Translations under genes and position numbers: made by a program
Origin: Tetraselmis striata
Taxonomy: Eukaryota > Chlorophyta > Chlorodendrophyceae > Chlorodendrales > Chlorodendraceae
Assembly (NCBI GenBank): GCA_006384855.1
Contig: VCJN01001679.1
Coordinates: forward strand, 62,001 to 126,000
Reading direction: 5' to 3'
DNA length: 64,000 bases
The notes under the pieces: generated by a model
The model's database searches: none
Told to the model about the DNA's origin: nothing
The model's input: the letters and a program-made list of their open reading frames with translations, nothing else
Shown here: one piece after another, positions 1-64,000 of the stretch
How the letters are laid out: every line of letters begins with the position of its first letter
Numbering within the stretch: position 1 is the stretch's first letter

Positions 1-194
1 GGCCCCGTTACGCTATAGCTTTCGGCATACACGCATTGGCAGACTGCCATGGGGCGCAACCATCAAAATTAATTCATAGACAGGGTGCTCGGGGAGCAGG
101 GCTTGCGAGACCCTAGACCCGCAGTCGTGCGCCTGCCCCGGCGCGAAAGCGTTCAGCAAAAGCGTTGTCCCGGTTTGCGGGCTGTGCTGCCGCT

Positions 195-650
195 ACTGCT
201 GCAATTGCATCCATAAGAGACCTTATAATAAGCCTCATATTGGGCTTGCATGCAACCCATGAAACCCTAATAATAAGCCTTATATTGGGATTGCATGCAA
301 CCTATATGAACTCTTCTAATAGGCCTCACATTGGGCTTGCATGCAACCAATAAATCAGAACAGTGGCTACTATAGTGCCGTCGACATTTGACCTCTGGCA
401 GGCAGGGGCAGGCTCGTTTTTAAGACCAGTATTATGGGACGGGGTATCGCCCTGCGTAAACAACCCGGCTGCCTACCCGGAACTACCAGTAGAAATACGT
501 TTAGGTACAGGAGCCGCCGCACCTATATCAACCCTTAACACAGGCTAACATGAACATTCCCTATAGTTCCGCCCTAGTTTCGTCTATGTCTGCCTCGCGC
601 CGGCAGGGCAGGTTCTCATTCGCAGTGTTCTTATTGCCGCGCCAGCTCCA
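195..650 (+). repeat. GCATGCAACC-type dispersed repeat, copy 1
   Basis: About three degenerate ~43-bp monomers (CTTATAATAAGCCTCATATT then GGGCTTGCATGCAACC) at 200-350 are followed by a unique body containing TTTGACCTCTGGCAGGCAGG and GGGGTATCGCCCTG. The same order recurs at 8285-8940. It lies in the stretch before the first visible ABCC exon, presumably an intron. No coding potential is seen. Confidence 0.75.
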
Positions 651-768
651 CACGACACGGTTACACAAGAGTCCTACACGGGGTTGATCTCTGTTCGGAG
701 CCAAGGGGCGGCGGGAACCTTACCTAGTCTTACGGGACTTTGGTTGTTTGTCAGCTGGTAGTCACCAG

Positions 769-11891
<11,123 letters not shown>

Positions 11892-13137
11892 GCTGACATG
11901 TCATCGCGCGTGAGATGTTGCTCGTTGGACCACTCGATTGCCAGCGGCGCCAACATGCCATCTCATGCACCGCGATCTGGCGCTACAATGCTATAGCTCC
12001 GCGCAGAGCGCCCGCTCGCATTAGTCCCATCCGCGGGATGCATGTGTCCATCATCCTGCTCCGCCTTGCCGCATGATTATATGTATTCGAGGTTGCCTGT
12101 AGTGGGCTCTGCGGCACAGGGCTCCGCATCAGTAGAGCCGCCGACCCAGAGGTCGACATTCTTGATCTGACCAAACGTGATGTGATTTTTCATTTAATGT
12201 AAATTAAATGAGAAAGATCGATGCATGTGACGAGTCGACACTACATCATGCCGAGATCGCGATCTGATCTCGATTTCCCTGCTGCGCGTGATGATATATT
12301 TGATCGGTACTTGATGCGGATCCTTTTAACGGAACGCGGTTATTGCGGGCGGCCATTTTCGCAGTCAACAAGAAGTCCTCCGCCGGCACCGTCACGCCAA
12401 GCTTCGTTGACTCTCAGTCGGGGTACGTGCCGGCTTGAGGCTGCTTCTCAACTTGTACCTTCAGTAGCTCAAGGAACATTCCTACTTGCCCGCTTGGTCG
12501 AGCGCTGGTCTCTTATCCAAGAGGGTTAGAGTTCGCCTCCTGGTTGATGCCTTGGCTCTTCGGGGTTCGAATGAGACAATGTACTAAGGACTGTGCCAGA
12601 CCTACGACCGCAATTTGCGCAAGAGGTCAAGTGCTGGGGCGGCTTTGGCCGATGACCCGGGTGGGCGAACATTATTACTTTTAGTATAGCTCGAGGACGT
12701 CTTGCCGGCTCCGTTAATTACATCCCACACAACCTCAACTATAACATGGCTGCGCATACCTAGTAACTTAGCCTGCTGACTTCCTCATGGACATGGTCCG
12801 CAGACGCATAATGGAGGTGCTATTGTTGCACATCGCAGTAACGCTTGCCGCTCTATATCTGGGATGAGGGCACCGAATCCTTCTTCGCGGCCTTTCTCCC
12901 GCGGTTATACTACGTATAGCCTGCTTTGCGGACACTGAGTAGGACGGCGCCATCAGGTTAGTATGCATACACATCCATGAGGCGCGGTACATTCGTGCAA
13001 GCCCCAGCGGCATTCTTAACCAGCGTGTTTGGCTTTCTGGGGGCGACTTGACGTGGGCGCTTGCTTTTCAAGGAGGTCGTCAATATGGTGCACAAAATTG
13101 CCAATTTTCCCGCGAAAACTCGTAACCCGTACAGTAC
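11892..13137. other. Intergenic stretch after the ABCC gene
   Basis: AT-richer than the exons. It holds one SINE-like repeat (12545-12665) and a possible distal TGTAA-type poly(A) signal at 12198. No gene is recognised on either strand. Confidence 0.6.
12478..12665 (+). repeat. SINE-like repeat, copy 2, with tRNA-like head
   Basis: The block CTTCGGGGTTCGAATGAGAC through GGGGCGGCTTTGGCCGATGA matches the copies at 1425 and 19487. Just upstream, 12491-12540 has TGGTCGAGCGCTGG and GAGTTCGCCTCC, which resemble tRNA A and B boxes. A short CTCT/AGAG hairpin lies between them. This suggests a tRNA-derived SINE, but the cloverleaf is imperfect. Confidence 0.5.
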
Positions 13138-13470
13138 ATTCGTATTTCAGTGTATTTCGCGCGGCTGCGCCAGCCCGGCGCGCATCTCCGGAATCCTGCC
13201 CGTAGCACCCTCATGCGGACAGGCATCGACAAGCATCGTCGCGGTTTCGTACTCAGCGTGGTCGCCTTGGGTGGGGCAGGCCCCAAGCCCCCGGCTATCG
13301 TGGGGCCCAGTGTGTATTTGACCGCCTTGGCGTCGTGCGCTTGCCCGCCTCCCCTCGCACGTGGTATTTGTCGGGAGTGGCACGTCTTTGTGCACATATT
13401 TAAAACGACGCCACTTCAAATAAAATGAGATTTCCTGCACTGTGTTGGCTGGTTGGTTGCAGCAGAGGGG
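13138..13470. repeat. ~330-bp duplicated block, copy 1
   Basis: Runs from CGTATTTCAGTGTATTTCGC to GTGTTGGCTGGTTG and is closely matched at 14977-15310. On the minus strand both contain HDAKAVKYTLGPT, but a ~14-base indel after GGLGP breaks the common reading frame. It may be an old exon fragment, or simply duplicated noncoding DNA. Confidence 0.75.
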
Positions 13471-13539
13471 GGCGGGGGGCATCGGGTACCTCGCGCTGTA
13501 TAGGTGTATTGGGCACGCTAGAATATATATCTCTCATTA

Positions 13540-14480
13540 GATATACGTACATACAAACAGTTTGGGGGGGGGGGGGGGGGGGGGACACACCTCGCCGGGA
13601 AAAACACAGCTCCTTGAAATGCTCCGAAACCATTACTGAAACCGTCGCCGCAGCAACGCCGGTATGCTACCCAATATGGTGGCCCATCCAGCTCAAATCG
13701 TGGTGGCATACTGGACTATATATAGCCAGCACATGGTATGATGTATTGCAGCTCAGAACGTGGCGATTGCTATCCAAGTGTTTATCCGCTGCTGTTCTGG
13801 AGCATACACGGCTTTGGATACCGCACAACAATGGCAGTGCATGTATACCACTAAGTAACCCAAAAGCACGCTGAATATGTTCTTGCGCTGGGGATTGCTA
13901 GAATATGCATATATATCTGACTACATATTCGTACATACAAACAGTTTGGGGCGGGGGGGGGGAGGGGGGGGGGGGGCTAGGGTCCCCACACACAGAATGC
14001 TAGCCGGGAATAAGGCAGTATAAATGCTCCGAAACCATTACGGAAACCGTCGCCGCAGCAACGCCGGTATGCTACCCAATATGGTGGCTAATCCAGCTCA
14101 AATCATGGTGGCATACTAGACTATATATAGCCAGCGCATGGTAGGATGTATTGCAGCTCAAAACGTGGCGATTGCTATCCGAGTGTTTATTCGCTGCCAT
14201 TCCGTAGTGTACACCGCTTTGGTTACCGCACAACAATGGCAGTGCATGTATACCACCAAGCCAAAAGAACGCAGAATCTGTTCTCGCGGTAGTGATTGCT
14301 ATAATATGCATATGTCACTACATATCAGTACGTACAAAGAGTTTGGAGGGAAGGGGGGGCTAGGGCCCCACACACGGAATGCTTGCCGGGAATAACGCAG
14401 CTCCTAGAAATGCTCCGAAACCAATACTGAAACCGTCGCTGCAGCGCACCACACGGCCGCTGCGTCGCCGGGACATCACC
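13540..14480. repeat. ~400-bp tandem duplication (2.3 copies)
   Basis: Units begin near 13540, 13931 and 14331. Each starts with ACAAACAGTTTGG-like sequence and a G-rich tract, then AAATGCTCCGAAACCATTAC, ACCGTCGCCGCAGCAACGCC and TGGCGATTGCTATCC. The third unit breaks off after about 140 bases. No gene is recognised. Confidence 0.85.
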
Positions 14481-14976
14481 CTGCAGAGTTTTGGGTATGC
14501 TGTTGGCCATGTGCAAAGGGCTGGCGGGGCAATAGCGCGGCGGCAATGCGCGTTGCTTACTAAAATTGCTGCGAAATCAAGAATGCATTTCATGGAATGA
14601 TGGAACCGCCACCGCAGCGCACAGCACGGCCGCCGATGCGGGACGCCTCTCAACAGAGTTAGTATCCAAAACCAGCACTGCAACAGCCGCACAAAGCCCC
14701 GGCACTGCCAGGTGCCCTCCGCTGAGTCGCCGGGGCAATACTGAACGCTTGTTCTCTCAACTTTCTCCCATCCCTCCGCATATTAGTGGCTTGCCATAGG
14801 CAGTTGGGGTGGGGGAGAGGCATGGTGCCTCGCCTTGTTGAAAGTGCATGCCACATGTCACAATGACTTGCATACTGTGTCGTAGTACATAAAGTATTAG
14901 ATCATTACAAACGCACCTTAAAGGGGGGAGGGTGACCTGCACTAGGTCATTCTGTCGAACGGCCCACCCTTATTGA

Positions 14977-15310
14977 ACATTCGTATTTCAGTGTACATGG
15001 CGCGGCAGCGCCGGCCCGGCGCGCATCTCCGGAATCCGGACAGGCATCGACAAGCATCATCGCGATTTCGCGCTCAGCGTGGTCAGGCCCCAAGCCCCCG
15101 GCTGCCGTGGGGCCCAGCGTGTATTTGACCGCCTTGGCGTCGTGCGATTGCCCGCCTCCCCCCGCATCCACGCATACGAGACTGCGTTTCATATACCCCG
15201 CAGCACGCGGGGTATTTGTCGGGAGTGGTACAACTTTTTGGTGCATCTATTAAAAACGACGCCTCTTTAAAATGGGTTTTCCAGCACTGTGTGGGCTGGT
15301 TGATTGCAGC
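14977..15310. repeat. ~330-bp duplicated block, copy 2
   Basis: Matches 13138-13470 in the same orientation. It lies directly downstream of YccF copy A as that gene reads on the minus strand. Confidence 0.75.
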
Positions 15311-15574
15311 AGAACTGGGTGAACTCCAGCAGAACCCACACTTCAGCACCGCCCCATATATATATAATCATGCCGCCGCACCGCAGGAAGTCCCGAGGCT
15401 CGCTGCCCTAATGCATGCCCGCCGAGGGCCCTGGGGCCAAACTAAGGGCTCTAGCAGGGAGGGGCGGGGCAGGGAGGCGGACACTCGAGGCGAGGCTGAA
15501 GTGTGGGTTCGGGACGGCTCGAGGGTGTAAAAACGGCGCGATGTATATTCTTGTCGGTACGCACCGACGAGCGC

Positions 15575-17532
15575 CTACACGATGGGCGGTGCATACGGGT
15601 TCTCGCCGCGCGCGGGGCTCTGGTGGATCTCGGGTACCATGTCCGCGTGGCAGACCTGCCGCGGCAACACACGCCTGACCGTCAGCCGTGTTTTCGTGCT
15701 CATCAGACTTCGCAGCGTGGGGCTCGCGCAGTCTTTTAGGGTTATGAGCATTAGGGCTACCTAGTGAAGCAAGGGCTTTAAGGAAACATGAAATCCTAAC
15801 AGGAAAGCCCTAGCACTAAGACTAACCAAGAGGGTTGCGTAAATATGGGCTGATGAAAAACTCATAAAACGCGTGAAATATCCCAAAATCACAAACCCTG
15901 AAACCCTCAAATGACAGGGCGCGGGGGGGGGCATGGGGTACCTCAGTGCCAAAGGGCCAGAAGCACAGGAGGGAGAGCTTGATGTGCTGGATTCCGAAGG
16001 GGATGCCAATGATGGTGAGGCAGAGCGCGACGCCGATGCTGAGCTGCGCCAGGAAGAGGGCCAGGCCGGCGGGCAGCCACAGCAGGTTGCCGAGGAACTG
16101 CGGGGAGCGCAGCAACAGGGTAAGCCAACGCGGGGAGGAAAAGAGCCCGGAAAAGGGGAAGTGGGGGAGCGGGGATGAACACAACGAGAACAAAAATATT
16201 ACATGAATAAGAATGGGACCGGTCAGGCATTGGAATAACAATACGTATGAGATAAGTAGATTAGCAAGTTGGTAGTATAGAATGAAATATTAAGAATATC
16301 TGCCATTCCTTCATGTGTCTTTTTACTCAAGGAGCGTGAGATGGGAGGCAGGGGGGCATGCAGGGGCCAGGGGCGCGCACGTCGGGGCAGGCACACATGG
16401 GGCGCGCGCGCTCCACGCGCTTCCCAAACGGCAGAAAGATGAAGCCCGCGATCTGCGGCAGCGGAGTCAACAACTCAGTCCCTCCCCGGGGAGGAGAGTC
16501 CCACGGGCTGCATGTCGGGGTGACGCTGTCAGCTCTCATAGGGGCGCGGCATGGCTGCGCGTGCGCACCTTGAACAGCTGCAGCCCGCACGGGATCAGGA
16601 TGAGCGTGCAGCAGAGCACGCAGGCGATGAGGCCCCACACCAGGCCCTGTGGACGGAGCGCGGACAGGGGGGCAGGTCAGTGGGTTGTGCGGGACGTGCC
16701 TGCGTGTAAGAATGGGTACTTTAGGGCCCCCCGGGGGGCAGCCCACCATGATGAGGCCGCCGCCCAGGAGAAGCCACAGCAGGTTGCATGTCCAGCTGCC
16801 GCAGCCCCTGTAGCGGCAAAAGGGCGGCGCGAAATGGTCAGGCGCTGGTACACGTGGCGCTATGCTCCCTCGAGGTTGGTCAGCAAGGCAGCAGCTCGGC
16901 GCCCAGATGGTGGCAATCATGAAACTCTGTGCAGAGCGCACGTTCATGGGCGCGGACGAGTCGTAGAGGATTAGGCTACCAGTGCCGGTGTACGTACACG
17001 TGCTATGGCTGCTGCAAAAGGTGATCGGTACTTCGCCGAATCAGCAGAACATCAATAATCACCCACTGCTCCGACTGCGAGCGAGAAAAAGCAGCGGAAA
17101 AGGCTGCAGAGGCGCGAGCACCGTAAGCAGCAGCCCTACTCCAGCTTGGAGCCGGCACAGCCTTGGCAAGAACCCCGCCTGGTGTCCCACGCACGCAAGC
17201 GGACACAGGCTGCCGCAGTTCCCGGCGCGTGCGTACCAGTGCCGTTACTGTAAGCGACTGCACCTTTAAAATATCTAATACCCACAGTGCAGGGGCAACT
17301 TGTTCGGCGGCGGGTGCGCGATGGCGCGCAGGTATGGGGTACAACATACTTGGTCGGGGTTTCACCCCTCTCCTAGTCTCCTCCGACTCGCGGGTTTCGG
17401 CAGCGGGGGCTCCTACCTGGAGTCGCGGGAGGACCAGGTGACCATATTGGTGGGCGGAGTGGGCGTGAAACTGAAGTCGGCAGGGTACCCCATGGCTGGT
17501 TCGTCGGAGCTGTTGTTCTGTGGGCCGCCCAT
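15575..17532 (-). CDS. YccF-family membrane protein, copy A
   Basis: Member of the YccF/inner-membrane-component domain family, best known from bacteria; biochemical role unknown. Six exons read in phase on the minus strand: 17532-17417, 16807-16747, 16646-16569, 16452-16381, 16097-15942, 15655-15575, giving 187 residues (E. coli YccF is 148). The start ATG follows from conservation with copy B (DEPAMGYPADFSFTPTP here). The family's two half-repeats are visible: GSWTCNLLWLLLGGG ... LILIPCGLQLFK ... FIFLPFGKRV, and GNLLWLPAGLALF ... LTIIGIPFGIQHIKLS ... FWPFGTE. Each holds hydrophobic helices and an IP-x-G-(L/I)-Q motif. Ends APPIV then TAG. Its paralogue lies 5.6 kb away in the same orientation. 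Introns and surroundings are shared, so a segmental duplication made the pair. Confidence 0.85.
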
Positions 17533-18000
17533 GTCGTGCTGAATCCGTTTGTTGTTTCTTGCCGTTCGTCGGGTATTGCTTTCTGATAGTCCGTCGGGGT
17601 ATTGCTTGAAACAAGAAGCGCGGGTGTTCCCCAACTCGGCGCAGGAAGGAGCGCAGTGCCGATGCTGTTACGCAGGTGCGTATACGTGTGTGTGAGTAGG
17701 CTGCACACTCCGCCGAGCGGAGAGGAAGCTCCTGCGAGTGGTGGCCGTCCCTGTCGCCAGTGCCGCGAGTCGACTGCTAGAGATGCTGCGAGTTTTGCGG
17801 GCCGAGCGACCGCACTGCCCGTCACGTTCTCCGCTTTAATACTGCGCGACGATGCGGTCGCTACTCCGCGTCTCTGTGGTGCTGCGTTAAGAATTATATA
17901 GAAATAGCGACTACTACATGTACTACTATATGTATGGCTCTGTCGCTATACATATGCGCGACAGAGCAATGCTGCCATGTGGAGCTTGGCCATCCGCTAT
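17533..18000. promoter_or_regulatory. Conserved upstream region of YccF copy A
   Basis: Similarity to copy B continues past the start codon to about 17890 (matching to about 23510). It includes GTGAGTAGGCTGCACACTCC here against ATGAGTAGGGTGCACACTCC there, and GCGACGATGCGGTCGC. The promoter is probably within this shared block. No TATA box can be assigned. Confidence 0.4.
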
Positions 18001-18190
18001 ATAGTCGCAAGAATATCATTATTATACCGGTAACAGCGAGGATTAGTCATCCCAATCAATCATACATGTTTTTTCCCCGCCCCCGGGACAGGACTGGCAC
18101 CAGTGAAACCCTTGCAGCGTCTCTACGACGGCCGTTTGGGCAGCAATCCAGTTACGGAAAGCCCGGGGTAGGCGACACTCCGTTATAGTC
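18000..18190 (-). repeat. Dispersed repeat, inverted relative to the copy at 27.67 kb
   Basis: On the minus strand it reads GTGTCGCCTACCCCGGGCTT, TCCGTAACTGGATTGC and CACTGGTGCCAGTCCTGTCC. These match, in the same order, 27670-27925. The 27-kb copy has a ~115-bp insertion that is absent here. Confidence 0.75.
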
Positions 18191-18282
18191 ATTAAGCAAA
18201 TTGCCGAAGCATCCTGCAAAACTAAATGAATGCCAGTGACGGAATTTCCAACACTGTTGGATCACCGTCTAAAACACTGCCA

Positions 18283-19158
18283 TCAAAATACCCGGCACTG
18301 GCCACGAAAGGTCCGCCCTACCCGTTTGGGCGTCGGCCCATTCGAGTAATGCGAGTTGGGGCAAGCCCCAACCCGCGGAGCAAAGCATTTCGGGAGTGCG
18401 ATACATGTGCAACAAAAGGCAATGTGAGGGAGGGCCCGACGCCATAGCTGGAAAAATTTCCCATTCCCAGTAAAATCCAGGGCGCCGTGAAGGGAGGGGG
18501 GGACCCCGCCCAAAATAAAGGCAGTTAAGTCCTGAGGTGTTGACGCAACAACCTGACTACCAATAAAATCCCTGAACTCCGGAACTAACAACCCAAAATT
18601 ATGACGGTGATACCCCCACCGCGGGCACTCCACCAACATATGTTCGATAGTCTCAGATTCACCTCCGCCACATGCAGGGCAGTGTTCAAGGAACCGCTCA
18701 GGCATGGCATGAATCCGGGCCAATCGGCGGGCAGTGGGAAATACTCGGGTGCGTAATTGTATCATAATGTGCAACCCGGCCACAACCCCCGCGGGGACAC
18801 CCACACCGTACTGTGGCAACGGGTTTGACGCATAGGACGCCTGGACATATATACCTCAGGTGTTATTGCGTGCTAACGATGCCGACTACGATTCGTAACG
18901 CGCCCACACCGATGCCTTTACTAGTTTAGCGGCATCGCGCGCGGCTAGTGACCTCCACTCAAGTGGAAGGTGCGCCCCCTCAGCTAGCCCTACGTTCGCC
19001 CTAGCTAGTCGATCTAACCACCGCACAGTCCCTGACGTCCACGTGTTAGGGCGCGCCCGACCTCGCTGATCTACTAAATGGGTTATACATGTATCTAAGT
19101 CGGATGGTTTAAGAAACGCCCGAGCCCGTGCCATGTTAGTGGTACCTATGTAATACAC
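18283..19158 (-). pseudogene. LINE ORF2 C-terminal fragment with CCHC knuckle
   Basis: On the minus strand, 18819-18283 encodes CPACGGGESETIEHMLVECP, the C-x2-C-x9-H-x4-C knuckle typical of the C-termini of non-LTR retrotransposon proteins. It is preceded by a basic RTRVFPTARRLARIHAMPER stretch. A second open stretch, 19158-18886, is in another frame and ends in a stop after SVWARYES, so the copy is broken. No reverse transcriptase motifs remain. It is probably a relic of an element family different from the one at 24-27 kb. Confidence 0.65.
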
Positions 19159-19486
19159 TTACCCGAATTGGTAACGTACCCCCTACATACCAGTACCCGT
19201 ATTCATACGAGAAGATGATCTAGAATTCAGTGTGAGTAGCATAGGCTGGATAAACTACGACAGCCGAGTTTAATTAATAGTACAGGTACCAGCCAGGTGC
19301 CGACGTACCAGTAGTGACTTTTGATCTTTTAGTAGCGACTGCTTTTGCGGTAGTGGATTTCTTACTTTGGTTCCCGCCTCTGGTGGCCCGTAGCTGGATT
19401 TTCTTCTGGAATTTTGTATGGATTTCTGGAATTTTGCATCTAGCACATGTAATCAGCATTGATTTCTTACTGGCCTTTGTGCACTA
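19159..19486. other. Intergenic, nothing recognised
   Basis: No gene, RNA or clear repeat is seen between the LINE relic and the SINE-like repeat. Confidence 0.5.
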
Positions 19487-20105
19487 GTCCTTCGGGGTTC
19501 GAAACATGCAATGGTCTACGGGCTATGCCAGACCTACGACTGCGCACGTCGTAGGCTTTCTTGGTGGAGGCACTTTGGCTCGCTCGCCCCGCACGCCGAG
19601 GCTTTCTTGGTGGAGCTCGCGAAAGCTAGCCACGCACACACTGGCCAAAAAATCGGCCAGCTCTTGTCTGCGTGGCGCCGTCGTTTCTCCTTGCTCATCA
19701 ACTTGGCACATGCAGACAACGTTCTTGGCGGGGTCGCGGCCGCGCGTGCGGCACGTGATGGTGCTCCTGCGCCTGCGTCGCGTGATCGCGTCGCTCGTCG
19801 GCATGTGTTGCTATGACCCGGGTCATTGGCTGCAAGCGTCCTCCCCGCGGTTGATAGCCTACCCCGGGGCGGGGGTTCCTTTGCTTCCTGGCAGCTAAGT
19901 GACTTCGTGGTTCCCTTGGCTCCTTCTTGGTTCTTGGCTCCATGTCCCCCTGCTCGACCTTGGTTTCAGGCTTATGTCTCTGTTTTGCTGGCAACCTTTC
20001 ATAGTTGCTGTTAGTTCTGTTTGTAGTGCGCTTTTGTGAAAGCCCTTATGTAATAAATAAGATACGACTGCGCACGAGGTCAAGTGCTGGGGCGGCTTCG
20101 GGGCG
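19487..20105 (+). repeat. SINE-like repeat, copy 3, split by a LINE tail
   Basis: The left part (CTTCGGGGTTCGAAACATGC ... AGACCTACGACTGCGCAC) ends at 19547. The right part (GAGGTCAAGTGCTGGGGCGG) resumes after 20063-20075. Together they match the copies at 1425 and 12545; the intervening 515 bases are a retroposed insert. Confidence 0.75.
19548..20062 (+). mobile_element. 5'-truncated LINE 3' end with 13-bp target-site duplication
   Basis: The insert is bounded by TACGACTGCGCAC at 19535-19547 and again at 20063-20075. It begins inside a coding tail (plus frame: HFGSLAPHAEAFLVELAKAS, then GQKIGQLLSAWRRRFSLLIN) like LINE ORF2 C-termini. It continues as a 3' UTR and ends TATGTAATAAATAAGA. This is the classic signature of target-primed reverse transcription that stopped early. 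Confidence 0.8.
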
Positions 20106-21060
20106 AACCTTACTTTACTATTGCCTGTAGCGGCTAGTGACTTCACCGAATACGGAATGGGAACACGTGGTAATTCCGCGGTCAGAATAAGGTTTAATCA
20201 AATTATCACAATTTTGCAAGATGCCATTTCAGCATTATAATTATATCCGCCACAATTTGCGAATAAAAAAAAAACGCCCTTGATTTCGCCCCTTCCTGGG
20301 ACATGTACGAGTACTCGTTTCAATAGCGTAGGACTACGAGGTTTAGGGTTTAGGGTTTAGGGTTTAGGGACTACGTAGGAGTGTAGGACCAGCAGGAATT
20401 GGACCTGGCTGGCGCTCTACCCGCAATGGGACAGCAGTCTGGAAATAAATCTTACCTTGTTTGGCCGGCACTATACTTTGTTTCCCCTATACCGGACTAC
20501 AGGCGACAATCCCTGCAGTAGTATCGGTACTACTACATGGATTGTGACAACCAGTGATCACTCAATGATACGAATACTGCGGCATAGGTGACGTACATAA
20601 TTATGTGTCTGAGTCAGAGCTCTGCCATCGTGTGCGAACCGCAATGTAAGGGTACCGTGCCAACCCAATATAGGCTTCCTCTGCACTTCCACAAGCTACA
20701 ATAATCGCCTTCGCTACCATTCCCCTCAAATCAGGAGTGTGTCACATGCCATTAGATAAATACGGAAGGTGTGAGGGTGCCTTCACACTAGAAAATACTG
20801 GGGTCATCATGCAACGGTGGAGGTGAATCGGCCAGAATAAGCCGAGCTGTATCCTGTTGCAAGCCAAGCAAAACCTGGGCGATGAGCTGGGATGATTGTG
20901 AAGCTGGCAAACGCAGATTGTGTGCATGGATCTGCAAGCCGCGGTACTTGCGCACAAGGAAATGTGGGTGTTTCCCTTAAACAATGTGTTGTGTTGGCTG
21001 GTTGCCGAGCCGACACCCGGCTTAGCACATGACACACATATAAATACCAAGCCTGCAGCG
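20106..21060. other. Gene-poor spacer with telomere-like array
   Basis: Apart from the telomere-like array at 20341-20369, no gene or repeat is recognised. Confidence 0.5.
20341..20369 (+). repeat. Interstitial telomere-like array
   Basis: Four perfect GTTTAGG units, i.e. the plant/green-algal telomere heptamer TTTAGGG, in the middle of unique sequence. Confidence 0.9.
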
Positions 21061-21203
21061 TGGTTCTAGGACTGCTGGCATGCCGGCCGATTGCTATTGG
21101 GCAAAACTGAGGGCTCTAGCTATGGGGGCGAGGCATGGAGGCAGTACCCCTACCCGGGGCTGTCAATGCATAACGTGATGTGAATCGAGTCCATAGGAAG
21201 TGG

Positions 21204-23099
21204 CTACACGATGGCTGCCAAGTACTGATCGTAGGTTACCACGGAGCCCTGAAGGACCGCATCGGCCTGAAGGCTCTCATGTTGTGGCACCATTTCCACG
21301 TGGCAGACCTGCCGCGGCAACACACCATCAGGCGAGTGAGTGCGCATGAGGGTCCCAAGCGTTGCGCTCACGAGCTCTTGTAGGGTTCCAAGAATTGTAG
21401 TTAGCTGTGCTGCAACCATAGCCCTAACTAAGGTTATGGTTAATGTAAACACCTGATCAGAATGGCAAAACACGAGTACGGATTAAGGGTCGTGCAGTTA
21501 GGGTTTTCCAAACCATGTAACTAGATACTGGTCCGGAAATCGCAAACCCTTGAAGCCCTAAAACACATGCGGGCGGGCAGGTCTTGTACCTCGGTGCCGA
21601 ACGGCCACAAGCACAGGAGGGAGAGCTTGATATGCTGAATTCCAAAGGGGATAAAGATGATGGTGAGGCAGAGCGCCACGCCGAGGCCGAGCTGCACCAG
21701 GAAGAGGGCCAGGCCGGCGGGCAGCCACAGCAGGTTGCCGAGGAGCTGTGGGGGCGCAGCAACAGGGTGCGCCGTCAGTTGGAAAAAAGAGCACCGGGGG
21801 GGGGGGGGGGGGGGGGGGGCATCCGACCCCAAACTGTGTTTACTATGAAGAAACTGCAAATCGATATGGTACGCATGTGGGGGGCCGAGGTGCGCACGTC
21901 GGGGCAGGCACACATGGGGCGCGAACGCTCCACGCGCTTCCCAAATGGCAGAAAGATGAAGCCCGCGATCTGCACCAGCGGTATCACACCTCAGCCTAGG
22001 GGGGACCTGGGTGCCGCATGGCGGTGTGGTTCAGTCAACTCTCAGAGGCGGCGCATGCGCACCTTGAACAGCTGCAGCCCAAACGGGATCATGATGAGCG
22101 TGCAGCAGAGCACGCAAGCAAGGAGGCCCCATGCGAGGCCCTGCGCACATAGGCCGGGCAGTGGGCTGGGTCAGTGGACTGCGCGAGGCATGCAGGTGTG
22201 TATGCATGCATACATGGGCACCAGGAGGGGGTGGGCCCGGGTGGGGGGAGCCCACTATGACGAGGCCGCCACCCAGCAAGAGCCACAGCAGGTTGCAGGT
22301 CCAGCTGCCGCAATTCCTGCGCGCGTCAGAACCGGCGCAAATGCGATAGTCAGGCGCTAGTGCGCGGGTGAGCTGCGCCACGTGGTGCTATGCTTGCGCG
22401 AGGGGTACCAGCCCGAGCATCACCATCTCGGCGCCGTGTGCTGACAAAATGGTGTCACTCCCAACTCCACTAGGTGCGGTGCGGGTGTGAAGGGTTTGGC
22501 CACCATTGTCAGTATATTTTCACGCGCTATAGCTGGAAGAGCTAATCGGCTCATCATCACTTACAGTCGCTATGGCAACCAGAAAAGCTCACTACTGCGG
22601 CTGCGGGCGAGAAGCAGCAGCAAAAGAGGATGCAACGGCGCGAGCACCAGCAGCAGCCTGAGCCCGCCCACCCTTAGCAAGAGCCCCGCCTAGTGTCATG
22701 TGCACCCAAACGAACACATGCTGCTGCAGCTCCGGGCGCGTAGGGTATATATCCGTACCTACGACCCAAGATACCACACAACCCTGGAATATTATATATA
22801 ATTATATACAGTGGGGCAAGCATGCAAGGGCAACTTGCTCGGCGGCGCGTGCGGGATGGCGCGGCGGTGAAAGTAAGGGGTACGTAGTCTTCTCCCCCCC
22901 CCCCCCCCCCGCCGCCCGCTCGCCGCCGCGTTTTCTCTTCTGATTTTCGCTGCGGCGCCGGCGGGGGCGCTCACCTGGAGTCGCGGGGGCTCCATGTGAC
23001 CATGGCGGCGGGCGGGGCGGGCGGGGTGGGCGTGAAGCTTAAATCGACGGGGTATCCCATGGCCAGTTCGTCGGGGCGGTTGCCCTCTGTGTGGCCCAT
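21204..23099 (-). CDS. YccF-family membrane protein, copy B
   Basis: Second YccF-domain gene, with the same six-exon structure and phases as copy A. Exons: 23099-22975, 22316-22256, 22140-22063, 21969-21898, 21745-21590, 21308-21204, giving 198 residues. Starts MGHTEGNRPDELAMGYPVDL. First half-repeat: GSWTCNLLWLLLGGGL, IMIPFGLQLFK, FIFLPFGKRVERSRPMC. Second: GNLLWLPAGLALFLVQLGLG, FIPFGIQHIKLSLL, LWPFGTE. The final exon is longer than in A (VCHVEMVPQHESLQADAVLQ ... DQYLAAIV, TAG) and diverged, although its splice acceptor is conserved. Exons 2-5 keep identical lengths in A and B, which argues that both are under selection. Function unknown; membrane location inferred from hydrophobic half-repeats. 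The fourth intron carries a C homopolymer on the sense strand. Confidence 0.85.
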
Positions 23100-23716
23100 G
23101 TCGCTAAGTGTTTGATGGAGTGGGATTTTCCGGGAAGCGTCCACAGAAAACACAGAAGTTGCTTGTGGTCGTGGTGACGACTCCGTGTGGTCCATCGAGC
23201 AAGTCCGGCGTTATATGTTCTCTCGACTTGCAGAGTATTATTAGCCCGCTGATAGTATCAAGAAGTGCGGGTTATCCGAACTCGGCGGAACAAAGACAGT
23301 GCCGGTGCTGGCGCGCGCGTGTATGTGTATGAGTAGGGTGCACACTCCGAGCGCAGGGGGTGTGACGTCCCTCGCTATCACAGTGCTGTGAGTTGCTCTA
23401 TCAGCTACAGAAGGGCGACCGGCAAAGCGACCGCGCGCTGCCCGCCTGCGTCACATCTACTTTGCGCGATGTTGCGGTCGCCACTGCCGGTATATCCCAC
23501 AGCATCCGTTCGATACCGCCGGCGGTGGTTGCCATGTCAGTCATCCATGTACTAATAATAATAATAATAAATATGAATATATATTTATAAATAAATATAA
23601 ATACATCAGCGCGCTGCTAGCCAATTATTGGTACGGGTATCGGTGTATCGGTACACTCACCATAAATGATTAAGACGCGAGCATATAAGGCAAAATAACG
23701 GGTAGCGACCTACCGG
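23100..23716. other. YccF copy B upstream region and AT-rich spacer
   Basis: Homology with the copy A upstream block runs to about 23510. An AT-rich ATAATAATAATAA / TATAAATAAATATAA stretch follows at 23550-23605, then the 5' side of the retrotransposon ORF. Confidence 0.5.
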
Positions 23717-26700
23717 ATGATGCACTGCAGCACATCATCGATCACAGCGACCAGCCATATGATCAGCACCACATATAATCACATCAGCACCACATATCGT
23801 ACCAGGTACCCAGCAGCCAGGTCGCTCCAGCCCGCCCGCGTCAGGCACCACCCAGCCGACGTGTTGGCTTTCACCGAGGTCGCCGCCGCGTGGCTAGCCA
23901 AGGCGCGCGCCGTGCTGGCCGAGCGGCACCGCCGTCGGGGGTCGCGCCGCGCCAGTGGAGCTGGACAATCGTCAGTGCTGCCGTCGCCCGCACTGCCGTC
24001 CGTCGCTGCGTTCCGGGGCGTCACAGCGCCCCCGGTTGTTGCCCCCACACCGCCAGAGGTGGGTGCACCGGCCGGCCACCCCGGTAGCCAGGCCTCACGG
24101 GCTCGGTATCCGCCCCCCCCTACTCGCCCATCTCCAGCCGGCGATGGGGTGGGGTGGGGTGCGGTGGACCACCTCTCCGACGTGGACATGGTGCACATGC
24201 CGGCGGAGATGTCCATGTAGACGGCGGTGCCTATTGACTTTCAAGAAGCGTGGGCGGAGGCACAACGCTGCGTGAATGAGCGGGTGGTGGCGGCGATGGA
24301 GGCCGATGACCCCGTGGTGTTGGATAGGGCGCTTAAGTGGAAGTACCTGCTGCCGCAATTGTTGCTTAGGGCCCCGAGCCGAGGCGGACGGCGGCGGCTA
24401 CAAGCCTTGGCGTGGCGCTTCCGCGCCTTCGCGGAGAGGCGCATGACCGAACTCGTGCGCTCATGGGATGACGCGCGCACTGAGGCGTTCTACGCCGGAC
24501 ATGCCCGCCAGCGTCGGACGGACGCCGATCTCTTTGCGGCGCTGCTCGTGGGCACCGCAGACACCGTTGTGGCGTTGGTGGAGGACGGAGAGCTCTCCCG
24601 AGCGGCGGGCCGACTATCTTCTAAGGGTATGGGCGACTTGTCCGATCCTGCTATCCTCGCCCAACTGCGCGACAAGCACCCGTCCCGTAGCCACCCGATC
24701 CCAGACGCCGCGTATGACATTCCGGTGGACGAGGCCGCCCTGACGGTGGACATGCGCGTGCCGTACCAGCAACTCAAGCAGCACGTGGCGGCGGGGCCCT
24801 CAGGCATGCGCAACGAGTATCTCCGCTGCTTGGTGGGCGAATACGCCCCGGCGTCCGGGCCCGCGGCAGTCCGCGCCATGTCGGAGGTTGCCTCCATGTA
24901 CCTCCAAGGTCGCCTGCCCGGGTGGTTCAACCGGCTCTTCGCGCCTGCTAGGCTCGTGGCACCTGTCAAGAAGCTAGGCGAGGGGAGGGCCCCGGACGTG
25001 CGGCCTGTGGCAGTCGGGGAGGCGGAGCGGCGCGCAGCGGAGCGGGCAGTGGTGGACAACATGAAGGAGGCATACGTGTCAGTGCTCGCTCCATCTCAGC
25101 TTGGCGTTGGCATTCCCGCGGGCGACTCAGTGCTCATCCACGGCGTCCGGCTCATCGCCGAGAAGCTTGGCCCACGTGCCGTCATCGTCCACACAGACCT
25201 TCGCAACGCTTACAACGAGGCATGGCGCCGCACCATCATCCAACGCCACATCGATTGCTCTCCACTACACCCTGTCATCCCTGCGCTCCTAGCCTCCCTC
25301 TCCACGGATTCGTATCTGGTCGTGGACGACCGGTCCGCCCCTCTGCTGTCGGAGGACGGCGTGCAACAGGGCGCACCTTTGGCCACGACTTCCTTTTGCG
25401 TCGCGATTCACCCCGAGGTGCAGGAGTGTGATACCACGTTGGAGGTCAATGACGGGGCGGCGCGCTTCAACACCGACGATGGATTTCTGGTGGGCCTTCC
25501 GGAGCACGTTTGGCCGGCTCTTCACGCCTTCCGCACGTCCATCAAGGCGTCCGTGGGGCTTGAGGTGCGCTTCGACAAGATGCAGGCGTACATCGCTGAC
25601 ATGGAGGCCGCGCGGCGTGAGGCTCCGGCCGACATCGAGTGGCCCGAGCTAGATGGCCATCACGGCATCGCGGTCCTGAACGTGCCGCTCGGATCGCCAG
25701 AGTACGTGCAGGCGTACATGCGCGGCAAGGCGGAGGAGCTACGAGAGGAGGTGGACGCTAGCCTGAGCAAGCTTCTATCTGCCAAGCCCAGCCGTCGGTA
25801 CACCCACGCCTTGCATCACCACGCATGGGCCCTGCTCAAGCATTGCATGCAACACAAGGCGGGGTATTGGCTCCGCAATTGTCTTCCGTCCGAGGTGGAG
25901 GCCTTTGCGGAGGCGGTGGATGCCACCATCCTCGCGGCGGTCGAACGGGTGCTAGGGGTCTCTTTTGATCCCTCCACGTACGGCACCGACACCAATCAGG
26001 TGGTCACCGATTTCTTGGCGGAGCTTTTGCACGACCCCGACCCCATGGCAGCGGAGGTGGCTACCTTGAGCGAGGATGCAGTGGCCAGGGCGCGCAGCAG
26101 GCTTCACCTCCCCACTCGATTGAAGGGAGCTGGCATCCGCCGCATGGCTACCGTTCGTGATGCCGCCTTCATCGGTTGCATGAATGCCATCCTCCCAAGG
26201 TTCCTGACTAGGAACTCCGGCACCAACACCCCCACCCCTGGTTTCTTCGACCCACAGCTCGGGTCCGTACTTGGCCGAGGCAGCTTCAACGCAAATTCTT
26301 CCGCCCGCCAGTATGACCACTTCCTCAACGATGCTCATGGGTCGGACAGCTACGCCGCGGAGATGCGCGAGGCGTGGGGCCGCCTCCAAGTGGCTACTGC
26401 TTGCCATCTCGGCGACGCAGATGCACGCCAGATGGAGCGGGAAGTGGAGGCTGCGTCGGGCTCGCAAAAGGAGCTGACGGCATTTCTAGACCAGGCCAAC
26501 AACTCTCGGCTTCGAAATGAGGTGTGCGCTCTCCCCGCCACATGTAGGGAACGGATCTTGTTCAACCAGCTCGACGCGGCGTCAGGCATGTGGACAGTGG
26601 CCATCCCCACCGCGCGGACAGCCATGACTCCGCATGAGCTGCGGGAGGTCGCTGCCGGGTACTTCTTTCTGCCTAGCCCGTGCTTGGCCCCGGTGGTTGG

Positions 26701-27580
26701 GTGCCAGATCATTCTGCCCTCGACAGAGCACAACCCTGTCATAATTGATCTATACGGCGACGCGCTCATGAACCTCCCGGCGCCTGGAGACGCTCACTGG
26801 CGTGTACAGCACGACGCTATCGCAGATGCCTTCCGCGATCACTGTGTTCACGACCTAGGTATCGCAGTACGGCGGGAGGTGGATGACTTGTTCCAGCAGG
26901 CAGTGCCTCTCGGCAACACCGTACCCAGGGATGAGCTCAAGGACCTAGTGCCGGACGCAGAGCTCTCCCTTCCGGCGTTCAACGTCGTGACCGGGAGCTA
27001 TGATCCCCGGAGCTTGAAGTCCACGCTGTTGGAGTTCAAGACTATGCGGTACGGGGTCAAGTACACTTCAGTGCCCCGGGCCACGGCTGTGGATCGGTTT
27101 GAGCGCTCCCTGTTGGGCGACATACAACGGGGGTTGGCTGCGCGGGATGCGGCGTGGCACAACACGGAGCCCGGGCAGAAGGGTCCTCTTCGAGACATCC
27201 TGGATATGTCGGAGTACACGGGCATGGTCTTCGGCACAGTGGGTGAGGTGAGCAAGGGGGTGCACCGCACAGTGCGTGGTATCGCATGCTTGGCTGCGGA
27301 TCGGGGTGCCCTCTCATCGCGGGGCACTCGGTGCATCACCCGGGCTCACCAGGAGGCCTTGCTCGCAAGAGATTTCCTCGGGGTCCTGAGCTTGGTGGCC
27401 GCTCGAGAGCGCGCTCGCTGCCTCATCAGACGGCGCAGATTCGTCTGCCATCCCGTTGCTGAAGCTGCACAGCACGTCCGAGGATCACCCACACACACAC
27501 GTGCTCGCGTGGCCCGGACTCTGAACCGTGCGCGTATCACTCATCCATCCCGCCTCATGCGGGATGCGGGCCGCTTTTAG
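23717..27580 (+). mobile_element. Non-LTR retrotransposon, nearly full coding region
   Basis: One frame is open from the ATG at 23717 to the TAG at 24218-24220, then again to 27580, so a single stop interrupts a possible ~1287-codon ORF. The upstream part is Pro/Ala-rich and not recognised. The downstream part carries reverse transcriptase and a probable nuclease (separate entry). Target-site duplications were not found. The 3' flank (from about 27650) is made of other repeats. Confidence 0.8.
24227..27580 (+). CDS. Reverse transcriptase / PD-(D/E)XK-type nuclease protein
   Basis: Copies element RNA into DNA and probably nicks the target. Counting codon 24227-24229 as residue 1 (first ATG after the TAG is at 24296), RT motifs appear in order: GPSGMRNEYL about 190-199; motif A HTDLRNAYNEAW about 322-333; motif B DGVQQGAPL about 377-385; motif C NTDDGFLVG about 415-423 (the usual aromatic of YxDD appears to be Asn); motif D GLEVRFDKM; motif E VLNVPLGSPE. 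Further on, HDAIADAFRDH is followed by VPDAELSLPAF and LLEFKTMRYG (about 908-943). This fits a PD-(D/E)XK restriction-like nuclease, expected in elements lacking an AP-endonuclease. The frame is otherwise uninterrupted over 1117 codons, suggesting a young copy. RT is certain; the nuclease call is inference from motif order. Confidence 0.85.
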   Translation: MPIDFQEAWAEAQRCVNERVVAAMEADDPVVLDRALKWKYLLPQLLLRAPSRGGRRRLQALAWRFRAFAERRMTELVRSWDDARTEAFYAGHARQRRTDADLFAALLVGTADTVVALVEDGELSRAAGRLSSKGMGDLSDPAILAQLRDKHPSRSHPIPDAAYDIPVDEAALTVDMRVPYQQLKQHVAAGPSGMRNEYLRCLVGEYAPASGPAAVRAMSEVASMYLQGRLPGWFNRLFAPARLVAPVKKLGEGRAPDVRPVAVGEAERRAAERAVVDNMKEAYVSVLAPSQLGVGIPAGDSVLIHGVRLIAEKLGPRAVIVHTDLRNAYNEAWRRTIIQRHIDCSPLHPVIPALLASLSTDSYLVVDDRSAPLLSEDGVQQGAPLATTSFCVAIHPEVQECDTTLEVNDGAARFNTDDGFLVGLPEHVWPALHAFRTSIKASVGLEVRFDKMQAYIADMEAARREAPADIEWPELDGHHGIAVLNVPLGSPEYVQAYMRGKAEELREEVDASLSKLLSAKPSRRYTHALHHHAWALLKHCMQHKAGYWLRNCLPSEVEAFAEAVDATILAAVERVLGVSFDPSTYGTDTNQVVTDFLAELLHDPDPMAAEVATLSEDAVARARSRLHLPTRLKGAGIRRMATVRDAAFIGCMNAILPRFLTRNSGTNTPTPGFFDPQLGSVLGRGSFNANSSARQYDHFLNDAHGSDSYAAEMREAWGRLQVATACHLGDADARQMEREVEAASGSQKELTAFLDQANNSRLRNEVCALPATCRERILFNQLDAASGMWTVAIPTARTAMTPHELREVAAGYFFLPSPCLAPVVGCQIILPSTEHNPVIIDLYGDALMNLPAPGDAHWRVQHDAIADAFRDHCVHDLGIAVRREVDDLFQQAVPLGNTVPRDELKDLVPDAELSLPAFNVVTGSYDPRSLKSTLLEFKTMRYGVKYTSVPRATAVDRFERSLLGDIQRGLAARDAAWHNTEPGQKGPLRDILDMSEYTGMVFGTVGEVSKGVHRTVRGIACLAADRGALSSRGTRCITRAHQEALLARDFLGVLSLVAARERARCLIRRRRFVCHPVAEAAQHVRGSPTHTRARVARTLNRARITHPSRLMRDAGRF

Positions 27581-27669
27581 GCGGCTTGCTGTGTTGATTT
27601 TCTAATTCTGGGGAACTACCCTTTTTGTAGTTCACACCAGGTACCCTGTAGTCGCTAGTACGGGTAGCA

Positions 27670-27925
27670 GCATCGTCGCCTACTCAGGGCTTTCCGTAAC
27701 TCGATTGCGGCCTGTGCCTTTACTGTACTGGATTGCTGTGGCCGTCGTATAGCGATTAGCGACTACACGCCGCATAATAATTACACGAGCTGGCAGCAGA
27801 AGGCGATATCAGGAAATCACCAAAAAAGGACAATCAGAAAGGTCCTCTACAGCGACTGCGAGGTACACGCTGCATCAAGGGGTTCACTGGTGCCAGCCCT
27901 GTCCCGGGGGCGAAAAAAGAAACAA
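27670..27925 (+). repeat. Dispersed repeat matching 18.0-18.19 kb, with insertion
   Basis: GTCGCCTACTCAGGGCTTTC, CGTAACTCGATTGCGG, then CACTGGTGCCAGCCCTGTCC follow the order seen inverted at 18000-18190. The interval 27753-27868 is extra here. Confidence 0.7.
27753..27868 (+). mobile_element. Short MITE-like element, copy 1
   Basis: About 115 bp, beginning TAGCGATTAGCGACTAC and containing CTGGCAGCAGAAGGCGATAT and CCTCTACAGCGACTG. A near-identical core (~70 bp) recurs at 50520-50592. It interrupts another repeat whose empty version is at 18.1 kb. Confidence 0.6.
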
Positions 27926-28642
27926 GCAGCATCAGCATCGTCGTCGATATTATGAATATTATATAATAGATATCATAGTAGATAGTCGCTGCTAACGACG
28001 CGACATGCTGACCACAGTACGCGCACTGTGCACATGTGACATGCTGATGGTGAGGCGGCATGCCGTGGTGATGACAGTTGACGTGTCACGAGTCTTGCGG
28101 GATCTTGAGCTAATGGGGGGGGGGGGGGGGGGGGGGGGGGGGGAGGGGGGGGCGCAACCTGTGCAACTGGTACTCGCAAGCGAGCGGTGCCAACACCTGG
28201 AGTGAGCATAGCACGCTGAGTCGACCGCAGGCGGAGGTTACCAGCAGGGCTTCCCGCCTTCTCGGGGCCGCGTGCGTGGCTGTGTTGGGCCCCCGCCTCT
28301 TGTTGTTAGGCCTCAGCCGACGCCACCGATCGAACTTCAGCGGGGCAGCGCAAGGCAGTAATGCAGCTGTGTGGCAAAGTCCGGCATTCAAGCTGCGTCA
28401 CAGCCGCAGAGACGCTCCCCTATCGACGCGCCGCCCGCTGCCGGCAGCTGATAGGTCGACGGAATATCGCTAGGCGCTTCGTCACAGTATGCGGCCGTAG
28501 CGCGCGCATCAATGACAGTGTGTCACTCGCTCCGTTGAAGCTGTCGATAAGTCGTAGTGCTTGGGGCTGATGAGCCGCCTGTGCCTTGCGGTGCCTATTC
28601 GCACAGGTCGCTGCATTTCGCCGTACGGTGTGTTGTGGCTGG

Positions 28643-29764
28643 ATGTTGCGTGAGGCGTCTATTGATGACGTTCACGCGATCGAGGACTTGCAGCGGGCTT
28701 CGCGAGAGGCTGACCTCTGGGTGGGGCGGAAACTTGTGGTGAGTGGGAGTCTCTCCACAAACGCGCTCCCGATGGGCATGCTTCAGATCTAGATGCTTTA
28801 CACCATCGCTCTATAGCACTTCCTATCGGCATCGTCATCGCCTTACACCCGAAGCAGTATATGAAAGCCCTTATGCGGCCACGGGAGGGGCGGCGGGGCA
28901 CGGGAGGGGGGGGGGGGGGGGGGTTCAGAATTTGACACCGTGCTCCAACAGTAGGCTCCCAGCAGTAGCTTCTATCAGCCACTCGCCTGTTATTTCACTG
29001 CTTGTCACCGCATGTGGCATTATGAATGCGCAAATCGCAGGAGGAGTTCGACAATCATGTGGCGTCGATCACTGTGGCGGTGCCGGAGCAGTCTGACAGT
29101 AGCTCCATCCTCGCCATGGCGCTTGTGTGGCACATTGCCGGCGAGACACAACTTCTCGAGGTAGGTTCTGATGTCCCAAGGATCATGGGCAGACCAGGAG
29201 AGGAAAGCATAGTAGGAGCAGCATGGACGGGTGCTGAACGTTTTTAATTGAGCTAAAGTGGATTTGTGGATAATATTGATAGTCCGCAACATGCACAAAT
29301 GCTCCCAGTTCCCGACTTGAATGCATGTGCAGCTTTGTGTAGGGAAGGCAGCTCGAAAGCAGGGCATTGCGGCTGCGCTCCTGAAACATGTCTGGGAGGC
29401 AGGATCGCGAGGCCAAATGACTTTGGAGGTGGGCTTTCAGCAGCTTGTCATCCCCCCGGAGAGTGTTGCTCGCCGTTCACATGCCTGACAATGTCGCTTG
29501 CCTCGCAGGTGCGGGCCTCCAACATTCCAGCGGTGTCGTTATATAAGAAGATTGGCTTTGAAACGGTGCGGCTGCGCGGACTCCTCAGTGGATGCACATC
29601 CCATGTGGCGAGATGCTTGATCGTGCACACCTAAACGAGTGTATTGCCCCTGTGGCGCGGTGCAGGTGGGCCGCCGGAAAGGCTACTACTCCGACGGAGA
29701 GGACGCTCTGCTGATGAATCTTGAACCCCAAAATATTTTGTGGGGCGAGATTGTACCCAGATAA
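28643..29764 (+). CDS. RimI-like GNAT N-acetyltransferase
   Basis: GNAT enzymes move acetyl from acetyl-CoA to an amine. Five exons join in phase 0: 28643-28738, 29041-29160, 29333-29428, 29509-29565, 29666-29764, giving 155 residues (bacterial RimI 148). Seen: beta1/alpha1 MLREASIDDVHAIEDLQRA; beta4 ILAMALVWHIAGETQLLE; acetyl-CoA loop GKAARKQGIAAALLKHVWEA; LEVRASNIPAVSLYKKIGFE; RimI-typical GRRKGYYSDGEDALLMNL. RimI acetylates the N-terminus of a ribosomal protein in bacteria; here the substrate is unknown. An acceptor at 28607/28608 keeps the frame open upstream (VAAFRRTVCCGW), so a targeting-peptide exon may precede the ATG used here. Intron 1 carries a G homopolymer near 28905-28923. The retrotransposon and microsatellite flank it, but the gene is intact. 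Confidence 0.82.
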
Positions 29765-30694
29765 GGCTGGTTCGGGCGCCTATTCTCCATCACCCGGCAA
29801 AGATACAGAATGATTTACAGCATGTCCCTGCAAACGCCGGGTCTGTGTGTATCCCCATTCAAAATTTTGATATTTCATTGAAGCTTCGCAAAACTTCCAG
29901 CCCCGAGCTTTCGACAAGGAGGGGAAAGGGAGGGGAAGGGACAGCGATGCACTTCGTGCGACACGCTCTCCTTGCAGCAATGCAGCAACCAAGCTAGGCG
30001 GTTCCAAATGACACAGTCATAATATTGCAGCTTGATAAGCGTGGCTATGCGCTGCCTCGACACGGCGATTTCGCCCAGTAGGAAATGCGGTAGAGTTGCC
30101 ATGAATGGCCAAATCCATAGTCTCGCTATGGCTGCTTCTGGCACGAGTTGAAGTCACGAGTTGTCTTTGTCATTGCGACCTAGCCTGCTGTCGTACCATC
30201 TGCCGTATCCGCGGGAGCACAACCGAGACAGCCCAAGACATGGCTGATCAGCTAGGGTTTCAGCTAGAGTTTCATACCCTGGTGGCGACTCAAGATATTG
30301 ATGAGCCGCGCATGGAGCTGGAGACAGCACCATGCGCGGGACTGCAAGGATGCGACGGCACTACGGACAAGTGCCATACTACTGGGCTGGGGTAGATGTG
30401 AGCGGACTTGGCACCCGGGACGATAGTCAGCGCGGGCGCAGTACTGCCCCCAGACTGTTGGCGACGGTACATCAACTGACAGCCAGCCTGAGCTGCTGCA
30501 CACATCACTGGCCAATATACATTTCTACGTTTCTACCGCTCGACTCGGTTCAAGAAAGCTACCAATTTTATATAAACGATATTAAATCGGCCCAATATGG
30601 CTTGTCTATGGATGCAGCAGTGGTGCCATGCAGGGTGTTGCGGAGTTGTCGGTTTGCATGGGGGCAGTAAGATCGCATGCCATTTATCGGTTTT
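29765..30694. other. Intergenic, nothing recognised
   Basis: Short open stretches exist on both strands, but none shows family motifs, splice-consistent phase or codon bias like the neighbouring genes. Confidence 0.5.
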
Positions 30695-31585
30695 GATATG
30701 ATATAGGTATAGATATAGATATAGATATAGATATAGATATAGATATAGATATAGATATAGATATAGATATAGATATAGATATAGATATAGATATAGATAT
30801 AGATATAGATATAGATATAGATTAGATGTAGATATAGATATAGATATAGTATAGATATAGATATGATATAGATATAGATATAGATATAGATATAGATATA
30901 GGTATAGTATAGTATAGTATAGATATAGATATAGATATAGGTATAAGTATAGGTATAGATATAGATAAGATATAGATATAGATATAGATATAGATATAGA
31001 TATAGATATAAGATATAGATATAGATATAGATGTAGATGTAGATGTAGATATAGATATAGATATAGATATAGATATAGATATAGATATAGATATAGATAT
31101 AGGTATAGATATAGATATAGATATAGATATAGATATAGATATAGATATAGATATAGATATAGATATAGATATAGATATAGATATAGATATAGATATAGAT
31201 ATAGATATAGATATAGATATAGATATAGATATAGATATAGATATAGATATAGATATTTATATAGATATTGATATAGATATAGATATAGATATAGATATAG
31301 ATATAGATATAGATATAGATATAGATATAGATATAGATATAGATATAGATATAGATATAGATATAGATATAGATATAGATATAGATATAGATATAGATAT
31401 AGATATAGATATAGATATAGATATAGATATAGATATTGATATTGATATTGATATTGATATTGATATTGATATTGATATTGATATTGATATTGATATTGAT
31501 ATTGATATTGATATTGATATTGATATTGATACGATATTGATACGATATTGATACGATATTGATACGATATTGATATAAATATAAG
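30695..31585 (+). repeat. GATATA hexanucleotide microsatellite, ~0.9 kb
   Basis: A near-perfect (GATATA)n array with variants: GGTATA, GATGTA (31030-31045), then a homogeneous (GATATT)n block from about 31434, and (GATACGATATT)n at the right end. No coding. Confidence 0.97.
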
Positions 31586-33600
31586 TATTATATATATACT
31601 TATTTATTCATTGATTATTTATTTATTTATTCGACAACGATGTGAGCAGCAAGCGCATTGCTGATGAATGATATGGTCTATTACTTCTTTTAGTCATCTT
31701 TTTTTTTGAGGGAGTAATAACGGCTCGGCCTCCGACGAGGAACACTGGGAGGACGGGCCTTCGAATATTCAAATATTAATGTGGCCGTCCAAGACAAGAT
31801 GCCCGGTAGCCAGCGGACCCTTAGGGGCGCGTTTGGCTAAAGAAACTCCCCAGACAGAACAATGACCGCTATATGCCGGTGACGGGCAATCGCGTGTGTG
31901 TGTGTGTTGCCATCAGCTAAGTTTCCGAGATAAAACTCTTACGGTACGCGGTCGAATACATCACAAATCATACGCGGGATCATACAAGTAGTAAATTATT
32001 GTAGTGTTCCCGTAGCCCCACCCGCTGCCATGTCTTGACGACAATGTCGCTGGTCGACAAGTGCTGAGACCCTCCTCCGCCAACACGTCGAGGAACCACC
32101 CCAGGGTGACTGCTCACCCCGCGTTGGTGCTCAGTATTTATAAAATTCCGGAATTATTACTACACCCCTCCACATAAGTTTGGGGTCCCTTTTCGGCAGT
32201 CTCAAGACTTCAGAAGTCTAGGGTACCTGAACGTAGGGTATATGAGATGAAACCCTGGAATATCAGAGGGTTTAATAAAACCTGCACGATGAGTGGCTCA
32301 AACCGAAGCTTAAAGACTTTTGACTAGGGTGTCACGCTGCACTTGGTGCGTGGATGGGCGTCGCCTGCAACTGCACCAAAACCATGGTCGGTATCACGCA
32401 CACGACGACGCGCGTGAATAGACAACCAAACGGCGGGATGGCCATGAACGCGTGAGGAAACACATTGGCGAGGGGCTCGGGTGCATTTGGTTGGGGTGCA
32501 GCCGTGTGGGCGGCGGCCAGTACATGTCGCGTTGCGATACTGGCATGGCATCAGTGTCGGCCACGCTCAGCAACGCCCCCTTGGCTTTAAAACGCTATAA
32601 CTTCTCAGGGTTTGCTCAAAAAGCTGTTTTAAAAATACCAGGCGATTCCTCGTTCAAATCTGCGTCGGAATCAATCTTTTAAAATCAAAAATTTGGTTTT
32701 TGGGGCCCCGGAAAATCCCCAAAGATGATCATCTAAGTTGCCCCTCACTGCCTCATGTGCCCACCCATGTCGGGCGCGTGGCTTTGCGCCAAGTGCGTGT
32801 CTAAGCCCCATACCCGTCTGTGCGAGAGCGTTATGTGTGTGGATGACCACGGGCCACCAACACTTGGCATGTGCCGCCTCCTAGCGATACACACATCTAC
32901 CAGCCAAAATGCCATTTTCCACAGCATTTTTCAATGAAGGAATTTCATATTAATTAAAGTCCACGCCCCTACCGCGCCACCGCGCCCACGAAACGGTGCA
33001 ACTGGCATTCCACCACGCGCCCCCTTAGTAGAGCATCGCCCTACGCCAAGGGGCCCATCGAGCGCCTCTCCTACGTGCGTTACCCACAAAAACAGCAGCA
33101 TTTTCACTCCAAAATTGCTCCCCACAGTGGCCAACTTGTCGTTGGGGTGTCACGTCGTGCCTATAGCGAAATGCTTTCAGTGGCCTACACGCACGGTGTG
33201 TGCAACTTCATGCCAAGGGCCGTATTCACCGAGTTTGGTGCGACGAGTGCCGCTATTTCCATAGGTTTGGACGGTTGGCGCAACCCACAATTTTCCGGCG
33301 CCAACGCATCATGCACCGAATTCTCGTTTTTTAAAGGGCGCCCACAAATGGTCGTGTTGTCGCGCGGGTGGGTATAAAGCGCACAATAGGCGTTCGCCCG
33401 AACTATTCCCACTGTAGTTAGCATGTATGCACATGCAGCCGGCGTTATCCTCGCCCATGCATGCGCTTTGCGATCGAAAATGCAGAACCCGGACTTATGT
33501 GGAGGGGTATATATCGCTAAATTATTACCAAATTGTTGCATTTATGTTAGTCGCTATTGAATAGTACGGTTTAGTTACGCGGCGTATAAAAGTACCAAAA
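31586..33600. other. Gene-poor stretch
   Basis: No gene is recognised. A short block at 33172-33215 (CCTACACGCACGGTGTGTGC ... TTCATGCCA) resembles 56510-56555. Small open frames here lack supporting motifs. Confidence 0.5.
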
Positions 33601-33624
33601 GCAACCCGGGTCAGTGACACAGCA

Positions 33625-34333
33625 ATGCGATCAACATTAAGGTTGCCGCCTCGTCGGTTAATTGCCACGCGTTTCGGTCCCTGCGGCCTAACTTTTGTGT
33701 GTGGTGGGAGGAGATATAATGCATGCGACCCACTCGTTCACACACATGACTTGAAGACGGCCCTCATTGACAGCCATAAGACGCAAATCGTTGGGATGAA
33801 ATCGAGGATAAAGTCATGCTGGTTCAAAGATAAGCCATGGGACGAGACTCAGAGACTGCGTCCAGATTACTTCGAGAAGTGGCCGGGTCTACCCCCGCCA
33901 ATGACTATGGAAGAGGAGCGGGAAGCGAGTGTAGCGACAAAGAAGAGAAGATTCAAGGCGGCAAAGCGCCAAGGGGATTATGTGGTCATCGACCATATAT
34001 TTGTGATATATATGATATATGATATGTATATATGATGTTATTTTGTAGTACACTGTTCCACGTAATTAGCCTTCTTGAGCCGTTCGTATATTTTGTCCCA
34101 GCTTGGACGGAGTTTCAGCAGCCCCCAACGGCACAAACTACTTGTAACCATCACGACCCCCTCACCCTTATGTTTTGTCCCAGCTTACAGAATTCCTATC
34201 CCGGCTTGGCACAAATGAACCAACTTACCGCATTAAGAATGATTAGCTCCCATTGTTGGCCTTGAACTCCAATTTAGACCTAATAACCACAATGCACCGC
34301 GTGCCTAGGTGCAAAGTAGGTTGCTTTACTGTT
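33625..34333 (-). mobile_element. Truncated second copy of the nested DNA transposon
   Basis: The right edge, read on the minus strand, starts AACAGTAAAGCAACCTACTT and continues GGCACGCGGTGCATTGTGGTT, matching the left terminus of the element at 41163. Plus-strand 33742-33990 encodes LKTALIDSHKTQIVGMKSR, WFKDKPWDETQRLRPD and FEKWPGLP. These match the last exon of that element's minus-strand gene (41811-41512). TTTGTCCCAGC motifs are also shared. The other end and the rest of the element are missing. Confidence 0.82.
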
Positions 34334-34344
34334 TATTAGTCTCA

Positions 34345-34765
34345 ACGAATATTGCATCGCCTCTGAAATTATCCAACTCCTGCTAAAGGCGCTGGCCCTC
34401 TAGCCGCGTTGGTCTCGCAGTTGGAGAAGACGCGGAGGAGGCCGCCCAAGGTCCCTTGCCGCATGCGGCCCTTCCACGACTGATGTCACTGCTACAGGTC
34501 CCAAAAAAACAATCCGGCCCAGTACGGTCTTGATGTATCAAGGGAATATTGCCTCGCCTCTGAAATGATTCCCTTCCTGCCGAAAGGCGTTAGCCCTCTA
34601 CCCGCGCTGGTCTCGCAGTTGCAAAAGATGCTGAGGAGGACGCCCAAGATCCCCCGACGCATGCGGGCGGGCCGTCAGCGATGGGTGCCACAGCTACAGG
34701 TGCCAAAACCCCCCGCCCAATTCGGTCTTGTTGCATCAAAGGAATATTGCCTCGCCTCTGACACA
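34345..34765 (+). repeat. ~198-bp tandem duplication
   Basis: Two units, starting near 34347 and 34544, with a third start at 34742. Each begins GAATATTGC(A/C)TCGCCTCTGA and contains CTGGTCTCGCAGTTG (unit 2) or TTGGTCTCGCAGTTG (unit 1). It abuts the transposon remnant. Confidence 0.85.
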
Positions 34766-36493
34766 ACATTATTTCTCGCGGTAACCCTTACGAAATTTCG
34801 CGATCCGAATCCAGTACCAATAATCTGTCCGCCGCGCGCGCCGCGCCCCTGCGCTGCGGGCTCCGCGTCGCGTCGCCCGAAGTATTCGCCCGGTCCTGCG
34901 GGCGGCGAGTCATGCATCCACTAGCACACCCTCGTCCAGCCCACCAGCTCCACCCACCCCATAGTCCTACCTCCTGCCCCCTTCGAGGACACAATGAGGC
35001 GGTCATGGCTGGCTATGGGTAGTGCGTGTACTATGTCCCGGGACGGCGGCTAATTAAGAAGTCCACCCTCGCGACTGCCGCCCGATTGACCACCCCCGTC
35101 AGGTATTCGCGTTTTGCTGACACCATACGCCTTTAGGGCCAAACCCGCTTGGATAGAAAGGCAGCTCAGTCAAAATATAAGGGCTATTTAAACAGTGTAC
35201 GTTTTCCCCTAGCTCGTCCGACCGAACCGGTGCTGTCGGTGCGAATTTTACGGTTGGAGCGGCGCTCAGATCAGTTGTTGCGGGGTCGCCACGGAGACAG
35301 CAGACAGCAGGCGGACAGCAGGCGGAGACTGCGGGATCGCCACGGGGTTGCCCGCAGCACGCCGCCTGCGTGGCCGTAGGAGGATCGGCGGGCGGTGCCA
35401 GCAGCCTCCGGCGGCTCCCCCGTCACCCGCTCGGCAATTACAGTGTTGGCGCAACGCGGGCGCACATCACCCCCGGCGGATGGCGCCGCCTCCACCTATT
35501 GCCTCCGGTGCATGGGACAAACATAGGTCTACAACGCATGCGAGGCGGCCTACCTGCCCGCCTGCGGGAAGTTGTACGAGTAGATGCCCGTGCCACGTGA
35601 GGGGTGGCGGGGGGGGGGGGGGGGGGGGGGTGGGGGAGGGGGGGTCGCGTTATATCTATCGCACTATATGCGGCTGTTTTCCTGCAGCTTTATATTTTTC
35701 TTCAGGGTACCCGAAGGCACTGCGTGTGCATCTTGCCGCCGCTGCGTGGTCCACCGCTACATCGCGGTTGACGCCAGCAACCTTGGGAGCACGGCCCGCC
35801 ACGGTGCTTGCACGGCGACATTGATTTCAAAAATGGAATAATTGATCGGCCCCTCAGTTGCCAAAGCACAACTGTTTTGCTACCCATAGACTGTAGAATT
35901 ATGAAACAACCCAAGATCTTTAACAATAACAATGAAATCCCAAAGTATAATATAGTGCACTAAGTACGAAGAATGAATAAGTATTTTAGTCTGTAGTGGG
36001 ATGGGCGACCTCCATTTTGTTTGCATCCTTCAAATTGCAAAAGTACACTAATCAATGGTGGAAGTGCGAGTTAGGGTTGTGAAAGGTACTTGGTTTGGAC
36101 ATGGTGGGTTAAAGGGACAGTCGGGATAAATATGCTGAGGAGTGATTGCAACCATCCGATTGAGTGTCTTTGGAGCTTTTTATAGGGGCGGGTTGCAGCG
36201 GCGCTAGGGGGTGGATGGGGGTTTGCCCGGGGGCTGTGCCCTAGGGCGGAGGACCGTGAGGCGTTGGACGGCTTCTAGTGTGAGGCTGCTAAATATGGCT
36301 GCTTAATATAATTCGTGTACGACCTCGGCCTTGCGTCGGCCTCTCCGAGATCCGCCTACGGGTGGGGAGTGGGGTATGTACGACTCATATACATCCGAGG
36401 GCAGCCTACTACTCGTGAGGGTTGTTCTAAATAAGATCGTATATCCATACTTCGGTGCGACGTGCCCGGTACGGTGGTGTCTGAAATAACTCC
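34766..36493. other. Intergenic, nothing firmly recognised
   Basis: Contains a G homopolymer at 35608-35645 interrupted by T and A. No gene call is supported, and the stretch ends at the LTR element target site. Confidence 0.5.
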
Positions 36494-36498
36494 AGCCG

Positions 36499-36924
36499 TG
36501 TTAGGGTTACCACCATAACCCTGCTTGCATACCTATACCCACACACTTATACCGCCATACTCATACCACCCACTCCCTTATACTAACACAAGAACACGCA
36601 ACCAAGCTGCCCATCCGCCCATACATATGTTTGACACGTGCTCGCCACATGCTTACCACGTGCCTTCCACATGCTTGCCACATGCCTGTCACATGCTTAC
36701 CACATGCTCGCCACGTGCCATGCTTTCACCAGCCATGACAACCCGATGACCCCCTGATGACAACAAGCCTAGATTGCATACATGAACCCAAATGCCTACA
36801 TGCAAACCGACTGCCAAACGGATGGTAGTACAAAGCCGTGTATGCCTTTGTTATTTATGTAACAATTTCCTTTGCTGCAAACCTTCTCCTTGTCAATGCT
36901 AAAGTCTTTCGTCTAAAGCTTACA
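36499..36924 (+). repeat. 5' LTR
   Basis: 426 bp, TGTTAGGGTTACC ... AAAGCTTACA. Contains internal CCACATGC/CCACGTGC repeats (36640-36725). Closely matched by 48815-49238. Confidence 0.95.
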
Positions 36925-36978
36925 TTGGTTTCGCCGAGCCCCGAGGTTAAGATCCCCCGCTGCGTTTCCACTGCGTAC

Positions 36979-38043
36979 ATGCCCGTCACCCGCCGTGCCG
37001 CCGCCGCCGCCGCTACTGTGGCCGACCACGCCGCCGCCGCTGTTGCCGTTGGCTTCGAGGCCATGGAAGTCGACACCCACGTTGCCCGCGTCATCCAAGT
37101 ACAGCTCCCCAAAACTAAAACCCGCGTCCCGACTCGAGACATCATCAACGCCTCCCGCATCCTCGGCGACCGCCGTGAAGTCCGCCAACTCATCGCCTTT
37201 TTGACAGAACTCCGTGAGCTCATTGCCGGCATCTGATGGACCCCTGCTCTTGAGGCGTGGATACTCCGCCAGTTCCCTCCAGAGTCGGACGCTGGCATGG
37301 CCTATCGCGGCCTCACTGCCGACAACCCCCCTGTATCCCGCGAAGTCGCGCCCGGCGTGAGCGTCTCCACCATCTTCGCGGACATCGACGACTTCCAATC
37401 CAAGCTCGTGGCATGCTTCCACTCCAACTCCAACCTGCCTGGCGTCATCATGCGTTACGCCACTGCCCTGCGCATCGCCCCAAACCATCCCCACCTGCCG
37501 GGCACCGCCATCAAGCTCGCCCAACACCTGCGGCGCACCTTCGACTTGCTCCCAGTACATCGTCGGTACGACGAATTCACCGTCGTTGGCGTCATCCAAG
37601 CGTGCCTACCCCATTCAGCTCAAGTCGCCCTCGAGGCTGCGAGCCGTCGCGCCGACGAGCCGATCGACTCCTACTCCACGATCTGCCGCCACCTTGCTTG
37701 AGGCCATCGACCTCGAGTTCGCCGCTGCCGCCAACGGCAAACGCAAATATGCTGCCGATGTTCCCCCGCACCGCTACATCCGCCCGGGTGCTGGCCCGTT
37801 TCCCCCGCCCGCAGGCCCATCCACCCCCCCTCCCCCCCATCCCGCTCCCACGCCTGCCACCCCCGCCTTTCTGGCTATGACCGCTATGACCGCAAATGCG
37901 ATGGTTGTGGCCGAATGGGCCACTCCATCATGAAATGCTCGTCGACGAGCGAGGCTGACAAGCAGGCTTGGCGCCAGATAGTGGCTGCCAACAAGGCAGC
38001 TAAAGGTATCACTAAGTCAAACTTGACCCGCCCTGCCGGTTAA
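36979..38043 (+). pseudogene. gag-like region (broken)
   Basis: Would package the element RNA. Starts MPVTRRAAAAAATVADHAAA at 36979 and meets a TGA at 37234. The same frame resumes (MAYRGLTADNPPVS ... VIMRYATALRIAPN) until 37701, after which coding continues in other frames with a Pro-rich stretch. A CCHC zinc knuckle CDGCGRMGHSIMKC is encoded at 37897-37938 and stops soon after. At least one stop and one or two frame changes separate these parts, so the product is not made as one chain. Confidence 0.8.
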
Positions 38044-38196
38044 TGACGGTTTGGGGCCAGTCTAGATTCGATGTCGAAATGTAAATCAATCGAGAATCTT
38101 TCTTACTGGCCGAGTCTGTCCCCCATCCCTGAGACTATGCCTATTGGCTTGCCCCCAGTGAACGAGATAACTCCTTAGAGTGCGGGCGAGCCCTGC

Positions 38197-38946
38197 GTGC
38201 CGGTGTCTGCGCATGACGGGGCCTCCTCTTCAGGCCCCTTGCCAGTAGAGTCGACACACTCGTTGCCTTCGCGCGAGCTGTGCCGGTTCCTGCTTGCTAC
38301 TGTCGACTTTGCCATCCCAGCCGACACGGCCACTGCCAAATTGTCCGCGATTGAAAAACGCATTGCTGTCCGGCAATATTCCCGGCGCCGCCCCCACATT
38401 GCCACTAAAACCAAACCTGCCCGGCCACCTGCCTGCCCACCCGACTCCACAGCCTTTGACCGTGATGAGTTTGCCCGCCTTAATTTCAGTTACGGCCGAG
38501 CTACCCTTGACGCTTGCGCTTCGGCATTTGACGCGGTCTGCCCTAATTTTTGTTCGCGCGATATTCCGTTTACTGCTACATCGGCTGTCGGCCATACCCT
38601 GTTTATCCACCCCCCGTATGATGAATCTGCCTTGCCTATACTCGAGCACTTTGAAGCTCAGCGTCAAGAGTCCCCGTATGACACCCGGGCTATTATTGTT
38701 TTACCCCGATGGAATAGCGACCTCGGAAGATCTTGGCGTCCCATCTTGTCTAAATACCGCCTCATCCACTCATACCCCGCCGGCACGTATCTGTTCCACA
38801 CTGCCACAACTGCCACTGACGACCTACCTATGCCACCAACCAACTGGATCGTGGATGTTTACCTCGCCGACAACATTGTCGACGGGCAGGCGGCCACGCA
38901 CGGCGCACAACGACAGTATGCGCTCTCAACACATCAAGGCTCTTGA
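38197..38946 (+). CDS. Methyltransferase-like domain protein of the gypsy element
   Basis: An intact 249-codon frame between gag and protease, where Ty3 elements normally carry nothing of this kind. Seen: FARLNFSYGRATLDACASAF, then FCSRDIPF, HTLFIHPPYDESALPILEHF, RAIIVLPRWNSDLGRSWRPI and YPAGTYLFHTA. Order and spacing resemble phage-type DNA N6-adenine methyltransferases (Dam-like): D-A-C-A near the start, a (N/D)PPY motif IV (here HPPYD), a beta strand ending in P-x-W, and a terminal G-x-x-x-F. The His in place of Asn/Asp of motif IV may reduce or abolish catalysis. The assignment is inference from motif layout; an unrelated gag-linked domain is possible. Confidence 0.5.
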   Translation: MPVSAHDGASSSGPLPVESTHSLPSRELCRFLLATVDFAIPADTATAKLSAIEKRIAVRQYSRRRPHIATKTKPARPPACPPDSTAFDRDEFARLNFSYGRATLDACASAFDAVCPNFCSRDIPFTATSAVGHTLFIHPPYDESALPILEHFEAQRQESPYDTRAIIVLPRWNSDLGRSWRPILSKYRLIHSYPAGTYLFHTATTATDDLPMPPTNWIVDVYLADNIVDGQAATHGAQRQYALSTHQGS

Positions 38947-41161
38947 GCTAGAGTCCAAAGCTAAGTCATATATACCCAATAAGACCTTTAAGAAAACCCA
39001 CCAACCCCGTTTTGAAACTGATAAAGCTTTCATAACATCAATGTCCGGTCACGACTTACTATTGCTAAAATCCAAACTACCCGACCACCCAGATTTACCC
39101 CGCTCGCTATGCTCCTAGATTCCGGCGCTACCCTGTGTTTTATTGACGAGGCCTTCGTCCGCCTGCACACATTTAATACCGCACCGCTACAAAATAAAAT
39201 ACGTATTGTTATGGCGGGCGGCCGTATGACACTAGCATCACAATCCTGCACATTACGACTCGACATAAATGGATATCAAGCAAACGTTGACTTTATTATA
39301 ACCTCCTTCGACGCCGTCCTCGGCCTTTCCTTTATTTCTCAAAAACCATAACCCAAATATTAATTGGACCAACGGTTCGCTTACGTTCTCCGACGGACAC
39401 ACCATGACATGCCCTACTGAACCTCGCTCAAACAACGTCGACGTAGTTCACGCCAACACTATGGCTCGTGAGATCTTAAAAAAGATCCCAACACAGTGTT
39501 CTTTTGTGCCGTGCTGCGCGAGTACGATGCCACGGAACACACTACTGCCCTTTCCGTAGATAATGATATAGCCAGTATTACTACCGACCAGTCTGCCGAA
39601 TATACCCAAGAAATCCGTTCCCTCCTACTTAAACACAAAAGTATTTGCCAACTATTGGACTGCCTCCCGCAACCCCGCCCGGGCTTTGATTTCGAAATAC
39701 CCCTACTCCCCGATGCCCATGTACCACCCGGCAAAATATATTGCCTATCCCCTGCCGAGTTGGATGAGTTGAAAAAGCAGTTAAATGACTTTCTAGACAA
39801 AGGCTTTATTCGAGAGTCGTTCTCACCTTACGCTGCACCCGTCTTGTTCGCCCGAAAGGGCAATGGTGGCCTGCGCATGTGCATTGATTATTGCCAACTA
39901 AATAAATAAACGCGCCGAATAGAATTCCCAATTCCACACGCTGACATGCTGCTAGATATTGCTCTCCGGCGATGCAGTTTACTCAGCTCTTGACCTTGCC
40001 CTAGGTTATCATCAACTCCGTATCAAAGACTCCGACGTTCAGAAAACATCGTTTAAAACTCAGTTCGGCCAGTTCGAATTTCTGGTTATGCCATTCGGCC
40101 TGTCTAATGCCCCCTCGGCGTTCAAACGGTGGATGAATAACGTCCTTCAACCGCACAAAAACACATTTATCCTTGTTTATCTTGACGATGTACTAGTATT
40201 TAGCAACTCACTCGATGACGATTTGATACACCTTGATGCCACACTCAGCCTCCTCGCCAAGAAAGACATACGGCTGCGATTGCCCAAATGCTTCTTCGCC
40301 AAAAATGAGCTGGAATATTTAGATCACATGGTTCGCCAACATGGCACACGTCCTTCCGAAAATAAAATTGCTGCAGTTCGGGACTGGGCCCCGCCTAAAA
40401 CCGTACAACAAATAAAACAATTCCTTGAATTCTGCATTTTTTTTCGCAAAAATGTCCACAAATGTTCCCACATGGCGGCCCCTCTCTATGATATTTGCCG
40501 TAAGACTAAAAACTTTACTTTTGGGGGGGACGCGAGCATGTCACCTTTAATGCTCTTAAACAATCATTATGTTCGGCCCCGGTCTTAATGACTCCTAAAA
40601 CAGGCCCAGACGCCGAGTTTGTAGTCTCGACAGATGCTTCGAAATATGCCATGGGCGCAGTCTTACTGCAGAAGGACTCCGCCGGCCATCTCAGACCATG
40701 TGCTTACTATGCTAAAGTTTTACAACCTGCCCATACTCGATACCCCACCTATGATCAAGAACTTTTAGGTGTAGTCAGCGCATTAAACAAATGGCGCTCC
40801 TATATCGAAGGCAGCGGCCGCATAACAGTCATCACCGACCACGCAACACTCCGCCACTTACCCGATCAACCCGCACTATACCGCCGCCACTCCCTATGGC
40901 TTAGCGTTATTTCCCCATACCTTGCTAATCACCCCCGCACCGGTAAACCCGTCCTACAAATATTATATCGCAAAGGATCCCAAAATAAAGCTGATGCCAT
41001 GTCCCGCCGTCCGGACTTACACCATGCCGTTAACTGAACACGACACCCAACTTCTTGATAAAGATCTGGAGGACACGCATGATTTCCTCTCAACCATGTG
41101 CCACCTACAAGTTAATCCTGAATTACTTGTTCGCATCCGCCACGCCTACATACACAACTGA
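38920..41161 (+). pseudogene. pol N-terminal part: protease, reverse transcriptase, RNase H (broken)
   Basis: Protease at 39109-39348: LLDSGATLCFID with the D-S-G active site and VLGLSFI near the end. RT begins 39496 with RESFSPYAAPVLFARKGNGG and LRMCIDYCQLNK, then meets TAA at 39907. It resumes at 39959 with YSALDLALGYHQLRI, FEFLVMPFGLSNAPSAFKRW and the catalytic LVYLDDVLVFS. A G-run at about 40529 shifts the frame. RNase H follows (40588-41037) with FVVSTDASKYAMGAVLL, TDHATLRHL and KADAMSRRPD. The frame then runs into the nested transposon at 41163. All family motifs are present, but stops and two or more shifts interrupt the polyprotein. Confidence 0.9.
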
Positions 41162-41162
41162 C

Positions 41163-41192
41163 AACGGTAATGCAACCTATTTCGCACCGAGG
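41163..41192 (+). repeat. Left terminal inverted repeat of nested transposon
   Basis: Starts AACGGTAATGCAACCTATTT, then GCACCGAGG. It runs into a hairpin-capable GCACCGAGGCACGCGGTGC. The same sequence occurs inverted at the end of the truncated copy (34333). Confidence 0.85.
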
Positions 41193-41511
41193 CACGCGGT
41201 GCATTGTGGTTAGGCCTAAATTAGGGTTTGGGGCGGCAGTGGGATTGAAAGCTAATATGAATGCCGGTTGGTTCATTTTGTACCAAGTCGGGGAAACCAA
41301 TTCCGTCCAAACAGGGACAAATCAAAAGAGTGAAGGAAACGGGATGGTTACAAGAAGTTTGCGCCATCGGGGCTGAAACTCTGTCTAAACTGGGACAAAA
41401 AAAAAGTGCGGGGGCCGTGCGTGATGGCTACAAGTAGTTTGTGCCGTCCGGGGCTGAAACTCTGTCAAAGCCGGGACAAAACATATGAGCGGCAAATTTT
41501 GCGGAATTGTA

Positions 41512-44298
41512 CTACATATCGTCATCTTCGATCACGTAATCCCCTCGGCGCTCTGCCGCCTCTTGCCTCCTCTTCTCCGCCGTTGCACGCTCTGCCCGCT
41601 CCTCTCCCTCGGTCATTGGAAAGGGTAGACCCGGCCACTTCTCGAAGTCATCTGGACGCAGTCTTTGAGTCTCGTCCCATGGCTTCTCTTTAAACCATGA
41701 GGTCATCCTGGATTTCATCCCAGCGATTTGCGTCTTCTGGTTGTCAATGAGGATCGTCTTCAAGTTCCTATGTGTGAACGAGTAGCTCGGATGCATATGG
41801 TCCCACCACACGGAAAAGGCCGCAGCGACCTAGAAAAGGCGTGGCAAACCGCACAAGGCGTTAATTTTTAATGTTGATCCCATTAAGTCACTCACCCGGG
41901 TTGCACCCCTCACGCACCGCGGTTGTCCCGGTTCCGGCTGCGACGTCGACGATTGTTGTCCCGTCTGTTGCCGCCATCTTTAGGTGCTTGGCGAAGAGAG
42001 CGATAGGCTTTTGGTACTTGTTCACCGTCTGTATGTTCTCGTCCTTCAATTTCGCGGTGTCTTTGAAGTGACCCAGCATAATGGATGTAGAGAACCTGGA
42101 AAGGCACAACCGGCTCAGGGAGTGATGATAAATACAAGCCGGCTACTTTACACAAATCTCACCTTCGGGGATCATCGAAACGGATGTTGTCAGCTATAAT
42201 GCTTGGCGGGGGCTTTGTGACGTAGAGGTAGTACTCAGCGTCGTGACGCAGAGAACTCCCCATCTTCATCCCGCAATCCTTGGCCCAAGTCAGGACGTGA
42301 TAGATGAGGTCCTCAGCTTGTTTTTGTACGGCTGTGATTGCGGATCCAAGTTGCTGGTCCGAGAGGTGATGAAGAAATGGCACCCATCAAGAGCAGTGTG
42401 GACGTCAGAAGATCCAGTCAGGATATTCAACTGCCTGCGCGGGGAAAATCGGAAATCAGCCGAATGAAAACACAGCCATCTACGCACCCGGGTTGTGCGG
42501 GGTATCTTGCTTGCCTGGCGAAAGCAAACACGTCGTTGAAGTCGTCCGTGCCCCGCGCAGCATCCTTCGAGTCCCAGGTGTGCGAACCAGCTCCGAAAAG
42601 CGCGTCGGCAATGTAGACTGTGGCCTTTCTGGCACGAACTGCCGACATGGCGTCCGCGACGGCTTGTTTTGTCGCGGGAGCCTTAAGTCCCCCTCCACAA
42701 TGCAAGTCTTGCAAAGCTCCGCGTTCAACCAGACCTTATCATCCTTGTCGACCTCTTCGCCCTTGGACATCACCGGAAGTTCCTCGGCCTGTGCGTATTA
42801 GAAAACAGATTCGGGTTAATAGCTCACAATGAAAATTCAGAAGAGCATTTGTGGTTGCACAAGATCTTAGTTACCTTCATCGATATCCACAGCTTATTAG
42901 AAACATTCGGAGCGGAAACCGCGATAAGCTCCGGAGCACATGCTAGAAGAGCAAACTCTGCGAAGAAGGAGATCACCAAGTCCGGCATATGATTCTTGAT
43001 GCGATACGCCTCACTCCTGATGTTGGTGTTGGTGGCCGCGATATGCTCTCGAACCGGTAGTGGTGTGAGACAATCGGCGGATTTCATGTCCCTCCATCTG
43101 GCAGGAGGGGTCAGCAAGACCATCAAAGGACCGGAGCGATGAGCACCTTTGAACAAATCCCGGAACTTTCCGGGGAAGCCTGTTGGGCCGAGGTCATCAA
43201 CCTTGGCTCGGAACTTGGTGATGGCGTCAAGGCGAGCGGCCGCTTGCTGGTCCGACACTTCGTCTTCCACACCCCATTCGATGATGTGGTCCGAGAGATA
43301 TTTCCCCCAGTTCCTGGCCGGTTCGTCTGGCGTCAGCATTCGGATGGCCTCTATGCCCTTGGCCGTGTCAATGGCATTCATGACCTTGATGCTTGCTCGA
43401 CGCAAGAGATCGCGAAACCTCCAGGTCTCAATCATCGCGAGCCACTCCGCGTTGGTGTGCGTAACAGCCATGGGGTCTTTGTCGCCGGCATGCTTTATGT
43501 CATCCACCAACTCGTAGAGGCTCGGGGTCACATTGTGCTCGCCTTGGATAAGCAGTCCAACCACCAGGTACATTTGGCCCACAGGAAGATCCGCGCTGTC
43601 GCTCTGCTTGGCAAGAGATGGCTCGTCTAGCCATGGCGCATGGGGTCCAAAGCCAACATCCTGGGTCGAAAAACAAACTTCAGTACGGAGAAAGGAATGA
43701 TAGTATTCCATGTGATTAATAGCCATTGGGTTAGGTCACAACTTACATCCATGAGGGCGACTCGGAAGTGAGCTCTGTCTTTGCCGAAGCCATACTTCTT
43801 GTTATCGAGGATTGCATTGATAGGATTCCGAATTGCTTCGTAAACCTTCCTCACTTCCTTCGGGGAGAGTTGCCTGCCATAATTGAGACGCTCTAGTCTA
43901 TCGAGTTCTTGCTGGTAGTACACAAATAGGTCTCCGAGTTTGGTTCTGGCTTCGTCCCATCCTCGAACCCCGAGGTCCACATGGCGGTAGGCTTCAGAAA
44001 TCTGCTCAAGGGGCTCAAAAACACTGCGCAAATCATTTGTCAGAATCTAGCAGCATTAACAAGAAGATAAATTTTCATCATGTACTCAGCTTACCGTTGT
44101 GGGCGCGAGCAGAGGTCAAGCAAATTTGAGAACTCGCTGCTCTTCTCATCTTTAATGCCGATCTTCTCTAGTTCAACATGAAGAACTTCAGACTTCTTGA
44201 ACTCCTTCACGACTCTAATTTGCGGAAGTGCCCTAAAGCCGGGGCGAGTTGCAGCCTGATCTGCATACCAGCTCTCGAAACATATGCGACGGTAGGTT
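41512..44298 (-). pseudogene. Beta-class DNA amino-methyltransferase-like gene (multi-exon, frame-broken)
   Basis: Minus-strand exons by GT/AG and phase: 44298-44095, 44023-43747, 43660-42875, 42788-42488, 42434-42163, about 42096-41896, about 41829-41512. The N-terminal ~420 residues (TYRRICFESWYADQ ... DVGFGPHAPWLDEP ... LTPPARWRDMKSAD) are not recognised. The C-terminal part follows the beta-class N4/N6 order: ATVYIADALFGAGSHTWD in the motif IV position (DPPY replaced by DALF), DGCHFFIT, LTWAKDCGMKMGSSLRHDAE, YYLYVTKPPP, then NKYQKPIALFAKHL and motif I TIVDVAAGTGTTAV. The last exon WFKEKPWDETQRLRPDDFEK is conserved in the 33.7-kb copy. Frameshifts at a G-run near 42690 and within DGCHFFIT break it. 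With motif IV altered, activity is doubtful; a DNA-binding role is an alternative. Confidence 0.6.
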
Positions 44299-44339
44299 CT
44301 GCAAAAACAGTTGCACCGATTTCAAATAAACCGTACGAT

Positions 44340-44735
44340 TATGTACCTCTATGACATACCGTTTCGTCCCGCTTATGACAAACTAATTCGTCCCGCTGAT
44401 GACAGACCGTTTCTTCCCGCTATCGCCATAACGTTTAGTCCCACTGATGCCGGACCGATTTCGTCCCACTGATGACAGAACGTTTCGCACCGCTTATGGC
44501 ATACCGTTTCGTCCCACCGACCACAAAACCATTTGTCCCACATAACTGGCCGATATCGTCCCACTGATGACAGAACGTTTTGTCCCACTGGTGAGAGACG
44601 GTTTTGTCCCACTGATGACATACCGTTTCGTCACACTGATGACAGACCGTTTCGTCCTGCTGATTACAGAAACATTCACCCACTATCGATATAATTATTT
44701 CGACCCACTTTAGACCGAACTTTTTCTGTCTCACT
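44340..44735. repeat. Tandem array of ~24-bp units between the two transposon genes
   Basis: About 15 degenerate units of the form TTTCGTCCCACTGATGACAG followed by ACCG. It fills the space between the 5' side of the minus-strand gene and the first visible plus-strand exon. TGTCCCA/TGGGACA words also occur near both ends of the element and in the intron at 46390-46470. Confidence 0.85.
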
Positions 44736-44775
44736 TATTTGTATACCGACCTATTCTGCCCCTGCCGCTTTGTAG

Positions 44776-47038
44776 ATTTGGCTACCGAGAGCGAAGCGAC
44801 GCTCGCATCGTTCGACACTTTCCGCCGGACTTGGAAGGAAGACTTCCCGGATGTCACCACGCCAAAGGTGAAGCGGTTCAGCCACTGTCCCATTTGCGCG
44901 GCGGGCAAAGCACTCAGAGACCAAGCTCGCGAGATTTGCACAAAGGACATGACGCCAGAGGAACGTCAAGTGCACCGTCAACATCAGCAGCTGGTGAGGC
45001 GTCAGGTCAGAGCTGAGCAGAACGTACACCTCGAGAGAGTGCGCCAGGAACGAAGGGATCTGAACAACGCCGTCTTCCAGTCGCGCCTTGGCCATGGAAA
45101 CTTCTTCTTCTTCGAAATTGATAGCATTGACTCCGCGAAGACCCTGCTGCCTCACCTGGGTTCGCTTCCCCAAGACTGTGAAGCCCGACATGCTCCTCAA
45201 GTACCACCTCACCTGTGTGAAGTACGACGGATACCGCCCGGACGACTTCTACTACTACACCAACACCATCCCCCACGATTCGTCCACGACGTGCACTCTA
45301 ATATGGATCACGATCATGAAGGTGAGCTCGTTAGTCTCCCGATAGATTCGCCGTGGTTGTCCGGTAGCCATGGATTGATGAAATCTGATCTGCGATGCAG
45401 GAAATTCAACACCGTGGTAGAAAGATTCCGTACATCAGAATCCAGATGGACAACACCGTCAGGGAGAACAAGAATAGGAACGTGGCGGCCCTCTGCAATT
45501 GGCTTGTGTCTATCGGCATCTGCGACGTCATTCATTTGGTCTTCCTGCCTATCGGGCACACTCACGAACGGGTTGACTAGATCTTCGGCCGCATCAGTCT
45601 TGCGCTATCTCGCAGCTCCGCCTACCCAATCGAGGCCTTTCTTGACTTGGTGGCGAAGGCATTCTCGCCCACTCCGGAGATTGCTGAGCTCTCATTCTCC
45701 CTCGACTCCTCTGAGTGGTTAAGGCCCCATTTTCAAGACCACATTCAGGACATCAGCAAGCCGCACAAATTTGAGTTCACCCGTGACGACGCCGCCGCGT
45801 CCGGCGGCTCGTTGCGCACCGCCTTGTGGTCCAACACACCGCTTTCTGAGCCCGTGCAGATCTTGAAGAGCGCGCCAACTGGGACGCCCGAGATTCGTAT
45901 GGGCCGGCCCCTTTTGTACGCGCTTTGCGACAAAAGGAAGCCCGACGCGGTGAAGGTCCAGAGGTACTTGGATGACTTCAAGAAGGTCAGGTCGTACATC
46001 ACGGACCTTGCGGTCCAGTGGCACGTCTCCCCAGTCGAGCGCGAGAGCTGGAAGAACCTGCTCGACGACTTGGATGAGATGCAAACTGCTCCTTCGGCAG
46101 CTTTCTCCGGGTTATGGCCGCAGCGGAAGGAGGAAGTTGACGACTTCTTGCGCGAGCACGGGCAGACCGCGCCCGCTGAGGCACGTCACACGATGGCTAC
46201 CAACGCAGACCTCAACAATGCCGAAGCCGCTCGCGTTGAAGCCGAGGTTCGTGCTCAAGTGCTTCAAGATGACAGCACCTTCCGGGGAGTTCATGCCGGC
46301 GCCAAGGAGAGGCTTCATGACAACACATCGCCCAGCGATGCAAAGGGCTCGAACCTCCTTGTCATCGACGTCTCCGATGTGAGTCCCATTGTTTGCCATT
46401 TTTGTCCTTTACGGGACAAAACAATTTGGTTCATCTACCGTGCTTGTTATTTTGTCCCAACTGGGACAGAAATGGCGTGGCGTCTCGCTCGGGACTAACA
46501 TACCTCGCGGCCTTGGCCATCATTAGGTGCATGAGGAAGACAAGTGCCCTGAAACTCTTGGTGATTGGGAGTCGAGATTCGTCATCGGGCTTGTGAAGTC
46601 GCGCGAGACTACCGAAGACACGTTGACCGTGGCTGTATATGAGCCTTTCCATGCGGATGCAAAGGGCAAACCTCTCATGCCCCTATGGTTGTACGCGCAG
46701 ACAAAAGGAGGGAAGAAGCCAGTTGACACAAGTGCCTGACGCTTCCTTGGAAGCTTGTTGAAGCCGTCCCCCTATCGTACGCGAAGGCCATCCACGACGC
46801 GTCGGGAAGTCGCGAGGCGTTCAAGGAAGACGGCACCATGGTCAGAAAGAAGTGGTACGGTAAAAGCGTCCAAGTCGTGAAGACATATGCGCAAACTGGG
46901 TGGCAAATCAGCCAGCCACGAAACAACTGCGTCCACGTCATGTCAACCACCCCAGCGCAACGCAAACCCGGCGGAGTCGTCAAGTTTAACGCAGCCACGA
47001 AGAAGTACTTGCTTGAGTTGGGGATGCTCAACGAATAA
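44776..47038 (+). pseudogene. DUF7869-like probable transposase (multi-exon, frame-broken)
   Basis: Exons: 44776-45321, 45401-46380, 46527-47038. Start: DLATESEATLASFDTFRRTW, then a Cys pair FSHCPICAAG, a charged coiled-coil-like stretch (MTPEERQVHRQHQQL), IDSAKTLLPHLGSLP, YRPDDFYYYTNTIPHDSS, and IQMDNTVRENKNRN with FLPIGHTHERVD. The last pair is the hallmark I associate with DUF7869-type proteins of mobile elements: an Asp-Asn with ENKN, then GHTHE-x-x-D. That D...D layout inside a TIR element suggests a DDE-like transposase, which is inference. Defects: a frame shift near 45170, a TAG right after GHTHERVD (family usually Q, so CAG to TAG), and a shift near 46738. C-terminus LLELGMLNE. Exons 5' of the array are not visible. 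Confidence 0.65.
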
Positions 47039-47293
47039 ACTGTTAGCAACGTCTTGTGGCTAGCCGGTGGATGTAATCATCATTATAAATGTTGATTTGC
47101 CTCACCTTGTCCCATTTTGGACAAAATGCTCCAAAACCAACATTGGATATGCGTCGCGGCTGGCCTGCACACTGATGAATGCTGCACTGCACCCTAGGTC
47201 TACAAACCCAAGCAACACCACCCGTGAGTCTTAAGTACTGATAGTAGACCCGGGAACTAGGGTATAAACAAACCCTACGGTGCAAAATGAATT

Positions 47294-47323
47294 CCACGGT
47301 GCAAAATAGGTTAAATTACTGTT
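47294..47323 (-). repeat. Right terminal inverted repeat of nested transposon
   Basis: Reverse complement begins AACAGTAATTTAACCTATTT, then GCACCGTGG. A second GCACCG word lies just inside (47273-47285). Confidence 0.85.
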
Positions 47324-47327
47324 TGAC

Positions 47328-48814
47328 GCAAATTATTATGGCAGTCGCATTCCCGTTGGCGTTACGTTCGATACCAACGACAATTTGTATTGGATGTCTG
47401 ATAAGGTCTGCTTGCCAACGTCGGATGAAACCCTGCTTAACTTAATTATCCAAGAATTCCACGACGCGGCCGGTCACCCCGATGCATAACGCACGCTCGC
47501 CAACATCTCTAAAACATTCTGGTGGCCCCACATGCGCAAAACCATAAAAATTTACTGCCGCACCTGCCCGACCTGCCAGCGCATTAAAAATTCCACCCAA
47601 CGCCCCATGGGCTCTTTGTCGCCCCTACCCAAAGGCACACGACCCTGGGAAGTTATTTCCATGGACTTTATCACCGGCCTCCCTGCGCAAAATGGCTTCG
47701 ACACTATCGCCACATTTGTCTGCACTTTTACTAAACAAGCCAACTTCATTCCATGCAGTATTCATATAGACGCCCCCCAACTCGCCCGCTTGTTTATCGA
47801 TAACATTTTTCGCCACCACGGCCTTTGCCACACCGTAATATCTGACCGCGACCCCCGCTTCACCTCCACCTTCTGGAAAAATCTGTTCCGATCTTTACGT
47901 ACGAAATTAAATATCAGTTCCTCATACCACCCCTAAACAGACGGACAAACCGAACGTACGCACCGCACCATTGAACAAATCCTCCGCTCTGTCGTGCACC
48001 AAAACCACACGGAATGGCTCCATAATTTGTCTCTCGCCGAATTCAGTTATAACAACGTCTATCACTCCGCAATTAAACGCACCCCGTTCGAGGCATGCTA
48101 CGGCATAACCTGCTTATACCCGCAAACCTCTTGTTTCAACCGGTCGACCCCGCGAATCACATTGATATCGTTCCACGTATACAACATACCCATCCCGTGA
48201 TCACAGAAGAACTAAAACTCGCCGACGCATACCAAGTGGCATATGCCAACCGTAGAACTCGCCCCGACGAATTCACCGAGGGCGACGGAGTGTGGTTTCC
48301 CACACAACACCTCCTGCTTCGCAACCAACGAGTTCGCAAATTCCGCCAACGTTACATCGGCCCGTATCCCGTCGTCCGCAAAATTCCCTCGCATGCCTAG
48401 CAACTTCGCTTGCCCCCAAGCATGGCCTGCCACCCCGTGTTCCACATTTCTCGCCTGCTCCGCTATGAATCCCAGACAATCCCGCCGATAACATACCTGG
48501 CCGCATTGAGCCCCCACAAGACGAATATATCGTCGATGCCATTCGCGACCATCGCATTGACCAACACTCGCCACACCATGCCCGCGGCCCTGCCTTAGTT
48601 TTTCTTGTGCATTGGTCCGGCTACGACGATTCCCACGACTCATGGGAACCCTACGTCAACCTCAAAAATGTCGATATGTTGCATGTCTATGCCCGTAACA
48701 CACCTTCCCTCCGCCTTATGCTTACGCAACCTGATTATCATATCATGTCTGCCAAATACCCCGCCCGCTTCCTTTACGTATCCCGTAAGGCTACCTTTTT
48801 GGGCCGGGATGGAA
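47328..48814 (+). pseudogene. pol C-terminal part: integrase and chromodomain (broken)
   Basis: Inserts the cDNA. HHCC zinc domain: EFHDAAGHPDA, a TAA at 47487, then TFWWPHMRKTIKIYCRTCPT and CQRIKN. Catalytic core: VISMDFITGLP (first D), VISDRDPRFTSTFW (second D), and TDGQTERTHRTIEQ (E). The Gln expected before TDGQTE (HPQTDG) is TAA here. C-terminus: RQRYIGPYPVVRKI, HPVFHISRLLRY, then a chromodomain FLVHWSGYDDSHDSWEPYVN after a frame change. The chromodomain places the element among chromoviruses, which target histone marks. TAA stops and frame changes make it inactive. Confidence 0.9.
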
Positions 48815-49238
48815 TGTTAGGGCTACCACCAAAACCCTGCCTACATACCTATACCCACACACCTATACCGCCATACTCATACCACTCACTCCCTTATACT
48901 AACACAAGAACACGCAACCAAGCTGCCCATCCGCCCATACATATGTTTGCCACATGCTCGCCACATGCTTAACACGTGCCTCCCACATGCTTGCCACATG
49001 CCTGTCACATGCTTGCCACATGCCCGCCACGTGCCATGCTTTCACCAGCCATGACAACCCGATGACCCCCTGATGACAACAAGCCTAGATTGCATACATG
49101 AACCCAAATGCCTACATGCAAACCGACTGCCAAACGGATGGTAGTACAAAGCCGTGTATGCCTTGGCATAATGTAACAATTTCCTTTGCTGCAAACCTTC
49201 TCCTCGTCAATGCTAAAGTCTCTCGCCTAAAGCTTACA
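48815..49238 (+). repeat. 3' LTR
   Basis: 424 bp, TGTTAGGGCTACC ... AAAGCTTACA. It differs from the 5' LTR by scattered substitutions and a few small indels, so the insertion is not brand new. AGCCG follows immediately. Confidence 0.95.
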
Positions 49239-49243
49239 AGCCG

Positions 49244-50972
49244 TGCACGGGGCCCAGGAAGCTGCCCTCGGGCAGTGACCTCGGCGCTAGGAGCGTGGGC
49301 AGGTGGCTGCCGCGCGTCGGGCGATCCGGCAATGGTGTGCTGCACAAGATCGGAGAGCATACGGCCAACGGTGCGGGGGGTGTTTCCCCGCCTTCACCTC
49401 CGAACGCCGCGGACATTCGGGGACATCACTGTTGGCCGTGGCTCAAGGTGGGGGTCGATCATAGTAGCGCGACGCCCGAGCGGCCTCTTTGATGCTTGGC
49501 GGTGGCCGGTGGAGCGCAGCGCTGGAGCATGCTGCGACTTCCGGGGGGGATAATGGCGGGGACATGCGCATATACGGCGCGGTAACGTGATCATCACGGG
49601 TTTTTGGGGCAGGACGAGCGAGTACAGGATGGCGCCCAACTTGTAGCGCCCAACTACGAGCGTAAACCCCATGTATGACTCACGTGCGGTGCACCGCACC
49701 ATCGATGCAACATCCGTACATGTACTTCAACATAACTGGCCAACCCTTTAGAGGGTTGCACGCTATGCGCTTCAATTAAAGCTGGCCTTGTGCCGGCTCG
49801 TGCACTAACCGTAAGACAGCTCGCCCGTTTCGCAAAAACCCTGAGCGGGAATAAAGTTGATGTAAGAAATTTCAAATTTCAAATTACACGACATCCCCGC
49901 TGAGGCAGGGAGGACCAATACTAAGCGGCTTGGAAAAAAAGGGGCGCGCTCGAGCACGCGGAAGGCGTGAAGCTGCATCCGTAATAATCCCAAGGGTTCC
50001 CACAACGGTTGGATAAGCAGGTCCTAAAAGCAATGAACTCGGCTTGGGCAGTGGAGTGCAGCGAGTCAACTCGTTGTACTTCAATTTCGATATTTCAATT
50101 CTAGTCTCTAATTACACTATTCATGTATCCTTGCAGTACCATTAATGTCCATTTATTCTCGGAAAATGCTAAATTTAGTATTTTGGGGCTCAACCGTAAA
50201 ATCGCATTCTAGGCCTTAGTTGCGTTTCGGCCAGGCTACGACGCCCTACCTGGACCACAAGGGTCGGATCTAGCTAGGATAAATCAGTGAGGAGCTCGTG
50301 TTTCCTTTGGGCTGCGAACCGTGGTGGTGTTCCCGGAATATCGGCGCGCAGTGCGCGCCGGTGAGGCCCGATTCGCTACGCAGCATCGGGCAGGTTGATA
50401 ATTACTACGAATTATCGTGTTTATCCCCGAACTTATGACGAAGTTCCATGTCGAAAAACAACATATACGGGTAATATAGTCGCTAGTCATATGGCAACAT
50501 ATTTAACGACTACCCGTACATGAGCTGGCAGCAGAATGCGATATCAGGAAATCACCAAAAAAGAACAATCAGAAAAGTCCTCTACAGCGACTGACAGGCG
50601 CTAGTCATATATATCATCTGTATGTCGTCATCGTTTGGAAGTTGTAAGCCGATCACTCTTCGCAACGGTATTGTAGTGGTCGTTAAGGATCATATTGCCC
50701 AATGATCAAAACGGTATGGTCGCTAGGCGCGCGGCGGCGGGCGCGGTGAGGCAGCATCATCAACAGACGACGTGCGGGGAGGTGAGGGCCGGGGCGTCAC
50801 AGAAAGCAGTCGTCACGGACCAGACGACGATAGTCGCTACCGGGTTTCACATATACAGCTAGTCGCCAGCGAGGGTGAGCAAGTCACGACAATTCCCGCT
50901 GCGACAGCGCGACAGCTGCCCGCACGCTCGGCAGCCAACTCACCCTCACCACTACCCGGCGCGTAGCCCACG
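49244..50972. other. Intergenic stretch before the FYG-repeat gene
   Basis: Holds the second MITE-like copy (50477-50610). AGTCGCTA words occur at 50477 and 50814. The 5' UTR and promoter of the FYG gene presumably lie in the last few hundred bases. No other gene is recognised. Confidence 0.5.
50477..50610 (+). mobile_element. Short MITE-like element, copy 2
   Basis: Begins AGTCGCTAGTCATAT and ends GGCGCTAGTCATAT. The core CTGGCAGCAGAATGCGATAT, ATCACCAAAAAAGAACAATC and CCTCTACAGCGACTG matches 27788-27858 almost base for base. Noncoding. Confidence 0.65.
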
Positions 50973-53900
50973 ATGAAGACTTACACACAGTTGGCAGCGC
51001 TGCTCCTTTTGCTAGGTGGGTCTCCAGCCCCGCCCCCCAGCCGCCTCCTTGCCCCCCGCGAAGGGTTCTGCCCAGCTAACGGTATTTCCGCGAGCAACTA
51101 CCGCTCGCGGCGTTCCCCAACCTCGCCCTCTAGGCTTCTACTGCTTCGGCAAGAGACCGAACTCTGCCTAGAGATGCGAGCCCCCTCCTTAGAGGCAAGC
51201 ATGCTTCCGTTATCGGCTCCGGTCGGTTAGCTCGCGAGCAGCAGGCTGGCGGTGTCAAGCGGGCACGAATGTGCGTCACGTCACGGGCGACACCCCCCCC
51301 CCCCCCCCCCCCCCCCCCGCCCCCCCTTCGCGAGTGTGCCGGCGTGGATATTTTTCGCCCCGCCGGCCAGCGCGTTGCTAAGAGAGTCTTCCTCAGGGGC
51401 CGCTCCGAAAGCGGGAACTTTCCACGAGGGCTCGTCGGGAGGCGGGACGACTTATTCCGTGAGCAGGTGGTATGTTCGGCGTGGGAACGTCGGCGCACTC
51501 GTGGTGGCGAGCAGAGTGGGGGGAGTCTTTTCGTCCACCCCCCCCCCCCCCCCCCCCCTCCCCTCACCCCCCCCACCCCCCCTCCCCCCCCCACCCAAAT
51601 ATTTCTTCTTTAGGCTCTCTCCCGCGCGGTGTCAACCCCTCTCGCCAACTTCTCACACTCATGCCGGATACATGTAGCGTGCACACGCCACTTCGCTGCC
51701 TGGGGCGATTGAGCGGTTTCCCATAGTCTTCCCGTGTCGTTTGCCCGGGAATGTGCCAACTGGCAGAGCTGCACGTTGCTCGAGTGGGCACCTCCCCGGC
51801 ACTTACTTGCGTGCCGCTGTGCTCTCGTCGCCGCACAGGACTGCCCGTCGCGGCCGGACAGGTGTCGGACGCCAATGATTTCGGTACTCTTGATACGTCA
51901 TCCATGAGTTTCTACGGCTTCTACGGCTTCTACGGCGTCGACACTCAGCCCGACCTTCAATGCGAGGTGGTCAGCATCAAGTTCAACCTCTACAACTACG
52001 GGGCACAGGATCTTACCTATGTGTCCACGATTGAGTACATTATCGACCAGACAAAGGTCGCCATCGACGCGACCTACCTCCAGGCGGTGCCCACCGGTAG
52101 CACCAACGACTACCGCGTCGAGGTCACCGAGCTCAGCGGCGCGGAGGTCACCTACGTCACCGTTTCCGTGGACATTTCTTTCATCCACAGCCCGGCCGGC
52201 AACAGCTACGCCACCAGCAAGTCCAACGGCGGCGCGTTCGCGAAGTACCTTGGCGTCGCCGCGGAGGACCAGCCCGAGAACGCTGAGCTCGCGCCTGTCA
52301 ACGGCGTCAGCTCCATCGGCCTCGACCTGATTGTCACTGGCTACAGCGAGGCTATCCTTGCCGACGCCAACGAGCAGGCCGCCTTCGAAGGCACTCTCAC
52401 GGCCGCCATGCAGTCCGCTATCTACCAGACCTACGGCAGCGCCGTCACCGCCGAGGGTGTGAGCATTCAGTTGTTTGGCATCTCCGACGAAGGCACCGAT
52501 AGCGACCCCGCCATCGCCGTCCGCGTATATGTGCACTTTGAGAAAAGCGCCGACATTGCTGCCCAGTTCCTGGCGGACCTCATCGCCGACCCCTACCAAT
52601 TCGGCGACAACTACGGCGTGCTATCAGGCGCCATCAAGGTGGTGGAGGCTGTGGATGTCAGCGCCGACACCCCCGAGACTGCCGATTCCCGCAAGCTCCT
52701 GCAGAATGGGGTTGCGGGTGAGGACTCTGCGGTGACAAACCACATGGTGACAGGCCTGGCCGCTGCTGGCCTCGGTGTGGCCTCCATCGAGGAGGGCGGC
52801 ATTGTGTGCAGTAACGCGCCTGTGTCTTCCTTCTACGGCTTCTATGGCGCAGACTCCTCCGCAGTATTTGGCGATGGCTCCTCCGGTGCGGCGCCTCAGA
52901 GCGACGATGGCTCCTTCACCACTCGCGATGGCGTCCCCGGCACCGGCTCCTCGGGCGTCCCCGGCACAGGCTCCTCGGGCGTCCCCGGCACAGGCTCCTC
53001 GGGCGTCCCTGGAACCGGCTCCTCCGGCATCCTCGCCTCGGACTTTTACGGCACCACGTCTTTCTACGGCACATCCTTCTATGGCACCTCCTTCTATGGC
53101 ACCTCGTTTTACGGCGAGGATAGCTTCGTGGCCTCCAGCAGCAAGGAGGAGGGCTCCAGTGCCGCAGACATGTCCTTTTACGGCTACTCCCCCGTGGCCC
53201 CCAAGCCCGAGAGCCCCAGCGCCAGCCCCAGCTCAGGCCCTGGCCCCTCCCCTGGCCCCGCCCCCGCGCCGCCCGCAGACACCCTCAACCCGGTGTACTT
53301 TACCTCCATCCTCTCCGACTTTGACATGTCCGACCTCATCGGCTCCGACATGGACGTGTTCCGCCAGGATTACATTTCAGCTGTGGAGAACGCGGTGCGC
53401 CTGCTTGGCATCACCTCCGAGCCTGAGGTGACCGTGGAGGACGTGAGGCCCGGCTCGGTGGCCGTCGATACCGTTGTCACCTTTGTCAACGACCAGTCCG
53501 GCGCCGACTTGCTGCAGCAGGTGCTGGGCATGAACCCCAGTCTGGCCTTCCCCGCCTTCAGCAGCCTGGGCGCCATCACCATCACGGACGTCGGCTCCAG
53601 CGCGCCCGCTCCTGGCCGGGTGGAGGGCTCCCCTGCCGTCGACCGCGAGAACGACACCGACGGCGAGTGTGAGCAGATCGACCGCTACGGCGACTGCTGC
53701 GCAACTGGTCTGGACGCCAAGATGGAGTGCTGCTCCGCCGGTGCCGTGGATGAGTGCGGCGTGTGCGGCGGCGACAGCTCCACCTGCGCGCTGTCTGCTG
53801 TGGTGCGCGTGTCCACTCCCGCCCGCCCTGGCCTGGAGGATCCCAGCAGCGCCGCGTTCCAGGCCATGCTGGCCGACTTCAAGGAGGTCGTGGCCACGCT

Positions 53901-54687
53901 CTTCACCGCCTTCAACATTGACAGCACCGACGTGGAGGTGGCTGCTGTCGCCGGCGCGTCGAGCGCCAACGGCGAGATGACCATGGACATCCCCTTCCGG
54001 ATGTACCCCAGCGCTGCCAACGGCGTGACCGTCCCCACCGTGCCTCGCGCCACCAGCATCCTGACCTCCGCTGCCGACGCCCGCATGACTCAGAGGGACC
54101 TCACCCTCATCGAGGTCATCGAAGTGTCCCGCCGCGGCGTGTGCAACAACGGCGTGTGCGAGATCGGGGAGATGATGCCCATCACTGGCGCGATGCGCCA
54201 GGACCTGTGCGCGGACGACTGCCCCGGCGTTGTCTCGTGCCCTGTGGGCTCGGCGGCGGACCTCGTGGGCGAGCGCTACTCCGTCTGCACCGGTAACGGC
54301 GCCTGCGTCCAGTCAAGCGGCCAGTGCCGCTGCGACGCCGGCTACGCTGGCGCAAACTGCGGGCAGTGCGCTCCTGGGTACATCGCCCAGGACGGCAAGT
54401 GCGCGTCCACCGCTGACCGCGAGATCGTTGTTGAGCCCGTTGACGGGAACAATAACGAGGTCGCCGCCTCCAGCGACAGCTCCCAGCGCGACATTATCCT
54501 GGGTGTTGTCTTTGGCATCATCGCCCTCATCCTCATCTCCCTGGGCATGTACTGGATGCTGGTGCTCCGGAGGCGGCGGGCAGGAGCGCGCGAGGAGGGC
54601 CTCGCCTTCTCCTCGCAGCAGCAGGTCCCCGCCGGGAACGAGGAGCCCGACGTGCCCAGCAGGCAGATGGTCGAGAACGTCGTATGA
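50973..54687 (+). CDS. Secreted/type I membrane protein with FYG repeats and EGF-like domain
   Basis: Two exons, 50973-51015 and 51839-54687, 963 residues. The join is phase 1 and restores a signal peptide MKTYTQLAALLLLLG-LPVAAG that neither exon shows alone, which decides the start. Then: FYGFYGFYG about 39-47; folded regions with conserved hydrophobic pattern; FYGFYG about 346; four VPGTGSSG units about 382-412; an FYG cluster (TSFYGTSFYGTSFYG) about 417-440; a Ser/Pro-rich linker (SPSASPSSGPGPSPGPAPAP) about 473-496; a Cys-rich module with DECGVCGGDSSTCA about 625-666; GVCNNGVCEIGE; an EGF-like module (CTGNGACV ... CRCDAGYAGANCGQC) about 831-869; a membrane helix IILGVVFGIIALILISLGMY; and a basic stop-transfer RRRR with a ~40-residue cytoplasmic tail. 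Probably a cell-surface or wall-associated protein. No named family is recognised. The intron holds two C homopolymers. Confidence 0.85.
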
Positions 54688-57600
54688 TGAGCCGTGCGGC
54701 CCACACCGGCGGCCCGGCCGTTGCAGCCCCGGCCCAAGCCCCTCCGCGATATAAAATAAAGTGGCCACACGACATGACGGCGAGACTTCATCAGTTGGCA
54801 GGAGTGCGCGATGACCACCACGGCGTCGCGAGCGTTAGCGCAGTGCGGCAGGCGCAAGCGGCACATCAGTATTTTCTTCAATCCTTACTTCCTTTTCTTC
54901 AGTTATATTTCTTAAATGGTTTAATGACGGGATTTTTACTATCAGTAGTAGTAATTGCGCCCACACTGCGGATTCCAATGTCCATTGATCTGTTATTTTT
55001 GCTGGGATGTAAAAACAAACAGTCATACAGCACCTCCTCCGTTGTCGCTGATACCCCAGAGCCCCACGCTCTTTCCGGCACAGCCGATCCTCCCCCTTGA
55101 TGTAGTTTGACGACATTGCATGGCGAGTGCCAGTGCGGTCACTGCATCCCGGCGATCATATCCGGCTGCTCGGTCTTTCCACACAGCGCCATAGGAACCC
55201 CGCAGTGTGGCACCAATGGGATGCTATATGCTCTTCTGCTCACTGTTTGCTGCAAGCAGAAAAGTTATTCCCAATTTCACCCGTGTTTTTTTTTGTCATC
55301 CGATGTATCCGCGTGTTTTCATTCATGTAATACCGCGCCACGTGGCGTAAGAGATTTACCCATTTTTGTTTTTTTTTTAATAATCAGCATTTATCATGAT
55401 AGGGTCAAATAAAGCTCTGCTATTACACTAACAACTGCGCACAATGTCATGGCCTGTCATGATCATGGTCACTCGACAAGTGGTCATGGCGCCACATGGG
55501 CGGGCGACATGTGGCGTTTCAAGTAACCCCTCAACTAAACTGGAGTTAGTGCCCCGCGTGCGGCACCGCGCATGCATAGAACCTGGCGCATGGTGGGCAT
55601 GCAATGGTTGAGGAAACATGCCAGCAAAGGGGCGCGAGCCACTGCACGGGGTTAGTTGATAGCATCGTTGCAACGGCAGCGTTGCTCTCGTCGAGCACCC
55701 GAACAAGACACACAGATATTCATAGCGTTGCAGGGATTGCTCACAAAATTCTAAAATAAGTCTCATTAAACTTGCAATTTGAATTTTCTTACAGTTCTCT
55801 TCCTCTTCAGTCTGTCTTTGACAAACGCAAACGAGGCCAGCTGTCTTATGGCCCGACCACACGAACCCGCATAGAGTCTCACTGCTGACCCCGGAGGTGA
55901 TATTGCACGTAGCGCATGTTGAATTTCATTATTATATTCTACGCGAGGCATATAGCCCATAGCCTCATTGTATACACTGGGTTTTTTGTCAGGCGTCTGG
56001 GGACTACAATAAGGCTCCTTTTGGGCTACAAACGAAAATTGTCGGAACGTAACGTTCATTGTCAATGTGGCCACATCACAGGGATACAAGTTAACGACGG
56101 CACGGGCGTCTCAATACCCAAGACCCGGTGGCGTGACCGCGTGCTCGGTGTACTCGTACGCTACGGACCACTCCTACCTGGCACATGTTCCCCTTGAGTG
56201 CCGCCACGCCCGTTTGCCCCTTTCATTTTTCATCAATGTGTCCATCAGCATCGAAGCATTGCCACGCTCGCCATTTCAGTGCCACTCGGCTCGCGCTGGC
56301 GTGCAGCCAATGGGCATGTAGCCACGCATCAAGTGCTATAACTATAGGAAAAGTTCGCCCTATAGAGAGGAGACCGCGAGACCCTTCTCACACGCGCGTG
56401 TGCAACAATCACGGCAAGAATTTGCTTTTCCTGTGATTTTGCTCGTCGTAAGATAGCTAGCAGAATTCGTCCACAAGACTTTGTCTCATGCCCTTAATAG
56501 CCCAGTTTCAATGCCCTACACGCACGGTGGGTACATAGTTTTCATGCCATGGATTACGTGGCTTAAAAACTAACATGGGGCAGTTGTGTCCCATGGCTAT
56601 AAGTGCATATAGATGGCGCAATATCTGGTGATTTTGAAGCGCTCGCGCCACTCAGTCACTACTCTGGCACTCTGGTAGGCTTTTGCCTATATGTGAAATA
56701 ATGGTGAAAGTGCTGATGGAGACGGGTACCACGTGGTAACATCGGGTCTAGCGCGCGCCGCCAACACAGCACTTCTCCCAGGCTGTACTACCCTTAACAA
56801 CACGCATGCACGCGTGCACAGCCTCGATGCGGCCACCGATGTATGTGCACGTCAATTGGATCCGACCCCGGGACCGGGACTTGTGTGGAAGAATGTGTTA
56901 TTAAACTGCCTGGCGTGGCGTGCGCGGCGTGCGGACGATGTAAATATTGCTGTGACGATACGACTTGCACTGTAATAGTCGCCTAATAGCGATGAATAAT
57001 TGCAGGTCGATCTATACCTGGCCACATAGGAGCACTAGCTAATCAGCTGCTAGAGTCACACATATAGCTGAACGATCAAAATATGACTCCTTGCGACTAG
57101 TATAAATGTCAAAGTGACGAATACACGACTAAATAGGTATGTGGCCGGTACCGATGCTGCTACTGGTACCAGGCCGCCAGGGGCAACCCCTGCTGGTACT
57201 TGGCGCGGGAGTGAGCTGAACGATATGTTATGATGTTGCGCGTGCTGGAATACGCTATTATTACGTGGCCCAGTATATCATACCCAGGCGCGCGTGGCGC
57301 GCCCGGCGCAGTCTCCAGCGCGCGCGCCGAACGCGCTCAAGCTGGACGCCTTCGCTCCGCCTACGACGACGGCGACAAGCGGCCATATTGGTTGGCCAGG
57401 CAGGGCAGGGCCGAACGACACAAAATCTTCGTCGACATGTACCCGTACGGCGCGTAGGTTGGGTCAAGTTTTTGTGGGTGCATCAGGTGATGCCGCAAGG
57501 GGTTTGCCGCAAAATCCACTGGGGTGTGTGGCCTTTACATCGTGGTGGCACAGCCCTTCCTCAAGTGACTGTTATCTCCCTTGGCGGGACAGTCGCCCAA

Positions 57601-57861
57601 CACAGCACACAGCGAGTGTGACAGTCAGTGGGCACGATCGACAGCTGCGACTTGCTTCCCCGCCACTGCCCACTTCCTGGGAGCAGGCGTGGTTTTTCCT
57701 GCTTTCGCCCCGGATGCGCTGTCCTGCCGACCGCCCGTAGCCCGTGAAAGCCACCCCCTCCCCCTCCCCTCCACCGCGCCAGCAACCTCTGGCCGATAAC
57801 AGCCAGGCCGGGTGGAGTCTCGCGTGGCCGAGGGAGGGCGCCGGCGTGGGGGCGTCCCGCG
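54688..57861. other. Intergenic, no gene recognised
   Basis: Includes the 3' UTR of the FYG gene (AATAAA-like words near 54755; TGTAA at 55008). A block at 56510-56555 resembles 33172-33215. A GC-rich open stretch at 57230-57457 (DDGDKRPYWLARQGRAERHK) has unusual composition but no recognised domain or splice support. The last ~200 bases before 57862 should hold the WDR83 5' UTR. Confidence 0.5.
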
Positions 57862-60800
57862 ATGTACGGGCCCGCGCCGCCGGAGGAGGCGCCCGCGGCC
57901 GCTGCGGCGCGGCTGCCGTCGGAGAAGGTGGCCAGCCTGAGCGGGCACAGCGGGCCGGTGCTGGCGGTGCGCTTCAACCGGGCGGGCACCTACTGCCTTA
58001 CCTGCGGCAAGGTGCCCCCCCTCTCCCCCCGCCTCCCCCACGTCAGCTGCCAAGGGCGACCTCGCTCTCCAACGATTGCAAGCGTCGAGCCCCCACAGGC
58101 CACCGTCGGTAGCTCGGTTGCGGCCTCTGGCCCCATGTCAGCCCTCCCAAACAAATGGCCAACCCCCTCCTCCCCCCCCCCCCCCCCCCCCCACTCGCGG
58201 CCCACAGGACCGGACGCTGCGGCTGTGGAACCCTCACAAGGGCGTGCTGGTGAAGGTGCGGGCGGCGCCAGTGCTCATGCATGGCATGCGCTGCTGATGT
58301 GGCATCGACCCAGGAATCCACCGCTACAGTCCATGGCTACATGACAGGACGTTGCTTCTCACACTGAAAGGCGGAAGAGATACATTAATTGCCGTATTCA
58401 CACTCTTGTCATGTCTTCTGCTTTCCATGCATGCTCCATTGGGGATGTTACCCTCCCGCTGCGGCCACCCTTTCTCGCACTTGTCCTTCCCCTCCTGTTT
58501 GCTCCTGCTGCTGTGTGTAGCATATGTAGCATATCATTATATTCATTGTCTTTAAATATTTAAAGAATGCTGAATTGAAAACATTTGAAATGATTCATGT
58601 TATTTGCACCAAATCGAGACGGGGCTGCAGCCACCCGGCGGGGCTAACCATATTCTAAATGCCCACCCCTCCCCCCCCCCCCCCCCCCCCCCCCTTGCCC
58701 TCTCCTGCCCCCGGGGCCGCCCGCCCGCGCAGACCTACACCGGCCACGGCTACGACGTGCGCGACGTCGCCGTGAACAGCGACAACAGCCAGCTGGCGTC
58801 GTGCGGCGGCGACCGGCAGGTGTTCCAGTGGGACGTCGCCTCGGGCCGCATCATCCGCAAGTTTGCCGGCCACGACGGCGTCACCAACTCGGTGCGTCGC
58901 CAACCCCGCCCCCCGTGCGTTTAGCCCCCATGGCCGCTACTCAGTGGGGCCACAGAAAGACAGGGGTGGGATGTGTGTGTGTGTGTGTGTGTGTCTAGTG
59001 GGGGAAGGCGCCGGTCCCGGCCGCTCCTGCAGCGGCAGCTGAGGGAGGCTGGGCCACGTCTACCTGTGCTGCCCATGCCCTGAACTATGCCGTCAATGGC
59101 GGCCGAATCCAACACACTGGCTGGTCGGTAGCCGTCCAGGCAATGTCATCATGAGCAGCCCATATGGAGAGTTCATCAACAGCCCGTCGGATGTTCAGCC
59201 GACCAGCTTTTTCGTGCATACCTGTGCGTCCTCAAACCACGATTAGATTCATTAACGGCAGCTTCCTCTCCCTTTCCCTCTCTCTCTTTCTCCCCCCACC
59301 TCTCTCCATCTCCCTCTGTCTATGTAGAATGTATTTGCTGTCAGGTGCGTGCTGAAGTTATGCATTCGATACAACGCGAAAGACGCACCATGTTGTATGC
59401 ATTTAAAGTGATACAAACCCCCGACGGTAGAAACCATTGTACATATGATACAGTACATAAAATACATATAATGCAGCACATATAATACGTATGATAATAG
59501 GTATAATTATTAAATACACTATTCCAACGCGGCGGCTTGCCTGTGCCCTGCCATTGGGTCCGCGCATCCCAAGCAAGTGAACGTTTTCGCCAAACCGCGC
59601 TGATGACTCCGTGTCGTATTTGTGGTGTGGTGTAACGTCATGTCTTTGTTTCGACCGTTGGCGCGGTAACCGTCAGAATACATCCCGCTGTGCAAAATTG
59701 TTTTGTTGCATAATATTAAGTATATTTATTTCATACGTACCCCCAATAAACGGCTGCTTGCCTGTGCCCTTCCATTGGGTCCGCACGTCCCAACCCGTTT
59801 TCGTATTGTCATGAAATGCTGGTATATGTTGCCACCATTCCCGTGGCAGTGGTCAGAAAACATCGCAAACTAACAGACGGTTTTTGCAATATGAAAGATT
59901 CATTATGTTGTCATTATTTATTACAATAGCTGTCCCCGGCCGGGAGGGGTGATGAGACCGATGGATGTGCACGGGCCTGAAGTGTGTCGTCGATGCCACT
60001 TTGTCCGCCCCATGTTTAGGGGCCCCCACTCCTCCCCTCCCCACTACCTCCCTGACCGCGCTCACGGTGTGCCCGATGTGCCCAGGTGGTGTTCAGCAAG
60101 GACTGCTCCGTGCTGGTGAGCGGCGGCTACGACAAGTGCGTGAAGGTGTGGGACTGCCGCGCGCGCAACTTCCATGCGATCCAGAGCATCGCGCCCTTCC
60201 GCGACAGCGTGACCGCCGTGCTGGTCGACGGCACCGACATCCTGGCCGGCAGCGTGGACGGCACCGTGCGCCGCTTTGACGTCAGAGTAGGCGCGATGCA
60301 CACCGACGAGCTGAACCACCCGGTGCGCCCCCCCCCCCCCCCCCCCCCCACCCCGAGGAAGCCGCGCCCCAAGCGAGAGCCGCCGCAAACGCCCCTCCTG
60401 GACGTTGTACTAAAGCGACGCCATGACCCCCTTCACTCAGCGGCAACAAACAACAGTTGTCTGTTCTCTTCCGACTACATTTTCCCTCCCGTGTTTGTCA
60501 CGTACCCGTTGGCTGTGCTGAATGGTTATTCAGGGTTGATAATATGACACATCATCACCATCAGACGTTGACCAAATAAGGAGAAAGTGGCCGAAATATA
60601 CAGTAGTCCACGAAAAACCAGTCGCACAGGTTGCGGTGAATCAATAACGTCTCTGCTTGCTTCGTTTCGTGTTTAGGGTTTATAAGGGTTTTCGAGCTTG
60701 GGGTTTAACCCCCCGCCCCCCCCCCCCCCCCCCCCCCCCCCCATCCTGGTGCGGAGAAAAATATGTTGCAAGTACAGGTAGTTGGCGCGGTATTTCTCCC

Positions 60801-62712
60801 TGCATTTATTTCCTTTGCTGTTTTCGTTCCTTGCTTCCTGTGCCTGGGCACCGACTGTTACTCGTCCGTTGCGTAGTCGCTATACGGTAACTGCATTTGC
60901 CTCCACACTCCCCTTTCTCCCTTGTGAGCCCGCTCACGCTCGCCGCCCCCCTTGCTACGTGCTCCAACCCTTCCCCCTCCGCCAACGAGAAGTTGCACGC
61001 CCAGCTACTCTTGAGCTCCGCGATGTTGTAGTTATTGCAACTGCAATCGACATGGTTCTTCGCGCGGAACTCGTCGATGTAGAGCTCGGTCCTCATGAAG
61101 TAACTCGTCCGCCTCTCGTAATAAAGCGTCGTTGTGCGGTAGGTTACACCTTCGGGTCGGGCCGGCACATGTGCGCCTAATATGACTGAATAAAGCGGCA
61201 CGCAACAACAGCGAAGTGGTGACAATTCATTCCCCCACCCCCACGCCCGCCGTGCCGCAGGTGACGTCCATCGCGATGTCGCACGACGGGAAGTGCGTGC
61301 TGGCGGGCTGCCTCGACTCGACGGTGCGCCTGCTGGACCGCGGCGCGGGCGACCTGCTGGCGTCGTACACCGGGCACCGGCACGAGTCGATCAAGATGGA
61401 CTGCGCCTTCACGCCCAGTGACGAATTCGTGCTGTGCGGCTCCGAGGACGGTGCGGGCGCGTACACACCTGGGCGAAACCTTTGCGGGGAGCGGGGGGGG
61501 GGGGGGGGGGGGCGGTTCCCACCGACTTGGTCACGTACTTCCAGGCGTCCCAGGCGGCATATTCGTCGGAACAATCATTGTTACCAGGTTACATCTGGAA
61601 ATACGTGGTGTGATGTCCATTGTCACAGATATATTTACACAACTCGTCAGAAGCATTCGCGTTCCGTACCTTTCGTTTGCGTCTGTTCATTTGCGGCGGT
61701 GCGTCGTCACCACCTCGCGCCAGCTTTAGACGGCATTGCCGTCGTACGTCGTGTCGAGGGTTGCATAATAGGTAGGGGTGCCCTGCTCCACGTGTGCACG
61801 TGCGGATACGCTCGAACGCCCCGTGGTCGTCACATTGTCGTCACCTGAAACGCGTACTCAACGAGGGCTCTCGGTGTCCCTGCCGTGAGACCCGGGTACT
61901 TAAGCTGACTGGGGCCTTTATTGGATCCTGCTGGTTCGTCCTTCCGGTCGGGCGACTACTCCTTACTCGTCGGCCCGCGCCCAGTGCTGCGCATGAGCCC
62001 TTTGGGGTTGGAATGAGGCGCTGGTCGAAATCGGCTAGGCCCAACCTCGGGTGGACGGCGTCTATGGAGGGTTGCACGTGCCCTAGGTCACGATCGGGAC
62101 AACGAGGTCCCGGCCCTGGTCCGGGGGTACTTTTCTTTTATGAGCGAGTCACAGTGTCAGCTGACTCCACAAATCACCAAACTCTGCGAGGCCGGAACAA
62201 TGTACATCTCTCTTTTTCTCTCCCTCTCTCACACTCTATCTTGTTGTCGGAATCCGCCCCATTTCCAGAGGGGCATATCGTAACATTTAATTGGGTTCGA
62301 GGGTCAAAGCGTCAGTGAATGGCTTTTGCGGCGCCGATTCGGAAAATCCGTGTCGCGTTCGTAATGGGTTTTGCGTATGTCGGGATGAATATGGTGTTCT
62401 CTTCTGGGGGTGGCCCAACGACGACGCCGAGAGCCCAACGTTGTAGTTCCGGTACATGTGGGCGCACAGTATTGCGGGATGACAACTAGCAGACTCACCC
62501 CCCCCCCCCCCCCCAACACACACACACACACCCACCCAAACCATCCCGTCACCCTCACGACAGGGCGCATCTTCGTGTGGGACTTGGTGGAGGAGACCGT
62601 GGTGAAGCGCATCGACGCCCACAGCGGCGTGGTCTGCTCGCTGGCGATGCACCCCACCGGCGACTGCCTGCTCTCCTCCTCCACCGACGGCACCGTCTCC
62701 GTGTGGCGATAG
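57862..62712 (+). CDS. WDR83: WDR83/MORG1-like WD40 repeat protein
   Basis: A seven-bladed WD40 scaffold. The animal orthologue organises MAPK signalling and also associates with the spliceosome. Six exons in phase: 57862-58011, 58208-58255, 58733-58891, 60086-60322, 61261-61450, 62564-62712, 310 residues (human 315). Nearly every WD repeat of the family is visible: VRFNRAGTYCLTCGKDRTLR then LWNPHKG; TYTGHGYDVRDVAV; CGGDRQVFQWDVASGRIIRK; SGGYDKCVKVWDCRARNF; DILAGSVDGTVRRFDVRVG; LAGCLDSTVRLLDRGAGDLL; CGSEDGRIFVWDLVEE; STDGTVSVWR then TAG. TYSGHGYEV and SVDGRVRRYDLRMG of the animal protein have direct counterparts. The start ATG heads a short Ala/Pro-rich leader. Introns 1 and 4 begin GTGC followed by long C runs; intron 5 has a G run. 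No upstream exon is needed. Confidence 0.93.
59530..59880 (+). repeat. Short direct duplication in WDR83 intron 3
   Basis: GGCTTGCCTGTGCCCTGCCA at about 59533 and GCTTGCCTGTGCCCTTCCAT at about 59756. Each is followed by TTGGGTCCGCRCRTCCCAA and, further on, by GTCAGAA with ACATC. Degenerate, noncoding. Confidence 0.6.
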
Positions 62713-63545
62713 CAGCTCCCCCCCCCCCCCCCCCCCCCCTCCCCCCCCCCCCCCCCAAAACAGCGCCCCTGGCACCGGCCACGGCAAATTGGCGCACAGC
62801 TGAATAAGTGTCTCCAAACCAGGACCACCAAGCCGAGGCGGTCCGGAGCCCAACGCCTTCCGAGCATCCATGATAGCGTACGCCGATATACACCACCACA
62901 AAACTAATGGAAATGTAAATCCAACTAAAACAAAATAGTAGCACCCCTGGCACCGGCCGCGCCGCGCTGAATTGGCGCACAGCTGAATTAGTGTCTCCAA
63001 ACCAGAACTGCCAAGCCGAGGCGGTCCAGAGCTCAACGCCCTCGAGCTTCCCGAGCCTCGATGGTAGCGTATGGCGATATACACAACCACAAAGACTATT
63101 GGAAATGTGATTCCTCCCTGTGAAGGCCGCCAGGTGCCCAGGAGACAGCGTCCCCACGGGGAGGGTGTCCCACTGTTCCCAACACCTGCAAATCCCCCGT
63201 GATAGGGAAGCGCATGTGGGGTGTTCCTGATAGTGTGCCACTGCTTACGTCATATTGGGGGTGAGGGGCTTCCTTCTGCGGGAAGGAGCATGACGAGACT
63301 CAATACCCGGAGGCAAAGGAAGAGGAGAAAGACGAAAAAAGGAGAGGAAGAGGGGGGGGGGGGGGGGGGGGAGGGTAATGGTTACACATGATGCCATATA
63401 GTGCGCTCCCCGACGCAGGTTGGTTGGGGGGGGGGAGGGGGGGGGGAGGGGGAGGCTCCAACATAATATCCCGGCTGCTGGCCGGCCGGCCTCGCACGCG
63501 TGCGCCGCTGCTGCTGCACTGCTGCTGATGGCCCTTGGTGGCCGC
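62713..63545. other. Convergent 3' region between WDR83 and the right-edge gene
   Basis: Contains C runs at 62718-62756, a tandem duplication (62762-63110), and G runs at 63350-63372 and 63427-63447. A possible TGTAA poly(A) signal for WDR83 is at 62914. No gene. Confidence 0.5.
62762..63110 (+). repeat. ~178-bp tandem duplication
   Basis: Two units (about 62762-62940 and 62941-63110). Each begins CCCCTGGCACCGGCC and contains TTGGCGCACAGCTGAAT, AGTGTCTCCAAACCAG and AAGCCGAGGCGGTCC. It lies just downstream of the WDR83 stop. Confidence 0.9.
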
Positions 63546-63932
63546 TTAGTCCTTGGCGACATAGCCGTAGAACTGCGCAGGTGGGGGCAAAGGGAGGTAG
63601 GTCAGGGCGGGCATGAGCCACCCGCCGCTGACCACCTGTCACAGCGCCCCACAGCAAACCCTTCCCGGCACTGCCCCCCAACATTAACGCCAAGCACAGC
63701 CTAGACTGCGTAGCACCAGGCAGGGCGAAGCAGTGATGTAAGCTGGCGCAATGCCATGCCGCCGTGGAGTGGATGCAGGTGGGTACATGTGTGAGGGGGG
63801 TAGGGGGAAGGGGGGGGGGGCACCTGCAGCATGGGGACCACAAAGGCAATGACCAACAGGGAGATGACCACGGTGGAGGTGACGCCCTTCACGCGCTCCG
63901 TTTCCGCCTTGGTCTTGTACGTCCTCTTGCGG
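63546..63932 (-). CDS. Small single-pass membrane protein, C-terminal two exons (partial)
   Basis: Minus-strand exons 63932-63824 and 63572-63546 join in phase 0. They encode a basic stretch RKRTYKTKAETERVKG, a membrane helix VTSTVVISLLVIAFVVPMLQ, and the end FYGYVAKD followed by TAA. The acceptor at 63932 is phase 1, so more exons lie right of the window. The intron begins GTG followed by ten C, like those of the other host genes. The family is not recognised. The charge pattern suggests the C-terminal anchor of a short endomembrane or organelle protein, with only a few residues past the helix. Confidence 0.6.
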
Positions 63933-64000
63933 CTGCGCCCGTGCACGGGGTTTTAGGGTGTCAGCGCCCATCAGCGCCCGCCTCAACATGTTGGGGGGGG

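What the first reader, a model, noticed from the sequence alone, without database searches (positions are those of the whole stretch)
41163..47323. DNA transposon pairing a DUF7869-like probable transposase with a methyltransferase-like gene
One 6.16-kb element with matched ~30-bp inverted termini (AACRGTAAT...) and a TGAC duplication carries two intron-containing gene blocks on opposite strands. One has the ENKN / GHTHE signature I associate with DUF7869. The other has the circular order of a beta-class DNA amino-methyltransferase (motif IV position, W-x-K, YYLYVTK, QKP, then motif I VDVAAGTGTTA). The last exon of the second gene is also kept in a truncated copy at 33.7 kb, so it belongs to the element and is not captured host DNA. 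I know of no named superfamily with this pairing and 4-bp target duplication.
Basis: partly seen in the sequence, partly recalled or inferred. Interest (0 to 1): 0.9.

Follow-up and report, generated by a model that had tools for sequence, protein, structure and literature searches.

The report
Algal transposon carrying a methyltransferase-like gene
In the genome of a green alga, large jumping-gene families pair a little-studied kind of transposase with a DNA-methyltransferase-like gene in a fixed head-to-head layout, which suggests that the second gene helps the element and is not a stray passenger; the copy first noticed is a shortened, broken one.

Summary
The element is real. Window 41163-47323 has 30-nt inverted ends and a TGAC duplication, and sits in a Ty3-like retrotransposon whose other copies show the empty site. 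Its host genome (Tetraselmis striata, inferred from gene-model names) is held. There it proves to be a deletion derivative of a ~13-kb family: the C1430 copy (12.9 kb) has two divergent, intron-rich genes read outward from the centre. One encodes a 991-aa DUF7869 protein whose predicted core has RNase-H/integrase topology, with conserved acidic residues where a D-D-E triad belongs. The other ends in an N6/N4 DNA-methyltransferase-like domain. Of 150+150 scored exon hits, 77 pairs within 16 kb are divergent and 2 are not. TSDs are 4 bp (15 of 23 copies exact). Two further DUF7869 families have a homologous gene divergently placed in 10 of 10 same-contig pairs within 25 kb, though most of their loci showed no partner on the contig. 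Motif IV reads DALF, SNYG or TNYG, not canonical xPP[YFW], so catalysis is uncertain. TSD and core fit the Sola superfamily; sequence membership was not testable. I found no report of this pairing in the papers searched. Best read as a new variant: a DUF7869 transposon with an accessory methyltransferase-like protein.

The parts
41163..47323 (+). Whole element: internally deleted, non-autonomous derivative of a ~13-kb DUF7869/methyltransferase transposon, inserted in a Ty3-like retrotransposon
   Evidence: TIR and TSD; longer relatives; empty site
41163..41192 (+). Left terminal inverted repeat, AACGGTAATGCAACC...
   Evidence: a left terminus was found in 23 of 24 copies whose left end was fetched
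47294..47323 (-). Right terminal inverted repeat, ...GGTTAAATTACTGTT
41159..41162 (.). Target site duplication TGAC, left copy
   Evidence: empty site
47324..47327 (.). Target site duplication TGAC, right copy
44776..45321 (+). Transposase exon 2 (CxxC motif and first conserved Asp region); frame broken in this copy
   Evidence: splice sites by comparison with the C1430 copy; ORFs
45401..46378 (+). Transposase exon 3: DUF7869 core with DN..ENKN and GHTHE; in-frame stop after HTHERVD (about 45578)
46527..47038 (+). Transposase exon 4, C-terminal part; frame broken in this copy
44095..44298 (-). Methyltransferase-gene exon 9 (first exon kept in this copy; numbering of my C1430 model)
43747..44023 (-). 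Methyltransferase-gene exon 10
42875..43660 (-). Methyltransferase-gene exon 11 (function unknown; holds an LLTPPARW stretch)
42488..42788 (-). Exon 12: motif-IV-like IADALFG; frame broken in this copy
42163..42434 (-). Exon 13: W-x-K, YYLYV; 5' boundary uncertain; frame broken in this copy
41918..42095 (-). Exon 14: QKP and motif I VDVAAGTGTTA
41512..41829 (-). Exon 15 (last): end of the motif I region and acidic tail
44351..44670 (.). 24-bp tandem array; aligns with array 1 on its left and array 3 on its right, so it is the inferred deletion junction
33601..34333 (-). Left-end fragment of a diverged copy: terminus and last methyltransferase exon

Best explanation
This is a DNA transposon family of about 13 kb. 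A DUF7869 protein is its DDE-type transposase: it recognises the AACRGTAAT termini and inserts the element at 4-bp staggered cuts with little sequence preference. A second gene, read the opposite way from the same central region, makes a large protein with a C-terminal N6/N4 DNA-methyltransferase-like domain. I propose that this protein acts on the element's own DNA, by methylating or by binding it, to regulate transposition or escape host silencing. The window copy lost its middle (about 6.7 kb: the first transposase exon and methyltransferase exons 1-8) by recombination between intronic 24-bp arrays and is now non-autonomous. Shown: anatomy, abundance, pairing, TSD, empty site, dN/dS below 1 on both genes in the longer comparisons. 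Inferred: the array recombination, the shared promoter, the catalytic role of DUF7869, and everything about what the methyltransferase-like protein does.
Confidence: 0.6

Rival explanations
1. The methyltransferase-like gene is a captured passenger with no role in transposition; it rides along because the element is successful.
For: dN/dS is higher for it than for the transposase (0.46 vs 0.23 in the window/C1430 comparison); motif IV is degenerate; most family B and C loci showed no partner on the contig.
Against: Divergent placement recurs in families whose partner genes are only about 30% identical, and dN/dS is below 1 in the longer comparisons (window pair: 47 of 127 changes synonymous against an assumed neutral share of 26%, binomial p 0.004).
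Confidence: 0.2
2. The second protein is a catalytically dead methyltransferase fold that works as a DNA-binding or SAM-sensing partner of the transposase.
For: Motif IV positions read DALF (A), SNYG (B), TNYG (C) in place of [DNS]PP[YFW] (recalled consensus), while motif I GTGTTAV and W-x-K are kept in A and B.
Against: No direct test; some enzymes may tolerate an unusual motif IV, and an LLTPPARW stretch in exon 11 (LLDPPARW in P0063) leaves open that the motif lies elsewhere in family A. The SAM-site motif I would be expected to drift in a dead enzyme.
Confidence: 0.35
3. Ordinary Sola-superfamily transposon (Sola2-like) with an unremarkable extra gene.
For: 4-bp TSDs and an 888-aa transposase are reported for Sola2-type elements (PMC3627910, passages); size and TSD length fit here.
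Against: No Sola transposase sequence was available to compare; the Sola2 TSDs in that paper are AT-rich, whereas here they include tgac, gtac, acgt and ttgc.
Confidence: 0.45
4. DUF7869 is not the transposase; the element is moved in trans.
For: No biochemistry; fold support is moderate.
Against: It is the only nuclease-like gene recognised in the element, and all 50 rows shown are retroviral integrases, Mos1 transposase or Argonautes.
Confidence: 0.1

Closest known systems
Sola (especially Sola2) DNA transposons
   Same: 4-bp TSD, terminal inverted repeats, transposase of ~890 aa; Sola2 can carry an extra gene, Fanzor1 (PMC3627910, passages)
   Different: Sequence relationship untested; TSDs here not AT-restricted; the partner gene is methyltransferase-like and divergent
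[quoted passage not shown]
   Same: Transposon encoding a methyltransferase beside a transposase (PMC3627910, passages)
   Different: Mariner transposase with TA target sites; other methyltransferase domains (Methyltransf_26, C5 cytosine); a nuclease gene as well; in viral genomes
[quoted passage not shown]
   Same: DNA-modification enzyme carried by several DNA-transposon superfamilies (PMC12730594, passages)
   Different: Oxidise methylcytosine; different enzyme and hosts
Retrotransposons with captured cytosine methyltransferases (dinoflagellates, charophytes)
   Same: Selfish element carrying its own DNA methyltransferase (PMC5890265, search listing and start of abstract only)
   Different: Retrotransposons and C5 methyltransferases
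PF25273 DUF7869 proteins of Mytilus and of unnamed contigs
   Same: Same domain and acidic residues (P0050-P0057)
   Different: 24-31% identical over the aligned part; genomic surroundings were not examined

Membership tests
DUF7869 (PF25273) | Profile match above Pfam's curated cut-off | tested here: met
   147.8 bits vs cut-off 26 for the C1430 protein; 63.7 bits for the window exon
DDE/RNase-H transposase | RNase H topology with three acidic residues at the ends of strand 1 and strand 4 and on the last helix | tested here: met
DDE/RNase-H transposase | Strand-transfer or cleavage activity | not testable with these tools
   needs biochemistry
N6_N4_Mtase (PF01555) | Profile match above curated cut-off | tested here: met
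   C1430 protein 28.6 vs 26.7 bits (query held ~34 residues of uncertain coding status); precomputed for P0058, P0060, P0064, P0124, 4 of 80 hits; family B 38.0 bits; window exon alone 22, below
N6_N4_Mtase (PF01555) | Order motif IV region, W-x-K, QKP, motif I (beta-class order, recalled) | tested here: met
N6_N4_Mtase (PF01555) | Catalytic motif [DNS]PP[YFW] (recalled) | tested here: not met
   At the aligned position: DALF in 11 of 12 rows of A1, the twelfth (P0135) diverging there; SNYG in L071, TNYG in L089, TKYG in L090, no aromatic PP motif in L088 or L091
N6_N4_Mtase (PF01555) | Rossmann-like methyltransferase fold | tested here: inconclusive
   AlphaFold model pLDDT 29.8, unusable
Sola superfamily | 4-bp TSD | tested here: met
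   15 of 23 copies exact
Sola superfamily | Transposase homologous to Sola1/2/3 | not testable with these tools
   no Sola sequence or profile was at hand
ParB-like N-terminal domain fused to methyltransferases | Profile match | tested here: inconclusive
   family B piece vs phrog_1033 ParB E 0.11; no Pfam match; none of the 4 PF02195 hits in the genome lies at an element locus listed here

The most novel reading that the evidence does not exclude
DUF7869 transposons of this alga form an unnamed superfamily or major clade in which a divergently transcribed DNA amino-methyltransferase is an ancestral, functional component: the element writes or reads its own N6-adenine or N4-cytosine mark, using a non-canonical motif IV, to control transposition or evade silencing.
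Probability: 0.3. Interest if true: 0.8.

Novelty: new variant of a known kind. Interest (0 to 1): 0.62.

Why it matters
Unrelated mobile elements have picked up enzymes that act on DNA methylation, and why is an open question. Here the pairing looks old (shared by diverged families), is abundant (150 scored hits for each exon, a cap, in one 224-Mb genome) and recent enough to leave many open reading frames, in an alga. That makes the question testable: does a transposon modify its own DNA, and does that help it move or hide? It also gives DUF7869, a domain of unknown function, a likely role as a DDE transposase.

Tried and rejected
Viral origin: scans of viral contigs with the transposase alignment and three methyltransferase queries confirmed no relative. 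Close prokaryotic source of the methyltransferase: two scans of genome contigs confirmed none; phage records gave one hit, to the motif I region only. The contig scans need short near-exact peptides, so distant relatives can be missed. Solved structures by sequence: no useful match. A third protein search with an alignment returned only mussel proteins. The methyltransferase structure prediction failed; Foldseek on the transposase gave nothing at E<=0.001 in PDB or the viral library. The ParB idea for the N-terminal part stayed unproven. 'DUF7869' is in none of the 5.39 million papers searched. The pairing was not seen in the listings of searches or the passages; most subscription papers are not covered.

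The exon 12/13 boundary is unsettled: public gene models skip a stretch whose counterpart is coding in family B. Three shorter transposase comparisons gave dN/dS 0.09-1.04 and five shorter methyltransferase ones 0.14-0.99. The one same-contig pair of families B/C farther than 25 kb (C1302, 52 kb) is not divergent.

Full report
What is there. The stretch 41163-47323 is bounded by 30-nt inverted repeats, 83% complementary, and flanked by TGAC on both sides. The flanks are two parts of a Ty3-like polyprotein (ORFs 40510-41037 and 47310-47936; the naming as Ty3-like is from the motifs, recalled). Joined over one TGAC they match 40 of 40 scored hits in the same genome across the junction (73 candidates). 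The two hits read base by base have one CGAC at the site; a 4-bp gap lies 8 bases upstream, not at the junction. So this is an insertion with a 4-bp duplication.

The host and the copies. The window lies in a held 224-Mb genome, contig C1357. The closest public proteins, 97-99% identical to the transposase over most of the query, are gene models named Tetstr1/TSEL. I read that as Tetraselmis striata, a chlorodendrophyte green alga; the name is an inference from labels. Searching the genome with one transposase exon and one methyltransferase exon gave 150 scored hits each, of 419 and 431 candidates. Matching them by contig gave 77 pairs (76 transposase hits) in the window's divergent arrangement within 16 kb, 49 of the 77 between 9.1 and 10.0 kb apart, and 2 pairs in another arrangement. 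The window pair, at 3.2 kb, is the shortest. Neighbouring public gene numbers tell the same story, for example TSEL_018301/018302 and TSEL_043409/043410.

Full-length anatomy. The C1430 copy runs 301335-314242, 12.9 kb. From left to right: left terminus; methyltransferase exons 15 to 9, read leftward; array 1; exons 8 to 2; array 2; exon 1 and a short non-coding stretch; transposase exon 1, read rightward; array 3; transposase exons 2-4; right terminus. Exon numbers are those of my own splice model. The transposase gene splices with GT-AG introns into 991 aa without a stop. The methyltransferase gene has a frameshift in exon 6 in this copy, while public models P0058, P0063 and P0064 read through that region. 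Public models of the protein are up to about 1,000 aa; my exon count would make it longer. The arrays have a 24-bp unit, of the kind CGTTTCGTCCCACTGATGACAAAC, with 26 and 30 copies in arrays 2 and 3 (array 1 is split between two loci); all three lie in introns of this model. The window copy's single array (13.3 units) aligns with array 1 on its left and array 3 on its right, which suggests loss of about 6.7 kb by recombination between arrays. Leaving out three cut short by a contig end, 14 of 17 hold both transposase parts, and 11 of these 14 also hold sequence of the block with methyltransferase exons 2-8; L012, L013 and L023 do not. TTTYGTCC[CA] occurs 10 times in the window element, five of them outside the array, and three times elsewhere in the 64 kb, two of these in the 33.7-kb fragment (no chance expectation computed). 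It may be a binding site.

Termini and TSDs. I read both ends in 24 copies: 23 of the 77 pairs, the window included, plus C1792. C1496 had no left terminus and was dropped. Of 23, 15 have an exact 4-bp repeat (1/256 each by chance), C889 differs by one base, and seven do not match. The repeats differ between copies, with a mild A/T preference.

The methyltransferase-like protein. PF01555 matches above its cut-off and is precomputed for 4 of the 80 proteins found; a phage methyltransferase family matches P0058 at 4.8e-7. The order motif IV region, W-x-K, QKP, motif I (DVTAGTGTTAV) fits the beta class (recalled). Motif IV reads DALF in 11 of 12 rows of alignment A1, the twelfth diverging there; in the 15-row A4, D, A and L are invariant and F nearly so. 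An LLTPPARW stretch in exon 11 (LLDPPARW in P0063) is another PP-containing site; it lacks the aromatic residue, and some public models splice it out. The structure prediction failed, so the fold rests on sequence. Among the 80 proteins found, only P0100 (metagenome, 92%) is not a Tetstr1 model.

Selection. Against the C1430 copy, transposase dN/dS is 0.16-0.36 in the 12 comparisons with more than 600 codons and dS above 0.05; the three closest (dS 0.013-0.033) gave 0.46-0.61, and three short ones 0.09-1.04. Methyltransferase values are 0.39, 0.46 and 0.53 in the three comparisons over more than 300 codons and 0.14-0.99 in five shorter ones. Some of these loci are duplicates of one insertion. 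Both genes appear to have been kept by selection, the second more loosely.

Other families. Searching the genome with PF01555 showed a second repeated methyltransferase family. It matches family A's domain at 29% identity, E 1e-16, from the motif IV region to motif I, with motif IV SNYG. A second group of DUF7869 loci (26 picked at about 52-54% identity to P0048) lies on the same contig as such a gene in 8 cases, all 8 divergent, 6 of them 9.5-11.7 kb apart and two at 20 and 24 kb. Its termini begin AACA and end GTT; of four copies with both ends, one has an exact 4-bp repeat and one a single mismatch. Its gene region holds 25-bp arrays of another sequence. The P0048 family itself (C, 24 loci) first showed no partner; a wider search found weak methyltransferase matches on two of its contigs, both divergent, about 10-11 and 15-17 kb away. 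The one read has motif IV TNYG and stop codons. A check of all 85 transposase rows I took against 80 rows gave 10 contigs with a pair within 25 kb, all divergent, and one pair 52 kb apart that is not. Most loci of both groups showed no partner on the contig. Further paralogues (C1117, C2214) have other motif IV variants.

How it most likely works. A DDE transposase moving the element with 4-bp staggered cuts is well supported by anatomy, though not shown biochemically. The recurrence of the second gene in divergent position in diverged families makes a role in the element's life the better bet. Whether it methylates DNA is open because motif IV is degenerate. I put the enzyme or self-marking reading at about 0.3 and a non-catalytic binding partner at about 0.35.

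Known or new. Carrying a DNA-modifying gene is known for other elements: methyltransferases in virus-integrated Mariner elements (PMC3627910, passages), TET/JBP in fungal transposons (PMC12730594, passages), cytosine methyltransferases in retrotransposons (PMC5890265, listing and start of abstract). A survey of eukaryotic adenine methylation mentions neither Tetraselmis nor PF01555 in its main text (PMC12695648, term search). I found no paper naming DUF7869 and no report of this pairing in searches. Sola is the nearest superfamily by TSD and protein size, but I had no Sola sequence to compare.

Noticed in passing
window 36499-36924 and 48815-49238: Two direct repeats of ~426 bp, 95% identical, bracket the Ty3-like sequence that hosts the element; likely the LTRs of that retrotransposon.
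   Followed up: no
L024 3287-3909 and 5840-6570; L074 4386-4688 and 6556-6829: Families A and B both carry 24-25-bp minisatellite arrays within their gene regions but with different unit sequences; why two families keep such arrays is unexplained.
   Followed up: partly
L072 (C1010) and C1010:88683-88991: A contig with a bacterial-looking, intronless DPPY methyltransferase and a ParB hit; possibly bacterial contamination of the assembly.
   Followed up: no
L014/L015/L016 and L012/L013: Copies with identical flanks on different contigs, suggesting uncollapsed haplotypes or duplicated contigs, which inflate copy counts.
   Followed up: partly
L088 (C1117) and L091 (C2214): Methyltransferase-like paralogues related to the transposon genes, with other motif IV variants and no DUF7869 match on their contigs among those listed; could be host genes or further families.
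   Followed up: partly
L022 (C1792) 1286-6176: A copy with both termini whose interior is replaced by about 4.9 kb that matches none of the C1430 segments.
   Followed up: no
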